From an uncultured Vicinamibacterales bacterium (GTDB lineage: Bacteria; Acidobacteriota; Vicinamibacteria; Vicinamibacterales; UBA8438): 64,000 bases of DNA. The translations under genes and the position numbers were made by a program. The notes beneath the pieces are model-generated. The model saw only the letters and a list, made by a program, of their open reading frames with translations, searched no databases and was not told the origin of the DNA. The stretch spans positions 2,380,001 through 2,444,000 of the forward strand of contig OY282382.1 of NCBI GenBank assembly GCA_958295905.1, in the 5' to 3' direction. Each line of letters starts with the position of its first letter. Position 1 is the first letter of the stretch. Of this stretch, positions 1-64,000 are shown piece by piece.

Positions 1-1241
1 AGCAGCACCAGCGGGCACCGCCGGTGGTTGTGGATGTTGGCGTCGGCCATCGGCGAGCCCCAGATGATCGCGGTCTTGTCGAGCAGCGACGCGTCTCCTT
101 CCGTCGCCTGCTGCAGCCGATCGAGGAAGTATGGGAGCTGCCCGACGCGGTACTGGCAGATCGTGTTGAAGTCCATGATCCGCGCTTCGTTGTTCCCGTG
201 GTGGGAAGCGGGGTGGAACGGCCGGTTGCTGCCGCTCTCGGGGAACACCCGGTTCTGGGCGTCGCGTCCCGTCTTGAACGAGATCACCCGGGTCATGTCG
301 GTCTCCATCGCCAGCACCTGGAGATCGAAGAGAAGCTGCATGTGCTCGGAGAACGAGTCCGGCACCCCCGGCGGGGCGTCGGGCAGCTCCCGCGGCTCGG
401 CCGTCCCGTCGTTGCGGCCCTCCACCATCTGGATGCGGCGCTCGACCTCGCGGACGTCGTCGAGATAGCGATCGATCCGGCGCCGGTCGGCGGCGCCGAG
501 CTCGTTGCGCACCTCGGCCACGTCGTTCAGGATCCAATCGAGGATGCTGCGCCGCGTCGCCCGGCGCGCCGCCCGCTCCTCGGGGGTGCCGCCGGTCCCG
601 AACAGCATCTCGAAGGCGACGCGCGGGTCGCGAATCATCGGGAGCGGCTCGCTCGGCGACGACCAACTGATGGAGTCGGTGTACGCGCACGAGTAGTTGT
701 AGGTGCACCCGCCCGCCTGGTCGAGGTTCTCGATGCAGAACTGCATGGACGGCATCGGCGTCGCCTGGCCGAACCGCTGCGCGTAGAGCTGATCGAGCGA
801 CGTGCCGACGAAGAGGTCCGAACCCTGGGTCTGCTTGGGGTGGGACTGGGTCAGGAACACGGCGGACGACCGGAAGTGGTCGCCGCCGATTTCGGGCGGG
901 CTGAACGCTTCGGCCATCCGCACGTCGGTGTTGCTGACGATGGTCATGTGGTCCCGGAACGGTTCGAGCGGCTTGAGGGCGTTGTCGGGCGGCAACTCGA
1001 AGTCGGACCCCACCGCCGCCGGCGCGAACAGATGCCGGGTCGCGCCCCACTCGTTGCAGCCGGGCAGCCCGTGCACCTCCTCGATGCACACGAGGCGGGT
1101 GACGTCAGAAGCCGCCGCGGCGGCGGTCCGCCCGAACCGCCCCGCCGGAACCATCGCGTCGAGGAACGGCAGCGCCACCGTGGCTCCCATGCCGCGCAGG
1201 AACGTCCGCCGGGGGAGTTGCTTGCCGGTAATGAACGCCAT
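1..1241 (-). CDS. DUF1552 family secreted protein (3' end outside window)
   Basis: The reverse strand reads from an ATG at 1241, preceded by an AGGAG-type ribosome binding site, and runs off the window start, so about 413 codons are visible and the C-terminus is missing. The N-terminus carries a twin-arginine-like signal (RRTFLRGMG) followed by a hydrophobic stretch, so Tat export is likely. The body matches the DUF1552 family, which in Planctomycetes and Acidobacteria sits beside DUF1592-type cytochrome proteins. That arrangement is seen here: the DUF1592 protein lies 35 bp upstream in the same direction, and the two probably form an operon. The biochemical function of DUF1552 proteins is not established. 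The family call is strong; a specific role cannot be given. Confidence 0.85.
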   Translation of the reverse strand, partial: MAFITGKQLPRRTFLRGMGATVALPFLDAMVPAGRFGRTAAAAASDVTRLVCIEEVHGLPGCNEWGATRHLFAPAAVGSDFELPPDNALKPLEPFRDHMTIVSNTDVRMAEAFSPPEIGGDHFRSSAVFLTQSHPKQTQGSDLFVGTSLDQLYAQRFGQATPMPSMQFCIENLDQAGGCTYNYSCAYTDSISWSSPSEPLPMIRDPRVAFEMLFGTGGTPEERAARRATRRSILDWILNDVAEVRNELGAADRRRIDRYLDDVREVERRIQMVEGRNDGTAEPRELPDAPPGVPDSFSEHMQLLFDLQVLAMETDMTRVISFKTGRDAQNRVFPESGSNRPFHPASHHGNNEARIMDFNTICQYRVGQLPYFLDRLQQATEGDASLLDKTAIIWGSPMADANIHNHRRCPLVL

Positions 1242-1276
1242 CGAGATCTCCTCTGATCGGCCGGGGGCCGGGGGGC

Positions 1277-3667
1277 CTATTGTCCCCGCTTTCGTTGAAA
1301 CGCGTCGCTGCCGACCACCCCGAGGACGAACGACGCCATCCGGTAGCCGTTCGCCTCGGCCGCGCGCGTGACGGCGCGGACCGTCGGCTGATCGAAGTGC
1401 TCGACCCGCCGGCCGATCGCGAACGCCAGCAGGTTCTCGGTGAAGGTGCGGACGAGCGGAATCGGCCGCGCGAGCAGGGCGTCGACGAGCTCGCGCGGCG
1501 TCGACACCGGGGTCCCGTCGTAGTAGTCGCCGCGGGTGTCGAGGGGGACGCCGTGCTCGCGCAGGCGCCACTTCGCGGTCACGTCGAAGTTGTCGAGGGC
1601 CAGCCCGATCGGATCGATCAGCCGGTGGCACGAGCTGCACGCGGGGTTCGCCCGGTGCAGCTCCATCCGCTCGCGGGTCGTCAGGCGCCGGCCGTCCCGG
1701 GTCTCGTCGGTGTCCTCGAGGGCCGGAATGTCGGGCGGGGGCGGCGGGGGCGGGGTGCCGAGCAGCACCTCCATGACCCACTTGCCGCGCAGCACCGGCG
1801 ACGTGCGGTTCGCGAGGGACGTCAGCACCAGGATGCTGCCGTGTCCGAGCACCCCGCGGCGGGTGTCGTCGGGATAGGCCACCCGGCGGAAGTGGCGGCC
1901 CGCCACCCCCGGCATGCCGTAGTGGCGGGCGAGCCGCTCGTCGACGAACGTGTAGTCGGCCCGATAGAGGTCGAGCAGGCTGCGGTTCTCCTGCACGAGG
2001 TCGGCGAAGAACAGCTCGGTCTCGCGCCGCATCGCGCGGGCGAGGTTCTCGTCGTAGTCCGGAAAGAAGTTCGGGTCCGGCCGGACCTTGTCCATGTCCT
2101 GCAGGCGGAACCACTGCGCCGCGAACCGGGTGCCCAGGGCCTCGGCCCGGGGGTCGGCGAGCATGCGCAGCGCCTGCCGCTCCAGCTCCTCGGGCGACAG
2201 GCGCCCCGCGTCGGCCAGCGTCCGCAGCTCTTCGTCGGGCGGGGTCCCCCACAGGAAGAACGACAGGCGCGAGGCGAGGTCGGCGTCGCTCAGGCGGTAG
2301 CCGCGGCGCGGCGCGTCGACCGGCGCGCGCTCAAGGCGCAGCACGAAGTGCGGACTGGCGAGCATCGCCTCGAGCGCGGTCCGCACCCCCGCCTCGAAGC
2401 CGCCGGCGGCTGCGCCCTCGTCGAAGAACGACAGCAGCCCGTCGACGTCGCGCGGGGTCAGGGCCCGCCGGTACGCCTCGCGGCCCAGCCGCGTGATGAT
2501 GCGGCGCGCGCAGGGCCGCGCCTCGGCCGGCTCGGTCGGACGGCACGTGAAGATGCGCCGGCGGCTCGGGGTTTCGGACAGACCCGTGACCTGGTAGGGC
2601 CCGCTGACGATGAGGTCGCGGACGTGCGGCAGCGTGGTGACGCCGGCCCCGCCCGAGCCGCCGCCCGCGAACGACCAGTCGTGGGGGCGGATCAGGTCCT
2701 CGTAGGGGCCGTCGGCCCGCCGGACGAAGGCGGCCGCCACCCGGTGCGGCCCCGCCCGCACGAAGACCGGCGGCGTCGCGGTGGCCACGCCGCCCCGGCC
2801 GTCGGCGTCGACGCGGCGGTCGGTGTTGTAGTGCAGCAGGGCCACCCGCTCGCCGTCGATCGAGACGTCGACGTCCTCGACGCGGGTGTTGGCCCCCGAG
2901 GTGAACGTCAGCTCGAAGACGTACTCGGCGTCGGCGGGGAAGACGTGGTCGGCGACGAGGCCGCCCCGGGTGCCGTAGGGGGCGCCCTCGACGTGGTCCC
3001 ACGGATGCTGCGACACGTACTCGGAGTTGGAGTAGGTGTGGTCGACGGCCCGGCTGCCGGGCTCGCCGACGGCGAGCCGGCTGATGGCGCCCGCCGCGTT
3101 CAGATACGCCTCGAGCAGCGTCGCCGACAACGTCTGCGCATCGGCGATGTTGTCGAAGTTGGCGCTCACCGGGTCGAGCGGCAGCCAGTCGCCGGCGTCG
3201 ACGTCGAGGGCCAGCAGGTCGCGGACGGCCCGGGCGTACTCGGCGCGGTTGAGGCGCTGGAAGGGCCGGCTGCCGGGGTCGGGGGCGACGCCGGCAGCCT
3301 CGTCGAGCTGGTGCTCGAGGGTCTCGGCCAGGGCGCGGAGATCGGCCGCGTCGGGCCGGCGCGGCCCGGGCGGCGGCATCATGCCCGCGCGCAGCTTTCG
3401 CACCATCGCCTCGGCGACCTCGGGGTGGTCGGCCGCCGCCGCCGCGTCGAACCGCTCCAGCGACAGGTTGCCGCGCCGCGATCGGTCGTTGTGGCAGGCG
3501 ACGCACGTGCCGCGCACCACGCGGTCCGGACCGCCGGCCGCCGGCGTGGTCTGGGCGGTGCCGGCCGCCGGCGCGGGACCGGCGGCGGCGTTTTCCGCCG
3601 CGGCGCCCGCGAGGAGGACGCACAAGCCGGCGGACAGGATCGGGAATGAGAGGGCTCGTGCGTGCAT
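1277..3667 (-). CDS. DUF1592/DUF1588/DUF1585 cytochrome c-like secreted protein
   Basis: About 796 residues. I chose the ATG at 3667 because it opens a proper signal peptide (MHARALSFPILSAGLCVLLAG); an upstream in-frame start would bury it. A single CxxCH haem motif (CVACH) lies near the N-terminus, then the conserved blocks of the DUF1587, DUF1595, DUF1592, DUF1588 and DUF1585 series in the order usual for planctomycete-type cytochrome proteins. A second Cys pair with His (CSSCH) lies in the DUF1588/1585 part near the C-terminus. Known members are large secreted proteins often paired with DUF1552, as here. A periplasmic or surface redox role in polymer breakdown is often proposed for such pairs but is inference. 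Length is typical, with no sign of damage. Confidence 0.88.
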   Translation of the reverse strand: MHARALSFPILSAGLCVLLAGAAAENAAAGPAPAAGTAQTTPAAGGPDRVVRGTCVACHNDRSRRGNLSLERFDAAAAADHPEVAEAMVRKLRAGMMPPPGPRRPDAADLRALAETLEHQLDEAAGVAPDPGSRPFQRLNRAEYARAVRDLLALDVDAGDWLPLDPVSANFDNIADAQTLSATLLEAYLNAAGAISRLAVGEPGSRAVDHTYSNSEYVSQHPWDHVEGAPYGTRGGLVADHVFPADAEYVFELTFTSGANTRVEDVDVSIDGERVALLHYNTDRRVDADGRGGVATATPPVFVRAGPHRVAAAFVRRADGPYEDLIRPHDWSFAGGGSGGAGVTTLPHVRDLIVSGPYQVTGLSETPSRRRIFTCRPTEPAEARPCARRIITRLGREAYRRALTPRDVDGLLSFFDEGAAAGGFEAGVRTALEAMLASPHFVLRLERAPVDAPRRGYRLSDADLASRLSFFLWGTPPDEELRTLADAGRLSPEELERQALRMLADPRAEALGTRFAAQWFRLQDMDKVRPDPNFFPDYDENLARAMRRETELFFADLVQENRSLLDLYRADYTFVDERLARHYGMPGVAGRHFRRVAYPDDTRRGVLGHGSILVLTSLANRTSPVLRGKWVMEVLLGTPPPPPPPDIPALEDTDETRDGRRLTTRERMELHRANPACSSCHRLIDPIGLALDNFDVTAKWRLREHGVPLDTRGDYYDGTPVSTPRELVDALLARPIPLVRTFTENLLAFAIGRRVEHFDQPTVRAVTRAAEANGYRMASFVLGVVGSDAFQRKRGQ

Positions 3668-3736
3668 GGCTGTTCGTGGACCCCCACAGTCTAGCCCCGT
3701 ATCGATCCCGGATTCAAGCGTAGTCTCGGGTTCGGG

Positions 3737-3780
3737 CAGGGGCATCCCACGCTGACGGCGCGTGACGGCCCGCCCCCGAT
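3737..3780. repeat. Partial copy of the 173-bp repeat (family 2), left end only
   Basis: This 44-bp stretch starts CAGGGGCATCCCAC and matches the left end of the full elements at 9336-9508 and 35521-35693. The match stops at 3780. It sits between the DUF1592 gene and the convergently placed 3' end of the enolase-superfamily gene region. It may be a solo end or a deletion remnant. Confidence 0.7.
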
Positions 3781-3826
3781 GGCAGTGGAGAACAGCCGGC
3801 CGGGGAGATGGGGCCGGATGGGGCCG

Positions 3827-4945
3827 TCAGCGCCACCCGTCGATCGTGTAGCGGGACACCGCGCCTTCGTCCAGGGCTATCCCGAGGCCCGGACCGGAGG
3901 GCAGGGCCACGCCGCCGGGCACGACTTCGAGGGCGGTGGAGAACAGCCGGCCGAGGTTGAGGACCTCGAAGTCGGTGAAGTACTCCACCCACGCCGCGTT
4001 GGGGGTCGCGGCGACGAGGTGGACGTGCAGGTCGGCGAGCCAATGGGGGGCGACGGCGAGGTCGTGGGCGGCGGCCAGCCCCGCGATGCGGCGCCATTCG
4101 GTGATGCCGCCGCAGACCCCGGCGTCGGGCTGGAGGACGGCGGCGGCGCCCCGGTCGACGAGCTGGAGAAAGTCCCACCGCGTCGCGTGGATCTCGCCGG
4201 TGGCGACCGGTGTCGCCACCGCGGCCGCGACCCTCGCGTGCCCGTCGACGTCGTCGGGCATCAGCGGCTCCTCGATCCAGCCGGGGTCCCAGCGCTCCCA
4301 CGCGCGCACCGCCCGGATGGCGCCGGCCGCGTCGCGCCACGCGTTGTTGGCGTCGAGGAAGAGCTCGACCCCGGGGCCGATCGCCCCGCGGGCGGCCGCT
4401 ATCCGCACCGCGTCCTCCTCGGTCGACACGCCGCCCACCTTGATCTTGACGGCGGTGAAGCCCATGTCCACATAGCCGCGCACCTCGGCCGCCAGATCGT
4501 CGGGGGTCTTGCCCTCGGCGTAGTAGCCGCCGCTGGCGTAGGCCGGCGCCATCCCCGTGCGGTAGCCGCCCAGATAGCGGTGCAGCGGCAGGTTCGCCTC
4601 GCGGGACACGGCGTCCCACAGGGCCTGGTCGACGGCGCTGATGGCCCGCACGACGGTGCCCCGCCGGCCCTGGAGCAGGGCCTCGCGGAACATCGCCTCC
4701 CAGATCGCCTCGACGTCGTGGGGGTCGCGTCCCACCACCAGGTCGCGGAGCATCTCGCGCACCGCCAGGGTGGCGAGCCGGCCGCCCCGCGTGCCGCCGT
4801 AACAGAAGCCGATGCCCTCGGCCCCGGTGTCGGTGCGCAGGCGCACCAAGGTATAGTGGCGCTCGGCCACCGCCCGGGTGGCGAACGCGATGCCGCGCTC
4901 CAGCGGCACGACGCACGTGGTGGCGTCGACGGCGGTGACCTTCAC
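3827..4945 (-). CDS. Mandelate racemase / muconate lactonizing enzyme family protein
   Basis: About 372 residues starting at a GTG at 4945 behind a good AGGAGAG site; the longer frame back to 5044 would read through a repeat element and is rejected. Enolase-superfamily features are visible in order: an N-terminal capping domain, a KxK-type motif (AVKIKVGG), the first metal ligand region (LFLDANNAW), EEPLM, VATGE and a late PHWLADLHVHL block with the probable general-acid/base histidine. The family abstracts a proton alpha to a carboxylate with Mg2+; members include sugar-acid dehydratases and racemases. The substrate cannot be assigned from sequence alone. No signal peptide, so cytoplasmic. 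A small-repeat insertion begins 18 bp upstream of the start, so the native promoter may be displaced. Confidence 0.85.
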   Translation of the reverse strand: MKVTAVDATTCVVPLERGIAFATRAVAERHYTLVRLRTDTGAEGIGFCYGGTRGGRLATLAVREMLRDLVVGRDPHDVEAIWEAMFREALLQGRRGTVVRAISAVDQALWDAVSREANLPLHRYLGGYRTGMAPAYASGGYYAEGKTPDDLAAEVRGYVDMGFTAVKIKVGGVSTEEDAVRIAAARGAIGPGVELFLDANNAWRDAAGAIRAVRAWERWDPGWIEEPLMPDDVDGHARVAAAVATPVATGEIHATRWDFLQLVDRGAAAVLQPDAGVCGGITEWRRIAGLAAAHDLAVAPHWLADLHVHLVAATPNAAWVEYFTDFEVLNLGRLFSTALEVVPGGVALPSGPGLGIALDEGAVSRYTIDGWR

Positions 4946-4962
4946 GTCGTCTCTCCTCTTGG

Positions 4963-5114
4963 GATCCGCGCAAGAACAACTTCCTTTAGAGGCCGCAATC
5001 ACGCCGTCATGGGATCGACGCCGAGTGCGACCGATACACGGCATGGATGCGGCCGAAGTGACACTGCGTCACGAAACCGTTGCAGCGAAACCGGGGGTTG
5101 TTCTTGCGCCGATC
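4963..5114. mobile_element. MITE-like element, family 1, copy A
   Basis: A 152-bp element with terminal inverted repeats: left GATCCGCGCAAGAACAAC, right complement GATCGGCGCAAGAACAAC. The interior matches, in opposite orientation, the element at 27359-27502, including the block with GGCCGCAATCACGCCGTCAT. Flanks are CTTGG and CTTAT, so any target duplication is only partly preserved. It has no coding capacity. The rest of the 4946-5382 gap holds no gene I can support; 5290-5330 is unusually T-rich. Confidence 0.75.
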
Positions 5115-5382
5115 CTTATATCTTGCGACCGACAGATGCGGTGCCTCGCGGCGATCGTCGCGCGGGAGCTCGGCGGGAAACCCCCGGGCGCCGCCGAACC
5201 GATCTGATGCGAGCATGGCCGGGCTACCGCGATCCCGACCTTTCGCGAACTTCACGGTCGGAACACGGACTCCTTGAACGGTCGTGACCTCCACCGATGA
5301 GTTGCGTTTTGATCGTTTTTTTTCGCCCTTGCTCACCGATCAGGCCAACCCGCATGTCTCGTCGGTCTGAGGCGGAGCCTCG

Positions 5383-6396
5383 CTAGAACATCGCGATCGG
5401 ATTGACCGGCGACCCCGTGCCGTTGGGAATGGGCAGGGGGGCGATGGTCACCATGAACTCCCAGCGGTTGCGTTCGGCGGCGGCGGTGGCCAGGGCCTGG
5501 AAGTCGGCCCGGTCGAGGATCTGGATGCCGAGAATGGTCAGCGCGAAGTTGTGCAGGGCGGTGCGGGGGAGGTCGCCCTCCGGCTGCGGCGCGTAGCCGG
5601 GGGTCTCCCAGCCGGCGATCGCCACGTCCCGCTCCTTCAGCCACGGAATGACGTTGTTGTCCAGCCCCGCCGCCTCGCGGCCGGTGTCGAAGGGACCCAG
5701 GGCGTCCTGCCGGGCCCACCGGCCCCAGCGGATGAAGAAAGCGTCGCCGGGGCCGGCGCGCACACCGGTCTGCGCCTCCCACGCCTCGAGGTCCGCGACG
5801 GTGATGCGGGTTCCCGGCTCGAGCCACGGCACGCCCTTGAGCCGCGGAATGTCGTAGAGCACGCCCCGGGTCACCAGACCGTTCTTCACGGTCATGATCG
5901 AGTTCTTCGCGGCGCCGCCGTCCATCGTGACCAAGCCGTCCACGTCGTAGCCGTTCCACATCTTCCCGTCGAAGAACACGTGCGCGAAGGCGTCCAGGTG
6001 GGTGGTGCCGGGGCCGTGGATGCACGGATAGGCGATCGTGTCGCTCGCCCCGGTGCGCGTCGCCCGCACCATCGACCATTCCACCGGGCACGGCACGTCG
6101 GCCGAGCGGTAGTTCTGGGCGTTGGACGACAGCGAGACGGTGAAGCCCTCGGTGACCAGGGCCGCCGCCTCCGCCCGCTTGGCGGCGGTGATGAGGTTGG
6201 CTGCGCCCAGCTCGTCGTCGGGACCCCAGCGCCCCCAGTTCGAGAGCTCGGTCAGCCACCGCTCGAACTGCCCGCCGCTCACGAGCGGGGCCGAGGCGTC
6301 CGGCTCCTGCGCCCAGGATCCGGTCGAGAGGACCGCCGCGCAGGCGGCGCCTCCGAGAAGCGGCGACAGTCGGCGAAGTGCGGTCATCGATGTCAT
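5383..6396 (-). CDS. Cyclase family (kynurenine formamidase-like) secreted hydrolase
   Basis: About 337 residues. The start at 6396 opens a signal peptide with a hydrophobic core ending near GSWAQ; the longer frame to 6510 is rejected because it would precede the signal. The cyclase-family (PF04199-type) metal-binding signature is visible as HGPGTTHLDAFAH, corresponding to the family HxGTHxDxPxH block. Known members are Mn/Zn hydrolases acting on formylkynurenine or other amide and lactone substrates. This exported form is of a type common in Acidobacteria and Actinobacteria with unknown substrate. It stands alone on the reverse strand; upstream lies the long repeat-rich gap 6397-7036. Confidence 0.85.
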   Translation of the reverse strand: MTSMTALRRLSPLLGGAACAAVLSTGSWAQEPDASAPLVSGGQFERWLTELSNWGRWGPDDELGAANLITAAKRAEAAALVTEGFTVSLSSNAQNYRSADVPCPVEWSMVRATRTGASDTIAYPCIHGPGTTHLDAFAHVFFDGKMWNGYDVDGLVTMDGGAAKNSIMTVKNGLVTRGVLYDIPRLKGVPWLEPGTRITVADLEAWEAQTGVRAGPGDAFFIRWGRWARQDALGPFDTGREAAGLDNNVIPWLKERDVAIAGWETPGYAPQPEGDLPRTALHNFALTILGIQILDRADFQALATAAAERNRWEFMVTIAPLPIPNGTGSPVNPIAMF

Positions 6397-6697
6397 CGAT
6401 CGGTCTCCCAGTTGCGCACGGTACGTTTTCCGGGCCGCGGCGGTCGGGCGCGGCGCGAGCCGAGCGGAAACGCAGCCATTATAGGGCCGGCGCGGGGGCA
6501 TCGGGGGCATCGGGGCGGTCGGGGCGGTGGGCCACGATATAATCTCTGCCGGAAGCGGAGGAAGGACGCGGATGCGTCCGGCGCCGGGCCGGGGGGGATG
6601 TCGCGGCCGGGCGCCGGCGTTGCGCCCCGCCGCCGCAGGGCAGGGTCGGCGATCGGCCTTCGGCCGCCCGCGCCGAGACGAACGCTGGTGCGACCCT

Positions 6698-7016
6698 GCG
6701 GTCGCGTTGGGCGTTTCGCTGACGCGAACTCGCGAGCCCGCGGTCGCGTTGGTGTTCCGCCGGCGCGAACTCTTCGCGGCGCAAGTTTGCGGTCGCGTTG
6801 GTGTTCCGCTGGCGCGAACTTCTGCGGGGCGAGCTTGCGGCGCGTTGGGCGTTTCTGGCGCGAACTCTTTTGCGGCGCGAGTTGCGGTCGCGTTGATGTT
6901 TCGCTGGCGCGAGTTTGCGGCGCGTTGGGGCGTTGTCGCTGACGCGAAACTTCTGCGGCGCGAGTTTGCGGTCGCGTTGGGGCGTTTCGCCGGCGCGAAA
7001 CTCTTGCGGCGCGGGT
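6698..7016. repeat. Array of seven REP-like palindromic units
   Basis: The gap 6397-7036 holds no gene. From 6698 there are seven imperfect units starting near 6698, 6740, 6789, 6837, 6884, 6917 and 6968, each about 33-51 bp. Each starts like GCGGTCGCGTTGG, has a central near-palindrome of the type TTCGCCGGCGCGAA and ends like TGCGGCGCGAGTTT. Units differ by substitutions and small indels, so the array is old or recombining. Single copies of the same unit lie at 35711-35760 and 40262-40310. The array ends about 20 bp before the start codon of the cytochrome lipoprotein gene, so it is likely in or next to its leader. Confidence 0.8.
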
Positions 7017-7036
7017 GCCTGACCTAAGGAGACGAG

Positions 7037-7522
7037 ATGCGAACGAGGATCGCGATAGTCGCCGCCGCCGCGCTGTTTGCGGCGTCGTGCGGGGGGGAAC
7101 CGCCGGCCGGGCCGCCGTTCCGTACGGACAACACCGTCAGCGTGCTGATGGCGAACATGCTGGACCCGGCCGCCGACCTCCTGTGGGATGCCGTAGGGAC
7201 GGTGATCGACGAGACCGGCGAGACCTACTGGGAACCCGAGACCGAGGAGGATTGGCTGCAGGTGAAGCTGGGGGCGATGGCCCTCGCGGAGTCTGCGAAC
7301 CTGCTCATGATGGAGAACCGCGCCCGCGATCAGGACCAGTGGATCCGCCTGAACGAGGCGATGGCCGACGCGGCCATGCTGGCGTTCGAGGCGGCCGAGG
7401 CCGAGGATCCCCAGCGCATATTCGATCTGGGCGAAGTCGTCTACGAGACGTGCAACAACTGCCACACCCTGTACTGGGTGGACGATCTCGACCGGGGCCG
7501 GGCCGTCGAGCCGGGCGCCTGA
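7037..7522 (+). CDS. c-type cytochrome lipoprotein
   Basis: 161 residues from an ATG at 7037 with an AAGGAG ribosome binding site. The N-terminus is a lipoprotein signal with the lipobox cysteine at about residue 18 (LFAASCGG). A single CxxCH haem-binding motif (CNNCH) sits at about residues 139-143. The body between is helical and acidic. A membrane-anchored electron carrier or sensor is likely; no partner is obvious, although the PepSY membrane protein follows. The gene is odd in two ways: a palindromic repeat array stands just upstream, and its last 50 bases are copied downstream of the stop in a 97-bp tandem repeat. Confidence 0.8.
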   Translation: MRTRIAIVAAAALFAASCGGEPPAGPPFRTDNTVSVLMANMLDPAADLLWDAVGTVIDETGETYWEPETEEDWLQVKLGAMALAESANLLMMENRARDQDQWIRLNEAMADAAMLAFEAAEAEDPQRIFDLGEVVYETCNNCHTLYWVDDLDRGRAVEPGA

Positions 7523-7655
7523 GTCCGGCGGGCGCCGGAGAGCGGGTGGCGACGGCTCTGCCGCACCCTACTGGGTGGGCGATCTCGGCCGGGGCCGGGC
7601 TGTCGAGCCGGGCGCCTTGAGTCCGGCGGGTGCCGGAGAGCGGGTGGCGCCGCCT
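7472..7655. repeat. 97-bp tandem duplication of the 3' end of the cytochrome gene
   Basis: The sequence starting TACTGGGTGGACGATCTC at 7472 recurs at 7569 with few changes, so the last codons, the stop region and about 45 bp beyond it are repeated. The second copy has an extra T just before the stop region. It carries no start codon and is unlikely to be translated. The rest of 7656-7729 shows nothing else. Confidence 0.8.
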
Positions 7656-7729
7656 CGGTGCTCCGGCCACGGGCTCCCGCCTGGGTAGGGTCGGGGGTAG
7701 AGCCAAGCTGGTAGAGGCGGGGGCGCTCC

Positions 7730-9298
7730 GTGTCGAGCCCATCCATCGTCTGTCGCCGGGTCCTCATCTACGCCCATCGTTGGCTGGGCATCGCGGGCGG
7801 CCTGCTCTTCGTCGTCTGGTTCGCCTCCGGCATCGTCCTGATGTACGCCGGCATGCCGGCCCTCGACCCACGCGGGCGGCTCGCGCGGGCACCCGCCCTC
7901 GACTTGTCCACGGCCCGGCTCGACGTCGGGGAGGCGGCGGTCCGGGCGGGGTTCGCGCCCGCGCGCATTCTCGTCGGCATGCACGGCGACCGGCCCGTCT
8001 ACCGGTTCGCCGCCGGCGGCGGTTGGACGACGATCTACGCCGATTCCGGTGAGACCGCGGGCGGGCTGGGTCCCGGGCAGGCCCTGGAGATTGCCAGGCG
8101 GTTCGCGCCCGAGCACGCGGCCACCGCCCGCTACGACGCCCGGTTGACGGCGCCCGACCAGTGGACGCTGCAGAGCGGCGCCTTCTTTCCCCTGCATCGT
8201 GTGCGCCTGGGCGACGATGCCGCCACCGTCCTCTACATATCCGACCGCACCGTCGAACCGGTCCTCGAGACCACCCGCCGCGGCCGCCTGTGGGCCTGGC
8301 TGGGGGCGGTGCCGCACTGGCTGTATTTCACGCCCCTGCGTTCGCGCGCCGCGGTCTGGTCCGATCTGGTGATCGGGCTGTCGATGCTCGGCTGCCTGCT
8401 GGCGCTGTCGGGGATCGTCTGGGGACTGTGGCGGGTGTCGGTCCGGGCCGCGTACCGGCTGCGGGACGGCTCGTCGCATTCACCCTACGCGGGGCTGATG
8501 CGGTGGCACCACTACGCCGGCCTCGTCTTCGGCCTGTTCACCTTCACGTGGATCTTCAGCGGCGGGCTGTCGATGGACCCCTGGAGCTGGCACCCGGGCA
8601 CGGATGCGACGGCCGCCCAGCGCCGGGCGGTGTCCGGGGGGGCGTTGCGGCTCGGTCCCCTCACCGCCGACGGGCTTCGCGCCGCGGCGGCGGCGATCCG
8701 CGGGGCGTTCCCGCCGAAGGAGCTGGAAGTGCTGCAGCTCGCCGCCGAGCCGTACGTGCGGGCCGTCGACCCCGCGGGGGCCCCGCCCGAGGGGCTGGCG
8801 TTGCCCACGACGCTCGCCACCCTGCGCTCGCAGGTCCCGGAGCAGCGGCTCGTCTCGATGCTGCACCCGGAGCGCGGCGCCTTCGTCCGGTTCGGCGACG
8901 AACGGATCGAGGCGGCGGCCGCCGCCGCCATGCCCGGCGCGGCGATCGATGAATCGGCGTGGCTCCGGGCCTACGACGCGTACTACTACGATCGCGGCCG
9001 GCGCCGGTCGCTGCCGGTTCTCAGGGTCAGGTACGGCGACCCCGCCGGCACTTGGCTGTACCTCGACCCGTATCGCGGGGCCATCGCCCGGAAGGAGGAG
9101 CGGCTCACCCGCTTGAACCGCTGGTTGTACCGCGGGCTGCACGGCCTGGACCTGCCGTCCCTGTATGCCCGCCGGCCGCTGTGGGACGTGATCGTGATCG
9201 GGTTGAGTCTCGGCGGCCTTCTCGTCAGCGCGAGCTCCGCCGCCCAGGGCTGGCGGCGTCTGCGGCGCCACGTCCGCCGTCTGCGCCGGCCCTCGTGA
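7730..9298 (+). CDS. PepSY-associated transmembrane protein
   Basis: 522 residues from a GTG at 7730. Four membrane segments can be seen, at about residues 17-42 (starting HRWLGIAGGLLFVVWFASG), 210-235, 260-285 and near 485-508. The two long non-membrane regions between them fit the PepSY_TM family layout, with conserved His residues at the membrane border (HRW, HHYAG). Members are inner-membrane proteins often linked to iron/siderophore reduction or to sulfite-reductase-like haem subunits. The region just after segment 3 (SGGLSMDPWSW) is typical. A role in periplasmic electron transfer is plausible beside a cytochrome lipoprotein, but that is inference. Confidence 0.8.
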   Translation: MSSPSIVCRRVLIYAHRWLGIAGGLLFVVWFASGIVLMYAGMPALDPRGRLARAPALDLSTARLDVGEAAVRAGFAPARILVGMHGDRPVYRFAAGGGWTTIYADSGETAGGLGPGQALEIARRFAPEHAATARYDARLTAPDQWTLQSGAFFPLHRVRLGDDAATVLYISDRTVEPVLETTRRGRLWAWLGAVPHWLYFTPLRSRAAVWSDLVIGLSMLGCLLALSGIVWGLWRVSVRAAYRLRDGSSHSPYAGLMRWHHYAGLVFGLFTFTWIFSGGLSMDPWSWHPGTDATAAQRRAVSGGALRLGPLTADGLRAAAAAIRGAFPPKELEVLQLAAEPYVRAVDPAGAPPEGLALPTTLATLRSQVPEQRLVSMLHPERGAFVRFGDERIEAAAAAAMPGAAIDESAWLRAYDAYYYDRGRRRSLPVLRVRYGDPAGTWLYLDPYRGAIARKEERLTRLNRWLYRGLHGLDLPSLYARRPLWDVIVIGLSLGGLLVSASSAAQGWRRLRRHVRRLRRPS

Positions 9299-9335
9299 CG
9301 CGGCTTCGGGCCCCCGCATCCAGGTTCGTCCGACC

Positions 9336-9508
9336 CAGGGGCATCCCACACTGACTGCGCGTGGCGGCCCGCCCCCGATTCGAGGGGTCGCCACCGTCTT
9401 GCCGACCGGCCGGCGCCGCGTGAGACCCACGATTCCGCACGTCTGGAGCCCCGGGACCCGCCACGATTCTGTCTGCGCACGGCGGTGGCGGAGCGTGGGA
9501 TGGTCCTG
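9336..9508. mobile_element. MITE-like element, family 2, copy 1 (with 9-bp target duplication)
   Basis: A 173-bp element with ends CAGGGGCATCCCAC and, inverted, CAGGACCATCCCAC. It is flanked by the direct repeat CGTCCGACC at 9327-9335 and 9509-9517, a target-site duplication. The interior is nearly identical to the copy at 35521-35693, which has exactly the same length. It has no coding capacity, so it must move with a transposase supplied elsewhere. Confidence 0.88.
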
Positions 9509-9526
9509 CGTCCGACCTTGCCTTTC

Positions 9527-9555
9527 TTGACCTTGGCCAAGCTGCGGGGTACACT
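9527..9555 (+). promoter_or_regulatory. Candidate sigma-70 promoter for the DUF6644-like cluster
   Basis: TTGACC at 9527-9532 and TACACT at 9550-9555 are separated by 17 bp. It lies directly after a family 2 element. If used, it gives a leader of nearly 190 nt before the ATG at 9750; apart from this, 9556-9749 shows nothing I can name. Confidence 0.45.
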
Positions 9556-9749
9556 CCGCGCCTGCGAAACGCCGGGGCGCACGTGCCGGCGGGCGCGGGG
9601 CATGCGGCTCCACGCCGGTCGCGGTGCGTGCGGGCCCGACGCCGCGGCCGGGCCGCATCGGCGGGTCCTGCGCTTCCTCCCGCCCGCGCGCGTTTCGGGG
9701 CCGGACGAGGCACGTGGCGGGTGCGAGACGACCGAGGGAGTGGCAGCGG

Positions 9750-10295
9750 ATGATTGGCAGCCTGTTCGAGACGATGCGGCCCCTGTTCGAGTGGGTCGAC
9801 GCGATGCCCAGCAGCGTCTCGTTGAGGGAGTCGCTGAACGGTTACGTCTATCTGCTGACGGCGCACGTCGTCAGCATGGGGCTGGTGGCGGGTGTCATCG
9901 CCTACTGGGACATGCGGCTGACGGGCGTGGCGCTGAGGTGGATCCCGGTGTCGAAGGTGAAGTCCGGGCTGTTCCCCTGGCTGTACGCCGGCGTGATCAT
10001 CAACGCGGGCACCGGCTTCGTCATGCTCTACAGCCAGCCGATGCGGTATTATCCGAACTTCTGGTTCTGGTTCAAGATGGGGATGCTGCTCATCCTGGCT
10101 CTCAATGCCGCCTACTTCCATCAGAACATCGAGAAGACGGTCGACCAGTGGGAGCGCGATCCGGTGGCCCCCCTCAAGGCCCGTATGGCCGGCTACGTGT
10201 CTCTGGCTCTGTGGGCCGGGGTCATCGTCACCGGCCGCATGACCGCCTACAGCGGACTGGTGCCCCAGTGGTGGATCGACCTGGGGCTGGGGTAA
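9750..10295 (+). CDS. Multi-pass membrane protein, DUF6644-like
   Basis: About 181 residues from the ATG at 9750 (MIGSLFETMRPLFEWVDAMP); upstream in-frame starts give an arginine-rich N-terminus and are rejected. About four hydrophobic segments with conserved His (YLLTAHVVSMGLVAG) and Trp/Tyr-rich boundaries. It is a paralogue-like partner of the next gene, 4 bp downstream, which has the same architecture. These pairs occur in Acidobacteria beside secreted RTxDGKPDLNGIWQ-type proteins and DUF6152 proteins, as here. Function is unknown; the histidines at membrane borders would suit haem or quinone binding, which is only inference. Confidence 0.7.
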   Translation: MIGSLFETMRPLFEWVDAMPSSVSLRESLNGYVYLLTAHVVSMGLVAGVIAYWDMRLTGVALRWIPVSKVKSGLFPWLYAGVIINAGTGFVMLYSQPMRYYPNFWFWFKMGMLLILALNAAYFHQNIEKTVDQWERDPVAPLKARMAGYVSLALWAGVIVTGRMTAYSGLVPQWWIDLGLG

Positions 10296-10299
10296 CGCG

Positions 10300-10776
10300 A
10301 TGCTGCAACCATTTTTTCAGTGGATGGGGGAGCTGGGGTTCAGCGCCTACTTCCTCAACTCGGTCTGGCCCACCCCGATCCTCCAGTGCATCCATCTGCT
10401 GGCGGTGGCGGTGTTCGCCGGCGCGGTGCTGGTCGTCGACCTGCGGCTGCTCGGGAGGGGGCTGACCTGGGCGTCGATTCCGGATCTGGCGCGGGCCGCG
10501 CAGCCGTGGCTCGTCTGGAGCTTCGTCGTGCTGGTGCTGACCGGCATTCCCCAGATGACCTCGACCGCGTTGAAGCAGTACTACAGCCCCTTCTTCTGGT
10601 GGAAGATGGAGGCGCTGTTCGTGGGCGTCGTGGTGACGTTCGTGATTCGTCGAATCATCACATCGAAGGAGGAGGGGCACTTCGGGCCGGTCTGGCCAAA
10701 GGTGGTGGGGGTGACGTCGATCGCGCTCTGGACGAGCGTCACGATCGGCGCGCGCCTCATCGGATTGTTGTCGTAG
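10300..10776 (+). CDS. Multi-pass membrane protein, DUF6644-like (second of pair)
   Basis: 158 residues from an ATG 4 bp after the preceding stop, so translation is probably coupled. Four hydrophobic segments, starting near ILQCIHLLAVAVFAGAVLVV (conserved His), then a segment around PWLVWSFVVLVLTGIPQM, one around FWWKMEALFVGVVVTFV, and a last one with a motif resembling that of the upstream protein (VWPKVVGVTSIALWTSVTIG). The similarity of layout suggests the two form a hetero-oligomeric inner-membrane unit. The role is unknown. The downstream secreted proteins are likely part of the same functional set. Confidence 0.7.
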   Translation: MLQPFFQWMGELGFSAYFLNSVWPTPILQCIHLLAVAVFAGAVLVVDLRLLGRGLTWASIPDLARAAQPWLVWSFVVLVLTGIPQMTSTALKQYYSPFFWWKMEALFVGVVVTFVIRRIITSKEEGHFGPVWPKVVGVTSIALWTSVTIGARLIGLLS

Positions 10777-10874
10777 AGTTGTATTGTCGTAGGGCAAGGG
10801 TGGCGGAGACCCCGCGGACGAGCAGGGTTCCGCCGGTCAGACACGCAAGGCGGCGTGTCAGGGAGACACAGAGA

Positions 10875-11765
10875 ATGCGAAATCGGCTCAGAACAGCAAC
10901 GATTGCCGGACTGGCGGCGGCCGTGATGGTCTTCGGCATGGCGGTCGCCGTCCCGTCGGCTCAGGCCCAGGACGAGTACATGGCTCCCCGCACGGCCGAC
11001 GGCAAGCCGGATCTGAACGGCATCTGGCAGGCCATCGGCTCGGCCCACTGGGACATCGAGCCGCATGCGGCGCGGTTCGGTCCCGTCGTCGAGATGGCGG
11101 CCCTGGGCGCGATTCCGGGCGGGCTGGGCATCGTCGAGGGCGGCGAGATTCCGTATACGGACGAGGCGCGGGCCCAGCAGCAGGAGAACCTGCAGTACTG
11201 GCTGGAGCGCGATCCGGCGGCGAAGTGCTACATGCCGGGCGTGCCGCGGGCGACCTACATGCCCTATCCCTTCCAGCTCGTGCAGACCCCCGAGTACGTG
11301 CTCCTGGCCTACGAGTTCGCCAGCGCCAGCCGCATCGTGTACATGGACCGCCCCGACTTCGAGGCGCCGGTCGACGCTTGGATGGGCCACAACATCGGCC
11401 GCTGGGAAGGCGAGACCCTGGTCATCGACGTGACCGCGCAGGTGCCCGACACCTGGCTCGACAGCTCGGGCAACCACCACAGCAACGCGCTGCACGTCGA
11501 GGAGCGGTACACCGCCGTCAGCCCCAACCACCTGATGTACGAGGCGACCATCACCGATCCCGAGACCTACACGCGGCCCTGGACGATCAAGCTGCCGCTG
11601 TATCGGCGCATCGACGAGAACATGCAGCTTCTCGAGTTCAAGTGCGTGGAGTTCGCCGAGGAGCTGATGTACGGGCACCTGCGCAAGGATCCCGACCTGA
11701 CCCCGGTCTTCCGCGCGTCCGGTCACGGCTCCGACCGGCAGATGGTGCTCGAGCCGCCCCAATAG
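10875..11765 (+). CDS. Secreted acidobacterial protein of the PDLNGIWQ type, function unknown
   Basis: About 296 residues from the ATG at 10875 behind a GGGAG-type site. A clear signal peptide (ending near PSAQAQDEYM) precedes the signature RTADGKPDLNGIWQ. The rest is rich in aromatic and acidic residues with short beta-like stretches and has no catalytic motif I recognise. The family is very expanded in Acidobacteriota genomes and is often followed by a DUF6152 gene, as here about 100 bp downstream. No biochemical function is known to me. Good coding quality with no damage. Confidence 0.75.
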   Translation: MRNRLRTATIAGLAAAVMVFGMAVAVPSAQAQDEYMAPRTADGKPDLNGIWQAIGSAHWDIEPHAARFGPVVEMAALGAIPGGLGIVEGGEIPYTDEARAQQQENLQYWLERDPAAKCYMPGVPRATYMPYPFQLVQTPEYVLLAYEFASASRIVYMDRPDFEAPVDAWMGHNIGRWEGETLVIDVTAQVPDTWLDSSGNHHSNALHVEERYTAVSPNHLMYEATITDPETYTRPWTIKLPLYRRIDENMQLLEFKCVEFAEELMYGHLRKDPDLTPVFRASGHGSDRQMVLEPPQ

Positions 11766-11868
11766 AGGGAGATCGGTTACGGGCGACCCGCGCCGGGTAT
11801 TGACACGGGGCGGAGGAATTGCGACAATCACCGGCAGTTTGAGGTTACACAGCGAGGAGGCGTACGAG

Positions 11869-12297
11869 ATGCGAAGAGTGCTAGTTGTCGTGGCGGCCGC
11901 GGCCTTTGTCGGCTTGGCTACCGTCCCCGGGGATGCTCATCACGCGTTCTCGGCTGAGTTCGACGCCAATCGTCCGATCCATCTCGAAGGGGTCGTGACG
12001 AGAATGGAGTGGATCAACCCGCACGCGTGGGTCCACTTGGACGTCACGAACGAAGATGGATCGGTCACGAGCTGGATGGTCGAGGGCGGCACCCCGAACA
12101 CGCTGCTCCGCCGGGGTTTCAACAGGCAGTCGCTGCTGCCCGGCACCGAGATCATCGTGGACGGCTATCAGGCCAAGGACGGCTCGAACAAGGGCAACGG
12201 CCGCGACCTGACCTTCAGGGACGGACGCAAGCTGTTCATGGGCTCGTCGGGCACCGGCGCCCCGCGCGACGGCAGCGACCCCACCGAGCCTGAATAG
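11869..12297 (+). CDS. DUF6152 family secreted protein
   Basis: 142 residues from the ATG at 11869, with an AGGAGG site 10 bp upstream. Signal peptide ends near PGDAHHAFS; the mature start with HHAF is a hallmark of DUF6152. The following segment (VVTRMEWINPHAWVHLDV) is also characteristic and suggests a small OB-like beta barrel. It is the last gene of the cluster that starts at 9750 and is closed by a strong intrinsic terminator 30 bp downstream. Function unknown. Confidence 0.82.
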   Translation: MRRVLVVVAAAAFVGLATVPGDAHHAFSAEFDANRPIHLEGVVTRMEWINPHAWVHLDVTNEDGSVTSWMVEGGTPNTLLRRGFNRQSLLPGTEIIVDGYQAKDGSNKGNGRDLTFRDGRKLFMGSSGTGAPRDGSDPTEPE

Positions 12298-12326
12298 GCC
12301 GGGAAGCCGCAAGTCAGCTGGGAAGA

Positions 12327-12358
12327 GGCCCGGGTGCAATCCGCATCCGGGCCTTTTT
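12327..12358 (+). terminator. Rho-independent terminator
   Basis: GGCCCGGGTGC and its complement GCATCCGGGCC form an 11-bp stem (one G-U pair) with a short loop, followed by TTTTT. It ends the 9750-12297 cluster. Confidence 0.85.
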
Positions 12359-12411
12359 CTTTGCCCCCGAGCGCTTGCCCCGGCCGTCGCCCATCGGATC
12401 GAGGCGCACGC

Positions 12412-12552
12412 GGGTGCACGCCAGACCGACCGCCCTGTCGCTGCCGATGCCCTCCGAACGGGCCTTTGGGGCTTCGGCGCGATGGGGTGCCTCGGTGCCG
12501 GCCGCGCCGGATATCTCCAGCGGCGGCGTCTCACTTTCTTTGATGTGCACCC
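12412..12552. mobile_element. MITE-like element, family 3, copy 1
   Basis: A 141-bp element, in inverted orientation to the copy at 42853-43025. Ends read GGGTGCACGCC and, inverted, GGGTGCACATC. The interior (for example CAGCGGCGGCGTCTCACTTTC) matches the other copy closely. Flanks GGCGCACGC and GACGCACGC agree in eight of nine bases, a plausible decayed target duplication. It lies just upstream of the VWFA gene and probably replaced part of its promoter region. Confidence 0.7.
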
Positions 12553-12595
12553 GACGCACGCGCGGGTCTGGAACCGCGTGCGCGGCTCGCGTAGA

Positions 12596-13546
12596 ATGGC
12601 GGTTGCAGTCATGTCTGGCCGTGCAGTGCCCGGGATGCTCATCGCGCCGCTCGCCGCGGCCGCGGTCTCGATTGCGGTGGCCGTGGCCGGTCAACCGGCC
12701 GGCCGCGGCGGCGACTTCTTCCGCACCGGGGTCGAGATCGTCCAGATGGCGGCGACCGTCGTCGATGCCGACGGCCGTCTCGTGGGCGACCTCGGGCGGG
12801 ACGACTTCGAGATCTTCGAGGACGGCCGGCCGCAGCCCCTGACCCACTTCACGCGCGAGCGCGTGCCCCTCAGCGTCGGCGTGGTCCTCGACGTCAGCCA
12901 GAGCATGTTCGGGCAGCGCATCGACGACGCGCGGCTCGCCCTCGATCAGTTCCTGACGGATCGGCTGGACGTGGGCGACGAGGTCTTCATCAGCGTGTTC
13001 AACCACGAGCCCAGCATCGCCGTGCCCTGGACGGTGGGGCCGCGCGAGCTCCGGAACCGGCTCGATCACGTCCGCCCCTGGGGCGGCACGAGCATCTACG
13101 ACGCGATGATGAACGCGTTGCCCCTGTTCGACGACCGCAAGCATCCCCGCGCGGCGGTGGTGCTGATCTCGGACGGCTCGGACACCGGCAGCCTCGCGGA
13201 CGTGCGGGACGTCCGCCGCCAGCTTCGCCGCAACGCCGCCTTCGTGTACGCCATCGCCATCGACGCGCCGGACACCCGCGCCATCAACGACCGGGTCAAT
13301 CCGTTCGCGCTGCGCGAGATCACGAGCGAGAGCGGCGGCTATACCGAAGTGGTGCGCGACAGCCCCGAGCTCGGTCCGGCGACGGCGCGCATCGCGGAAG
13401 AGCTGAATCACCAGTACATGCTCGGCTACCGGCCCACGCGGCCGGCCGACGGCGGCTACCGGTCGATTCGGGTTCGCATCGCCGGGCGCGACCATACGGT
13501 CCGGACCCGCCGCGGCTACGTCGCCGACCCGCGGCGGCGCCATTGA
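12596..13546 (+). CDS. VWFA domain protein of the acidobacterial family (TIGR03436-like)
   Basis: About 316 residues. Candidate starts are ATG 12596 and ATG 12611; neither has a strong ribosome binding site, and both open the same signal peptide. A frame back to 12482 lies partly inside a repeat element and is rejected. After the signal comes a beta-rich lead-in (GVEIVQMAATVVDADGRLV), then a von Willebrand A domain with the metal site DVSQSM (DxSxS) at about residue 100, and SDGSDTG later. The C-terminus reads LGYRPTRPADGGYRSIRVRI, typical of this acidobacterial family. Secreted or periplasmic; a protein-binding role is likely, ligand unknown. Confidence 0.85.
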   Translation: MAVAVMSGRAVPGMLIAPLAAAAVSIAVAVAGQPAGRGGDFFRTGVEIVQMAATVVDADGRLVGDLGRDDFEIFEDGRPQPLTHFTRERVPLSVGVVLDVSQSMFGQRIDDARLALDQFLTDRLDVGDEVFISVFNHEPSIAVPWTVGPRELRNRLDHVRPWGGTSIYDAMMNALPLFDDRKHPRAAVVLISDGSDTGSLADVRDVRRQLRRNAAFVYAIAIDAPDTRAINDRVNPFALREITSESGGYTEVVRDSPELGPATARIAEELNHQYMLGYRPTRPADGGYRSIRVRIAGRDHTVRTRRGYVADPRRRH

Positions 13547-13640
13547 CGGCGGCCCCTTGCGCCCGCGCGCCGTTGCTGGGGCGACCGGAGCGCGTCAAGT
13601 TCCGCGGCGCCGCCGTTGACGGCGGCCCCTTGCGCCCGCC
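13543..13640. repeat. Short tandem direct repeat, 73-bp period
   Basis: TTGACGGCGGCCCCTTGCGC at 13543 recurs at 13616, with about 24 bases identical. The first copy overlaps the stop of the VWFA gene; the second lies in the leader of the metalloprotease gene. Confidence 0.7.
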
Positions 13641-13654
13641 CCCCGGAGAAGACC

Positions 13655-16228
13655 ATGCCAGTCGTCTCGAGGCGATTCCCGTCGGCGCTGCTTGCGGCGC
13701 TGGCGTTCCTGCCGATTCCGGGTGCGGGTCTGGCCGGGCCGTCCGCCGCTCCCGCGGCGGCGCGGGGTTCCACCACGGGCGGCCGGCAGGCCCACCGCCC
13801 GCCGTCCGTCGCGGAGCGGACGGCGGGCATGGAGCGGCTGTCCGGGCTGCTTCCGCTGCACTGGGACGCGGTCGCCGGCACGCTGTGGATGGAGATTGCC
13901 CGGCTCGACCACGATCTGCTCTACGTGCGCTCTCTCGCGGCCGGGGTCGGGTCGAACGACATCGGGCTCGACCGCGGGCAGCTCGGCGCGACCGCCGTCG
14001 TCCGGTTCGAGCGGGTCGGCCCGAAGGTGCTGCTGGTGCAGCCCAACCAGCGCTACCGGGTGGACACCGAGAACCCCGACGAGGCGCGGGCGCTGGAAGA
14101 GGCGTTCGCGAGCTCCGTGCTGTGGGGGTTCACGGTCGAGGCGGAGACCGGCGGGACGGTGCTGGTCGACGTGACGCCGTTCCTCCTCCGCGACGCGCAC
14201 GGCGTGGCGGACCGGCTGCCGGGAACCTACCGGCTCGACGAGAGCCGCAGCGCCGTCCATCTGCCGCGCACCCGCGGGTTCCCGCGGAACACCGAGCTCG
14301 AGGCGCGGCTGACGTTCACCGGCGACCCGGGCGGCGGGCCGGGGTTCGGGCGCGGCTCGCTGGCCGCGGTGGCGCCCACCGCGCGGGCGGTGACGGTGCG
14401 CCAGCACCATTCGTTCGTCGAGCTCCCCGACGACGGCTATGCGCCCCGGCCCCACGATCCGCGGGCCGGTTTCGGGGCGCTGACCTGGGAGGACTACGGC
14501 GCGCCGCTCGGACAGCCGATGACGCAACGGTTCCTGCGGCGTCATCGCCTCAAGAAGCGGGACCCCGCGGCGGCGGTCAGCGAGCCGGTGGAGCCCATCG
14601 TGTACTACCTCGACCGGGGAACTCCCGAGCCCGTCCGGTCCGCCCTCCTCGACGGCGCCCGGTGGTGGAACCAGGCGTTCGAGGCGGCGGGGTACCGCGA
14701 CGCGTTCCAGGTGCGGATGATGCCGGCGGGCGCCGACAGCCTGGACGTCCGCTACAACGTCATCCAGTGGGTGCACCGCTCGACCCGGGGCTGGAGCTAC
14801 GGTTCGTCGGTCACCGACCCCCGTACCGGCGAGATCATCAAGGGGCACGTCACCCTCGGCTCGCTCCGCGTCCGCCAGGACTACCTGCTTGCCGAGGGGC
14901 TGCTGTCGCCCTACATCGACGGCGACGAGGAGCCCGCCGAGCTGTCCGAGATGGCCCTGGCCCGCATCCGCCAGCTCTCCGCCCACGAGGTCGGGCACAC
15001 GATCGGGCTCGGCCACAACTACTATGCCAGCACGCAGGGGCGGATCTCGGTGATGGACTATCCGCATCCCCTGGTGACCGTCAACCGGGACGGGCGAATC
15101 GATCTGTCGGATGCCTACGACGTGGGCATCGGGGCCTGGGACGAGGTTGCGATTCGCTACGGCTATCAGGACTTTCCGGCCGGGACGGACGAGCCCGCGG
15201 CCCTCGGTGCGGTGCTCGACACCGCGTGGGACGCGGACCTGCGCTACATGACCGGGCAGGACACCGGGGCCAACCCCCGTGTCCACATCTGGGCCAACGG
15301 AACCGACCCGGCGGCCGAGCTGCTCCGCCTCCTGGAGGTGCGGCGCGCCGCGCTGGACCGGTTCGGGGAGACCGCGGTGAGGAACGGCGCCCCGCTCGCC
15401 CTGCTCGAAGAGGCGCTGGCGCCGCTGTTCCTGCACCACCGCTATCAGATCGAGGCGGCGGCGTCGGCCCTCGGCGGCGTCGACTACACGTATGCGTTCC
15501 GGGGGGACGGGCGCGGGCCGGTCCGGGCGGCGCCGGCGGCCGACCAGCGGGCGGCGCTCGACGCGCTGATGCGGACCCTGCGGGCCGACGAGCTCACCGT
15601 TCCCCGCCCGGTCATCGACCTCATTCCGCCCCGGCCCGCCGGGTACGGACGCCATCGCGAGCTTTTCCCCCGTTATACAGGGGCGACGTTCGACCGCATC
15701 ACCCCCGCGGTGGTCGCCGCCGACCTCACGGTGTCGGCGCTCCTCCGGCCCGACCGGGCGGCCCGGCTCGTCGAGCAGCACGCGCTGGACGGCGCCCTGC
15801 CGGGGCTCGCGGAGGTCATCGAGACGCTCTGGGAAACGGTCTTCGGCGGGATGTCCGCCGATGGCTACGAGGTCGAGGTGCAACGGGCGGTGCAGCGGGT
15901 CCTCGTCGATCGCCTGATTCGCCTGGCATCGGTGGCGCCGATGGACCAGGTGCGCGCGGTCGCCGCCTACCGGCTGCAGCGAGGCCAGGCGTGGGCGGCC
16001 AGCCTTCCTGACCAGCTCGACCGGCTTGGCGAGTTCGACCGGATGGCCCTTACGGCGCACGCGAGCGCCCTGCGCCGCGACATCGCCCGTTTTCTCGAGG
16101 CCCCGGCGGACGGCGCCGAAGCGTGGGAGCCGCCGCCGGCTCCCCCCGGCAGCCCGATCGGCGACCCGGGGCTCCACTGGCGGCCCGGGCCGTTCTGCTC
16201 GCAGTGGTCCGGGCCCGCCCCGTGGTGA
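13655..16228 (+). CDS. Zinc-dependent metalloprotease (DUF5117/DUF4953 type)
   Basis: About 857 residues from the ATG at 13655 (GGAGAAG site 5 bp upstream), which opens a signal peptide ([20 protein letters not shown]). The extended zinc motif [11 protein letters not shown] is at about residues 443-453, a metzincin-type HExxHxxGxxH. Upstream is the large N-terminal region typical of DUF5117/DUF5118 proteins; the long C-terminal helical region is also normal for the family. Probable secreted or outer-membrane-associated peptidase, substrate unknown. Ends directly at the ABC ATPase gene, whose earliest possible GTG starts overlap this stop, so the two may be co-transcribed. Confidence 0.85.
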
Positions 16229-16269
16229 CCCGGCCGGAAACCGAGGGCCCGACCGTGTATCGGGGACCG

Positions 16270-16983
16270 ATGCCGGCGCTCCAGGCCCGCGACCTCCACA
16301 AGCGCTACGGCGACGGCGAGAGCGCGGTGGACGCGGTGCGGGGGATCAGCCTGGAGCTCGCGGCCGGCGAGTTCGTGGCCGTGGTCGGACCGTCGGGTTG
16401 CGGCAAGTCGACCCTGCTGCAGCTTTGCGGGGGCATGGACCGGCCGACGGCGGGGACGGTGGCCGTCGACGGCGTCGACCTCGCCGGGCTGGACGACGAG
16501 GCCCTGACCGCGCTGCGGCGCGACCGCGTCGGCTTCGTCTTCCAGTTCTTCAATCTCCTCCCGACGCTCACTCTGGCGGAGAACATCGCGCTGCCGCTGC
16601 TCCTCGCCGGCGTCCCCCGGGGGGCCGGTCTCGCCCGCGCCGAGGAAGGGGCCCGGCGGGTGGGACTCGCTCATCGTCTGGAGCACTATCCGGCGCGGGT
16701 CTCCGGGGGGGAGCTGCAGCGGGCGGCGGTCGCGCGGGCCCTCGTGCATCGGCCTGCACTGGTCATCGCCGACGAGCCGACCGGCAACCTCGACTCCGAC
16801 AACGGCGGGCGGGTGCTCTCCCTGCTGCTGGAATTGAACCGCGAGACCGGTGTCGCGGTGCTGCTGGCCACCCACGACCAAGCCCTGGCGGCCGCCGCCG
16901 ACCGCGTGCTCCGCCTGCGCGACGGCGCCGAGGCCGGCCGGCCGGCGGTCGGGGTTCGGGTTGGCGCGGTCACGGAGACCTGA
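16270..16983 (+). CDS. ABC transporter ATP-binding protein, LolD/MacB type
   Basis: About 237 residues from ATG 16270; GTG codons at 16225 and 16255 are alternatives. All ATPase motifs are visible: Walker [11 protein letters not shown]-loop region [18 protein letters not shown], signature [15 protein letters not shown], Walker [13 protein letters not shown] and H-loop ATHD. This subgroup energises FtsX-fold permeases for lipoprotein release or peptide/antibiotic export. Its partner is evidently the FtsX-like permease at 17935, although two small unrelated genes lie between. The lipocalin-like protein at 20809 completes a set resembling AttEFGH-type loci. ATPase is cytoplasmic. Confidence 0.88.
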
Positions 16984-17165
16984 TCGTAGCCCGCCTGACT
17001 TCCTCGGGCAGTGGTCTGGAGGGTTGGTTGGGCGGTGAGCGGAGCCGCAGGCGACGCTCTCCGGGCTGGGCTCCCGCCGGAAGCGCCACAACATCTAGGG
17101 GCGTTGCGGTCGTTGAGCGGGCGGATAGACAATGGGGGGGCAGCGTATCGTCGAGGTTCCGTGTC

Positions 17166-17447
17166 ATGCCGCGCCCGGTATTCGCCGTCATTCTCGAAGA
17201 GCCGAATCCAGCCGTCATGGAGCGGCTGAAGAAGCTCTACCGCAAAGATGCTCTCGTCATCAACGATGCCTCCGCGCTTGTTTGCGCAGATGCCTTGGCT
17301 GAGGACGTCGCGGTCGGAACGGGGGTCAAGGGGGGTGACGACCCTGCCGGGGGAATCGTGTTCAAGCTCAACCGAGCGTACGCCGGCTTCACCCATCGCT
17401 CCGTTTGGGAGTGGCTGGAACGTGCGGAGGCCGAGGGCTTGAAGTGA
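17166..17447 (+). CDS. Small hypothetical protein, first gene of a two-gene cassette
   Basis: 93 residues from the ATG at 17166 (PRPVFAVILEEPNPAVMERL). Predicted small soluble alpha/beta protein; no recognisable catalytic motif. The stop overlaps the GTG of the next gene in a GTGA junction, so the two are translationally coupled. The pair is inserted between the ATPase and the permease of one ABC system and is less GC-rich than its surroundings, which suggests acquisition. A toxin-antitoxin-like or immunity pair is possible by layout but I see no family evidence. The leader 16984-17165 holds a short motif (near 17020-17050) shared with 40148 and 40232. Confidence 0.55.
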   Translation: MPRPVFAVILEEPNPAVMERLKKLYRKDALVINDASALVCADALAEDVAVGTGVKGGDDPAGGIVFKLNRAYAGFTHRSVWEWLERAEAEGLK

Positions 17448-17695
17448 GTCCACGGCGAGACAAGGACCGGCGCGATGGTCGTGTCCCTGAACCGTCAACG
17501 CCGATCGTACGCGGAGACGTTCCTCCGTTCGAGGAACGAATTAGAGCCTTGGAAGTGCGCCAGGAGCAGTTCGCGACGAAAGAGGATATCCAGAACACGA
17601 AGCTCTGGTTCGTGATTTCCGCGGTCGGTGGGATCATGGCCCTTTTGTCGTTCGCAGGCACGATTGCCCTCATCGTGCTCAGGCTCATCAGTTGA
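17444..17695 (+). CDS. Small coiled-coil protein with one membrane helix
   Basis: About 83 residues from a GTG at 17444 overlapping the preceding stop. The first half is polar and charged, then a short coiled coil ([20 protein letters not shown]), then a C-terminal membrane helix ([20 protein letters not shown]) ending at residue 83. The layout, soluble coiled coil plus C-terminal anchor, is similar to the unrelated small protein at 46304. Function unknown; it probably tethers its coupled partner to the membrane, which is inference. Nothing else is seen in 17696-17934. Confidence 0.55.
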
Positions 17696-17934
17696 CTCAA
17701 CTTACCAAGGACGCCGGCGATCAACTTGCCATGTGAGCGCGCCGTCCGGCAGAAGACGGGTTACTCTCCGGTGCGGTTGGCGACCCGTGTCGATCCGTGT
17801 GCGGGAGGCCCACCCGCGGCGGGGGCCGGAGCCGGCGCGAATCACACGGAGACACCGCCGCCCGCCGGCGCCCCCGCCGGTCTCGGTGCGGCGCGGGGCT
17901 CTGCGACGGGCCTCGACGTTTCCAGGACGCCGCG

Positions 17935-20514
17935 GTGACCCTTTTCCGCCAGTTCATCGTGCGGGCGTTGCGGCGCGACCCGGCGCGGGGGCTCGTCACC
18001 GTCGCCGGCCTGACCCTCGGGGTGGCGGTGGTGGTGGCCATCCGTCTCGCCAACACCGCCTCGGTGCGCGGCTTCGAGACCGCCCTCGACGTCGTCGCGG
18101 GCCGGACGTCGCTCGAGATCGTGGGGGCGGGGGTCGGGGTGCCGGAAGAGCAGTTGGCCGGCATGGGGTGGCTGCGCGGGTACGGGCGCGTGAGCCCCGT
18201 CATCGACCGCACCGCCCGGCTGGAGACCGCCGACGGGGCCGGGCATCGGCTCCGGGTGCTGGGGGTCGACGTGCTGCGCGACCGGCCGTTCCGCGAGTAC
18301 CGGTTGCTGCGGTTCTCGCGGCAGGGGCGCGCCCCGCGGCCCCGGGAGCTGCTCGACGTCCTGCTCGACCCCGCGTCGATCGTGCTGACCGAACGGTTCG
18401 CGCGGCGTCACGGCATCGACGTCGGCGCGCCGGTGCGGCTCGTCGCCGGCGACGCGGCGCACGAGATGGTCGTGCGCGGCCTGCTGCTCGACGAGGGGCC
18501 GGCGCGGGTGGTCGACGGCCGGCTCGCGCTGCTGGACATCGCGGCCGCGCAGTGGCGGTTCGACGGCCTCGGCCGGGTCGATCGGGTCGAGATTCAACTG
18601 TTCGAGGCAGCCGACATCGACGACGTCGAGCGGGCGATCGCGGCGCGGCTCCCGGCCGGCCTGCGGGTGCAGCGCCCCGCGCAGCGGGGACGGCAGGTCG
18701 AGCGGATGCTGGCCGCCTTTCACTTCAACCTGACCGCGCTGTCCTACATCGCGCTGATCGTCGGCCTGTTCCTGGTTTACAACACGGTCGCCGTCTCGGT
18801 CATCTCGCGCCGCACCGAGATCGGGGTCCTGCGCGCTCTCGGCGCGACCCGCCGGCTCGTGCTCGGCCTGTTCCTGGGCGAGGCGGCGGTGCTGGCCGCG
18901 CTCGGGGCGGCGCTGGGCGCCCCCGCGGGGTGGGGGCTGGCGCGCGCCGCGGTGAGGCTGACCTCGACCACCGTCAACACCCTCTGGGTGACGTCGCAGG
19001 CCACGGTGCCGCCGTTGGGGGCGGCGGACGTGGCGCTCGCGGGCGCCGTCGCCATCCCGCTGGCCCTCGCCGCGGCGGCGCTGCCGGCGGCGGAGGCGGC
19101 CGGGGTCACCCCGATCGCCGCGGTGCGCGGCGCCGACGGCGGGACCGGGCGCGGGCGGTTCCCGCGGCGTGCGGCGCTGGCCGCGGCCGGACTGTTCGGC
19201 GCCGGCGCGTGGCTGTCGACGCTGGAAGCGGTCGGGGGGCTCCCCGTGTTCGGCCTGGGGGCGGCGCTGGCCGTGGTCTTCGGGGCGGCGGCGCTCGTGC
19301 CGGTGCTGCTGGAGGGGCTTCGCCGGCGGGGCCGCGCGGTGCTCGCGGGGCGGTTCCGCATCGAGGGCCTGCTGGCCCACGCCAACCTCTCCGCCGCGGT
19401 GTCCCGGCTCGCCGTCTCCGTCGCGGCGCTCGTCGTCAGCCTCGCGATGCTCGCAGCCATCGCGATCCTGGTCGGGAGCTTTCGGGAGACCGTCGCCTAC
19501 TGGGTGGGACAGACGCTGCGGGCCGACCTCTTCGTGGCCGTCGCGGACGGCGGACCCCGCGGCGCGTCCGCCGGCGTCTCGGAGGCGGCGGAGCGGCGGA
19601 TCGCGTCGCACCCGGCGGTCGTCGCCGTCGACGGGTTCGGCAGCGTCGATCTGCCCTACGGTCCCGGCGGGGACCTGATCATTCTGGGGGCGGGCCGTTT
19701 CGACGTGCTGCTCGAGCACGGGGCGCTGCTGTTCAAGGCGCCGGCCGACGGGCGCGCGGCGATGCGGGGGGCGATCGGGGCGGACGCGGTGGCGGTGTCG
19801 GAGAGCTTCGCCGTCAAGCACCGGGCGGCGGTCGGCGACCGCATCGAGCTCGACACGCCGCAGGGGCCCCGCGCGTTTCGGGTGGCTGCGGTGTACTTCG
19901 ACTATTCGAGCGATCGGGGCATCGTGGTGATGGAGGAGAAGACGTTCGCCCGCCATTACGGGCCCCGCCGGCCGGGCGGCCTCACCGTCTATCTCGTCCC
20001 CGACGCCGACCCCGACACGGTGCGCGACGAGCTGCTGGCCGCGGCCGGCGCCGGCCACCGGCTGTTCATCCGCACGAACCGGACCCTGCGGGCCGAGGTG
20101 CTGCGCATCTTCGACGCGACGTTCGCCATCACCTACGCGCTCCAGGCCATCGCCATCGTCGTCGCGATTCTGGGCGTGGCCGCCACCCTGCTGACTCTGG
20201 TGCTGGAACGCCGCCGCGAGCTGGCGGTGCTGCGGCTGGTCGGGGCCGGCCGCGCCCAGATCCGGCGGATGGTGGTCATCGAGGCGGCGATGATCGGGCT
20301 CCTCAGCCAGGCCGTCGGACTGGCCGTGGGCATCGTGCTGTCGCTGATTCTGATCTACGTCATCAACGTGCAGAGCTTCGGCTGGACCATCCAGTTCCAC
20401 CTGCCGATCGGGTTTCTGGCGCAGTCGACGGTCTTGATCGCGGTGACGACGGCGCTCGCCGGCCTGTATCCGGCCCGGGTGGCGTCACAGGTGGCGGCGG
20501 GGGTAGAACGATGA
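17935..20514 (+). CDS. ABC transporter permease, FtsX-like
   Basis: About 859 residues from a GTG at 17935 ([19 protein letters not shown]). Layout is of the duplicated FtsX type: an N-terminal membrane helix, a large periplasmic domain, a three-helix FtsX block starting near [19 protein letters not shown], a second hydrophobic half with another periplasmic domain, and a C-terminal FtsX block ([20 protein letters not shown] onward). It should pair with the ATPase at 16270 and extract or export lipoproteins or other hydrophobic substrates. The last 49 codons are the source of a threefold 149-bp tandem repeat that continues past the stop at 20512-20514. No internal damage. Confidence 0.85.
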
Positions 20515-20808
20515 GCGGCGAGAGCTTCGGCCGGACCCTCCCGTTCCACCTGCCGCCGGGGTTTCTGGCGCAGTTGACGGTCCTGATCGCGTTGACGACG
20601 GGGCTCGCCGGCCTGTATCCGGCCCGGGTGGCGTCACCGGTGGCGGTGGGGGTGGAACAATGAGCGGCGAGAGCTTCGGCCGGACCCTCCCGTTCCACCT
20701 GCCGCCGGGGTTTCTGGCGCAGTTGACGGTCCTGATCGCGTTGACGACGGGGCTCGCCGGCCTGCATCCGGCCCGGGTGGCGTCACCGGCGGCGGCGGGG
20801 GCGGAACG
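20362..20808. repeat. Three tandem copies (149 bp) of the permease gene's 3' end
   Basis: Units 20362-20510, 20511-20659 and 20660-20808. The first lies inside the permease gene and is more diverged; the second and third are almost identical. Each unit ends at ATGAGCGGC, so the junctions at 20511, 20660 and 20809 all have an ATG overlapping a TGA stop. The third junction is the start of the lipocalin gene. Confidence 0.92.
20511..20663 (+). pseudogene. Duplicated FtsX C-terminal fragment 1, still open (50 aa)
   Basis: The second repeat unit keeps an open frame from ATG 20511 (overlapping the permease stop) to the TGA ending at 20663. It encodes 50 residues ([20 protein letters not shown] onward) matching the permease tail, including the hydrophobic helix. 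It could be translated by coupling, but is most simply a by-product of tandem duplication. Confidence 0.6.
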
Positions 20809-20812
20809 ATGA
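20660..20812 (+). pseudogene. Duplicated FtsX C-terminal fragment 2, still open (50 aa)
   Basis: Same as the preceding fragment, shifted by 149 bp: ATG at 20660 overlaps the previous stop and its own stop overlaps the ATG of the lipocalin gene at 20809. Because 149 is not a multiple of three, each copy is in a different frame from the last, yet each is open. Confidence 0.6.
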
Positions 20813-22248
20813 GCGGCGACGGCGCGGCCCGGACGGGTCGCCGGCGTGCGCCCCGCGACCGGCGGCCGGAGCGCCGCGGCGGAAGGCGGGCCGCCCATCC
20901 CGCGTGGGCGGGGGCGGTTCTCGTCTGTCTGTGCCTGAGTGGCGCCCTCGCGGGGCAGCGCTTCGCGGGCGCCTCGCCGGTTCCAGCGCCATGCGGGGTC
21001 TCTCTGGAGGTGGCGGCGAGCGCCCCCGGAGCCGGAAACCGCGGACGGGGGATGCGGGCCGCTCCCGTCGTTTCGACGTTCGGAACGCCGCGCGCGATCC
21101 CGGGCGCGCCGGGGGAGGTTCCGGGGGACGGCGGGCCGCGGGGGAGTCTGGAGATCCAACCGCCGGCGCCGCGTCGCGGGGCCCCCGCCGGTCAGGAGGC
21201 CGGCGCCCTGACCCCGGAAGGCTGGCGTCAGGCCGGGCCCGGCTACCCGTGGCGGTTTCCCCGGGACCACGGCAGTCATCCTGAGTACCGCATCGAGTGG
21301 TGGTACTACACCGGCAACCTCGCCTCGGACCGGGGCCGCCGGTTCGGCTACCAGGTGACCTTCTTCCGCGTCGGCGTCGATCCGGCCCCCGAGAACCCGT
21401 CGCGGTGGGCGGTCCGCGATCTCTTCATGGCCCATCTCGCGGTGACCGACCTCGGGACCGGCCGGCATCTCGTCGCCGAGCGGCTCGATCGCGGTTCGCT
21501 CGGCTGGGCCGGCGCGCGGACGGGGACCCTCGACGTCTGGAACGGCGGCTGGCGGGCGTCTCTCGACGGCGGTCGCCACCGGCTGAAGGCGGTCGACCGG
21601 TCGTTCGGGGTCGAGCTCGACCTGGAGCCCGGCAAGGGGCCGACCCTGCACGGCGAGGGCGGCCTCAGCCGGAAGGGGCCGTCGGCCGGCAACGCCTCGC
21701 AGTACTATTCGATGACCCGGATGCCGACGGCGGGTCGGGTCCGGCTCGACGGCGGGTGGGTCGACGTGGCCGGCGCGAGCTGGATGGACCACGAGTTCGG
21801 CACGACGTTTCTCGAGCCCGGTCAGGTCGGATGGGACTGGTTCTCGCTGCAGCTCGACGACGGCGCCGACCTCATGGTCTTCCAGTTGCGACGCGCGGAC
21901 GGGCGGCCCGACGACCGGTCCGCCACCTGGGTGGACGGCGGCGGCGCGGCGGCCGTGCTCGATAGCGTCGACGTGCGGCTTGTGCCCGGACGCCGGTGGT
22001 CCTCACCCGTCAGCGGCGCCGCCTACCCGGTCGAGTGGCGCGTCGACGTGCCGGATCGGGAGGCGAGCTTCGAGGTGACCGCGGCCCTCGACGCCCAGGA
22101 GCTGGACACCGGCGACTCGACCGGCGTGACCTACTGGGAAGGCGCGGTCACGGTGACCGGCCGGGTCGGCGGCCGCCCGGTCCGGGGCCGCGGGTACCTG
22201 GAGATGACCGGGTACGCCGGCCGCCCGATGAGCGACGTGTTTCGATAG
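20809..22248 (+). CDS. AttH/CrtC-like lipocalin-domain protein
   Basis: 479 residues from the ATG at 20809, overlapping the stop of the last permease-tail repeat. The N-terminal 140 residues are Arg/Pro/Gly-rich with a hydrophobic stretch ([16 protein letters not shown]) that serves as signal or anchor. From about residue 145 comes the family block starting [20 protein letters not shown] with WWYYTGNL, followed by [10 protein letters not shown] and GWDWFSLQL. This is the CrtC/AttH lipocalin-like fold (PF07143 type). In AttEFGH-like loci such a protein sits with an ABC ATPase and FtsX permease, as here, and probably binds the exported lipid-like substrate. Carotenoid hydratase activity is unlikely without other carotenoid genes. 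The unusually long low-complexity N-terminus may mean the true start is further in. Confidence 0.8.
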
Positions 22249-22363
22249 AATGGGTGAGGAAGGGCGGCCGGGGGTCTCTTGGACCGGTAGGCCGCCATCC
22301 GGCGGGGGCTGGGCGTGTGTTGCCGAACGGTCGGCAGGGCGGGCGGTTCGGTGAAAGACGGTC

Positions 22364-22386
22364 GCCGGCATGAGCTTCATGCCGGC
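22364..22386. promoter_or_regulatory. Perfect 10-bp inverted repeat in the leader of the HicB-like gene
   Basis: GCCGGCATGA and TCATGCCGGC are separated by 3 bp, about 30 bp upstream of the ATG at 22416. It could be a weak terminator for the ABC locus or an operator for the HicB-like protein; there is no T-run. The remainder of 22249-22415 shows nothing else. Confidence 0.45.
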
Positions 22387-22415
22387 CGTTTGCGCTTGAG
22401 GGGAGGACGGGGCGG

Positions 22416-22898
22416 ATGGCGATGCGAACGTGGCCGCTGTGGGTTACGCACCGAGGTGTCACGGTGGGGCGGGGCTTCATCGCCAAGGTCGAGGTCACCG
22501 GCCGGCTCGTGGCCCATCAGGATGCGACAGGGATCTGGCTCGAAGGCGTGACCCCCGCGGGACTGGTCCTGGATGCCGGGGCTTCCACGATCGAGGAGGC
22601 GCAACCGCTTTTGCGTGAGACGCTGGTTGGCGCGCTGAACGTCTTCGCGGAGGACGCGGCGGCCTTCCGCGAGTTTCGGGATGCCGCGCACGCGTTTCTG
22701 AGCACGACGGACGAGGCGGCAATCCAGGAATGGCGCGGGGCGGTCGAGCGCGTTCGGATCGCACGGGAGCGCCCCGATGGTCTCGACGTCTGGTCGGCGG
22801 ACCGCGAAACGTCCGTCAGCATCGCCGAGATGGCTGTCGAAGACCTCACCCCCGTGGAGACGACGCCGCCGGCCGACTATCTCCGGATGGCGGCGTAG
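22416..22898 (+). CDS. HicB-like antitoxin domain protein
   Basis: 160 residues from the ATG at 22416 with GGGGAGGA upstream. The N-terminal 75 residues resemble the HicB partial RNase H-like fold (FIAKVEVTGRLVAHQDATG, then EGVTPAGLVLDAGASTIEEA and the helix QPLLRETLVGAL). The C-terminal part is acidic and helical with no clear DNA-binding domain. It is immediately followed, with overlapping stop and GTG (22896-22900), by a broken HicA-like frame, which supports the antitoxin reading. The order antitoxin before toxin is the less common one. Family assignment is by pattern only. Confidence 0.5.
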   Translation: MAMRTWPLWVTHRGVTVGRGFIAKVEVTGRLVAHQDATGIWLEGVTPAGLVLDAGASTIEEAQPLLRETLVGALNVFAEDAAAFREFRDAAHAFLSTTDEAAIQEWRGAVERVRIARERPDGLDVWSADRETSVSIAEMAVEDLTPVETTPPADYLRMAA

Positions 22899-23145
22899 TG
22901 GCGGCGGAGATCCGGATCCTGGACGTCCTCAAGATGTTGGAGGCGTGCGCCCGACTTGCCGCGTGGTGAAGACGACTCATTCCTTTCTCGTCAAACTGGA
23001 AACCGGTGCGGGAGTCGTCACCGCAGCGTTCCCGTCGGGACCGCATCTGAAGCTGGAGCGCCGCAAGATACGAAGCGGCGCCGTCGAGTCTCTCGCAAGA
23101 AAGCTCGGCATTCTCGATTGCGCGAGGCGGCATCTGTCTCTCTGA
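22898..23145 (+). pseudogene. HicA-like toxin remnant with frameshift
   Basis: A GTG at 22898 overlaps the stop of the HicB-like gene and opens AAEIRILDVLKMLEA, typical of the HicA N-terminus, but the frame stops at 22969. The rest of a HicA-like sequence continues in another frame (CRVVKTTHSFLVKLETGAG, later SGAVESLARKLGI) up to the stop at 23145. The join falls near 22940-22960. A one- or two-base indel would restore one protein of about 82 residues. Could be a sequencing error or a true inactivation; the fold assignment is moderate. Confidence 0.5.
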
Positions 23146-23247
23146 GTCCCATCGTCAGGCTTCCGCGTTGCCGGCCGTCCGGTGCGGACGGTCAGCTCGA
23201 CGGCATCGCCGCATGGTCATGTCTGATCGCCCTTCCCGCCCTCGTCG

Positions 23248-25734
23248 GTGTTGACCTTGCATCTGCCCGTACGCAACCGGTCGGCGGTTCGGCGCGGTCT
23301 CGTGACGCCGGCGCTCCTGACCATCCTGTACGCGCTGTTGCTTGCGGGCGCTCCCGTATCGGCCACGGCGCAAGGCGGACCGCCGAGCCAGGGGCCGGCG
23401 GGGACGGCGGCGCCGGGGACCCCCGCGGCGGCGGAGACGGCGGATCGGCAGGCGCCCGGGAGCGCCGCCGCGGGAGCGGGCGGATTCGCGCTCGCCGGCC
23501 TGCCGGACCGGCCGCCCCCGCCCCGCCCGCCGGCGGTCGTCGCGCGGGATGCGCAGGGCCGGGCGACGGTCCGCGCGGTCCGCCTCGCCACCGGCCTCCG
23601 TCTCGACGGCCGGCTCGACGAGCCGGTGTACGGCGCGGTGCCCGCGATCACCGACTTCGTTCAGCAGATGCCGGTGGAAGGCGCCCCGGCGAGCGAGAAG
23701 ACCGAGGCGTGGATCCTGTTCGACGAGACGAACGTCTACGTCGGGGGGCGGGTCTGGGACTCGGCGCCGCCCGGCGAGTGGGTGGCGAACGAGATGCGGC
23801 GCGACACCCCCCAGCTTCGCGAGAACGACTCGTTCTGGGTCGCGTTCGACACCTTCAACGACCGGCGCAACGGGGTCGCCTTCTACACCAACCCGCTGGG
23901 GGCGATCGGCGACTTCGGGATCACGAACGAGGGCAATCCCAACGGCGACTGGAACCCGGTGTGGGACGTCCGCACCGGCCGGTTCGAGGGCGGCTGGACG
24001 GTGGAGATGGCGATTCCGTTCAGGTCGCTGCGCTACCGGCCGGGGCCGGTCCAGCGGTGGGGGGTGCAGATCCGCCGCACGATACGCCGCAAGAACGAGA
24101 TGACGTACATCACGTCGGTGCCGATCGCGGCGGGTCGCCGGGGCCTCTTCCGCCTGTCCGACGCCGCGCTGCTGGTGGGTCTCGACGTGCCGGACAGCGG
24201 CGCCAACCTCGAGATCAAGCCGTACGGCATTTCCGGGGTCGCCACCGACCTCACGGTGGACCCGCCGCGCCGCAACGACGGCGGCGGCGATTACGGGGTG
24301 GACGTCAAGTACGGCATCACCCGCAACCTGACCGCGGACCTGACCTGGAACACCGACTTCGCCCAGGTCGAGGTGGACGAGCAGCAGGTGAACCTGACCC
24401 GGTTCAACCTGTTCTTCCCCGAGAAGCGCGAGTTCTTCCTGGAAGGCCGCGGCATCTTCGACTTCGCCCGCGGCGGCGGCCCCAGCACCCGCGACGGCGC
24501 GCTGCGGCAGATCGGCAGCGGGTCGTCCCGCGAGGAGAGCAACGCGCCCACGCTGTTCTACTCCCGCCGCATCGGGCTCCAGGAGAGAGCCGTCGTCCCC
24601 ATCGTGGGGGGCGGGCGGGTCACCGGCAAGGTGGGCGCCTTCGACGTCGGGGCGCTGAACATCCACGCCGGAGAAGAGCTGGACGCGGCGGTCGAGCCGA
24701 CGAACTTCACCGTCGCGCGGGTCAAGCGGGACGTCCTGCGCCGCAGCGCCGTGGGGTTTCTCGCCACCAACCGCTCGGTGTCGCTCGCCGGCGACGGGGC
24801 CAGCCAGACGTGGGGCGCCGACGGCACGTTTTCGTTCTACGACAACCTCAGCGCCGTCGCCTACCTGGCCCGGACCCGGACGCCGGGCCGGACCGGCCGC
24901 GACCGCAGCTACCAGGGGCAGGTCACCTATGCCGGAGACCGCTACGGGTTCCAGGCCGAGCACCTGACGGTCGAGGACAACTTCCGGCCGGAGGTCGGGT
25001 ACTGGCGGCGCGACAACTTCCGGCGCTCGTTCGGGTCCGCGCGGTTCAGCCCCCGTCCCGCCTCCATCGAAGCGATCCGCCAGTTCCGGCTCGAAGGCAG
25101 CTTCGACTACGTCGAGACCGCGGATACCGGGGGGGTCGAGACCCGGCAGTCGCAGCTCGCGTTCTCGACGGAGTTCGAGAACAGCGACCGCATCGGCGTC
25201 TCGGCGGCGGAGAACTACGAGTTCCTCGTCGAGCCGTTCGAGCCGGGGCGGGACGTGGTGCTGCCGGTCGGCGGCTACCGCTTCCGCGACGTGGAGACCA
25301 CCTATACCCTCGGCGGGCAGCGCCGCCTGAGCGGCATCTTCACGATGCGGCTGGGCGGGTACTTCGGCGGCGCCATCCGGTCCGTCGGGTTCCGGCGCGC
25401 CCGGCTCGTCCTGATGCCGCGGCTGGCCGTCGAGCCGACGCTGTCGGTCAACTGGGTCGAGACCCCCCAGGGCTCGTTCCGCACCGACCTGCTCGTCTCG
25501 CGCGTCACCTGGACCCTCTCGCCGCGCATGTTCTTCAGCGGGCTGATCCAGTACAACTCGAGCACGCGCACCGTCAGCAACAACCTCCGGCTGCGGTGGG
25601 AGTACAGTCCCGGGAGCGAGCTGTTCGTCGTCTACACCGAGGACCGGGACAGCGATCCGCTGAGGCCGGACCGGTTCTCGGGGCTTCGCAACCGCGGGCT
25701 CGTGGTGAAGGTGAACCGGCTGTTCCGCTTCTGA
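23248..25734 (+). CDS. DUF5916 outer-membrane protein with CBM9-like N-terminal domain
   Basis: About 828 residues. The start is uncertain: GTG 23248 or TTG 23251; both precede a signal peptide (LLTILYALLLAGAPVSATAQ). A low-complexity Ala/Gly/Pro linker follows, then a CBM9-like beta-sandwich (LDGRLDEPVYGAVPAITDF; EAWILFDETNVYVGGRVWDS), and the DUF5916 region with PLGAIGDFGITNEG and FNLFFPEKREFFLEGRGIF. The C-terminal third alternates like a transmembrane beta-barrel and ends in an aromatic residue (VNRLFRF). Family members are probable surface proteins binding carbohydrates or similar ligands; no enzyme activity is established. Confidence 0.82.
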   Translation: MLTLHLPVRNRSAVRRGLVTPALLTILYALLLAGAPVSATAQGGPPSQGPAGTAAPGTPAAAETADRQAPGSAAAGAGGFALAGLPDRPPPPRPPAVVARDAQGRATVRAVRLATGLRLDGRLDEPVYGAVPAITDFVQQMPVEGAPASEKTEAWILFDETNVYVGGRVWDSAPPGEWVANEMRRDTPQLRENDSFWVAFDTFNDRRNGVAFYTNPLGAIGDFGITNEGNPNGDWNPVWDVRTGRFEGGWTVEMAIPFRSLRYRPGPVQRWGVQIRRTIRRKNEMTYITSVPIAAGRRGLFRLSDAALLVGLDVPDSGANLEIKPYGISGVATDLTVDPPRRNDGGGDYGVDVKYGITRNLTADLTWNTDFAQVEVDEQQVNLTRFNLFFPEKREFFLEGRGIFDFARGGGPSTRDGALRQIGSGSSREESNAPTLFYSRRIGLQERAVVPIVGGGRVTGKVGAFDVGALNIHAGEELDAAVEPTNFTVARVKRDVLRRSAVGFLATNRSVSLAGDGASQTWGADGTFSFYDNLSAVAYLARTRTPGRTGRDRSYQGQVTYAGDRYGFQAEHLTVEDNFRPEVGYWRRDNFRRSFGSARFSPRPASIEAIRQFRLEGSFDYVETADTGGVETRQSQLAFSTEFENSDRIGVSAAENYEFLVEPFEPGRDVVLPVGGYRFRDVETTYTLGGQRRLSGIFTMRLGGYFGGAIRSVGFRRARLVLMPRLAVEPTLSVNWVETPQGSFRTDLLVSRVTWTLSPRMFFSGLIQYNSSTRTVSNNLRLRWEYSPGSELFVVYTEDRDSDPLRPDRFSGLRNRGLVVKVNRLFRF

Positions 25735-25800
25735 CGGCGCGCCGCGGTTCCCCGTCGCGCCGGTCATGCGGTATAACCACCGGTGAGAGGAGCTTGTTCG

Positions 25801-27045
25801 ATGACCCATCCCCTGTCTCGTCGTCATTTCCTGCACGCGGCCGGCGCCGGCGCGGCGTCGGTGTGGATTCCCAAGCCGGTCAAAGGCTACCGCGCGGCCG
25901 AGATGCGGCAGCAGGCGGCCGGCGGCCGGCTCGAGGCGGGCATCTCGAAATGGGATCTCGATACGCCGTGCCTCTGCGTCGATCTGGACCGCCTGGAGGG
26001 CAATCTGGACCGGATGCAGACCACCGTCACCCGCAACGGCATCGCCAGCCGCCCTCATGCCAAGACCCACAAGTGTCCGGCCATCGCGCGGTTGCAGATC
26101 GCGACGGGGTCGGTCGGCATCTGCACCGCGAAGATCTCCGAGGCGGAGGTGATGTTCGAGCACGGCGTCGAGCAGATCCTGTTGACCACGGTCAACGTCA
26201 CGCCGCGCAAGATCCGCCGCGCGATGTATCTGAAGAAATGGTGCGGCGGCTTCATCCAGGCCGTCGACACCGCCGCCAACGCGCGCGATCTCTCGGACGC
26301 CGCGGCGGAGGCGGGGGTGGTCGCCGACGTCGTGGTCGACGTCGACCCCGGCGGACACCGCACCGGCATCACGCCGGGCGCTCCCGCCCTCGAACTGGCG
26401 CAGCTCGTGGACACGCTGCCGGGGCTGCGGCTGCGGGGCATGCTGTGCTACGACGGCGGCTCGCAGCACGTGGCCGGGTTCGCCGAGCGGCGCCGGCGCA
26501 CGCTGGCCAATCTGGAGGCGGCCGCCGGCACCGCGGACCGCATGAAGCGGTCGGGGCTCGACACCGGCATCTTCAGCGGCGGGGGCACCGGGACCTACAA
26601 CATCGACCACGAGACCCCCGGGATGACCGACGTGCAGGTCGGCAGCTACGTCTTCATGGACGCGCAGTACCTGGGTATCGGCGGTGCCGGGGACGCGGAA
26701 GCGTACAGCGATTTCGCCCCCGCTCTGACGGTGCTGACCACCGTGCTGAACGACCAGTACGAAGGCCGCGCCACCACCGACGCCGGCGCCAAGGCGAACA
26801 CCATCAACCGGCCCTGGCCGATCGTCGCCGGCGAGACGGGGATGAGCTATACCTCCGGATCGGACGAGTTCGGGACGATCCGCTACGGGGAGAACGCCAG
26901 CCGGACCTACCGGGTGGGCGACAAGCTCGATCTGATCGTGTCGCACTGCGACCCGGTGGTGAATCTCTACGACCAGCTCTACGGCGTCCGGGGCGACCGG
27001 GTCGAGGTGGTGTGGCCGATCGCCGGGCGCGGGATGTCCGTCTGA
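25801..27045 (+). CDS. PLP-dependent D-threonine aldolase / alanine racemase N-domain family protein
   Basis: 414 residues from the ATG at 25801 with GAGGAG upstream. A twin-arginine-like leader (SRRHFLHAAGAGAASVW) suggests Tat export of a folded PLP enzyme. The barrel opens with DLDTPCLCVDLDRLEGNL and the PLP-lysine motif RPHAKTHKCP; GGGTGTYNIDHE is a phosphate-binding region and the C-terminal domain has SHCDP with metal-binding His/Cys of the D-threonine aldolase/D-serine dehydratase (DSD1) type. The reaction is probably aldol cleavage or dehydration of a D-hydroxy amino acid in the periplasm; the exact substrate is not decided by sequence. Confidence 0.82.
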   Translation: MTHPLSRRHFLHAAGAGAASVWIPKPVKGYRAAEMRQQAAGGRLEAGISKWDLDTPCLCVDLDRLEGNLDRMQTTVTRNGIASRPHAKTHKCPAIARLQIATGSVGICTAKISEAEVMFEHGVEQILLTTVNVTPRKIRRAMYLKKWCGGFIQAVDTAANARDLSDAAAEAGVVADVVVDVDPGGHRTGITPGAPALELAQLVDTLPGLRLRGMLCYDGGSQHVAGFAERRRRTLANLEAAAGTADRMKRSGLDTGIFSGGGTGTYNIDHETPGMTDVQVGSYVFMDAQYLGIGGAGDAEAYSDFAPALTVLTTVLNDQYEGRATTDAGAKANTINRPWPIVAGETGMSYTSGSDEFGTIRYGENASRTYRVGDKLDLIVSHCDPVVNLYDQLYGVRGDRVEVVWPIAGRGMSV

Positions 27046-27358
27046 GGCGGCGGGCCGCCCCGTCACTCACCGCCGTCCGTTGCGGTTCCGGCCGGGGCGG
27101 GGGGCCGGCGCCTGTGAAGCCGGCGATCTGCGGCGGGCCGGTGGCCGGCGCCTCGGCGCTGTCTCGATCTGTCGAGCCTGCTGTTCGAGCCCCTGACCGC
27201 GGTCGCTTCACCACCGACACGCATCGGCGCCGGCCCGCGGGGCCGTCGGGGGGCGTTGCGCCGCGCTGGACGCGGCCCGTGCGGACCGTGCTCGGCGAAC
27301 CGGCATGCTGTATAACTGCGCTGTATGCCGGCCCTGTATGCCGGCCACCCGCACTCAG

Positions 27359-27502
27359 GATCGGCGCAAGAATAAACTGCTGCATCGGTTTCGTGGCGCA
27401 GTTTCACTTCGACCGCATCCATGCCGCGTAGCTGCCGCGTTCTGCGTCGATCCCATGACGGCGTGATTGCGGCCTCTGAAGGAAGTTGTTCTTGCGCGGA
27501 TC
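27359..27502. mobile_element. MITE-like element, family 1, copy B (with 5-bp target duplication)
   Basis: 144 bp, opposite in orientation to copy A at 4963-5114. Ends are GATCGGCGCAAGAATAAAC and, inverted, GATCCGCGCAAGAACAAC. It is flanked by CTCAG at 27354-27358 and 27503-27507, a probable target-site duplication. The gap 27046-27742 holds no gene; 27046-27353 shows nothing else except a short repeated CTGTATGCCGGC. Confidence 0.8.
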
Positions 27503-27555
27503 CTCAGATCTACCTGCGCCCGTCCCAGCACGGAATCGCCGACCTGACCGTGCCA

Positions 27556-27606
27556 GGGGCAGTCAACTTCCAGCGGCGGGCGCCTCATTATCTTGACGTG
27601 CGCCCC
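27556..27606. repeat. End fragment of MITE-like family 3
   Basis: The complement of 27568-27606 reads GGGGCGCACGTCAAGATAAT and then GAGGCGCC-CGCCGCTGG, close to the left end of the element at 42853. Only about 39-51 bp are present. Confidence 0.6.
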
Positions 27607-27713
27607 GAGCGGCCCCGATCGGCGGGCGTCCTCGTTCGACAGGTGACGTAGACCATTTTAGAGCACCGATATTCGGACCGAGCGGCCCCGATCGACGGGC
27701 GTCCTCGTTCGAC
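27606..27713. repeat. Pair of 35-bp direct repeats, 73-bp period
   Basis: 27606-27640 and 27679-27713 share CGAGCGGCCCCGATCG and CGGGCGTCCTCGTTCGAC with one mismatch. The second copy ends just upstream of the -10-like TATAAT of the ferredoxin gene. Confidence 0.8.
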
Positions 27714-27734
27714 GGCGGACGGCTGGGGTATAAT
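27708..27734 (+). promoter_or_regulatory. Candidate promoter of the ferredoxin gene
   Basis: A perfect TATAAT at 27729-27734 has TTCGAC at 27708-27713 as the nearest -35-like hexamer (15 bp apart, short). The ATG at 27743 is only 8 bp from the -10, so the transcript would be leaderless or nearly so. Confidence 0.4.
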
Positions 27735-27742
27735 GGCGGCCC

Positions 27743-28108
27743 ATGTGGACGAAGCTTCAGAACACCCCCCGCAAGCGGGCGCCGCGCAAGGTCGCCGTGA
27801 TCGACCCTTACCGTTGTTTCGGCGCGTTCGCCTGCTCGATCTGTCAGGCCGCCTGTCCCGTCGAAGACTGCATCGTCGAGGAGAAGGACGAGAACGATCG
27901 CTGGGTCTGCGCGGTGCTCATCGACAAGTGCATCGGCTGCGGGCTGTGCGTCACCGTCGGCAACCCGACGGCGCCCGGCAAACGGGACTTCGGCTGCCCG
28001 GGCGACTACGACGCGATCGACATGGTCGCCTATCCGGACGTGGTCGAAGCGGTCGAGTCGGAGATGGGATCCGATCGGCCGGCCGAGTCCGAACCCGCGA
28101 CCGCCTGA
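27743..28108 (+). CDS. Ferredoxin-like 4Fe-4S protein
   Basis: 121 residues from the ATG at 27743. Two cysteine groups are visible: CFGAFACSICQAACP near residues 25-39 and CIGCGLC near residues 64-70, with a later CPGDYDAI. The spacing is not the simple double CxxCxxCxxxCP: the first group has an extra residue run before the CxxC, and the fourth ligand of the second group is about 20 residues further on. At least one, probably two iron-sulfur clusters. Electron carrier in the cytoplasm; the partner is unknown, since the neighbours are a PLP enzyme and a biotin carboxylase operon on the other strand. Acidic C-terminal tail. Confidence 0.75.
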   Translation: MWTKLQNTPRKRAPRKVAVIDPYRCFGAFACSICQAACPVEDCIVEEKDENDRWVCAVLIDKCIGCGLCVTVGNPTAPGKRDFGCPGDYDAIDMVAYPDVVEAVESEMGSDRPAESEPATA

Positions 28109-28177
28109 TCAGATCGGCGCAGACCCGCCCGGATCGGCAGGATCGGCGTAAAAGGGGTGCCGGCGGATCAGGGAGCC

Positions 28178-28286
28178 CGCGGCAGGACCGCGCGCCGTGA
28201 CCGGGGTTCCCGGGCGTGGGGGTCGGGCGGGTCCAGGTTCCGGATCGGATCGCGGCAGGACCGCGCGCCGTGACCGGGGTTCCCGG
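28178..28286. repeat. Pair of 36-bp direct repeats, 73-bp period
   Basis: 28178-28213 and 28251-28286 are identical (CGCGGCAGGACCGCGCGCCG then TGACCGGGGTTCCCGG), separated by 37 bp. Two copies only. Confidence 0.85.
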
Positions 28287-28333
28287 CCGTGGAACTCGTT
28301 CACGGTTCCGATGACCGGCTTCGGCTGCGGTTC

Positions 28334-28837
28334 TCAGTCCTGCGGCGTCTCTCCGTCGTCGAGTTCTATCAGCGGCGCCGCCGGGTTCACGCGGTCGCCG
28401 GCCGCGCAGCGGACGGCGGTGACCCGGCCGTGCCGCGGCGCCTTCAACGGCAGCTCCATCTTCATCGCTTCGAGCACCACCAGGGTGTCGCCTTGCGCCA
28501 CCGCCTGACCGGGGGCGACGGCGACCGCGGTGACGATGGCGGGCATGGGGGCGCGTATGGCGCTCGTGCCGCCGGCCGGTTCCCGCTCACCGCCGGCGAC
28601 CTCCGCAGCGCGCGTCCAGCGAAAGGCGCGGCCGTCGACCCAGCCCCACTCGACGTCCAGCGCGCGGGCGACGACGACCTCGAACCGCCGCGCCGCCAGC
28701 GAGACCCGGTAGGTGTCCGCGTCGATCCGTTCCACCTCCACCGGCTCGTCGATCCCCGAGATGCGGACCCGGCCGGACGCCGCGTCCCCGTCGCGGACGA
28801 TCGTCTCCACGGTCACCGGTCGGCGGGGACGGGTCAT
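28334..28837 (-). CDS. Biotin carboxyl carrier protein of an acyl-CoA carboxylase
   Basis: 167 residues from the ATG at 28837, whose ATGA overlaps the stop of the biotin carboxylase gene. The last 75 residues form a biotinyl domain with the biotinylation motif EAMKME and the usual flanking turns (PAIVTAVAVAPGQAV; CAAGDRVNPAAPLIELDDGE). The N-terminal part (VRISGIDEPVEVERIDADTY) resembles the BT region that links carboxylase and carrier in methylcrotonyl- and propionyl-CoA carboxylases. In most MccA proteins these parts are fused to the carboxylase; here they are a separate gene. Confidence 0.85.
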   Translation of the reverse strand: MTRPRRPVTVETIVRDGDAASGRVRISGIDEPVEVERIDADTYRVSLAARRFEVVVARALDVEWGWVDGRAFRWTRAAEVAGGEREPAGGTSAIRAPMPAIVTAVAVAPGQAVAQGDTLVVLEAMKMELPLKAPRHGRVTAVRCAAGDRVNPAAPLIELDDGETPQD

Positions 28838-30348
28838 GCCAGCCGCCAGCCCCCGAGCGTGCTCCACGGATCGCGGACGGCGTCCGGGGCCGACGGCCCG
28901 GCTTCGGGGGCGCGCGGCGAGAGCCGCGCGTCGACGGCCAGCGCCGCGGCCAGGGCGAGGGCCGGGTCTTCGCCGCCTTCCGCGAGCAGGTCGTCGAGGG
29001 TGGTCTCCAGAAACCCCGTGTCGACCGGCCCCGCGGCCACCCGCGGGTGGCCCAGGATGCGCGACAGGAGGCCGAGGTTGGTGCGGACGCCGAGCACGAC
29101 GTACCGGGCGAGGGCCGCCCGCGCGCGCGCCAGCGCCCGCCCGCGCGTCTCGCCGTGCACGACGAGCTTGGCGAGCAGCGCGTCGTAGGCGGGGGAGACG
29201 ACGCCGCCCTCGACGACCCCGGCGTCGACGCGGATGCCGGGACCGGCCGGTTCCCGGTAGCGGAGCAGGGTGCCGGCGTCCGGCAGAAAGCCTTCCGCGG
29301 GGCGTTCGGCGTAGACCCGGCACTCGATGGCATGGCCCCGCACCGCGATCTCGTCCTGCGACCACGGCAGGGCGCCGCCGCCGGCCACCGCGAGCTGGGC
29401 GTGCACGAGGTCGCGGCCGGTCACCAGCTCGGTCACCGGATGCTCGACCTGAAGCCGGGTGTTCATCTCCAGAAACGCGATGTCCGCGGCGTCGCCGGCC
29501 CCCTCGACGAGAAACTCCACCGTTCCCGCATTGCGGTAGCCGGCGGCGCGGGCGGCGGAAACCGCGGCCGCCGTCAGGCGCGCGCGTACCGCCGGCGTCA
29601 GGCCGGGGGCGGGGCTCTCTTCGACCACCTTCTGGTGACGCCGCTGTATCGAGCAGTCCCGCTCGTGCAGATGCACGACCCGCCCCGTGTCGTCGGCCAT
29701 GATCTGGACCTCGACGTGCCGGGGGCGGATGAGTTGCCGCTCGACGTACAGCGTACCGTTCCCGAAGGCCGACTCCGCCTCGCGGCGCGCTTCGCTGATC
29801 GCCTGCCGCAGGCGGCCGGGCGCCCGCACCGTGCGCATCCCCCGTCCCCCGCCCCCCGCGGAGGCCTTCAGCAGCAGGGGGTAGCCGACCCGTTCGGCCG
29901 CGGCGGCGAGCCCGACGCCGGTCTGATCGGCCGGGGTCTCGCCGGGGACGATCGGCACCCCCGCCCCGCGCATCAGCCGCCGCGCCTCGATCTTCGAGCC
30001 GAGGCGCGCGATGACGTCGGCGGGAGGCCCGACCCACACCAGGCCCGCGCCGGCGCAGGCGGCGGCCATGTCCGGGTCTTCGGACAGGAAGCCGTAGCCG
30101 GGGTGGATGGCGCCGGCGCCGGTGCCGCGGGCCGCGTCGATGATCGCGCCGGCGTTCAGATAGCTGTCGCGGGGATGCGGCGGGCCGATGGTGACGGCGC
30201 GGTCGGCCGCGCGCACGTGCGGGGCCCGGACGTCGGCGGTGGAGCAGACGGCCACCGATTCGATGCCGAGCTCCCGGCAGGCGCGGATGATGCGCAGGGC
30301 GATCTCGCCGCGGTTCGCGACGAGCAACCGGCGGATGGGCGCGGCCAT
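28834..30348 (-). CDS. mccA: Acyl-CoA carboxylase, biotin carboxylase subunit (methylcrotonyl-CoA type)
   Basis: 504 residues from the ATG at 30348. It carries the complete biotin carboxylase fold: LLVANRGEIALRIIRACREL at the start, the ATP-grasp glycine loop ASAGGGGRGMR, HLHERDCSIQRRHQK, and the active-site block EMNTRLQVEHPVTE. It carboxylates the carrier protein using ATP and bicarbonate. Starts 6 bp after the carboxyltransferase gene stop and overlaps the carrier gene, so the three form one operon. It lacks the C-terminal biotinyl domain of classical MccA (about 660 residues). The mcc assignment rests mainly on the carboxyltransferase. Confidence 0.85.
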   Translation of the reverse strand: MAAPIRRLLVANRGEIALRIIRACRELGIESVAVCSTADVRAPHVRAADRAVTIGPPHPRDSYLNAGAIIDAARGTGAGAIHPGYGFLSEDPDMAAACAGAGLVWVGPPADVIARLGSKIEARRLMRGAGVPIVPGETPADQTGVGLAAAAERVGYPLLLKASAGGGGRGMRTVRAPGRLRQAISEARREAESAFGNGTLYVERQLIRPRHVEVQIMADDTGRVVHLHERDCSIQRRHQKVVEESPAPGLTPAVRARLTAAAVSAARAAGYRNAGTVEFLVEGAGDAADIAFLEMNTRLQVEHPVTELVTGRDLVHAQLAVAGGGALPWSQDEIAVRGHAIECRVYAERPAEGFLPDAGTLLRYREPAGPGIRVDAGVVEGGVVSPAYDALLAKLVVHGETRGRALARARAALARYVVLGVRTNLGLLSRILGHPRVAAGPVDTGFLETTLDDLLAEGGEDPALALAAALAVDARLSPRAPEAGPSAPDAVRDPWSTLGGWRLA

Positions 30349-30353
30349 GGGCG

Positions 30354-31961
30354 TCACATCCGGAAGACGCCGAACTTCGGGTCGGCCAGGGGGGCGTTGG
30401 CGGCCATCGACAAGCCGAGGGCGAGGGCGGGCCGGGTCTCGGCCGCGGTGATCACCCCATCGTCCCACAACCGGGCGGTCGCGTACCAGGGAGAGCCCTC
30501 GTGGTCGTAGCGGGCCAGGATGGGGTCGCGGATCGCCGCCTCGTCTTCCGGCGTGAAGCCGCCGCCCCGGCGCGTCTGCTGGTCCCGCTTCACCGTCACG
30601 AGCACACTCGCGGCCTGGGGGCCGCCCATCACCGAGATGCGCCCGTTGGGCCACATCCACAGCAGGCGGGGGTCGTAGGCGCGGCCGCACATGCCGTAGT
30701 TGCCGGCGCCGAAGGAGCCGCCGATGATGACGCTGAACCGGGGCACGACGGCGTTCGCGACCGCGTGCACCATCTTCGCCCCGTGTTTGGCGATCCCGGC
30801 CCGTTCGTAGTCGCGGCCGACCATGAACCCGGTGATGTTCTGGAGGAAGACGAGCGGGACCCCCCGCAGGTTGCAGAGCTGGATGAAATGGGTCGCCTTG
30901 AGGGCCGATTCCGGGAGGAGGACGCCGTTGTTGGCGAGGATTCCGACGAGAAAGCCGTGGAGGCGGGCGAAGCCGGTGACCAGGGTCGGACCGTAGCGGG
31001 CCTTGAACTCGTCGAAGCGGGAGCCGTCGACGAGCCGGGCGATCACCTCGCGCACGTCGTACTGGCGCCGGAGATCGGCGCCGACGACGCCGCCTATCTC
31101 CCCCGGATCGTATCGCGGGTCCTCGGGCGTGGTGACGTCGCCGGCCGGCGGCTTGACCGCGTGCAGTGTCGAGACGACGGTGCGGGTCGTCTGCAGCGCC
31201 TCGACCTCGTTCCGGGCGAGGTAGTCGGCGACCCCCGACAGCCGGGTGTGGACGTCGGCGCCCCCGAGCTCCTCGGCCGGGACGTCCTCGCCGGTCGCCG
31301 CCTTCACGAGGGGCGGCCCGCCGAGAAAGATGGTGCCCGCGCCTTCGACGATGATCGTCTCGTCGGCCATCGCCGGCACGTAGGCGCCGCCCGCCGTGCA
31401 CGAGCCGAGGACCACGGCGATCTGCGGTATGCCCGCCGCCGACAACCGGCCCTGGTTGAAGAAGATGCGTCCGAAGTGCTCCCGGTCCGGGAACACCTCG
31501 GCCTGCATCGGAAGGTAGGCGCCGCCGGAATCGACCAGATAGACGCACGGCAACCGGTTCTCGAACGCGATCTGCTGCGCCCGCAGGTGCTTCTTGACGG
31601 TGACGGGGAAGTAGGCGCCCCCTTTGACGGTGGCGTCGTTGGCCACCACCATCACCTCGCGGCCGCTCACGCGCCCGATGCCTGTGACGAGCCCGGCCCC
31701 CGGCGCCTCGTCGTCGTACATGCCGCCGCCGGCCAGCGCCGACAACTCGAGAAAGGGGGTGTCGGGGTCGAGCAGATGCGTCAGCCGTTCGCGCACCGGA
31801 AGCTTGCCCCGGTCGGCATGCCGGCGGCTCGCCGGCGCTCCGCCCCCCGCCCGCGCCCGCGCCCGGCGGACTTCGAGATCGCGCTCCAGCGTCTCCATCG
31901 CGCGCAGGTTGGCGCGGAACTCCTCGCTGCGGGTATCGATGCTAGTGGGCAGGATACGCAT
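30354..31961 (-). CDS. mccB: Methylcrotonyl-CoA carboxylase-type carboxyltransferase
   Basis: 535 residues from the ATG at 31961. The two crotonase-like halves are visible: N-terminal [20 protein letters not shown] with the oxyanion-forming SGGAYLP, and C-terminal [13 protein letters not shown] with [18 protein letters not shown]. The N-terminus ([15 protein letters not shown]) is characteristic of MccB and close relatives. It transfers the carboxyl group from biotin to 3-methylcrotonyl-CoA in leucine breakdown, or possibly to geranyl- or propionyl-CoA, since the order of certainty between these is set by fine sequence. First gene of the operon. No isovaleryl-CoA dehydrogenase or HMG-CoA lyase is in the window. 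Confidence 0.85.
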
Positions 31962-32113
31962 GGGGAACGCGCCGGTCGTGCGCAGCGGGGCTCTGGGCCG
32001 CGGGCTCCCTGGACGGGTCGCCGGCGGCGGCCGGCGGGGGCGAACAGGGTCGCATCCGCCGGATTATAGCCCCGCGCCGCGGGCCGACGGCCGTCTCCTG
32101 ATACTCTCTAGCG

Positions 32114-32938
32114 ATGCGCATCGCGTACCAGGGTGAACCCGGCGCCTATTCCGAGGCCGCCGCCCTGCGGTTCAAGCCGTCCGCCGACCTGCTGCCGTGC
32201 GAGACCTTCGAGGCGGTGTTCGTGGCCGTCGGGCGGGGGACGGCGACCCACGGGATCCTGCCCATCGAGAACTCCAGCCACGGTACCATTCACGGCAACT
32301 ACGACCTCCTGCTGAAGCACGATCTGCCGATCGTCGGCGAGGTCAAGCAGCCCATCGTGCACAATCTGCTCGCGCTCGAAGGAACCGCCCGCGATCAGTT
32401 GCGGCGGGTGTTCTCGCACCCGCAGGGCCTGGGCCAGTGCGAGCGGTTTCTCCGCACCCTCGACGTGGATCTCGTGCCCACCTACGACACCGCGGGCAGC
32501 GCCAAGCTGATCCGCGACGGCGGGCTCCGCGACACCGGGGCGATCGCCTCCGAGCGGGCGGCCGAGGTGTTCGGGTTGTCGATACTGATGGCCGGCGTGC
32601 AGGACTTCGCCGACAACACCACCCGGTTTCTGCTGGTCGGGCGCGACCCGGCGCCGCTCGGCGCCGCCAACAAGACGACGATCGTCTTCACCCTGACCAA
32701 CGACGCCGGGGCGTTGTTCAAGGCCCTGAGCGTGTTCGCGTTGCGGGACATCGACCTGACGAAGCTCGAGTCGCGGCCGATCCCCGAGCGGCCGTTCGAG
32801 TACCTGTTCTACGCCGACCTCTCGGCGACGCGCGACGATCTGCCCTGCGCGCGCGCCCTGATGCACCTGGCCGAGTTCGCCCCGTCGCTCAGGACGCTGG
32901 GGTCGTATCCGCGCTGGGAAGAGCCCGAGTCCGAATAG
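32114..32938 (+). CDS. pheA: Prephenate dehydratase
   Basis: 274 residues from the ATG at 32114. The catalytic domain shows IAYQGEPGAYSEAAAL, PIENSSHGTIHGNYDLLL, YDTAGSAKLI and the catalytic NTTRFLLVG (Thr-Arg-Phe). A C-terminal ACT domain follows with the Phe-binding ESRPI motif and GALFKAL, so feedback inhibition by phenylalanine is likely. It converts prephenate to phenylpyruvate; there is no fused chorismate mutase. No strong ribosome binding site is visible. The next gene starts directly at the stop. Confidence 0.93.
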   Translation: MRIAYQGEPGAYSEAAALRFKPSADLLPCETFEAVFVAVGRGTATHGILPIENSSHGTIHGNYDLLLKHDLPIVGEVKQPIVHNLLALEGTARDQLRRVFSHPQGLGQCERFLRTLDVDLVPTYDTAGSAKLIRDGGLRDTGAIASERAAEVFGLSILMAGVQDFADNTTRFLLVGRDPAPLGAANKTTIVFTLTNDAGALFKALSVFALRDIDLTKLESRPIPERPFEYLFYADLSATRDDLPCARALMHLAEFAPSLRTLGSYPRWEEPESE

Positions 32939-35116
32939 ATGCCGAACCGTCTTGCCGACGAACCCAGTCCGTATCTCCTCCAGCACTGCGACAACCCCGT
33001 CGACTGGTACCCCTGGGGGGACGAGGCTTTCGCCCGCGCCCGGTCGGAGGATCTGCCCATCTTCCTGTCGATCGGCTACTCGACGTGCCACTGGTGTCAC
33101 GTCATGGAGCACGAGTCCTTCGAGAACGACGATATCGCCGGGGTCCTGAACGGCAGCTTCGTGCCCGTCAAGGTCGACCGCGAGGAGCGGCCGGACGTGG
33201 ACCGGGTGTACATGGCCTTCGTGCAGGCGACGACCGGCTCGGGGGGGTGGCCGATGAGCGTCTGGCTCACCCCGGAGCTGAAGCCGTTCTACGGCGGCAC
33301 CTACTTCCCGCCGTCGGCGCGCGGGGGGCGCCCCGGGTTCGTGGAGATCCTGACCGAGATCGCCAGGCGCTGGCGCGAGTCGCGCGCGGAGCTGGCGGCG
33401 TCGGCCGACGGCGTGATGGAGCGGCTGCGGGAGGTTCAGCAGAACCGGCGGCCGTCCGGAGGAAGCATGCCGGACGACGGGCGGCTGGCGGGCGGGGTTC
33501 GCGAGTACGCCCGCGTGTTCGATGCGCGCGCCGGCGGGTTCGGCGGCGCGCCCAAGTTCCCGCGGCCCGCCGAGCTGCTCTTTCTGCTGCGCGAGCATGC
33601 CCGGACCGGGGACGTCGAGGCCCAGCACATGGTGCTCGAGACGCTCCGTGCGATGGCCATCGGCGGCATGCGCGACCACGTCGGGGGCGGGTTCCATCGG
33701 TACTCGGTGGACGCCGGGTGGCGGGTGCCCCACTTCGAGAAGATGCTCTACGACCAGGCGCAACTGGCGATCGCGTTCCTGGAGGCGGCGCAGGCGTCGG
33801 GCGAGCCGTCGTTCGCGGAAGTGGCCCACGACACCTTGGCCTACGTCCGCCGCGACCTCCGTCACCCCGGGGGCGGGTTCTTCTCCGCCGAGGACGCGGA
33901 CAGCCTGCCCCCGGACGGCGGTGCGCCGCCGACCGGGGGGGCGGCGGCGAAGCGGGAAGGGGCGTTCTACGTCTGGGCCCAGCCGGAGATCGAGGCGCTC
34001 TTCGGGGAAGACGCCGACGTCGTCCGTTTTCGGTACGGCATCGAGCCGGACGGCAACGCCCCCCAGGACCCCCACGGCGAGTTCACCGGGAAGAACCTGC
34101 TCTACGTGGCGCGCGGGGTCGACGACGCCGCGCGCCTGAGCGGCCGGTCCCTCGAATCGGTCATGGCGGTGCTCGACGGCGCCCGGCCGCGCCTGTTCGC
34201 GGCGCGGGGCGGGCGGCCCCGCCCGTCCCTGGACGACAAGGTGCTGGCCGGCTGGAACGGGCTGATGATCGCGGCGTTCGCGCGCGCCGCGCGGCTCACG
34301 CCGTTGGGCGGGACCGCGCCGCCGGACCCGCTCGAGACCGCGGGGGGGGCGGCCCGGTTCCTGCGCGACCATCTGTGGGACGCGGAGCGCGGGGTGCTGC
34401 GGCGGCGGTTCCGCGACGGGCGGGCGGGCATCGACGGCTACGCCGAGGACTACGCCTGCGTCGTCTGGGGGCTGCTCGAGCTGTTCCAGGCCGGCGGCGA
34501 CCCGGCGTGGCTCGACTGGGCGAAGCAGCTCCACGCGGCCCAGAGCCGGCTGTTCCGGGACGGCGCGGACGGCGGGTGGTTCAGCACGAGCGGCGACGAC
34601 TCCAGCGTGCTCCTCCGGCTCAAGGAAGACTACGACGGAGCCGAGCCTTCGGCCGCCTCGGTGACGGCGTGGAACCTCCTGAGCCTGGCGCATCTGTCCG
34701 GCGCCGCGGAGGCCGCGGCGTATCGGGATCAGCTCGAACAGACCCTGCGCCGGGTTCCGGCGTCGGCGCAGCTCGCGCGGGTGGTCCCCATGATGATGGC
34801 GGCGGCGTCGGCCTGGCGCGCCGGGGTGCCGCAGGTGATCCTGCTCGGCCCGCGCGGGGCGCCCGGAACCGCGGCTTTGCACCGGGTGTTCACCGAGTGT
34901 TTTCTGCCCGGGGCGGTCAGCCTGGTGGTCGAGCCGGGCGCCCACCAGGCCGCCGTTGCGGCGCGGCTGCCCTGGATCGAATCGATGCGGATGCTGGACG
35001 GCCGGCCGACCGCCCATCTGTGCCGGGATCACGCCTGCGAACACCCGGAAACCGACCCCGAGGCGTTTCGCGCCCGCCTCGCCGCGTTGACCCGACCGCG
35101 GCCGGATCGATCCTGA
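32939..35116 (+). CDS. DUF255 thioredoxin-domain protein, YyaL/SPATA20 type
   Basis: 725 residues, starting with the base after the pheA stop. The N-terminus is the family signature [23 protein letters not shown] split over two blocks, followed by a thioredoxin-like region with [14 protein letters not shown] (CxxC). The rest is an alpha/alpha-barrel domain of the N-acylglucosamine 2-epimerase fold; [17 protein letters not shown] and [20 protein letters not shown] are typical. The family is widespread in bacteria and eukaryotes but its reaction is unresolved. Cytoplasmic; co-transcription with pheA is likely from the zero spacing. Confidence 0.9.
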
Positions 35117-35135
35117 CGGCGGAAGGAGCCACCGT

Positions 35136-35489
35136 ATGACCTTCGACGTCGAAGTATTGCTCAAGGGGACCGACGAGGTGGTCACCGAGAGCGTGAACTA
35201 CCCGGGTCCCGAGCCGCCGGGCTGGACCGACACCGACGTGCGCGAGGTGCTGCTGTCGATCCTCCGGGTGTTCGACCGGGTCAACCGGCGGGAGGCGGCG
35301 GAGCCCGGTGAGGTCTCCTTGCGCGGGCTGAGCTGGATCGTCACCGCGGTCGCCGCCGGGGTGGCGATCGCGATAGAGATCCCGAGCGGCGCCATCGCCG
35401 CCGGTCCCTTCGATCTGCCCGCCGACGAACTGACCCAGATGATCGCCCGGGTCATCGCGTCGGGCGGCCGGCCGTCCCCGGTGCACTGA
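35136..35489 (+). CDS. Small conserved hypothetical protein
   Basis: 117 residues from the ATG at 35136 with an AAGGAG site 9 bp upstream, 19 bp after the YyaL-type gene. The first 65 residues look like a small mixed alpha/beta domain (MTFDVEVLLKGTDEVVTESV). Then comes a hydrophobic run (IVTAVAAGVAIAIEIPSGAI) that could be one membrane segment or a buried beta-alpha unit. No family recognised. Probably the last gene of the pheA operon. A full family 2 element begins 31 bp after its stop. Confidence 0.6.
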   Translation: MTFDVEVLLKGTDEVVTESVNYPGPEPPGWTDTDVREVLLSILRVFDRVNRREAAEPGEVSLRGLSWIVTAVAAGVAIAIEIPSGAIAAGPFDLPADELTQMIARVIASGGRPSPVH

Positions 35490-35520
35490 TTTCGTTTCCG
35501 CCGCCCGCGGCGCGGGAGTG

Positions 35521-35693
35521 CAGGGCCATCCCACGCTGACTGCGCGTGACGGCTGGCCCCCGATTCGAGGGGTCGCCACCGTCTTGCCGACCGGCCGGCG
35601 CCGCGTGAGCCCCACGATTCCGCCCGTCCGGAGCCCCGGGACCCGCCACGATTCTGCCTGCGCACGGCGGTGGCGGAGCGTGGGATGGCCCTG
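35521..35693. mobile_element. MITE-like element, family 2, copy 2 (with 10-bp target duplication)
   Basis: 173 bp, same length and orientation as the copy at 9336-9508. Ends CAGGGCCATCCCACGCT and, inverted, CAGGGCCATCCCACGCT match perfectly over 17 bp. Flanked by CGCGGGAGTG at 35511-35520 and 35694-35703. Confidence 0.9.
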
Positions 35694-35710
35694 CGCGGGA
35701 GTGTCCGGGG

Positions 35711-35760
35711 GCTTGCGCCGCAGAAGTTCGCGCCGGCGAACTTCCAACGCGGCCGCAAGG
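35711..35760. repeat. Single REP-like palindromic unit
   Basis: Inverted copy of the unit arrayed at 6698-7016: the complement carries GCGGCCGCGTTGGAAGTTCG and then CCGGCGCGAACTTCTGCGG. It follows the family 2 element and precedes the tRNA gene. Confidence 0.75.
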
Positions 35761-35792
35761 TCGCGCCAAGTCGGCGCGACGGGGGCGAAGGA

Positions 35793-35881
35793 TGGTGCCG
35801 GAGGTGGGGGTCGAACCCACACGGGCCGTAAAGCCCACGGGATTTTGAGTCCCGCGCGTCTGCCAGTTTCGCCACTCCGGC
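35793..35881 (-). tRNA. tRNA-Leu (anticodon CAA)
   Basis: The complement starts GCCGGAGTGGCGAAACTGGC and ends in an encoded CCA. The acceptor stem GCCGGAG pairs with CTCCGGC. The anticodon loop is CTCAAAA between CGGGA and TCCCG, giving CAA, which reads UUG. A long variable arm (GTGGGCTTTACGGCCCGT) marks it as class II, as expected for leucine. The T-loop GGTTCGACCCC is canonical. 89 nt with CCA. Confidence 0.95.
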
Positions 35882-35898
35882 ACGGAGGATGTGCGCCT

Positions 35899-36474
35899 TC
35901 AGGGGCGCACCACGCCGTCGGCGCGCCACAGGTGCAGCGTACGCGTGGTGCCGCGCTCGTCCTGAAACTCTCGTGTCACATCCGGCCGCCAGTCGCCCAT
36001 CCGAAAGGCATGCGACACGATGCGCGCGCCGGGCCTGAGCTGCCGCGTCAGAATCGGACGCAGCTTCCGGTTGGACGACGACAACAGGTACAGGGTGACG
36101 ACGGTGGCGTCGGACACGTCGGCTTCCATCGCATCCTGCTGGATGAAGGTCACGAGGTCCTGCACGCCCCGGCGCGCCGCGTTGGCATTCGCCTCGGCGA
36201 TCCGTTCCGGGTCGTAGTCGATGCCGACGCCGCGGGCGCCGAAGCGCTCGGCGGCGGTGATGACGATGCGGCCGTCGCCGCAGCCGAGGTCGTAAACGAC
36301 GTCATCGCCGGTCACCCCGGCCAGCTCGAGCATCCGGTTGACCACGTCGTACGGCGTGGGCACGTAGGGCGCCAGGCTCGTCCCCGGTTGGCCGGCGGTC
36401 ACCGCGGGCGGGGCGATCTGCGCCGAAACGACGATCGCCAGCCCCGCCGCAAGCATCGCGGCCCGTCTACGCAT
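35899..36474 (-). CDS. Exported SAM-dependent methyltransferase-like protein
   Basis: About 191 residues. ATG 36474 is preferred over ATG 36489 because an AGGGGG site stands 6 bp before it and it opens the signal peptide directly (MRRRAAMLAAGLAIVVSAQ). A class I methyltransferase fold follows: motif I VVYDLGCGDGRIVITAAE, then VGIDYDPERI, and FIQQDAMEADVSDATVV. Such fusions of a signal peptide to a methyltransferase fold occur in several bacteria; the substrate is unknown and activity in the periplasm would need an SAM supply, so a binding role is equally possible. Located 17 bp downstream of the tRNA-Leu gene. Confidence 0.75.
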   Translation of the reverse strand: MRRRAAMLAAGLAIVVSAQIAPPAVTAGQPGTSLAPYVPTPYDVVNRMLELAGVTGDDVVYDLGCGDGRIVITAAERFGARGVGIDYDPERIAEANANAARRGVQDLVTFIQQDAMEADVSDATVVTLYLLSSSNRKLRPILTRQLRPGARIVSHAFRMGDWRPDVTREFQDERGTTRTLHLWRADGVVRP

Positions 36475-36642
36475 GAGAGCCCCCTTCATCCAACCCCGGT
36501 TGTGCGCGCCGCCCCTACTCTACAGTACTTCGATCCGGTTCCGGCCCCCTCCACCCCGCGCCGGCGCGTGCCGAAGGCGGTTCGGACCGGTTCCATCCGC
36601 AGGCTGAAATTCCGTAACCGTCTAGAAATGATAGGGTTGCCG

Positions 36643-36671
36643 TTGATTCGAGGGGCCGGATGGACTATAAT
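36643..36671 (+). promoter_or_regulatory. Sigma-70 promoter of the CarD gene
   Basis: TTGATT at 36643-36648 and a perfect TATAAT at 36666-36671 with exactly 17 bp between. Expected start near 36678, giving a leader of about 35 nt before the GTG at 36713. Confidence 0.8.
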
Positions 36672-36712
36672 GGGTGACTTTGAGCGCCATAGGATTCCAA
36701 CTGGAGGGTTAC

Positions 36713-37309
36713 GTGAAGTTCGAAGTTGGAGACAAGGTCATTTATCCGAATCATGGTCTCGGGGTCGTGCAGTGCATCGAGACCCGCACGATCATGGGGA
36801 CGACCTGCGGGTTCTACTCGCTACGTATGGCGGACAGTGATACCACCGTGCTCGTTCCGCTCGACAACGTCGACGCGGTCGGGTTGCGTCGTGCGATCAG
36901 TGATCGGGAGGTCAAGAAGCTGTTCACGCTCCTCGGGAACGGCAAGATCGACAATCACCAGAACTGGAAGGGGCGTTTCAAGGACAACTCGGACAAGATG
37001 CGCACCGGCTCGATCTACGACGTGGTGGACGTGCTCAAGAATCTGACGTTTCTCTCCAAATCGAAGAACCTGTCGTTCCGCGAGAAACGGATGCTCGATC
37101 GGGCGAAGTTCCTGGTCGTGTCCGAGATTTCGGAGGTCGCGGGCGACAGCGCCGAGGCCATCGACGAGCGGGTGAACAAGGCGCTCGAGCGGTGCTTCGC
37201 CAATCGGGACCGGGCCATGGCTCGGGCCAAGGCGGCCAAGGCCAAGCCGAAGACGACCGCCGCGAAGGAGCCTGCCGCCCAGCGGACCCAGGAGGCGCGT
37301 GCGTCCTGA
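36713..37309 (+). CDS. CarD/CdnL family transcription regulator
   Basis: 198 residues from a GTG at 36713 with GGAGGG 6 bp upstream; an ATG at 36674 lies at the predicted transcription start and is rejected. The N-terminal RNA-polymerase-interacting domain reads KFEVGDKVIYPNHGLGVVQC, followed by the helical DNA-binding domain (MLDRAKFLVVSEISEVAGD region). The C-terminus is a 35-residue Ala/Lys-rich basic tail (RAMARAKAAKAKPKTTAAKE), longer than in most homologues. CarD proteins bind RNA polymerase beta and stabilise open complexes, mainly at rRNA and housekeeping promoters. Monocistronic: own promoter and terminator. Confidence 0.92.
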   Translation: MKFEVGDKVIYPNHGLGVVQCIETRTIMGTTCGFYSLRMADSDTTVLVPLDNVDAVGLRRAISDREVKKLFTLLGNGKIDNHQNWKGRFKDNSDKMRTGSIYDVVDVLKNLTFLSKSKNLSFREKRMLDRAKFLVVSEISEVAGDSAEAIDERVNKALERCFANRDRAMARAKAAKAKPKTTAAKEPAAQRTQEARAS

Positions 37310-37330
37310 AGGTTGATCGGCGTCTCCGTC

Positions 37331-37365
37331 GAGCCCGATCCGGCGACACCGGATCGGGCTCTTTT
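37331..37365 (+). terminator. Rho-independent terminator of the CarD gene
   Basis: GAGCCCGATCCGG and CCGGATCGGGCTC form a perfect 13-bp stem with a 5-base loop, followed by TTTTC. It lies between the CarD stop and the plsC start. Confidence 0.9.
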
Positions 37366-37390
37366 CGTATCGCCGGACTCTCATTCCGCC

Positions 37391-38143
37391 ATGCGCGTCC
37401 CGTGGCCCACCGTCGCCGCCGCCGTGCGGTCCGCCGCCGCCTACCTCATCGTCTCCCTCTACGTGGCGGTGACCGCCCCGGTGGGCATGCTCGTCGCCCT
37501 GATGGTCCGGCATCCGGGCGTGCTCTACTGGTTCGGCCGTCAGGGCGTACGGATCGGGCTTGCCACCGTCGGCATCCGCTACCGCGTCGCCGGCGCCGAG
37601 CACGTCCGGGGCAGCCGTCCCTCCGTCTATTGCGTCAACCACACGAGCAATCTGGAGCCGCCCATCGTCTACTTGGCGCTTCGCGCCGTGCACCCGAAGC
37701 TGCGCATCCTGTACAAGGCCGAGCTCCAGAAGCTGCCGCTGCTGCCCGCCGCCTTCGGGATCGCGGGTTTCGTGCCGATCGACCGGCGCGATCGCGGGCG
37801 CAGCCGCGCGGCCATCGACACCGCGGCCGCCGCGTTGCGGGCGGGCTTCTCGTTCCTCGTCTTCCCTGAAGGCACCCGGAGTCGGAGCGGAGCGCTGCTG
37901 CCGTTCAAGAAGGGCGGATTCGTGATGGCGACCCGGGGAGGCGCCGCCGTCGTGCCGTTGGCGATTCTCGGTGCCGGCCAAGCGATGCGCCGGGGCAGTC
38001 TCATCATCCGCCCCGTGACCGTCAGCGTCCGGATCGGCCCCCCCATCGAGTCCCGGCGGTTCGGTTTCACCCGGCGCGACGAGTTGATCGCGGTCACCCG
38101 GTCGGCGATGGAAGGGTTGTTGGCGGCCGGCCCCATCCGATGA
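37391..38143 (+). CDS. plsC: 1-acyl-sn-glycerol-3-phosphate acyltransferase
   Basis: About 250 residues from the ATG at 37391 (MRVPWPTVAAAVRSAAAYLI); longer frames run back through the CarD terminator. One or two membrane helices at the N-terminus, then acyltransferase motif I as NHTSNLEPP (the usual Asp is Glu), motif II around GFVPIDRRDRGRSRAAID and motif III FPEGTRSRSG. It acylates lysophosphatidic acid at the cytoplasmic membrane in phospholipid synthesis. The Asp-to-Glu variant occurs in some family members and need not abolish activity. Good match overall. Confidence 0.85.
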   Translation: MRVPWPTVAAAVRSAAAYLIVSLYVAVTAPVGMLVALMVRHPGVLYWFGRQGVRIGLATVGIRYRVAGAEHVRGSRPSVYCVNHTSNLEPPIVYLALRAVHPKLRILYKAELQKLPLLPAAFGIAGFVPIDRRDRGRSRAAIDTAAAALRAGFSFLVFPEGTRSRSGALLPFKKGGFVMATRGGAAVVPLAILGAGQAMRRGSLIIRPVTVSVRIGPPIESRRFGFTRRDELIAVTRSAMEGLLAAGPIR

Positions 38144-38159
38144 CCGCCGGCGCAGACTC

Positions 38160-39368
38160 CTAGGATCCGCCGGTGGCGAATCGCAGCGTGAAGGGGAGGA
38201 GCGCGGCGCCGTCCACCGTCGCGATGCCGCCGCCGAGGGTCACCGCGACGGGCCGGTAGGGGAGCAGCGGCTCGGCGAACCGCACGTTCAGGACCCGGTT
38301 GCGGAGACGGTATTCCGCGGTGAGCTCCAATCCGCCGTCCCGGTCGGCGTCGGCGCCCGCGCCGACGTAGACGGCCCGGATGTTGCCCGCGAACGAATCG
38401 GGATCCATGTCGCGCGAGAACTGGAACCGCACCGGCGCGTCGAGGGCCACCCCGATGTCGTCCTGGGTCGGCGCCGAGAAGATCACCTCGGCGGGGAGCC
38501 GCTGCTCGGGCCGGGGCGTCCGGCGGCGGGTGGTGGCCGGCGCCGGCCGTTCCACCGCGGCCAGACGTTCCGCCTCGATGGTGGTCAGCCGGTCGCCGCC
38601 GCTGACGACGCCGGTCACTTGAAGCCAGCGGTTGGTGTCGAGCCTGGCCATGACGTCGAAATCGAACCCGTCGCCCTTCGGCTCCTTGCCCACGATCCAG
38701 ACGGAAGCGTCACCGGACCGCAGCACGAAGTCGTCGCGGGAGTTGCCCGGGGCCTCCGGCAGGTCGCCGAACAGGTTGCGGGCGCGGAACCGGCCGGTCA
38801 CGGTGACGGTCCGGCCGCGATAGCGGGCCGGTTGCAGCGCGATGGTCCGGATGGTGGCGCGGTCGGGCGCGTCCGCCCGCCGGGTGTCGTCGGCGATCAG
38901 AATTCTAAGCTCGCCGCTCGAAGGCCAGGGCTTGTTGAGCAGGCGTTCCGACAACGCCGCGATGCCGTGGTCCGACACCCGCGGGTCGTTCGGCTGAAGC
39001 CGCCCAACGTCCCAGAACGTGCCCTCGATCTCGAGGAAATCCCGCTCGTCGCCGACCGGAGGAGCGACGCGCAGCGCGCGGATGCGGCGTTCGCCGTCGC
39101 CGATGAACACATCCTGCAGATCGCCTTCCGGCGTGGCCCGCACCACCACCGGCTGCCGATGGAAGAAGCTGGGATAGGCGTCGAGCGCGGCCAGGGTGGT
39201 CGGCACGTAACGGGCCGCCTGGGCCGACAGAAAAGCCGGCTGGGCGAAACCGGCGAGCGACAGTACCGCAACCGCAACCGCAACCGCGGACCGCCACCGC
39301 CCGGCGCGCGGCGCCGGATGATCTGGCGTGATGGGACGGCGACCGCCGCCGGTTGACGTGGCCCGCAC
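38160..39368 (-). CDS. Secreted protein with OB-like and Ig-like domains, function unknown
   Basis: 402 residues from a GTG at 39368. After an Arg-rich start comes a hydrophobic signal (AVAVAVAVLSLAGFAQPAFL). Two regions look like OB-type beta barrels (QPVVVRATPEGDLQDVFIGD; RYRGRTVTVTGRFRARNLFG). The C-terminal 110 residues resemble a bacterial Ig-like (Big_5 type) domain, with VIFSAPTQDDIGVALDAPVR, FSRDMDPDSF and a closing TLRFATGG. No catalytic motif. Transcribed away from rex with a 77-bp shared intergenic region. Periplasmic or surface location is likely. Confidence 0.7.
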   Translation of the reverse strand: MRATSTGGGRRPITPDHPAPRAGRWRSAVAVAVAVLSLAGFAQPAFLSAQAARYVPTTLAALDAYPSFFHRQPVVVRATPEGDLQDVFIGDGERRIRALRVAPPVGDERDFLEIEGTFWDVGRLQPNDPRVSDHGIAALSERLLNKPWPSSGELRILIADDTRRADAPDRATIRTIALQPARYRGRTVTVTGRFRARNLFGDLPEAPGNSRDDFVLRSGDASVWIVGKEPKGDGFDFDVMARLDTNRWLQVTGVVSGGDRLTTIEAERLAAVERPAPATTRRRTPRPEQRLPAEVIFSAPTQDDIGVALDAPVRFQFSRDMDPDSFAGNIRAVYVGAGADADRDGGLELTAEYRLRNRVLNVRFAEPLLPYRPVAVTLGGGIATVDGAALLPFTLRFATGGS

Positions 39369-39445
39369 GCCGTTATCCTAACATATACTCTTCCGGGCAG
39401 TTGCGGCGGCGGAGGGGCCGGGGCCGGCCCGCCGGCCATGGGGCG

Positions 39446-40108
39446 ATGGCAGAGCAGGTTTCCGAGCAGACCACCAATCGGTTGTCGCTGTATCTTCGAT
39501 TCCTGAACGAGCTCGAGGCGGGCGGCGTTCGCACCGTGTCTTCCAAGGTGCTCGCGGCGCAGTTCGATCTGAACGCCGCGCTCATCCGCAAGGACCTGTC
39601 GCACTTCGGCGATCTCGGGGTTCGGGGGGTGGGATACGTCGTTGCGGATCTCCGGCGGCGCCTGCGGCAGATCCTGGGGCTCGACCGGCGCCGGAACGTG
39701 ACGATTATCGGCGCCGGCAATCTGGGCTTCGCCCTGGCCGACTACCCGGGGTTTCGCAAGGAGGGGTTCCGTATCGTCGCGCTGTTCGACACGCTCCGCG
39801 AGAAGGTGGGGCGCCGGTCGCGCAGCGGCGTGCCCATCCACGACATCCGCAATCTGAAGCAGGTGGCGCAGCGGGAACGAATCACCATCGCGGTGGTGGC
39901 GGTGCCCGCGGCCTCGGCCCAGGTGGTGGTGAACACCGTCGTCGAGGCGGGCATCAAGGCGTTGCTCAACTTCTCGCCGGGCGCGCTTCGGGTGCCGCCG
40001 GACGTCAAGCTGAAGAGTGTCGACCTGACGGTGTCGCTGGAGAGTCTGTCCTTTCATCTGGCCCGCGGCGGCGACCCGCCCGCCCGCCGCCGGGAGTCTG
40101 CGCCGTAG
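39446..40108 (+). CDS. rex: Redox-sensing transcriptional repressor Rex
   Basis: 220 residues from the ATG at 39446. The N-terminal winged helix shows VSSKVLAAQFDLNAALIRKD and LSHFGDLGVRGVGY, the Rex DNA-recognition region. The Rossmann domain starts VTIIGAGNLGFALADYPGF with the GxGxxG nucleotide motif; a C-terminal swapped helix ends the protein (LESLSFHLARG). Rex senses the NADH/NAD+ ratio and represses respiratory or fermentative genes. I see no clear Rex operator (TTGTGAnnnnnnTCACAA type) nearby, so its targets are probably elsewhere. TATACT at 39384-39389 may be its -10. Confidence 0.93.
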   Translation: MAEQVSEQTTNRLSLYLRFLNELEAGGVRTVSSKVLAAQFDLNAALIRKDLSHFGDLGVRGVGYVVADLRRRLRQILGLDRRRNVTIIGAGNLGFALADYPGFRKEGFRIVALFDTLREKVGRRSRSGVPIHDIRNLKQVAQRERITIAVVAVPAASAQVVVNTVVEAGIKALLNFSPGALRVPPDVKLKSVDLTVSLESLSFHLARGGDPPARRRESAP

Positions 40109-40310
40109 CCCGGCGCCGCCTTCCGCAGGAGGCGCCGACGCTCCGGCAGGGTTGGTTGGGCGGCCAACGGAGCCGCCGCCGGCGATTTCCGGGGCGGGGG
40201 TCTGCGCCGTAGCGTGGCGCGGACTTCCGGCGGGTTGGTGGGGCGGCCATCGGAGGCCGCCGCGGTCGCGTTAGGAGTTCGCCGGCGCGAAACTCCTACG
40301 GCGGCGATTT
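40094..40310. repeat. Repeat-rich spacer between rex and moaC
   Basis: The 3' end of rex (GTCTGCGCCGTAG at 40095) recurs about 105 bp later, near 40200. A GGTTGGTTGGGCGGCC-type motif occurs near 40149 and again, changed, near 40232; a relative is at 17020-17050. A single REP-like unit (GCGGTCGCGTTAGGAGTTCG, then CCGGCGCGAAACTCCTACGG) fills 40262-40310 and reaches within 15 bp of the moaC start. Confidence 0.7.
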
Positions 40311-40323
40311 CCGGGCTAGCATC

Positions 40324-40833
40324 ATGCCTGTGCCTGAATCGAATGCCTCGGCGGGGGAGACGGGGACGCGCCTGTCGCATGTGGATGCCGACGGCCGCGT
40401 CAGGATGGTCGACGTCGGCGCCAAGGAGAGCACGCGCCGCGAAGCGGTGGCGCGCGGCTCCATCACCATCGCCGCGGATGCGCTGGCGTTGATTCGCGAC
40501 GGGCGGATCGCCAAGGGCGACCCGTTGCAGGCGGCGCGGCTGGCGGGGATCATGGCCGCGAAACGGACCGCGGATCTCATCCCGCTGTGCCATCCACTGC
40601 CGTTGTCCCATGTGGACGTCGATCTGCGCGAACGGCCGGGCGGCTACGAGATCGAGGCGACTGCGCGTACGACCGCGCAGACGGGCGTCGAGATGGAGGC
40701 GCTGACCGCGGTTGCGGCGGCCGCGCTGACCGTCTACGACATGGTGAAGGCGGTCGACAAGACGATGGTGATCGGCGGGATCCGCCTCATGCGGAAGACG
40801 GGCGGCCGGAGCGGCGGGTATCGCCGGCGATGA
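40324..40833 (+). CDS. moaC: Cyclic pyranopterin monophosphate synthase
   Basis: 169 residues from the ATG at 40324. Characteristic blocks are [40 protein letters not shown] followed by [12 protein letters not shown], and [20 protein letters not shown] with MVKAVDK. MoaC converts the MoaA product to cPMP in molybdenum cofactor synthesis. No other Moco gene is in the window. It is followed 33 bp later by an acyl-CoA ligase gene in the same direction. A REP-like unit fills its leader, and no good ribosome binding site is visible. Confidence 0.92.
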
Positions 40834-40866
40834 CCGGGCCGGTTGCGACCGGACAGGAGAGAAGAC

Positions 40867-42720
40867 ATGACCGAGCCGAACATCCGGACCCTGGCGGAGC
40901 TGGCGTTCCACGTGTCCGGGCGCTTTTCGAAACCGGTGCTCACGGGGCGCTGCGTGGGCGACGAGGTCCGCGAATGGTCGAACCGCCGGTTCTTCGATGA
41001 GGTGCGGGACCTCAGTCTGGGGCTGGAATCGCTCGGGGTCCGGTCGCGTGACCGCGTGGCGATCCTGTCGGACAGCCGTCCCGAGTGGGTCATCACCGAT
41101 CTCGCGATACTGACGGCCGGGGCGGTGACGGTGCCGGTCTACGCCACCCTGCCCGCCAACCAGGTCGGCTACATCCTGGCCCACAGCGGGGCCCGGGTGG
41201 TGGTGGTCGCCGACGAGGATCAGGCCGAGAAGGTCCGCGCGTCGAGAAAGGACGCGCCGGGGGTCGAGTCCATCGTGATCTTCGAGCCCGCGGCGCCCGA
41301 CCGGGGCGACGCCGGGGCCGCCGCTTCCGGGGCGGATGCCGAAGCGGCCCTGAGCGAGCATTCGCTGGCCGAGATCATCGAGCGCGGGCACCACCGCTTG
41401 ATGACCGAGGACGGTCTGGGACGCATCTTCAAGGAGCGGGCCCACGCGGTCGAGCCCGACGCGCTGGCGACCATCATCTACACGTCGGGCACGACCGGAC
41501 ACCCCAAGGGGGTGATGCTCTCGCACCGCAACTTCCTGTCGAACATCGTCGGCGTCAACGAGGTGATCGGCATCTCCGAGAACGACACCGCGCTGTCGTT
41601 CCTGCCGCTGAGTCACGCGTTCGAGCGGACGACCGTCTATCTCTACCTGCGCAACGGCGCCACGTTCGTATTCGCCGAGGCCCTCGATACGCTGGGCCGG
41701 GACATGCAACGGGTGCGTCCGACGGTGATGACCGGCGTGCCGCGGGTCTACGAGAAGCTCCGGGCGCGGGTCGTCGCGGCCGTCGCGGAGGCGCCGCGGC
41801 TGCGGCAGGCGCTGTTCGCGTGGGCCACCGGCGTCGGACACGCCGCGGCCGGCGCGCGGCTGGCGGGTCGGAAACCGGGCCTGCTGACCCGGCTGCAGGC
41901 GCCCCTGGCGGATAGGCTCGTGCTCTCCAAGGTCCGGGCGCGGACCGGCGGGCGCCTGCGGTTCGTCGTCTCGGGCAGCGCGCCGCTGAGCCGCGAGGTG
42001 GCCGAGTTCCTGTACGCGGTTGGACTGCCGGTGATCGAAGGGTACGGCCTGACCGAGACGGCGCCGGTGCTGACCGTCAATCCGCCCGAGGCGCCGCGCC
42101 TCGGCACCGTCGGGCGGGCGTTGGCCCGGGTCGAGCTGCGCATCGCCGGCGATGGCGAGGTGCTCGCACGCGGTCCCAACATCATGATGGGGTACTACGA
42201 GAATCCCGACGCGACGGCCGCGTGCATGGGGGAGGGGTGGTTTCACACCGGCGACATCGGCCGTCTCGACGAGGACGGGTATCTGTCGATCACCGATCGC
42301 AAGAAGGAGATCATCGTCACCGCCGGCGGCAAGAACGTCGCGCCGCAGCCGATCGAGGCGCTGTTGAAACGCGACCCGATCGTCGCCGAGGCGATGCTGA
42401 TAGGGGATCGGCGTCCCTACGTGTCGGCGGTGCTGGTGCCGGACGCTCCCAGCCTGGAGCAGCGCCTGGCGGGGGCGGGCCTCGCGGCCGGCCGCCTCGA
42501 AGACCTCGTGGGGCGCGGGGACGTGCGGGCTTTGTTCCAACCCATCGTCGACCAGGCCAACGCCGAGCTGGCCAGCTACGAGCAGATCAAGCGGTTCGCG
42601 CTCCTGCCGGCCCAGTTCTCGATCGACACCGGTGAGCTCACCCCGACGCTGAAGGTCAAACGCCGTGTGGTGACGGAGCGCTGGCGCGACGTCATCGAGG
42701 GGATCTACCAGAGCGCCTGA
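40867..42720 (+). CDS. AMP-dependent long-chain acyl-CoA synthetase
   Basis: 617 residues from the ATG at 40867 with GGAGAG upstream. ANL-superfamily motifs: P-loop IIYTSGTTGHPKGVMLSHRN, then SFLPLSHAFERT, the A5 motif GYGLTETAPVLTVN, A7 WFHTGDIGRLDEDGYLSITD, and the C-terminal catalytic lysine region near the end (TLKVKRR). The long insertion and overall length match the FadD15/long-chain group. It activates fatty acids to acyl-CoA for degradation or lipid assembly. Cytoplasmic or membrane associated. Its last codons are copied 75 bp downstream. Confidence 0.9.
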   Translation: MTEPNIRTLAELAFHVSGRFSKPVLTGRCVGDEVREWSNRRFFDEVRDLSLGLESLGVRSRDRVAILSDSRPEWVITDLAILTAGAVTVPVYATLPANQVGYILAHSGARVVVVADEDQAEKVRASRKDAPGVESIVIFEPAAPDRGDAGAAASGADAEAALSEHSLAEIIERGHHRLMTEDGLGRIFKERAHAVEPDALATIIYTSGTTGHPKGVMLSHRNFLSNIVGVNEVIGISENDTALSFLPLSHAFERTTVYLYLRNGATFVFAEALDTLGRDMQRVRPTVMTGVPRVYEKLRARVVAAVAEAPRLRQALFAWATGVGHAAAGARLAGRKPGLLTRLQAPLADRLVLSKVRARTGGRLRFVVSGSAPLSREVAEFLYAVGLPVIEGYGLTETAPVLTVNPPEAPRLGTVGRALARVELRIAGDGEVLARGPNIMMGYYENPDATAACMGEGWFHTGDIGRLDEDGYLSITDRKKEIIVTAGGKNVAPQPIEALLKRDPIVAEAMLIGDRRPYVSAVLVPDAPSLEQRLAGAGLAAGRLEDLVGRGDVRALFQPIVDQANAELASYEQIKRFALLPAQFSIDTGELTPTLKVKRRVVTERWRDVIEGIYQSA

Positions 42721-42811
42721 CGGGTCCCGGTGAGAGTCTCCGCGGGCGTCTGGAGCCGCGCCAACGCCGCGGTGGGGATCTACCAGAGCGCCTGACGGGT
42801 CCCGGTGAGAG
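42699..42811. repeat. 38-bp direct repeat of the acyl-CoA synthetase 3' end, 75-bp period
   Basis: GGGGATCTACCAGAGCGCCT and the next 18 bases at 42699-42736 recur at 42774-42811, so the last five codons, the stop and 20 bp beyond are duplicated. Confidence 0.85.
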
Positions 42812-42852
42812 CCCCGTCGGAGCGCCTCGGGCGGGGACGACTCCCGCGTCCT

Positions 42853-43025
42853 GGGGCGCACGTCAAGAAAGTGAGACGCCGCCGCTGGAGGCGTCCGGCG
42901 CGGCCGGCCCCGAGGCGCCCCATCGCGCCGAAGCCCGAAGGCCCGTCTCAAGGCCGGGAACGGGATCGAATCGCCAATCCGGCCGCGGCAGGGGCGGTCG
43001 TCTCATCCATCTTGACGTGCGCCCC
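42853..43025. mobile_element. MITE-like element, family 3, copy 2
   Basis: 173 bp with 15-bp perfect terminal inverted repeats GGGGCGCACGTCAAG, then partly matching inner ends (both carry TGAGACG). No clear target duplication. The interior matches 12412-12552 in inverse orientation. The gap 42721-43090 holds this element, the direct repeat above and no gene. Confidence 0.82.
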
Positions 43026-43090
43026 CGCTTGCGCGCGGGGGTTCGTCCCGGCTAAGCTGACGGTAGTGTCTATACGTCCAAGGATGACTC

Positions 43091-43378
43091 ATGCACACAG
43101 GGCTCGTACGGCGTAGCCCTGGCTGGCGCGCTTGGATCGCCGTTCTGGCGATCGCGCTGGTCGGTGCCGCGTCCGCCGCGACCGTCTGGCACGGGGACCA
43201 TGCCGGCGACCAGAACTGCGCGGTCTGCCAACTGCGTCACCAGCCGGCCGCGGATCTGTCCGGTATTCTCGACATCGGACCGGCGGACATCGCGGAGCTG
43301 CTGGAGCAGCTTCCCCGTGACGGAGGGATCGCAGTCGATCGTTTTCCCCGCCTCCCCGCCCGCGCCCCACCCGCCTAG
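43091..43378 (+). CDS. Small exported Cys/His protein beside the TonB receptor
   Basis: 95 residues from the ATG at 43091. One hydrophobic N-terminal segment (AWIAVLAIALVGAASAATVW) acts as signal or anchor. It is followed at once by HGDHAGDQNCAVCQLRHQPA, a His/Asp-rich stretch with a CxxC, resembling DUF2946-type small proteins found beside metal-uptake genes. The rest is acidic. Position, just before a His/Asp-rich TonB receptor, suggests a periplasmic metal chaperone; that is inference. Downstream 43379-43678 holds a signal-start duplication. Confidence 0.6.
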   Translation: MHTGLVRRSPGWRAWIAVLAIALVGAASAATVWHGDHAGDQNCAVCQLRHQPAADLSGILDIGPADIAELLEQLPRDGGIAVDRFPRLPARAPPA

Positions 43379-43569
43379 TTCCCGTCATTCGTTGCATTCG
43401 TTGGTCGCATAGCGGTCGCCGCCGTTGCGGTGGGCGCCGTGGCGCACGTCCCGGCTTGCCCGCTGCGCGCGCCGGGGCGCAGCGCCGCGGCCGGGGGCGT
43501 CCCTCGTGCGGCGGCGGCCCGCCCGTCGGCCGGGCGCTGCCGGCGTTGGGCAACAGGCATGGGAGATCA

Positions 43570-43719
43570 AGGGGGTTCGATCATGGGAGACAAGGGAGAT
43601 TCGATGCGCTTCAGATTGACAGCGACACGCTTCGCGGCCGCCGTAGGGGGTTCGATCATGGGAGACAAGGGAGATTCGATGCGCTTCAGATTGACAGCGA
43701 CACGCTTCGCGGCCGCCGT
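43570..43719. repeat. Perfect 75-bp tandem duplication over the start of the TonB receptor gene
   Basis: Units 43570-43644 and 43645-43719 are identical and include the ribosome binding site, the ATG and the first 14 codons. Because 75 is 25 codons with no stop, the upstream ATG at 43604 reads in frame into the second copy. Confidence 0.95.
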
Positions 43720-46162
43720 GGCGGCGGCCGCCTTCCTGGCGATGCCGGCCCGGGCGCAGGAGACCGGCGCCGTCGGCGGCCGGGTCACGTTGATCAACAA
43801 CGGCGGGCCGGTGCACGGCGCGGTCATCGTGGTGGTCGGCGCGGGCGCGCTCGGCCTGACCGACGAGCAGGGCGGGTTCGAGATCGACGACGTGCCCGCC
43901 GGCTCGTACGAGGTGATCGCCCAGCGGGAGCATCTCACCGCCGACCGCCAGCTGGTGACGGTCGCCGCCGGCGGGACGGCGACCGTGAGCTTCGAGCTCG
44001 GTTTGTCGGCCGTCCACGAGGAGTTGACCGTCACCGCTTCGGCCGGCGGGGCCGAGACCACGCTCGAGGCGTTCAACGCCGTCACCACCCTCGACTCGTT
44101 CGACATCGCGGTGGAGGGCGCCAACACGATCGGCGAGGCGATCGAGAACGAGCCGGGCATCGCGAGCCGCAGCTTCGGACCGGGCACGAGCCGGCCGATC
44201 ATCCGCGGCTTCGACGGCGACCGGGTGCTCATTCTCGAGGACGGCGTCCGCACCGGCGACCTCTCCAGCCAGTCGGGCGACCACGGGGTCACGATCGACC
44301 CGAACGGCGCCGAGCGCATCGAGATCGTCCGCGGGCCGGCAACGCTGCTCTACGGCTCGAACGCCGTCGGCGGCCTCGTCAACGTGATCACTCCGCAGGA
44401 GAGCTACCGCGACTCGCTGTTCGAGGGCACGCGGGGGCAGTTCAGCACCGACGCGGGGAGCGCGAACGGGCAGGCGGGCACCGCCGCCAGCCTGCAGCAT
44501 GCGCAGGGCAACGTCGTCTTCTGGGGCGGCGGCAGTCTGCGGCGGACGGGCGACTACGACACCCCGGCGGGGACCGTCGACAACTCCGCGACGGAGCTCG
44601 CGAACGCGCGGGCCGGCGTCGGCTGGTTCGGGGAACGAGCGTTCGCCGCCGGCGGGTTCACGGGCGAGGACGGCCGATACGGCGTTCCGTTCGCGGGAGA
44701 GTTCCACGGGGCGCATGAAGGCCACGAGGACGAGGGCGGACACGAAGAGGAGCTGGAGGTCGATCTCGACTCGCGGCGCCGCGCCGGCCGTTTCGACGTG
44801 GGGCTGCGCAACCTCTCCAACCGAGCCTTCGCGGGGGTTCGTCTCACCGCGAACGTCATCGACTGGAGCCACAACGAGCTGGAGATTGCGGAGGGTATCG
44901 AGAGCGTGGGCACGCGGTTCACCAACCGGACCCGCATCCTGCGCGCCGAGGTGGACCAGCGGCAGACGGCGCGGGTGTCGGGCAGATTCGGGGCGTGGAC
45001 GCAGGTCCGCAACTTCGAGGCGGTCGGCGCCGAGGCGTTGGCGCCGCAGACCGATCAGACCGCGTTCGCGGCTTTCGCCTACGAGGAGATCGATTTCGGA
45101 CGCTACCGCCTGCAGTTCGGCGGCCGGGTCGAACGGAACGACTACCGGGCCGGCGAGCGCCCGGATGACGACGACCACGACGATCATGACGACGACGATC
45201 ATGACGACGACGACCGCGACGACGATCATGACGACGATCATGACGACGATCATGACGACGACGACCACGACGACGATCATGACGACGACGACCATGACGA
45301 CGGTCATGACGATGACGATCACGACGACGATCATGACGACGACGACGACGACCATGACGGCGATCACGACGACGAGCTCGTGGCCTCCGACCCGCGGGAT
45401 CGGCAGTTCCTGGGGAGCTCGGGGTCGGTCGGCCTGCACGCCGATCTGGGCGCGGACAGCGCGTTCGTCGCCAACTTCACGTCGTCGCACCGCGCCCCGG
45501 CCCTCGAGGAGCTGTACAACTTCGGTCCGCACGTCGGGAACCTCGCCTTCGAGGTCGGCGACCCCGGCCTCGACGCCGAGACGACGCTCGGACTCGACCT
45601 GAGCCTGCGGCACCGGGCCGAACGCGTCCGCGGCGACCTGAACGTCTACGTCTACGAGATCGACAACTTCATCTTCGGCGAACGGACCGGCGCGTTCGCC
45701 GACGGCCTCCCCGTCCTCGACTTCCAGCAGGGAGACAGCCGGTTCGTGGGGTGGGACGCGCGCGGGAGCGTGCGGCTGGGGACCCAGGCGTGGACGACGC
45801 TCGGCATCGGCTACGTCAACGCCCGGCTCACCACGACCGACGAACCCCTGCCGCGCATTCCGCCGCTGCGGGCGACGTGGAGTCTCGATCTGCCGTACGG
45901 CGGGTTCACCGTCAGTCCGGAGCTGGAGTTCGCGCGCGCCCAGAACCGCTTGTTCCCCGGAGAGACCGAGACGGGGGGCTACTCGGTCGTCAACCTGCGC
46001 GCGTCCTACGTCTGGCCGCGCCAGCACGCGGCGCACATCCTCACCTTCACGGGGTACAACCTGACCAACGCGCTCTATCGGAACCATACGTCCTTCATCA
46101 AGGACTTGGCTCCGGAGATGGGGCGCGGGATCAAGGCGGGCTATTCGGTGCGGTTCTTCTAG
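43679..46162 (+). CDS. TonB-dependent receptor with His/Asp-rich loop, probable metal uptake
   Basis: 827 residues from the ATG at 43679; an in-frame duplicate start at 43604 would add 25 residues. Signal peptide RLTATRFAAAVAAAAFLAMP ends near ARAQ. Next is a carboxypeptidase-like regulatory domain (residues about 25-110; AVIVVVGAGALGLTDEQGGF), then a plug (IIRGFDGDRVLILEDGVRTG; GPATLLYGSNAVGGLVNVIT) and a 22-strand-type barrel ending in GYSVRFF with the terminal Phe. Two loops are metal-like: HGAHEGHEDEGGHEEELE near residue 345 and a run of about 70 Asp/His residues at about 496-566. Such loops occur in zinc receptors of the ZnuD type. Zinc or a similar cation is the likely cargo; this is inference. 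Confidence 0.85.
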   Translation: MRFRLTATRFAAAVAAAAFLAMPARAQETGAVGGRVTLINNGGPVHGAVIVVVGAGALGLTDEQGGFEIDDVPAGSYEVIAQREHLTADRQLVTVAAGGTATVSFELGLSAVHEELTVTASAGGAETTLEAFNAVTTLDSFDIAVEGANTIGEAIENEPGIASRSFGPGTSRPIIRGFDGDRVLILEDGVRTGDLSSQSGDHGVTIDPNGAERIEIVRGPATLLYGSNAVGGLVNVITPQESYRDSLFEGTRGQFSTDAGSANGQAGTAASLQHAQGNVVFWGGGSLRRTGDYDTPAGTVDNSATELANARAGVGWFGERAFAAGGFTGEDGRYGVPFAGEFHGAHEGHEDEGGHEEELEVDLDSRRRAGRFDVGLRNLSNRAFAGVRLTANVIDWSHNELEIAEGIESVGTRFTNRTRILRAEVDQRQTARVSGRFGAWTQVRNFEAVGAEALAPQTDQTAFAAFAYEEIDFGRYRLQFGGRVERNDYRAGERPDDDDHDDHDDDDHDDDDRDDDHDDDHDDDHDDDDHDDDHDDDDHDDGHDDDDHDDDHDDDDDDHDGDHDDELVASDPRDRQFLGSSGSVGLHADLGADSAFVANFTSSHRAPALEELYNFGPHVGNLAFEVGDPGLDAETTLGLDLSLRHRAERVRGDLNVYVYEIDNFIFGERTGAFADGLPVLDFQQGDSRFVGWDARGSVRLGTQAWTTLGIGYVNARLTTTDEPLPRIPPLRATWSLDLPYGGFTVSPELEFARAQNRLFPGETETGGYSVVNLRASYVWPRQHAAHILTFTGYNLTNALYRNHTSFIKDLAPEMGRGIKAGYSVRFF
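45166..45376 (+). repeat. Asp/His simple repeat inside the TonB receptor gene
   Basis: About 210 bp of imperfect GAC/GAT/CAT/CAC triplet repeats keep the reading frame and encode only Asp and His with a few Gly and Arg. Typical blocks are DDDDHDDDHDDDD. The length is likely to vary between strains. Confidence 0.95.
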
Positions 46163-46163
46163 T

Positions 46164-46179
46164 GCGTGGGATGCCCCTG
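46164..46179. repeat. End fragment of family 2 element
   Basis: GCGTGGGATGCCCCTG is the complement of the family 2 end CAGGGGCATCCCACGC. Only the terminal 16 bp are present, directly after the TonB receptor stop. Confidence 0.5.
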
Positions 46180-46303
46180 CCTCCGTAGGCGTTCGATCCA
46201 CGGCTCGCCGGCCTCGGAGACCCGGCCCGGCACGCCCGGGACTTGGGCCGGGGCCGGCCGCTGCTCCGGACGGGAACGCCGGCCGCCCTGGGTCTGGAGC
46301 CCC

Positions 46304-46654
46304 TCAACCAAGCAGGCGAAGCGCGGCGATGACGAGCCCGGCGATGCCGAGCATGCGCCATGTCAAGCGGGTTTCCGCGGTGCTGATGTGGGTCGACAAC
46401 CGCGTATCGAGGTTCGCAATCTCGGTGCGTACCTCCGCGATTTCGGTGCGTATCCCCGCGATTTCGGTGCGTATCCCCGCGATTTCGGTGCGTTGCTGGG
46501 CGCGCATCTCGGCCAGGCCGGCCTTGAACTGGTCGGACGTGACGTGCTCGCCCTGCTCGACGACCAACCGGAAAGCGTCCGTGAGGGCGTCCGCCTGAGC
46601 CGGCGTGGAGTCGGCAGCGGTCAGCCACCGGGCGGCGGCGTGCGCGTCGAGCAT
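46304..46654 (-). CDS. Coiled-coil protein with C-terminal membrane anchor
   Basis: 116 residues from the ATG at 46654 (GGAGAAGG upstream). N-terminal helical part (LTAADSTPAQADALTDAFRL), then a coiled coil of seven-residue repeats RTEIAGI/RTEIAGI/RTEIAEV/RTEIANL, then TRLTWRMLGIAGLVIAALRL as a membrane helix at the C-terminus. The heptads are encoded by near-perfect 21-bp tandem repeats (46417-46500), so their number may vary. The layout resembles DUF1640-type proteins. Function unknown. Confidence 0.65.
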   Translation of the reverse strand: MLDAHAAARWLTAADSTPAQADALTDAFRLVVEQGEHVTSDQFKAGLAEMRAQQRTEIAGIRTEIAGIRTEIAEVRTEIANLDTRLSTHISTAETRLTWRMLGIAGLVIAALRLLG

Positions 46655-46853
46655 CCTTCTCCGCCTTCAACGCCTCCCGAACTTGGTCGGCCGGCGCGCC
46701 GACGTCGGCGGGGCCACAGTCGCCCAGCGCGGCGGCCGACGTCGAAACGGCCGCGATGGCGGGCAGTTGGTGCAGGTGAGAACCATAACGCACGGCACGG
46801 GGCTGCCGTGCCTCTCCGAACATGACCTGGGCCAGCTTCTCCAGAGTCATGTT
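46655..46853 (-). other. Possible reading frame upstream of the coiled-coil gene
   Basis: On the reverse strand an ATG at 46853 opens MTLEKLAQVMFGEARQP and continues to about VREALKAEKD, where the coiled-coil gene starts in another frame. The opening resembles the fragment at 54283-54356 (TPEKLARALFRP). The frame has no nearby stop and runs under the next gene, so it may be one gene broken by a frameshift, or a separate short gene. The rest of the 46655-47072 gap contains no other gene; 46854-47072 should hold the promoter of the methyltransferase gene, not recognised. Confidence 0.35.
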
Positions 46854-47072
46854 CGGCCGGCCGGCGCATAATACCATGGACGCCGTGGGCGCCTTCACGC
46901 CGTGGCTCGCCGGTCCCGCCGCCTTTCCTGCGCGGGCGGCGATATACTGAATCCCCCCGGCCGGTTCCGGTCCGGCCTGACCGCCGGCGTCAGGATGGGG
47001 CGACGGCTGGAAGGAGACCGGTGTCGCCGATGTCCGGCGCCTTCAGGTCGACGAACAGGGCTGCGCCGCGCC

Positions 47073-48698
47073 ATGCCGTCACTTCAGTTCAAGGGCCGGG
47101 TGTTCGTCGAGAACTTCCACCTGGGGGCGCCGTTCCACGAGCTGACGCCGGTGCGCGCCCGGGGCACGAGCCCGAAGGCGAGCCTGCACGACAACCTGAT
47201 CGTCGAGGGCGACAACCTGCTCGCCCTCAAGGCCCTGCTGCCGACGTACCACGGCAAGGTGAAGTGCATCTACATCGACCCGCCCTACAACACCGGCAAC
47301 GAGGGCTGGGCCTACAACGACCGCGTGAACTCCCCGATGATGCAGGCGTGGTTCGGCCGCGTGGTGGACCGCGAGGACCTGACCCGCCACGACAAGTGGT
47401 GCTGCATGATGCTGCCGCGCCTGAAGCTGCTGCGGGAGCTGCTGGCGGACGACGGCGCGATCTTCGTCTCCATCGACGACAACGAGGCGCACCGGCTGCG
47501 GTGCCTGATGGACGAAGTGTTCGGAGAGGAGAACTTCGTCGCGACGGTGATCTGGGAGAAGGTCTTCTCGCCGAAGAACACCGCGAAGCACTTCTCGCAG
47601 GATCACGACTTCATTCTTGCGTACGCCCGTAATCTGGAGGCATGGACGCCCAACCTCCTCGAGCGCGGCGAACGCGCCGTCGAGCGGTACAGGAATCCGG
47701 ATGGGGACCCGCGCGGCGTATGGTCGTCAAGCGATCTGACTGCGCGCAACTACTACAGCCTCGGAACCTACGAAGTGACGAGTCCGTCCGGCAGGAAGTT
47801 CAAGCCCTCCGTCGGCAGATACTTCGTCGTTCCACAACGACGATTTCGTGAATTGGACGAAGACAGCCAAATCTGGTGGGGTCCGAAGGGCGATGGCGTG
47901 CCGAGACTGAAGCGATATTTGTCCGAGGTCCGGGAAGGCGTCGTTCCACAAACGCTCTGGCGCCAGACCGACGCAGGACACACGCAGGAGGCGAAGAAAG
48001 AAATCGTCGGCATCCTGGATTTCGAGAAATCAGAGGACGTGTTCAACACCGTCAAGCCCACCAGACTGATTCGCCGCATCCTCCAGGTCGCCACCGACAA
48101 GGATTCCATCGTCCTCGACTCCTTCGCCGGCTCGGGCACCACCGCCCACGCCGTGCTCGCCCTCAACCGGGAGGACGGCGGCGACCGGCGTTTCATTCTG
48201 ATCGAGTGCGAGGACTACGTGGACTCGATCACCGCCGAGCGGGTGCGGCGGGTCGTCGGGGGCGTGCCGTCGGCGAAGGACGAGGCCCTGAAGGCGGGGC
48301 TCGGCGGCGGGTTCAGCTATTTCAAGATCGGGGCGCCGCTGCGCAAGGAGTCGCTGCTCGATCCGTCGAAGCTGCCGAGCTACGAGAAGCTGGCCGGCTA
48401 CGTCTTCTTCACCGCCACCGGCGAGGAGTTCGATCCCGGCGCGGTGCGGCGGGACGACTGGTTCATCGGCCGCAGCCGCGTCCACGACGTGTTCCTGCTT
48501 TACACCGACGACGTGGAAGCCTTGAAGAACTTGGCGCTGACGAAGCGCATCGCGGAGGCGCTGCCCGGCGGCGGGCGCCAGAAGCTGGTCTTCGCGCCCA
48601 CGAAGTATCTCGATCAGGAGCTGCTGCACCGCTGCGGCGTCACGTTCCAGCAGCTTCCGTTCGAGATCTACGAATCGGTCGAGAAGCTCGAGCGATGA
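47073..48698 (+). CDS. mod: Type III restriction-modification system methyltransferase (Mod)
   Basis: 541 residues from the ATG at 47073 (PSLQFKGRVFVENFHLGAPF), which agrees with the usual Mod start. The catalytic motif IV is DPPYNTGNEGW near residue 69 and the SAM-binding motif I is DSFAGSGTTAHAVLALN, in the order IV before I of beta-class N6-adenine methyltransferases. The target-recognition region lies between (about residues 150-330). It methylates one strand of an asymmetric site and confers specificity to Res. The stop overlaps the Res start (ATGA). Codon use around 47640-47990 looks less GC-rich than the ends, as is usual for exchanged recognition domains. Confidence 0.9.
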   Translation: MPSLQFKGRVFVENFHLGAPFHELTPVRARGTSPKASLHDNLIVEGDNLLALKALLPTYHGKVKCIYIDPPYNTGNEGWAYNDRVNSPMMQAWFGRVVDREDLTRHDKWCCMMLPRLKLLRELLADDGAIFVSIDDNEAHRLRCLMDEVFGEENFVATVIWEKVFSPKNTAKHFSQDHDFILAYARNLEAWTPNLLERGERAVERYRNPDGDPRGVWSSSDLTARNYYSLGTYEVTSPSGRKFKPSVGRYFVVPQRRFRELDEDSQIWWGPKGDGVPRLKRYLSEVREGVVPQTLWRQTDAGHTQEAKKEIVGILDFEKSEDVFNTVKPTRLIRRILQVATDKDSIVLDSFAGSGTTAHAVLALNREDGGDRRFILIECEDYVDSITAERVRRVVGGVPSAKDEALKAGLGGGFSYFKIGAPLRKESLLDPSKLPSYEKLAGYVFFTATGEEFDPGAVRRDDWFIGRSRVHDVFLLYTDDVEALKNLALTKRIAEALPGGGRQKLVFAPTKYLDQELLHRCGVTFQQLPFEIYESVEKLER

Positions 48699-51235
48699 TC
48701 CTGAAGGAGTACCAGAAGCGGGCGCTGGATCGCGTCGGCGAGTTCGTCGAGCGGCTGGCCGAGTGGCGCGGGAAGGCCGAGAAGGTGCGCGAGATCGATC
48801 CCGACTTCGACTGGGTGGGTCGCGCCTGGGAGAAAACGACCCGCGGCTCGTACCTGCCGCGCCGGAACGGCCTGGGCGAGCCGCTGCCTTCGTTCTGCCT
48901 CAAGGTGCCCACCGGCGGCGGCAAGACCCTGCTCGCGGTCAAGGTGATCGACTGCGTCAACACCCGCTACCGCCGGCGGCAGACCGGCTTGGTGCTGTGG
49001 ATCGTGCCCACCTCCCAGATCTACGCCCAGACGCTGCGGGCGCTGAAGGATCGCGACCATCCGTACCGCCAGCAGCTCGACGTGGCGTCGGCGGGCCGGA
49101 CCCTGGTGCTGGAGAAGACGAGCGGCTTCGGCCCGCAGGACGTGCGGGAGCGGCTGTGCGTGCTGCTGCTGATGCTGCCGTCCGCGAACCGCGGGACGAA
49201 AGAGCAGTTGCGGATGTTCCGGGACGCCGGCGGCTTCGACCGATTCTTTCCGCCGGACGACGACGCGGACGCGCACCGCGCCCTGCGGGCGCGCGTGCCC
49301 AACCTGGATGCCTTCGATCGAGCCGGCGGCGTCTGGGGCGGGCAGGTGAAGACGTCGCTCGGCAACGCGCTGCGCCTGCTGCGGCCGCTGATCGTCCTCG
49401 ACGAGGGCCACAAGGCGTACAGCCGGAACGCGCGGGAGACGCTCGAAGGGTTCAACCCGTGCCTGGTCGTCGAGCTGTCCGCGACGCCGCCGAAGGGGGC
49501 CAACGTGCTGGTGGCCATCTCCGGCCGCGAACTGCTCGCGGAGGAGATGATCAAGCTGGACCTGCACGTCACGAACAAGGCGAACGCGGGCTGGCAGGAC
49601 GCGCTGCTCGCCGCCGTCGAGCGCCGCGACGCGCTGGAGGCGGCGGCGCGCGGGCACGAGGCGGACAGCGGCGTCCACATCCGCCCCATCTGCCTCGTGC
49701 AGGTGGAGCGCACCGGCCGGGACCAGCGGCGGGCGGGGGTGGTTCACGCGGACGACGCGCGCGACTACCTGCTGCGCCACCCGCGGATCAGCGCCGAGCA
49801 GATCGCGGTGAAGACCAGCGGGCGGGACGAGTTGAAGGCGGCGGACGCCGCCGGCGGCCTGCTCTCGCGCGACTGTCCCATCCGCTTCATCATCACCAAG
49901 CAGGCGCTGCAGGAGGGCTGGGACTGCTCGTTCGCCTACGTCCTGGCGATTCTGACGAATCCGGGTTCGAAGAGCGCGTTGACGCAGCTCGTGGGCCGCA
50001 TCCTCCGCCAGCCCTACGCGGCGAAGACCCGCGTCGCGGCGCTGGACGAAAGCTACGTGTTCTGTTTTCGACGGCGCGGCGCGGACCTGCTGGAAGAGGT
50101 GCGCAAGGGGTTCGGGCTGGAGGGGTTGCAGGACCTGGAGGGCCGGATCGCGGCCGGCGGCGACGGCGCCGCGTCCGCCGCGGCGACGATCACCCGGCAG
50201 CGGGAACGCTACCGCCGGGCCGCCGCCGATCTCGTGTTGCCGGCGTTCATGATCCGGGACGGCGGGCGGTGGCGCCTTGTGCATTACGAGGCGGACGTCC
50301 TGTCCCGCGTGCCGTGGGACGACGCCGACCTGTCGCCCCTGTTCGACCTCGATCTCGGCCCCGGCGATCGCGACGTCGAGTTGCGCGCGGGACTCGACGC
50401 GCACCCGCTGGGCGCGGCCCACGACCGTCCTGACGGCGGCGGCGCGGGCGCGTCGGCGGACAGCGCCGGCGACGGAGAGATCGACTACTACTTCGCGGCC
50501 GGCCACCTGCTCGACGCCATGCCGAATCCGTGGCGGGGCGCGGAGGCGGCCCGGCGGGTGTTCGATGCGTTGCTGCGGAAGCATCCCCGCGGCAAGGTCG
50601 CCGGGAACTACCTGTTCGTTCTGGAAGCGCTGCGCAGGCAGTTGGAGAAGGAGCGCGACCGGCTGTCCCGGCAGGTGTTCGCCGGGTTGCTGGAATCGGG
50701 CGCGATGCGCTTCATCGTCGTGGCCGACGACCTCCGGTTCAACCGGCTGCCGCAGCGGATCGAAGCGCCGAAGGCCCGGCGGGCGAACCGCGATGACGGC
50801 GGGCAGTACGAACGCAACCTGTTCGATCTGATCACCGAAGACGAGCTGAACGGCCTGGAGAACAAGGTCGCCACCTATCTGGACGGGCAGGCCCGCCTGT
50901 TCTTCTGGTACCGGAACCGGTCGCGCAGGGACTACTACGTGCAGGGCTGGAAGCCGCGCCGCATCTACGCCGACTTCATCCTGACGCTCAAGCCGGACGA
51001 GCCGGGCGTCGGCGACGAATACCACCGCGTCTTCGTCGTGGAGACCAAGGGCGTCCACCTTGGCCGGTCCGAGGACACCGAGTACAAGCGCTCGGTCTTC
51101 GACGTCTGCTCGGAGCACGCCAGAAAGACGGACTGGGCCGAGTTCGTGCCCGCCATGCGCAACCGGGTGATGCGTTTCGAGATCGTGGACGAGGAGGAGT
51201 GGAAGCACCGCCTGAACGCGCTGCTCGCCGGTTGA
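48695..51235 (+). CDS. res: Type III restriction enzyme, Res subunit
   Basis: 846 residues from the ATG at 48695, overlapping the mod stop. Helicase motifs: Walker A PTGGGKT, DEGHKAY as motif II, ELSATPPKG as motif III, and QALQEGWDCSF with QLVGRILRQPY as motifs V and VI. The C-terminal nuclease appears as DFILTLKP then VVETKG, a PD-(D/E)xK arrangement. It cleaves DNA after ATP-driven movement between two inversely oriented unmodified sites. Complete length for the family; the system looks functional. It is the intact core of the 46-56 kb accessory island. Confidence 0.9.
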   Translation: MILKEYQKRALDRVGEFVERLAEWRGKAEKVREIDPDFDWVGRAWEKTTRGSYLPRRNGLGEPLPSFCLKVPTGGGKTLLAVKVIDCVNTRYRRRQTGLVLWIVPTSQIYAQTLRALKDRDHPYRQQLDVASAGRTLVLEKTSGFGPQDVRERLCVLLLMLPSANRGTKEQLRMFRDAGGFDRFFPPDDDADAHRALRARVPNLDAFDRAGGVWGGQVKTSLGNALRLLRPLIVLDEGHKAYSRNARETLEGFNPCLVVELSATPPKGANVLVAISGRELLAEEMIKLDLHVTNKANAGWQDALLAAVERRDALEAAARGHEADSGVHIRPICLVQVERTGRDQRRAGVVHADDARDYLLRHPRISAEQIAVKTSGRDELKAADAAGGLLSRDCPIRFIITKQALQEGWDCSFAYVLAILTNPGSKSALTQLVGRILRQPYAAKTRVAALDESYVFCFRRRGADLLEEVRKGFGLEGLQDLEGRIAAGGDGAASAAATITRQRERYRRAAADLVLPAFMIRDGGRWRLVHYEADVLSRVPWDDADLSPLFDLDLGPGDRDVELRAGLDAHPLGAAHDRPDGGGAGASADSAGDGEIDYYFAAGHLLDAMPNPWRGAEAARRVFDALLRKHPRGKVAGNYLFVLEALRRQLEKERDRLSRQVFAGLLESGAMRFIVVADDLRFNRLPQRIEAPKARRANRDDGGQYERNLFDLITEDELNGLENKVATYLDGQARLFFWYRNRSRRDYYVQGWKPRRIYADFILTLKPDEPGVGDEYHRVFVVETKGVHLGRSEDTEYKRSVFDVCSEHARKTDWAEFVPAMRNRVMRFEIVDEEEWKHRLNALLAG

Positions 51236-51354
51236 CGGCGGCGGCCGGGCGGGGACGTTCGAGGGGCAACCCCCGAGTCGGCGGGTGTGGAGGCCATGCG
51301 CCGTTACCAGTATGTACGTGGGATGTCCGACATGACCGGAATGCCGGACCGCCG

Positions 51355-51501
51355 ATGGTGAACGTACGCCACGCTCCACCGCTGGGCGGAGACCGTCGGG
51401 CGACGGTCACGGCATCGAACCTCCTGGAGCGCGTCGACTTCGAGCGGCTGGACACCGCGAACCGCGACGGCTTCCGCGCTACGATAGAGGCGCCACCATG
51501 A
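51355..51501 (+). CDS. Short hypothetical ORF overlapping the Uma2 start
   Basis: 48 residues from the ATG at 51355 (MVNVRHAPPLGGDRRATVTA), stop overlapping the ATG of the Uma2 gene (ATGA). The coupling supports translation, but no family is recognised and there is no clear ribosome binding site. The gap 51236-51354 shows nothing else. Confidence 0.3.
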   Translation: MVNVRHAPPLGGDRRATVTASNLLERVDFERLDTANRDGFRATIEAPP

Positions 51502-52067
51502 CAGCCACAGCGTCCGACGTCTCCATCTCCCACTACCGCCTGAGCCGCGCCGAGTACGACCGCGCCGTGGAAGCCGGCGCGTTCGAGCCAGAGGCCAAGC
51601 TGGAACTCATCGACGGAAACCTACGCGCCATGACACCGGAGGGCACCGCCCGCACAACCGGCATGCACCTCGCCGCAGACCGCCTGCGCCAAGTGTTCGG
51701 CCACGGCTTCTTCGTGCGGATACAGAACCCGCTGGCGATCGACGAGTACTCCGAACCCGAGCCGGATGTAGCCGTCGTCACCGGCACGGTCCGGGACTAC
51801 CGATACGCCCACCCCACGTCCGCGGTGTTGATCGTCGAGATATCGCACGAGTCACTGCGGCACGACCGGACGGTCAAGCAGCGCCTGTACGCACGGTGCG
51901 AGATTCCCGAGTACTGGATTCTCGCCCTCCCCGAGACCCGTCTCGAGGTCTACCGCGACCCGGCCGGAGACCGCTATCAGAGCGTCACCATCCACGCCGC
52001 CGGGGACCAGGTTGCACCGCTCGCCCGCCCTGACGCACAAATCCTCGTCGACGATCTGCTTCCCTGA
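51498..52067 (+). CDS. Uma2 family (DUF820) putative endonuclease
   Basis: 189 residues from the ATG at 51498. Family pattern: KLELIDGNLRAMTPEGTART near the N-terminus, PEPDVAVV (catalytic Asp), then LIVEISHESLRHDRTVKQRL with the Glu and Lys of a PD-(D/E)xK-like core, and CEIPEYWILALPETRLEVYR. Uma2 proteins are abundant in cyanobacteria and some other phyla; nuclease activity is predicted from fold only. It follows the Res gene in the same direction and probably belongs to the accessory island. Confidence 0.88.
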   Translation: MTATASDVSISHYRLSRAEYDRAVEAGAFEPEAKLELIDGNLRAMTPEGTARTTGMHLAADRLRQVFGHGFFVRIQNPLAIDEYSEPEPDVAVVTGTVRDYRYAHPTSAVLIVEISHESLRHDRTVKQRLYARCEIPEYWILALPETRLEVYRDPAGDRYQSVTIHAAGDQVAPLARPDAQILVDDLLP

Positions 52068-52332
52068 TTTCCGACCGCGGCGTCGCCCCTTCCAGAACCC
52101 ACGCCGCGCCCCATCCCGGCGCAGACGCGCCAACCCGCCAACCTCGTCACCGGCCACAAGCACCAGGGCAACAACACCATCCCCCTGATGGCGACCGCGG
52201 CCCTGAAGGGCTACGCCAACACCCGCTGGGCGGGATTCCGGCAGATCGCCGACGCCGGCGGCAACGTCCGGAAAGGGGGAGAAGGGGACGCCCATCTAGG
52301 CCGACACGCCCCCTTGCGGCATAATCGACCGG

Positions 52333-52554
52333 ATGAGCCTCATGCCGATGCACGGCCCCGGGAAGAACGGACACCGCGAGTACCGCACCCCCGACGGCCG
52401 ATGGCGCCTCCTCCGCACCACCAGACCGATACGTTGGCGGGTCGACCGCCGCGCCGGCGACGCCTGGTCCACCCTCAGCGCCTTCGCCAAGCGCCGCGAC
52501 GCCCGCCTCTTCCTCGAAGTCCTCGAAGAGACCATCGCTCAAGCACACGTATGA
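52333..52554 (+). CDS. Small hypothetical protein coupled to the DUF6166 gene
   Basis: 73 residues from the ATG at 52333 (SLMPMHGPGKNGHREYRTPD). Mostly polar beta-like then a helix (FLEVLEETIAQAHV). The TGA stop overlaps the ATG of the next gene (ATGA), so the two are coupled. No family recognised. The codons are distinctly C-ending and Arg-rich compared with the core genes. The 52068-52332 gap shows nothing else I can support. Confidence 0.55.
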   Translation: MSLMPMHGPGKNGHREYRTPDGRWRLLRTTRPIRWRVDRRAGDAWSTLSAFAKRRDARLFLEVLEETIAQAHV

Positions 52555-53429
52555 CTACCACCAACATCGCCACCGCGCCACTGCCCAAGTGCCCGGGTAT
52601 CATCCGCGGCCGACGTTACTCGGCCACCCACGCCGCCGTCACGATCGACGGGCAGCGCCTCAACTGGCAGGACTCCCTCGCCCTGCAGTACCACTCCCCG
52701 ACGGGAATCAACTGGGGCTTCGCGGGCTCGGGTCCCGCGCAGCTCGCCCTCGCCCTCCTCCTCGAGGTGACGGACCGCGAGACCGCCCTCCGGCACTACA
52801 TGCGCTTCAGGGACGACGTGATCGCCCGCATCGCCACCGGCAGCTGGGCCGCCACCACCGCCGACCTCGCGAAATGGCTCGAGCTGAGCCGCTCAACCGA
52901 GCAGACCGTCCGCATGGACGTCAGCCCCGACGACACCGGCCCGCGGCAGACGGTCGCCTGGGCATGGAGTAGAGACGAAACCCGCCGGCGGCAGCACCGC
53001 GCCACGGCCAAACCCGTCCTCGCCCCGGCCGAGACCTTCCCCGACGAACACTCGACCATCTCCGAGCTCAGCCGAATCAACCCGGACGCCGACCCCGCCG
53101 CGACCGGAGCCCACTCCCAGACCATCCGCGGACTGCTCTGCGGCGCGTGCGCCGGCTGGAAGAAGCCGCCCACCAGCCTCGAGCTCCACGAGACCATGAA
53201 CGCCATGCGCACCGGCGATCCCTCGCGCCGCCAGCGATCGATCGCCGCGCTCCTCGTCAACGAGGCGTCCTTCGACGAGCTCGTCAACGCACACCTCGAA
53301 GGCGCGTTCACTTGGCGGCAGCTCGCCATCGCCGCGCACCTGCAGAACTACGTCCCGCCCGCGCGCATCCACCAGATCAACGCGTTCCGGACGCCGGAAC
53401 CCCGAACGGAGCCCCGATGGAGAACCTGA
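52551..53429 (+). CDS. DUF6166-like protein
   Basis: 292 residues from the ATG at 52551; the longer in-frame extension to 52188 runs through the preceding gene and is rejected. Residues about 20-95 carry the DUF6166 pattern: VTIDGQRLNWQDSLALQYHS, PTGINWGFAGSGPAQLALAL and the following helix with LRHYMRFRDDVIARI. This domain is common in plasmid, phage and integrated-element genes of unknown function. The C-terminal 190 residues are polar and helical with no recognised domain. Its end overlaps the next gene by 13 bp. Confidence 0.7.
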   Translation: MTTTNIATAPLPKCPGIIRGRRYSATHAAVTIDGQRLNWQDSLALQYHSPTGINWGFAGSGPAQLALALLLEVTDRETALRHYMRFRDDVIARIATGSWAATTADLAKWLELSRSTEQTVRMDVSPDDTGPRQTVAWAWSRDETRRRQHRATAKPVLAPAETFPDEHSTISELSRINPDADPAATGAHSQTIRGLLCGACAGWKKPPTSLELHETMNAMRTGDPSRRQRSIAALLVNEASFDELVNAHLEGAFTWRQLAIAAHLQNYVPPARIHQINAFRTPEPRTEPRWRT

Positions 53430-53710
53430 CCCTTCCCGAACCCGCGGCCAGCCTCTGGGCCTCCAAGCGCCACATCGTCCACGCGATACCGCCCGAGATG
53501 TTCCAGAACACCATCCAGCCGCACATCGGCGGCGGCACCATCCTCGCGGCGCGCTGGCGACACCGCCTCAGCACCGACATCGACGTCCTCCTCCCGGGCA
53601 GGAACAGCCTCATCGACCTCCTGCAGGAGAACGACCGCAACATCGTGAAGCAGCTCGGCGGCACCTCCGAGGCGGTCAGCGGCGGGGAAGAGCACATCGT
53701 GAAGGACTGA
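53417..53710 (+). CDS. Truncated AbiEii/AbiGii-like nucleotidyltransferase
   Basis: 97 residues from the ATG at 53417. The core GGGTILAARWRHRLSTDIDV is the nucleotidyltransferase signature of AbiEii-type toxins (GG...HR-S-DID). Family members are 200-300 residues; here the protein ends soon after (GGEEHIVKD) at 53710, immediately before a degraded transposase. So the 3' two-thirds are missing and it is probably a gene fragment. No AbiEi-type antitoxin is recognised upstream. Confidence 0.6.
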   Translation: MENLTLPEPAASLWASKRHIVHAIPPEMFQNTIQPHIGGGTILAARWRHRLSTDIDVLLPGRNSLIDLLQENDRNIVKQLGGTSEAVSGGEEHIVKD

Positions 53711-53712
53711 CG

Positions 53713-54278
53713 ATCACCGAACTTGTCGAGATGTTCCCCGACGAAGAGACTGCAACTGCTTGGTTCGAAGACGTGGTTTGGCCTGACGGCCGATGCTGCG
53801 GACATTGCGGAAGCATGAAGACGAGCCCCGTCGCCAGCCGGAAGCCGATGCCCTATTGGTGCCCGGACTGCCGCGAATACTTCGTGATGCAACCGGCCCG
53901 TGGCTGCGGGGGTTCGTCGCCAAGCACCGGCAGCCGGAAGCCAAGCTCTACACCGACGAAGCGACCGCCTACAAGAACCTCGGGAACCACGAGTCGGTAA
54001 AACACGGTGTCGGCGAGTACGTCAGGGAGCAGGCCCACACGAACGGCATCGAGTCGTTCTGGTCGATGCTAAAGCGCGCACACACCGGCACGTTCCACAA
54101 GTTGAGTCCGAAGCACCTGAACCGCTACGTCCAGGAGTTCGCCGGGAAGCACAACGTCCGGGACTCAGGCACTCTGGAGCAGATGCGCGGCGTCGTCGCC
54201 CGGCTCGTCGGGCGGAACCTCCTCTACAACGACCTCATCTCCGACAACGGGCTCCCCAGCGGCGCTCGGTCCTCGTAG
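53713..54278 (+). pseudogene. IS1595-type transposase remnant with internal deletion
   Basis: The first part (ITELVEMFPDEETATAWFED) leads to a zinc-ribbon CCGHCG ... WCPDC typical of IS1595 transposases, in one frame up to about 53890. The rest, LYTDEATAYKNLG, QAHTNGIESFWSMLKRAHTG and HKLSPKHLNRYVQEFAGKHN, is in another frame up to 54278. About 100 residues of the catalytic middle are missing at the join. No terminal repeats were found. Confidence 0.75.
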
Positions 54279-54282
54279 TGGG

Positions 54283-54356
54283 CGGAACAGGGCGCGGGCC
54301 AGCTTCTCCGGGGTGGCACCGATCAGGTCGCGCTTCGGGTCGAGCATCGGCAGCAT
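54283..54356 (-). pseudogene. 5' fragment of a gene cut off at the IS1595 remnant
   Basis: On the reverse strand an ATG at 54356 with GAGGAG upstream opens MLPMLDPKRDLIGATPEKLA RALFRPLRG, then coding character is lost where the IS1595 remnant begins. The EKLARALF part resembles EKLAQVMF at 46853. Probably the start of a gene truncated by the insertion. Confidence 0.4.
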
Positions 54357-54533
54357 CTCGTCGTCTCCTCATCCCAAGTTTTTCAATGCATTGAAAGTGC
54401 TCGGTGAGAGTTCATTGAGATAGGATTCCGCCCTTGCGATTTCGTTCATCAACTCATTGATTTCAGTTGCCAGAACCTTGACTTCGTCCGGACTAGGCCA
54501 CCAAATTGCTGGCATGCAGTCAAAACCTGGTGG

Positions 54534-54581
54534 CGGGTCCGGCTGTCAAGCGTCCTGGGTAATCATCGCTCGACAGATGTT
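54534..54581. repeat. 48-bp palindromic direct repeat, left copy
   Basis: Matches 55136-55183 in 43 of 48 bases. It contains an inverted repeat, CTGTCAAGCG and CGCTCGACAG, around TCCTGGGTAATCAT. The two copies frame the low-GC gene 54643-55110. The rest of 54361-54642 is AT-richer than the chromosome and has no supported gene. Confidence 0.75.
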
Positions 54582-54642
54582 GCAGTGCCGGTCTGAGGCT
54601 GGAAAATCTTCAATCCGATCACTCATGACTGATCGGTCATAC

Positions 54643-55110
54643 CTAATTGGCGTTGTCGCGCAGCAGATGAATCAGTTTGTCACGCAACACGACGTGCAGA
54701 ACGTTCCGTACTCCGGTTGACTCTCGACCAAACTCATAGGCGCAAACGTCAACCAACCGCTCCGTTTCCGGATCAAGTTCTTCGGCCACGTAGTTCCGAG
54801 CGAACCGATCGATCTCAAACGGCTGCATTCCGCTCACCTTGGGAAGAAGATCAGGAGCGATCCCGCCCGCCCAATTATGTGCTTTCATGAAGAGAGCCAT
54901 CCGGTCCCCTAGTTCTGTCAGCTTTAGAGGACTCGCACCGGCAACCTCCGGTTGCCAAAGTCTCAGGATCTTCTTGATGTCATCTGCGACTGTCTTTACG
55001 GCTTTCTCCAGATTTTCCAGACGGGTATCGACCTTGCCGGTCCACCTTGCGACTGCCACAATAGCACTGACGATTGCAATCACAACCAACCAGAAGCGGA
55101 CATCGTCCAT
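54643..55110 (-). CDS. Hypothetical membrane-anchored protein, low GC
   Basis: 155 residues from the ATG at 55110. N-terminal membrane helix (FWLVVIAIVSAIVAVARWTG), then a coiled coil (VDTRLENLEKAVKTVADDIK), then a soluble helical domain ending near the C-terminus. No family recognised. The gene is clearly lower in GC than its neighbours and is bracketed by 48-bp direct palindromic repeats, which together mark it as recently acquired. No strong ribosome binding site. Confidence 0.6.
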   Translation of the reverse strand: MDDVRFWLVVIAIVSAIVAVARWTGKVDTRLENLEKAVKTVADDIKKILRLWQPEVAGASPLKLTELGDRMALFMKAHNWAGGIAPDLLPKVSGMQPFEIDRFARNYVAEELDPETERLVDVCAYEFGRESTGVRNVLHVVLRDKLIHLLRDNAN

Positions 55111-55135
55111 GATTCGATTTTAACAGTACGTCAGG

Positions 55136-55183
55136 CGGGCCCGGCTGTCAAGCGTTCTGGGTAATCAGCACTTGACAGATGTT
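55136..55183. repeat. 48-bp palindromic direct repeat, right copy
   Basis: Same element as 54534-54581, in the same orientation, with inner inverted repeat CTGTCAAG and CTTGACAG. Confidence 0.75.
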
Positions 55184-55367
55184 TTCACGTCGGGATATCT
55201 TGTGAATGACGCTAGATGTTGCGTCCATGTCGCATTGTGGCCACTACATGTTGACCACAGATGGGCTTCGTGACATCTTCGTCGGTGATCGAGGCAGCCC
55301 CGTTCCGATTCCCGCAGGAGATGCAGATGCCCATGCGCGCCACTTTGCTGACGGTACTGTTTCAGCC

Positions 55368-55583
55368 AACCGCCGCACCGGCACCGAAGGGTTTGGTCCC
55401 GTACCGCTGGACCGGGGAACCGGTGATGGCCCGGCGCAGCCCCGGCGCGCCGTCGAAGACGAACAGCAACGTCCCGGTCCGTCGGCCGGCGGCGGCCGCC
55501 GTCTCGGTGGCCCCTTCGCGCAGTCCCGGCACGTGCTTGCGGCCCTGCGTGCCGATCCCAACTTGGCGCCTGCCAAGCGTCAC
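55368..55583 (-). pseudogene. IS256 (mutator-type) transposase remnant
   Basis: The reverse strand reads GRKHVPGLREGATETAAAAG then TLLFVFDGAPGLRRAI and PVQRYGTK, which follow the IS256 transposase core around its second catalytic Asp (GxKEVLGLWEGxTEN ... LFVIDGxKALRKAI ... VQRCxxHK). Both ends are missing. A 40-residue zinc-ribbon-like reading frame (CISCGN ... CGQH) lies further on at 55212-55334 and is too short to call. Otherwise 55184-55633 shows nothing. Confidence 0.6.
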
Positions 55584-55633
55584 CGGGGGGCGGGATGCTT
55601 CGTCGGGCGGCGCTCCGGTCAGAAGCGCTCCGG

Positions 55634-56155
55634 TCAGAAAATCGTGGCGTTCGACAGCGGCCACCAGCGGAGCTGCACCTTGCCGATGATGTATTTCTCC
55701 GGCACCTGACCCCAGGTGCGGCTGTCGGAGCTGTTGTTCCGGTGGTCGCCCATGACGAAGTAGTGGGCGTCCTCGACCCGTTCCGGGCCCAGGTTCTCGT
55801 GGCTCCTGAAGCCGGGCGGCACGTATTCGTCGGGCAGGAGGACGCCGTTGACGTAGACCTGCCCGTTCTCGATCCGCACCTCATCGCCTTCCTGCGCGAT
55901 GACCCGCTTGACGAACGACTTGTCGGGGTCGCGCGGGTAGTAAAGCATGACGATGTCGCCCCGTTCGGGAGGACCGAAGAACAGGTACCGCGCCTTGTTG
56001 ACGATCAGCCGGTCCTGGTCCTGCAGGGTCGGTTCCATGCTTCGGCCCTCGACCCGGGCGACCTGGAACAGGAACGTGACGATGAGCGTCGCGTAGACGG
56101 CGGCGGACGCGAAGGTCTTGACCCACGCCACGATTTCCTCGCCGGCCTGCGCCAC
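55634..56155 (-). CDS. lepB: Signal peptidase I
   Basis: 173 residues from a GTG at 56155. One membrane helix near residues 15-32 (ASAAVYATLIVTFLFQVARV) leads into box B with the catalytic Ser (EGRSMEPTLQ), box D with the catalytic Lys (KSFVKRVIAQEGD) and box E (MGDHRNNSSDSR). It cleaves signal peptides on the outer face of the inner membrane, which fits the many exported proteins here. The N-terminus may extend upstream in frame; GTG is the first sensible start found. Confidence 0.92.
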   Translation of the reverse strand: MAQAGEEIVAWVKTFASAAVYATLIVTFLFQVARVEGRSMEPTLQDQDRLIVNKARYLFFGPPERGDIVMLYYPRDPDKSFVKRVIAQEGDEVRIENGQVYVNGVLLPDEYVPPGFRSHENLGPERVEDAHYFVMGDHRNNSSDSRTWGQVPEKYIIGKVQLRWWPLSNATIF

Positions 56156-56241
56156 GAGGGCCGAGCGCCGCGCCTTCCGCTCGGCGTCGTAGGCCTGGCT
56201 GGGAGAGAGCAGATGGGGCGGTGCGCTCGCCGGCGTCCGGG

Positions 56242-57027
56242 CTAGAGGCTCAGATACTCCCGGAGACGTTTGGTCTGGGTTCGGCTGACCGGAATCTCCG
56301 TCCCTTTCCCGTCCTTCATCCTCAGGATGTAGTTGCGGCTGAACCAGGGCACTATCTCCTTGATTTTGTTGATGTTGACAACATGAGATCGATGCACGCG
56401 CCAGAACACCGCGGGATCCAGATGTGAATGCAGCTCGTCGAGCGTGCGATAGTTCGAGGTGCCGGATACGGTTCCCGTCACGATCGTGATGTCGTCGTCG
56501 GCCAGCGACGCGTAGACGATGTCGTCCGCCTGCACGAGCAGGAAGCGGTCGCCCGCCTTGACGGCGAGGCGTTCCCGCCGGTGCTGCCGCTCGGCTACAT
56601 ATTGGACGATCCGTTCGAGCTCCTTGTTGGCGACCGGTCCCTGCGGTTGCGCCGGCGGCGTTGCGAGCAGGCGCCGGACCCGCTGTATGGATTGGGCGAG
56701 CCGGACCACCTCGACCGGCTTCAGGAGATAGTCGACCGCGCTGACTTCGAACGCCTCGATCGCATACTGATCGTAGGCGGTCACGAAGACGACGCGGCTC
56801 CTGACGCCGCGTTCCAGCAGCCGGCGGGCCACCTCGAAGCCGGTCATCCCCGGCATCTGGATGTCGAGCAGCACCAGATCGGGGTTCAGCGACTCGGCCA
56901 GCGACACCGCCTGCAGTCCGTCCGCCGCCTGGTCCACGACCTCGACGCCGTCGAGCTGATCGAGCTGAAAACAGAGCTCGTTGCGCGCAAGCCGCTCGTC
57001 GTCGGCGACCAGAATTCGCAGAGGCAT
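56242..57027 (-). CDS. LytTR family response regulator
   Basis: 261 residues from the ATG at 57027. Receiver domain with the acidic pair DDE at residues 9-11, phosphoacceptor Asp in LVLLDIQMPGM at about residue 54, Thr in VVFVTAYD and Lys in YLLKPVE. The output is a LytTR DNA-binding domain (residues about 155-260; FLLVQADDIVYASLADDDIT, VHRSHVVNINKI). Its kinase is the LytS-type gene 89 bp upstream on the same strand. LytTR regulators control extracellular polysaccharide, toxin or bacteriocin genes; targets here are unknown. Confidence 0.92.
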   Translation of the reverse strand: MPLRILVADDERLARNELCFQLDQLDGVEVVDQAADGLQAVSLAESLNPDLVLLDIQMPGMTGFEVARRLLERGVRSRVVFVTAYDQYAIEAFEVSAVDYLLKPVEVVRLAQSIQRVRRLLATPPAQPQGPVANKELERIVQYVAERQHRRERLAVKAGDRFLLVQADDIVYASLADDDITIVTGTVSGTSNYRTLDELHSHLDPAVFWRVHRSHVVNINKIKEIVPWFSRNYILRMKDGKGTEIPVSRTQTKRLREYLSL

Positions 57028-57116
57028 TTATATCAGATCAAGGCCGCCGGTAGCGAGCCGCCGCCGCCGGCCGGGTGCGCGTCAGATTCGTGAAATGCCG
57101 GGCGTCCGCACCGCTT

Positions 57117-58454
57117 CTACGGCGCCGACGCCCGGGCGGTGGCGGCCTGGGGCAGCGCCAACTCCGGAATCTCGATGCGGGCGCGCGTGCCTTCGCCGGG
57201 CGCGCTCTTCAGCTTCAGATGATAGTTGGCGCCGTAGATCACCCGCAGGCGCTCGTCCACGTTCTTCAGGCCGATTCCGCGCCGCCCGGCGGGGTCGGGG
57301 GCGTCGGTCACCATGCCCAGCCCGTCGTCGAGAACCTCTATCACGGTATGGCCGCGCAAGCGTTCGCTGGAGATGGTGATCCGGCCGCCGCCGACCTTGC
57401 GGGAGATGCCGTGCTTGATGGAGTTCTCCACCAGCGGCTGCAGCAGCATGCTGGGCACCATCTGAGCGAGGGTCTCCGGGGCGATCCGCTTCTCGACGAC
57501 CAGCGTGGGGCCGAAGCGGACCGTCTCGATGTCCAGATACTCGTCGATCGACGCTATTTCCTCGCGCAGGGTGACGAAGTGCTCCTGGCTTCGCAGCAGC
57601 CGGCGCAACAGCCCCGACAGCTTGCCGATGAGCATGCGGGCGGTCTCGGGCTGCGAGCGGATGAGCGACGAGATCGACGTCAGCGTATTGAACAGGAAGT
57701 GGGGGTTGATCTGGCTGGCGAGCGCTTCGACCCGGGCCTGCATGAGCAGCTTCTCCTGCTCCTGCAGCCGGTGCTCGATACGGGCGGTGTTCCAGATCTT
57801 GATGGGGATGGCGACCGACATGACCGTCGTCAGCACGGTCACCGCCATCAGCCAGACGTTGGCCGGCTCGAGCCGGAACAGCCGCTGGGCTCCGAATTCG
57901 GCCGAGAGGGCCTGGCGGAGGAGCTCGAGGCAGATCGGTCCGGCCATCAGGGTGAGCTGCCAGTCGATTCGGAACCGTCCCGCCAGCCGCCAGGTGTGCC
58001 GCCGCAGGGCCGTCACCAGCAACGGGCTCACGTGCCAGATCGCCTCCTTCGGAGACAGCTCGCGCAGTCCGCCGCCGGCGAACCCGCAGCCGACCATGAG
58101 GATGATCGCGATCCACTCGCCGGTCATCAGGGCGGGGAGTCCGGCGAGGCCGCCGACGATCGCCCCCGCGTAGGGACCCGCGATGAGGCCGGCCAGGAAG
58201 GAGCCCGCGAGGGACAGATCGGCCGCCGCGTAGTTCAGCAGCAGGCGCGAGATGACCCCGATGCTGACGGGGATGCCGAACGCGAAGGCGAACGTCAGCC
58301 GCTCGCGCCAGGCGCGTTTCTCGGTGAGGAGGATCCGGCGGAACTGGCCGAACCGGACCAGCATCGTGGCGAGGGCCGCCACGAGGGCGATCTTGACCAC
58401 CACGGTGGTCAGCAGCGCCTGCTCGGGCGTGAGGAACCTGACTTCCTGCTGCAT
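57117..58454 (-). CDS. LytS-type sensor histidine kinase
   Basis: 445 residues from the ATG at 58454. N-terminal part with five to six membrane helices of the 5TM-LYT type (LLTTVVVKIALVAALATMLV at the start, SFLAGLIAGPYAGAIVGGLA in the middle), then a short coiled coil and the His_kinase domain with the phosphoacceptor box NPHFLFNTLTSI and an HATPase region (LLQPLVENSIKHGI; GIGLKNVDERL). The pair senses a membrane or small-molecule signal and phosphorylates the LytTR regulator. Upstream, 58455-58649 leads to the IS and shows nothing else. Confidence 0.9.
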   Translation of the reverse strand: MQQEVRFLTPEQALLTTVVVKIALVAALATMLVRFGQFRRILLTEKRAWRERLTFAFAFGIPVSIGVISRLLLNYAAADLSLAGSFLAGLIAGPYAGAIVGGLAGLPALMTGEWIAIILMVGCGFAGGGLRELSPKEAIWHVSPLLVTALRRHTWRLAGRFRIDWQLTLMAGPICLELLRQALSAEFGAQRLFRLEPANVWLMAVTVLTTVMSVAIPIKIWNTARIEHRLQEQEKLLMQARVEALASQINPHFLFNTLTSISSLIRSQPETARMLIGKLSGLLRRLLRSQEHFVTLREEIASIDEYLDIETVRFGPTLVVEKRIAPETLAQMVPSMLLQPLVENSIKHGISRKVGGGRITISSERLRGHTVIEVLDDGLGMVTDAPDPAGRRGIGLKNVDERLRVIYGANYHLKLKSAPGEGTRARIEIPELALPQAATARASAP

Positions 58455-58649
58455 GGTTCTTCAGCGGCGACGACCGGGCGTCCGCGCCGTCGCGGGGCCA
58501 CCGAACCACGCCACTATAGCGGCGCCGTCTCCGGCCTGTCAACGTCGCCATGGCGGCCAAAGTGCTACAAGCAAATGAGTTACCGGCCGGCCGGCGTGCC
58601 CCGGGGGCTCTATCGCGGCCCGGTGCGGCGCGGTTCTTTCCTTGCCCAT

Positions 58650-61071
58650 CTAGCATGGGGTCACAGTTGACACAGGTTCCGGCATGCGGGCTGCCCAGCC
58701 AACACCAAGCGACTGTCCAGGGGGCTACGGTGCGCGCGCGGCTTGGATGGCGCGCACCATCGTCTGCAACTGGACGCATGCCCGCCACATGACTTGGTTG
58801 CCGGGCAACGGGCTTCGTTTCGAGGGGTGCCAGCCGGCCATGCGCGCCAGCAGCACCACCCAACCGCGGATGTCGGGCGGAAACGGCTTCCCACGCTCGG
58901 ACGGCGGCTGCAGCCGTTCGGCCCGCACCACGGCGCCGATCACCTGCCGCTCGTCCTCGGTCAGCACCTCCCCGGCCGGTGTTTCCGGCGCGTCCCGCGC
59001 GTAGCGGTCCAGGTTGCACACCCGCCATGCCGTGACGGCGTCGAACGCCAGGCACTTGACCAGCGCGTCGGCATCCTGCAGCCGCCGGTCTTCGATCCGC
59101 GTCCCGCTCTTGAGGACCCGGAAATACTCTTCGATCCCCCAGCGGGCCTCATACCAGCCCACGATACGTTCCGCCCATTCCGCCGTCGGCCCCCCCTCGC
59201 TCGACAACAGCAGCCACTCCAACGGTTCCTTCCCCGCCGGCGGCTCGGTCTCCAGAACGCGCACCAGCCACGCCGCCACCGGACCGTCCCCGAGTCGGTC
59301 CTGCGGCGGCTGCAGTTCCACCCGCCCGATGCTCAGCTCGGTCTCCGCCGTCCGTTGTGACCGCGCCCGCTTCCCGCCCTGCGCGCCGATCCGTACCGCC
59401 CGACCCGTCTTGACCGGCGTCTCGAAGTCCGGCTGCGACGCCAGCGTCCGCAGCATCGTCGCCCGCAACTCCGGGTCCCACACCTCCACCCGCCGCCGCC
59501 GGCCCGCGTTCGCCCGCACCACCAGCCCCGCCTCGTCCGCATGCGCCGCCTGCCACTTCAACAGCCCGTAAATGTCGCTCTCCCGGTCCCCGACCACCAC
59601 CACCCGCGTCCCGGGACTCGCCCGCCCCAACGCCCGGCCCTGATCGAAGCCCCGGAACCAGCGCCGACTCTCCTTCTCAAGTTCCGCCGCCGGTTCCGCT
59701 TCCGGCCGCGCCCACGTCTCCAGCCCGCTCACCCCCAACGCCCGCCGCCCCTCGGTGAACACCACCGCCGCATGCACGAACAGACCCCGCGCGCTGCCCG
59801 TCCGCTCCCGAAGCGGTCCCAACCCCGCCGTGCTCTCCCGCAGACCGGTGTAGTTCAACGTCGTCGTGTCCTGCACCAGCAGTACCGCCGACTCCGGCCG
59901 GCAGCGCTCCACCAGCGCCTCCCGATGCGGTTGCAGGATGTCCTCGCCGGCCACCTTCTTATTGTGCAGGAAACGATACACCGCCTGTTGCTCGGCACTG
60001 CCCGGGAAAACCGCCGGCAGCGGCTCCCCCGGATGCCGCGCCCACGCCGACCCCAACCGCACCAGACGCGACCGCAAACGCCCGTCGGCCATGTCCGACC
60101 GCCCGAACTCGCGCCACGCCCAACCCGACTCGTCTGCCGCATCAAGCGCCGGAAACGACCCCGGCGCCCGCGACGGCGGCCGACGCAACGTCTCCGCCCA
60201 ATCCGAGGCCAGACCCCGAAGCCACACCCCCTTCGGCGCCACCGGCGCCGACGCCCCCGGCGGCAAACCCGACGTCCGGCCCACGCACCGCCAGCCCGCC
60301 GCCCGGTAGCTCGTCGCCGGACGGGACGCCTCCACGCACGTCTCCACCAACACCGGCCGAACCCCGTGCCGCGCTTCCCAGTCCGACGCCAGACAACTCA
60401 CCGCCCGCCCCAACACGTGCGAGGCCAAGTGCGGCACCCGAACCCCGGGCAACAGCAGAAAACGGTCGTTGGAAACCACCTCCCCGATGTGAAACCCCCG
60501 CGTGCGGTCGTCCCAACCCAGATGCGCGTCGCGGGGCCCCAACCGCATCGGCGCCGACACGAAGCTCAGAACGCCCAGCACCCCCGACGACGCTTCCAGC
60601 ACATACGTCAGACGGCACCCCGGCGCCCGCCCACGACCCCGCGGATGGCACGCCGCCAGCAGATGACCGCACAACCGGCCCTCCGCCGCCGTTTCCGCCA
60701 CCCGAACATCGACCGCCCCCAACGACGACAAGCTGCCGCAGAATTCCGTCAGCGGCAACCGCGACCCGCACGCCGACGGATCGCAACCACGACGCGGCGG
60801 ACCCGATTGCGCGGGCGGCAGCCCCAACCCCAACCCCGCCGCCAGCTCCGGCAGCGCCTTGCGCGCCGAGGCCGTGCACAACGCCCCCCGCGGGTTGCGC
60901 CACCCGTCCCGCTCGCACAGCTCACGCCCCAGCGCAGACCGCGACAGTTCCCCGTCCCCCAACGCCCCGCGCAACCACTCCACCGTCTCCGGCTGCAAAA
61001 CCCGCAGACCAATTCGCATGCATCCGTTCTACACGGAACCTCTGCCGGTGTCAACTGTGATTGAGTGCTAG
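58650..61071. mobile_element. Complete IS4-family (IS50-like) insertion sequence with 9-bp target duplication
   Basis: 2422 bp. Ends CTAGCATGGGGTCACAGTTG and, inverted, CTAGCACTCAATCACAGTTG (24-bp imperfect inverted repeats sharing CTAGCA and TCACAGTTGACAC). Flanked by CTTGCCCAT at 58641-58649 and 61072-61080, a 9-bp target duplication as expected for IS50-type elements. One transposase gene, intact. Confidence 0.95.
58725..61019 (-). CDS. DruA-like (DUF4338) domain fused to IS4-family transposase
   Basis: 764 residues from the ATG at 61019. The first 290 residues match the DruA/DUF4338 pattern: SRSALGRELCERDGWRNPRG at the start, DRFLLLPGVRVPHLASHVLG, and SYRAAGWRCVGRTSG. From about residue 325 comes an IS4/Tn5-like transposase: FPGSAEQQAVYRFLHNKKV, first Asp in LLVQDTTTLNYTGL, second in VVVVGDRESDIYGLL, and the YREK signature WYEARWGIEEYFRVLKSG, plus a C-terminal dimerisation-type region. 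DruA is the first gene of Druantia defence systems, but no DruB-E homologue is near, so this is a transposase with an added domain. The domain may guide target choice or replication-linked insertion. Confidence 0.88.
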   Translation of the reverse strand: MRIGLRVLQPETVEWLRGALGDGELSRSALGRELCERDGWRNPRGALCTASARKALPELAAGLGLGLPPAQSGPPRRGCDPSACGSRLPLTEFCGSLSSLGAVDVRVAETAAEGRLCGHLLAACHPRGRGRAPGCRLTYVLEASSGVLGVLSFVSAPMRLGPRDAHLGWDDRTRGFHIGEVVSNDRFLLLPGVRVPHLASHVLGRAVSCLASDWEARHGVRPVLVETCVEASRPATSYRAAGWRCVGRTSGLPPGASAPVAPKGVWLRGLASDWAETLRRPPSRAPGSFPALDAADESGWAWREFGRSDMADGRLRSRLVRLGSAWARHPGEPLPAVFPGSAEQQAVYRFLHNKKVAGEDILQPHREALVERCRPESAVLLVQDTTTLNYTGLRESTAGLGPLRERTGSARGLFVHAAVVFTEGRRALGVSGLETWARPEAEPAAELEKESRRWFRGFDQGRALGRASPGTRVVVVGDRESDIYGLLKWQAAHADEAGLVVRANAGRRRRVEVWDPELRATMLRTLASQPDFETPVKTGRAVRIGAQGGKRARSQRTAETELSIGRVELQPPQDRLGDGPVAAWLVRVLETEPPAGKEPLEWLLLSSEGGPTAEWAERIVGWYEARWGIEEYFRVLKSGTRIEDRRLQDADALVKCLAFDAVTAWRVCNLDRYARDAPETPAGEVLTEDERQVIGAVVRAERLQPPSERGKPFPPDIRGWVVLLARMAGWHPSKRSPLPGNQVMWRACVQLQTMVRAIQAARAP

Positions 61072-61072
61072 C

Positions 61073-61101
61073 TTGCCCATCGGTCGGCGAAAAGGTATAG
61101 T
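61073..61101 (+). promoter_or_regulatory. Candidate promoter of the PmtA-like gene, partly inside the IS target duplication
   Basis: TTGCCC at 61073-61078 and TATAGT at 61096-61101 with exactly 17 bp between. The -35 lies within the 9-bp target duplication of the IS, so the insertion left it intact. The leader is about 85 nt. Confidence 0.5.
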
Positions 61102-61191
61102 CAGCCGGTTGCCTTCTCGCGGGTCCCGTGTGTCCAAGACCGCACGGGCTTCCTCGAGGCCGTCCGTCGACCGCCAAGCGGAGCGCATTGC

Positions 61192-61893
61192 ATGTCCCTA
61201 GAGCTGCAGGAGTCGGACCCCAAGAAGTCCGTCACGCCTCCGGATGCCGCGACGCGCATGCTGTCCGTTGCGTCGGTCGAGACCGACTTCGTCGAGGAAG
61301 TCTACGAGAAGATCGCCTCGGTGTACGATTTCACCTTCGGTCCGACGCTGCACGCGGGCCGGGTCGAATCGATCGGGCGGCTCGGGATCTCGGCCGGCGA
61401 CCGCGTGCTCGAGGTCGGGGTCGGGACCGGGATCAACGCGGTGCTGTACCCCCGGGACTGCCACGTCACCGGCATCGACCTGTCGGCGTCGATGCTTGAG
61501 AAGGCGGAGCGGCGCATCGCCCGGCGCCGGCGGACCAACGTCCGGCTGCAGCAGATGGACGCCGAGGCGCTGACGTTCCCCGACGATTCGTTCGACGTCG
61601 TTTATGCGCCGTACACCATCAGCGTGGTCTCCGACCCCATCCGGACCGTGCACGAGATGCGGCGCGTCTGCCGGCCCGGCGGCCGGTTCGTGTTCCTCAA
61701 CCACTTCATGAGCACGAGCCGGCTGGGGGCGAAGATCGAGCGCTGGATCTCACCCGTCACCGTGCACCTCGGCTTCAAATCGGATCTCGACCTGCCGGCG
61801 TTCCTCGCCCAGGCCGGTCTCGATCCGGTCTCCATCGAGAAGGTCAACATCCCCCGCATCTGGTCCCTCGTGACCTGCATCAAGGACGTCTGA
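61192..61893 (+). CDS. PmtA-like phosphatidylethanolamine N-methyltransferase
   Basis: 233 residues from the ATG at 61192. Class I methyltransferase motif I is VLEVGVGTGINAVLYP, then the acidic VTGIDLSASMLEKAERR and motif II DVVYAPYTISVV, with FVFLNHF as post-motif. The region just before motif I (YDFTFGPTLHAGRVESI) and the overall length match bacterial PmtA, which makes phosphatidylcholine from phosphatidylethanolamine. Related single methyltransferases for other lipids cannot be excluded. A complete IS is inserted about 120 bp upstream. Confidence 0.8.
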   Translation: MSLELQESDPKKSVTPPDAATRMLSVASVETDFVEEVYEKIASVYDFTFGPTLHAGRVESIGRLGISAGDRVLEVGVGTGINAVLYPRDCHVTGIDLSASMLEKAERRIARRRRTNVRLQQMDAEALTFPDDSFDVVYAPYTISVVSDPIRTVHEMRRVCRPGGRFVFLNHFMSTSRLGAKIERWISPVTVHLGFKSDLDLPAFLAQAGLDPVSIEKVNIPRIWSLVTCIKDV

Positions 61894-61901
61894 GCCTCCC
61901 C

Positions 61902-62174
61902 ATGGCCCGCCATGAGCGCGACTTCTTCAACGAGAGGGAGGAGCTGAAGCCGGCGACCTTCACGTGCCCCCGGTGCCGCCACCGGGCCGAGTATCGGGTA
62001 AAGTGGATCCGGCGTCTCAAGAAGGACCGCCCGCCGCGCGGGGCCGACGCCGAGGATCGCGAGATGCACCGCAAGCTCCGCGACTACATGGTGCGGGTCG
62101 ACGACATGGTGTCCTGCCCGCGGTGCCGCCGCCGGTTCGAAATTCCCTCGCACCAGACGATCGCCTTCCTGTGA
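61902..62174 (+). CDS. Small zinc-ribbon protein
   Basis: 90 residues from the ATG at 61902, 8 bp after the PmtA-like stop. Two CPRC knuckles (TFTCPRCRHRAE near residue 22 and VSCPRCRRRFE near residue 72) form a treble-clef or zinc-ribbon-like unit. The rest is basic and helical. No family name recognised. Probably co-transcribed with the upstream methyltransferase. The gap 62175-62320 shows nothing else. Confidence 0.7.
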   Translation: MARHERDFFNEREELKPATFTCPRCRHRAEYRVKWIRRLKKDRPPRGADAEDREMHRKLRDYMVRVDDMVSCPRCRRRFEIPSHQTIAFL

Positions 62175-62320
62175 GCGGCCCGGAAGCGGAGCCGCCTCGT
62201 CCATCGCGTGGCCGTCGCCGCGGCCTGCGCCGGCGGAGCGATCCGAACGCACGGCCGGACCGGGGGGCTCGGTCGGTCCGGTCGGTCGGTTTCCCGGCCG
62301 GTGTCCGGTAGGATCCATCC

Positions 62321-62557
62321 ATGTCCAATTCAGCCACCGTCGCCAAGTTCACCTGGGACGACATGCCGAAAGAGCGGGTCACCAACCGCATCGATCGCCG
62401 GATCGTGTGCGGCGAGAGCACGATGGTGGCCCACGTCTACCTGGAGAAGGGCGCCGTCGTGCCCGAGCACTCGCACCACAACGAGCAGCTCGCGTACATC
62501 CTGAAGGGCAGGCTCCGCTTACCGGACCTGGATATAATCGAACCGTTCACGACCTGA
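62321..62557 (+). CDS. Truncated cupin-domain protein
   Basis: 78 residues from the ATG at 62321. The first 65 residues follow a small cupin: metal ligands in VVPEHSHHNEQLAYILKG are the motif 1 His/His/Glu set. A complete cupin of this type is about 105-115 residues and has a second His motif; here the frame ends after GRLRLPDLDIIEPFTT. The 3' part is missing, and the following DNA is the duplicated start of the next gene. Probably a gene fragment. Confidence 0.6.
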   Translation: MSNSATVAKFTWDDMPKERVTNRIDRRIVCGESTMVAHVYLEKGAVVPEHSHHNEQLAYILKGRLRLPDLDIIEPFTT

Positions 62558-62566
62558 TGCGGAGGG

Positions 62567-62780
62567 GAGAGGCAGTGTGACGAGCGGACGTCCCGGCTCC
62601 GGCGGGTTTCTGCGCCGCGGTCGTCGTCGTCGCGTGCCGGTGGCCGTGCGGCGTCGGCCCGGGCCCTCAGAGGGAGAGGCAGTGTGACGAGCAGACTTCC
62701 CGGCTTTGGCGGTTTCTGCGCCGCGGTCGTCGTCGTCGTCGCGTGCCAGTGGCCGGCCGCGGCGTCGGCCCAGGCCCGGC
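62567..62780. repeat. 107-bp tandem duplication of the start of the TPR gene
   Basis: GAGAGGCAGTGTGACGAGC at 62567 recurs at 62674. The repeated unit includes the ribosome binding site, the GTG start and the signal-peptide region (GTCGTCGTCGTCGCGTGCC). The first copy has an extra G after the CGGG run, and its frame ends in a TGA at 62686 that overlaps the second start. Confidence 0.85.
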
Positions 62781-64000
62781 AGACGCGGGCCGAGGAGGAT
62801 CGGTTCCACCGCGCGGCCACGCGGGCGCTGGCCCACGGCGCCCGCGACGAGGCGCAGGCCCTGGCCGCGGAACGGGACGCCGGCGACCCGTCGGCGGCGG
62901 CGCTGCTCGCGCGGCTCGACATCCTGCGCGGCGAGTACGCGGCGGCGGAGGACCGGCTCGCGCCGGTCGCGGCCGAGCATCCGATCAGCGCGGCGGGGCT
63001 CGAGCTGGCGTTGCTGCACCAGTATCTGGGCCGGCGCGACGCGGCGGCGGCCCGGTTGCGGGTGCTCGTCGACCGGCTGCAGCGCTCGCCGGATGCGGTC
63101 GACCTGTACCGGGCGGCCCGCGCCGCGCGGGCCCTCGGGCGCTACCGGCAGGCCAACGCGCTGCTGCGGAACGCGGCCGGAACCGCCCCCGACGACCCCG
63201 CGATTCAGACCCTCTGGGGCGACCTCTTCGGCGAGAAGTACGATCAGGCGGAGGCCTCGCAGTCGTACCGGGCCGCGCTGGAGATCGACGAAGACTGGGC
63301 GCCGGCGCTGCTGGGGATGGCCCGCGCCCTGGCGGACACGAATCCGCCGGGGGCGGTCGCGGCCGCGGGCCGGGCCATCGAGATCGATCCGGACTACCTG
63401 GACGCGCACCTGTTCCTGGCCCAGCGCAGTCTCGACGACCGCGACCACGAGGCCGGACGGGCGTCGCTCGGACGCGCCCTCGCCATCAACGAACGGAGCC
63501 TCGAGGCGCGGTCGCTGGTGGCCGCCATCGCCTACGTCGAGGACCGGCTGGACGACTTCGAGGCCGAGGTCGAGCGGGTGCTCGAGATCAATCCGGCCTA
63601 CGGCGAGGTCTACCGGGTCGCCGGCAACCTCACCGCCCGCAACTACCGGTTCGAGGAGGCGGCGGCGCTGGTGCGGCGGGGGCTGGAGATCGACCCGGCC
63701 AACACGCGCAGCCATGCCGAGCTGGGCATGCACCTGCTCCGCACGGGCGACGAGCCGGGGGCGCGGCGGGCTCTGGAACGGTCGTTCGAGGAGGACCCGT
63801 ACGACGTCATCACCTTCAACCTGCTGGAGATGCTCGACACCCTCGACGGGTTCGAGACGTTCGAGGAGGGCGACCTGATCGTCCGGCTTCATCCCGACGA
63901 GGCCCCGGTGCTGAAGGACTACGTGATCGACCTCGGCCAGCGGGCGCTGGACGACCTCTCGGCGCGCTACGGCATGGAGCCGGAGGTGCCGATCCTGATC
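62684..64000 (+). CDS. TPR-repeat exported protein (3' end outside window)
   Basis: At least 439 codons from a GTG at 62684 with GGGAGAGG upstream; runs off the window. N-terminal signal (GFCAAVVVVVACQWPAAASA) followed by tetratricopeptide repeats; clear ones are ALGRYRQANALLRNAAGTAP, EASQSYRAALEIDEDWAPAL and AAALVRRGLEIDPANTRSHA. Periplasmic scaffold is the general expectation. The visible C-terminal end (EDPYDVITFNLLEMLDTLDG; YGMEPEVPILI) resembles the linker to a peptidase-MA-like domain found in such acidobacterial proteins, but that domain is not in the window. Confidence 0.82.
   Translation, partial: MTSRLPGFGGFCAAVVVVVACQWPAAASAQARQTRAEEDRFHRAATRALAHGARDEAQALAAERDAGDPSAAALLARLDILRGEYAAAEDRLAPVAAEHPISAAGLELALLHQYLGRRDAAAARLRVLVDRLQRSPDAVDLYRAARAARALGRYRQANALLRNAAGTAPDDPAIQTLWGDLFGEKYDQAEASQSYRAALEIDEDWAPALLGMARALADTNPPGAVAAAGRAIEIDPDYLDAHLFLAQRSLDDRDHEAGRASLGRALAINERSLEARSLVAAIAYVEDRLDDFEAEVERVLEINPAYGEVYRVAGNLTARNYRFEEAAALVRRGLEIDPANTRSHAELGMHLLRTGDEPGARRALERSFEEDPYDVITFNLLEMLDTLDGFETFEEGDLIVRLHPDEAPVLKDYVIDLGQRALDDLSARYGMEPEVPILI

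Follow-up and report, generated by a model that had tools for sequence, protein, structure and literature searches.

A ZnuD-like receptor with an Asp/His-rich extracellular loop and a CruR-like upstream ORF in an acidobacterial genome: a candidate for the uptake of zinc

We propose that a TonB-dependent receptor encoded in a stretch of 64,000 nucleotides from an uncultured Vicinamibacterales bacterium (the whole of the DNA analysed, hereafter "the window") is a ZnuD-like protein with Asp/His antenna loops, which is switched by a small upstream ORF (uORF) and takes up a scarce divalent metal, most likely zinc; we put the probability of this reading at about 0.6. It is founded on the computed match in fold, the positions of the loops in a structural model, the conservation of the metal-site residues, the differences in loop length among relatives, and the conserved anatomy of the uORF. 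The features of the locus are collected in Table 1.

Table 1. Features of the receptor locus, with positions in the window and the basis of each assignment
Feature	Position	Strand	Basis
uORF of 95 codons, CruR/DUF2946-like: N-terminal hydrophobic stretch, CxxC, C-terminal RAPP-A-stop	43091..43378	+	Spacing, weak DUF2946 match, alignment of 37 uORFs
CxxC codons (C43-C46), presumed metal sensor	43217..43228	+	Function by analogy with CruR as reported (PMC9426467)
C>G bubble over uORF end and start of gap, presumed Rho loading region	43287..43442	+	Base composition; 66/66 loci
RAPP codons and last Ala, presumed ribosome-arrest motif	43361..43375	+	Arrest reported for CruR (PMC9426467, PMC12992588)
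Exact 75-bp tandem duplication of pre-start sequence and the receptor's first 13 codons	43570..43719	+	100% match, 2 copies
ZnuD-like TonB-dependent receptor, 827 aa (CarboxypepD_reg, plug, 22-strand barrel)	43679..46162	+	Pfam, PDB sequence match, NCBIfam, AlphaFold2, fold search
D201-H202, predicted counterpart of ZnuD Asp-99/His-100, plug apical loop	44279..44284	+	Alignment
His/Glu cluster of loop 3, aa 343-358	44705..44752	+	Sequence, model, coincidence with the cluster in loop 3 of ZnuD
E400, predicted counterpart of ZnuD Glu-340	44876..44878	+	Alignment
Asp/His run, aa 496-566, inside extracellular loop 6 (aa 492-574)	45164..45376	+	Composition, AlphaFold2 model, repeat units
H618, predicted counterpart of ZnuD His-499	45530..45532	+	Alignment

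The receptor and its predicted metal site

Pfam recognizes a CarboxypepD_reg domain, a plug and a barrel in the receptor, and its start at 43679 is consistent with the N-termini of its relatives, whose closest named records are metagenome-assembled genomes (MAGs) of Vicinamibacteria and other Acidobacteriota. The top match among PDB sequences is ZnuD (4rdr, E 8.6e-38, with the runner-up at 7.4e-14), and in a fold search with the AlphaFold2 model (built from 69 sequences; pLDDT 85.5, pTM 0.83) the four best matches are all ZnuD entries, in agreement with the sequence-only reading, which had likened the protein to zinc receptors of the ZnuD type. The best NCBIfam score is likewise that of the ZnuD model NF038289, but at 214.3 bits it is under the cut-off of 950, and therefore we call the receptor ZnuD-like rather than ZnuD. 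The barrel has 22 strands according to the strand list of the model, with four short strands left out. The gene is followed by a small minus-strand ORF (CCDC90-like) and then by apparent restriction-modification genes.

The zinc ligands of ZnuD have been reported as Asp-99, His-100, Glu-340 and His-499 (PMC4557270), and according to the alignment with ZnuD of Neisseria meningitidis (4rdr, 4rdt, 4rvw) all four are predicted to be conserved in the window's receptor, as D201, H202, E400 and H618. This DHEH combination is kept in 116 of the 147 non-redundant rows of our alignment of relatives; all four columns are filled in 130 rows, and all 116 are among them (the window's row being counted throughout). 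The other 14 complete rows comprise eight HHHH, two EHEH, two DEEH, one HHEH and one EHED. On a quick LG+G4 tree, which includes the window's row (L001), was calculated without bootstrap and carries a long-branch warning, the eight HHHH proteins form a single clade nested among the loop-rich receptors and are explained by one change; the genome of the window has an HHHH paralogue of its own (C1:4324-6672).

The likeness to ZnuD extends to loop 3, where a His/Asp cluster comes straight after the YG[LV]P motif. However, loop 3 of ZnuD has two short clusters, HSHEYDDCHAD and HDDDNAHAHTH, together with a Cys pair, whereas the window's receptor contains no Cys at all and thus lacks the loop 3 disulfide, carries a run of 71 Asp/His-rich residues in loop 6, and has a uORF in front.

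The upstream ORF

The small CxxC protein encoded just upstream of the receptor was grouped, in the sequence-only reading, with the two His-rich clusters of the receptor. In our analysis it is probably not a metal carrier or metal-binding partner but a uORF with a regulatory function, of the type known from CruR and DUF2946: its CxxC is followed by a spacing of 44 residues, RAPP, one Ala and the stop codon, and a C>G bubble accompanies its end. CruR of Bordetella is a uORF with CxxC, RAPP and a spacing of 45 residues, whose arrest at RAPP is reported to keep the receptor gene transcribed until copper relieves the arrest, after which Rho terminates transcription (PMC9426467, PMC9973294, PMC12992588). 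The score of Pfam DUF2946 on the window's uORF, 21.3 bits, is under the cut-off of 23.7, for which reason we call this uORF CruR-like. In an alignment of 37 such uORFs, the window's included, only C43, C46, R91, P93 and P94 are invariant, and 10 of the 37, again with the window's among them, match DUF2946 at E <= 0.01.

Upstream sequence of 700 nt or more is available for 122 rows, of which 66 have a uORF with a spacing of 43-47 residues (43-45 in 62 of them), and the arrest motif is RAPP in 48, RGPP in 13 and RSPP in 5; the copy in the window (L001) is counted here and in the bubble statistics. Over 1.49 Mb of receptor-centred, partly overlapping loci the uORF pattern has 92 matches, against one in 4.49 Mb of shuffled sequence. 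It is found at 58 of 102 DHEH loci and at none of the eight four-His loci (6 HHHH, 1 HHH- and 1 HH--), a difference for which Fisher's p of 0.002 is indicative only, because the sequences are related. The remaining 44 DHEH loci have no uORF by the pattern used, which counts against our explanation. A segment of 78 nt at the uORF stop is richer in C than in G in all 66 loci, the window's included, and the signal fades on both sides. Pro codons contribute to this bias, yet the segment centred 30 nt past the stop still has C>G in 59 of 66.

The arrangement resembles that of CruR and CrtA (BfrG) in Bordetella pertussis, where a long gap (162 bp in Bordetella according to PMC9426467; 300 nt in the window, with a median of 176 nt over the 66 loci) likewise lies between a small DUF2946-type uORF with CxxC, RAPP near the C-terminus and a C>G bubble and the TonB-dependent receptor behind it. 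The two loci differ in the ZnuD-type site of the window's receptor and in the PepSY_TM gene that comes next in Bordetella. Homologues of CruR have been listed in Proteobacteria and in a few Planctomycetes, Firmicutes and Deinococcus (PMC9426467), and RAPP/RGPP uORFs have been reported before TonB-related genes across Gram-negative bacteria (PMC12992588), so that the presence of such a uORF here is not new in itself. In the open-licence literature we found no description of a ZnuD-like loop receptor combined with a CruR-type uORF.

Zinc or copper

The assignment of the metal is split between zinc and copper because the one well-studied relative of the uORF, CruR, senses copper. Zinc is the substrate that we favour. 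A receptor for copper(II), whose uORF would sense copper as in Bordetella and whose His/Asp loops would gather Cu(II), is possible, and we hold it only as a tentative second choice. The uORF is like CruR in its motifs, spacing, position and C>G bubble, the response of CruR is reported to be copper-specific, and the operons headed by its homologues have been predicted to serve copper homeostasis (PMC9426467). Further uORFs of the CruR type occur in the same genome, at least four of them near 3.20-3.214 Mb. Such uORFs stand, however, before a receptor nearest to heme and B12 models and a CobN/BchH-like protein (both under the cut-offs), and since one of them precedes the CobN/BchH-like protein, this type of uORF need not mean copper here. 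The receptor itself argues in the same direction. OprC and NosA share with it a 22-strand barrel and a metal site close to the place of that in ZnuD, but the fold search places OprC after ZnuD and two heme receptors, and the CxxxM-HxM copper site of OprC and NosA must be missing from a protein that has no Cys; the buried site is instead that of ZnuD. The TonB-copper model TIGR01778 scores 59.1 bits against a cut-off of 472.45. CrtA, in turn, is reported to import chelated copper and to have E337, Q356, H358, R395, W265 and Y130 as conserved residues (PMC12914433). That the substrate is neither zinc nor copper seems quite unlikely. A link to lanthanides was considered and rejected: of two papers in which both ZnuD and Acidobacteria occur, the one consulted names ZnuD in its reference list only.

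Several observations count against a zinc receptor, namely the NF038289 score under the cut-off, the lack of Cys, and the searches for a Zur box, ZnuA and ZIP. A Zur box upstream of 43091, which the sequence-only reading had suggested looking for, was not found: the window contains no match with up to 3 mismatches to the proteobacterial consensus, which may not fit this phylum, and with the same consensus matches are no more frequent than in shuffles in the upstream regions of the DHEH loci, 58 of which have a uORF and 44 of which lack one. At three of the eight four-His loci the best Zur match has 4 mismatches, against about 0.5 expected, which is weak. The genome encodes two members of the Fur family; it has no match to ZnuA or ZIP, which are matched in 11 and 8 of 14 control genomes, respectively. 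In the search for riboswitches with Rfam at gathering scores, a tRNA was the sole match in the window, and the 11 loci searched gave none; four-His paralogues are present in 8 of these loci.

Another uORF in the genome precedes an SMP-30-like (SGL) beta-propeller protein, and yet another precedes an ABC ATPase and two DUF3526 permeases. Three relatives (L085, L182 and L183) have the order uORF, DHEH receptor, uORF, ATPase and two permeases, while in a fourth (L184) the receptor half and the ABC half are about 5 kb apart. DUF3526 occurs in 17 of 60 genomes. A uORF stands directly before the ATPase in 10 of the 16 DUF3526 loci examined, out of 20 in total; of the other six, three are cut at that point (L187, L189, L195) and three are without a uORF (L192, L193, L194). 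A scan of 61 of 63 neighbouring genes for a downstream partner of the receptor found no family in more than four, and the ABC genes were missed because they lie behind the second uORF or beyond the scanned loci. By gene content, the three relatives can be likened to znuK-znuGHI of Caulobacter crescentus, where genes for an ABC-2 type ATPase and for two permeases are reported next to that of a TonB-dependent receptor (PMC4176598); among the 14 control genomes, Caulobacter alone has a DUF3526 match. In Caulobacter, however, these genes are under Zur control, whereas in the relatives one CruR-type uORF precedes the receptor and another the ABC genes. We rejected the DUF3526 genes as proof of zinc transport, since two Betaproteobacterial plasmids, of Eleftheria and Comamonas, have a uORF, a receptor, an ATPase and two DUF3526 genes in the same order (6 of 12 plasmid records with a DUF3526 match were examined, one of them without annotation), with receptors that are 18-20% identical and lack DHEH as aligned.

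The Asp/His run and the variation of loop length

The sequence-only reading described a run of about 70 Asp/His residues at 45166-45376, within the barrel region. The run is real and starts two bases earlier, at 45164; its 71 codons, in the receptor's frame, comprise 53 Asp, 14 His, 2 Gly, 1 Arg and 1 Glu, with His residues spaced 3-9 residues apart, mostly 4 or 5. By composition alone the binomial probability is about 1e-68 (Asp and His make up 7.9% of the rest of the receptor). A degenerate 21-nt pattern for DDHDDDH has four matches in the 6.3-Mb genome, every one within the run, against none for the reversed pattern used as a control.

The predicted position of the run, which that reading proposed to check, is extracellular. 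With sidedness assigned by strand order, starting at the plug on the periplasmic side, loop 6 (aa 492-574, between strands 11 and 12) and loop 3 (aa 336-359, between strands 5 and 6) both lie outside in the AlphaFold2 model, and a periplasmic location of the run is ruled out by the strand order. The run is disordered there, with pLDDT <50 at 505-561. This placement matches that in ZnuD, residues 430-459 of which have been assigned to external loop 6 (PMC4557270): the alignment joins residue 487 of the query to 429 of ZnuD, in the numbering of that paper (chain position minus 14). The second His/Glu cluster, expected near residue 345, is likewise present, in loop 3.

At the DNA level, the run consists of imperfect units, mostly of 12 and 15 nt, e.g. 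GAC GAC (GAC) GAT CAT, and therefore its earlier description as a triplet repeat is inexact. Its supposed instability is supported by length differences between near-identical orthologues, while evidence for slippage from the window's own DNA is modest: of 200 synonymous shuffles, 6 reach the coverage of the tract by exact repeats and 19 its longest exact repeat. Of the 36 tracts that have a length of >=45 residues and contain >=7 His, we tested 35 in this way; exact-repeat coverage was reached by <=10 of 200 shuffles in 14 of the 35, the window's included, and 7 have no exact DNA repeat.

Among the relatives, the loops range from absent to more than 100 residues (counted from aa 489 to 575 for loop 6 and from 337 to 362 for loop 3, flanks included; lengths are unreliable in the rows with broken frames or contig ends, L036, L037, L041, L054 and L055). 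Loop 6 has at least 30 residues in 39 of the 130 complete rows, where the window's 85 rank second, and two incomplete rows have 112 and 133; two further long values stem from L055, a frame-broken row. A distant clade has a His/Asp/Glu insert in loop 8 instead, between model strands 15 and 16. The suggestion that the repeat could vary in length is supported by the pair L010 and L018: with 99.6% identity across the 700 residues that align outside the loops (98.9% for the DNA of the whole gene, gaps aside), the two differ by 24 residues in loop 3 (33 and 57, i.e. 72 bp or four 18-bp units) and by 10 in loop 6 (69 and 59, i.e. 30 bp), both in frame. Moreover, loop 6 measures 75, 112 and 133 residues in three proteins that are 96-98% alike over 363 residues. 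All these differences were read from draft MAGs, whose repeats may contain assembly errors. The lengths of loops 3 and 6 correlate over the 130 rows (Spearman 0.78), but we rejected their co-variation, as independent pairs give no support (median p 0.5 once relatedness is allowed for).

These data bear on the question of whether the run could be a neutral product of slippage, tolerated in a disordered loop and without a role in metal capture, which would be compatible with either metal and whose odds are not exclusive of those of the metal readings. The imperfect tandem DNA, the strong length differences between near-identical proteins and a loop 6 of <=13 residues between the anchors in 72 of the 130 complete rows would all fit such an origin. 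Nonetheless, we regard it as unlikely, for inserts of the same chemistry have been gained or lost repeatedly in loops that are extracellular by the model: on the tree, the His-rich state (at least 3, 3 and 2 His in loops 3, 6 and 8) changes at least 19, 10 and 4 times, respectively, gains and losses together. In addition, the D/H pattern occurs nowhere else in the genome, and certain distant members maintain His/Glu-rich loops in the absence of DNA repeats, an argument that the chemistry is under selection. Other surface roles can be imagined for the polyanionic loop, for example adhesion that depends on calcium, protection from phages or bacteriocins, or the binding of metal chelates or proteins; they would agree with the very high proportion of Asp to His (53 to 14) and with the exposure of the loop in the model, but are very improbable in view of the near-regular His spacing, the conserved metal site and the metal-type uORF.

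Conclusions

We infer metal binding, an antenna role of the loops, length-tuned capture, metal-dependent arrest and zinc as the substrate, in the following scenario. The ZnuD-like outer-membrane receptor would import scarce ions of a divalent metal, most probably zinc, which the disordered, highly acidic loop 6 and the smaller loop 3 would concentrate as an extracellular antenna. The ion would then pass to the predicted buried site of D201, H202, E400 and H618, and TonB would drive it inward. Gain or loss of short repeat units may lengthen or shorten the loops in frame, so that the number of low-affinity ligands could shift fast with the gene left intact. When the metal is short, the ribosome would stall at RAPP of the uORF and block Rho, and the receptor would be transcribed; metal on the nascent CxxC would end the stall, and transcription would terminate.

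It is tempting to consider, albeit tentatively, that these Acidobacteriota possess a metal-uptake regulon (probably for zinc) run by parallel nascent-chain sensors, one arrest uORF per operon, instead of or beside Zur, with Asp/His antenna loops tuned by slippage. If this is true, the affinity for scarce metal would evolve by the number of repeats, and the supply would be sensed co-translationally. The receptor and its uORF join two subjects that have been studied separately, the free-metal receptors of the ZnuD type and the metal-sensing arrest peptides of the CruR type, and raise the question of whether CruR-type uORFs can sense metals besides copper. The four-His paralogues offer a natural comparison for metal selectivity, and since nature provides nearly identical receptors whose loops differ in length, the idea of extracellular loops as a "fishing net" can be put to the test.

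Receptor start and gene neighbourhoods

The exact 75-bp tandem duplication has produced two in-frame starts for the ZnuD-like receptor, at 43604 and 43679. Downstream of the receptor, at 46902-51235, is a putative type III restriction-modification gene pair, as judged by the DPPYN motif in the sequence. The same genome encodes a receptor paralogue (HHHH), for which the upstream scan found no CruR-type uORF (small CxxC-containing upstream ORF) and which is adjoined by transposase, PIN and ResIII genes. The ResIII gene near this paralogue parallels the putative restriction gene near the window receptor.

CruR-type uORFs also head other genes. In L177, another locus of this genome, the CxxCC variant lies immediately 5' of the gene for the CobN/BchH-like protein, and the pair of uORF and SMP-30-like protein recurs in a relative (L085). 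As regards the uORF-headed ABC genes, the word DUF3526 occurred in no paper found by a literature search of open-licence papers. In L186, no receptor match was found within the 427 nt separating uORF1 (the receptor's uORF) from uORF2 (that of the ABC genes), as if the receptor gene between them had been lost.

Features of the window and of related loci
Feature	Position	Remark
Exact 75-bp tandem duplication	43570-43719	region before receptor start codon and its first 13 codons
149-bp unit, three tandem copies	20372-20819	93% alike
HHHH paralogue of receptor	L009:4321-7011	own genome (C1); His at all four ZnuD zinc-ligand positions
CruR-type uORF, ABC ATPase, two DUF3526 permeases	L179:799-4950	uORF spacing 42
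uORF1 and uORF2	L186:5774-6518	427 nt apart
CruR-type uORF (CxxCC variant) and CobN/BchH-like protein	L177:11837-15760 and L177:15928-16209	own genome
CruR-type uORF, then SMP-30-like (SGL) beta-propeller protein	L177:16265-17509	CDACHFRHLSG..RGPPA
Pyr_redox_3 protein and FeoB-like GTPase with Gate domain	L091:10581-13346 and L093:10490-13255	3' of receptor

The Pyr_redox_3 protein and FeoB-like GTPase encoded behind the receptors of L091 and L093 may provide an inner-membrane metal route.
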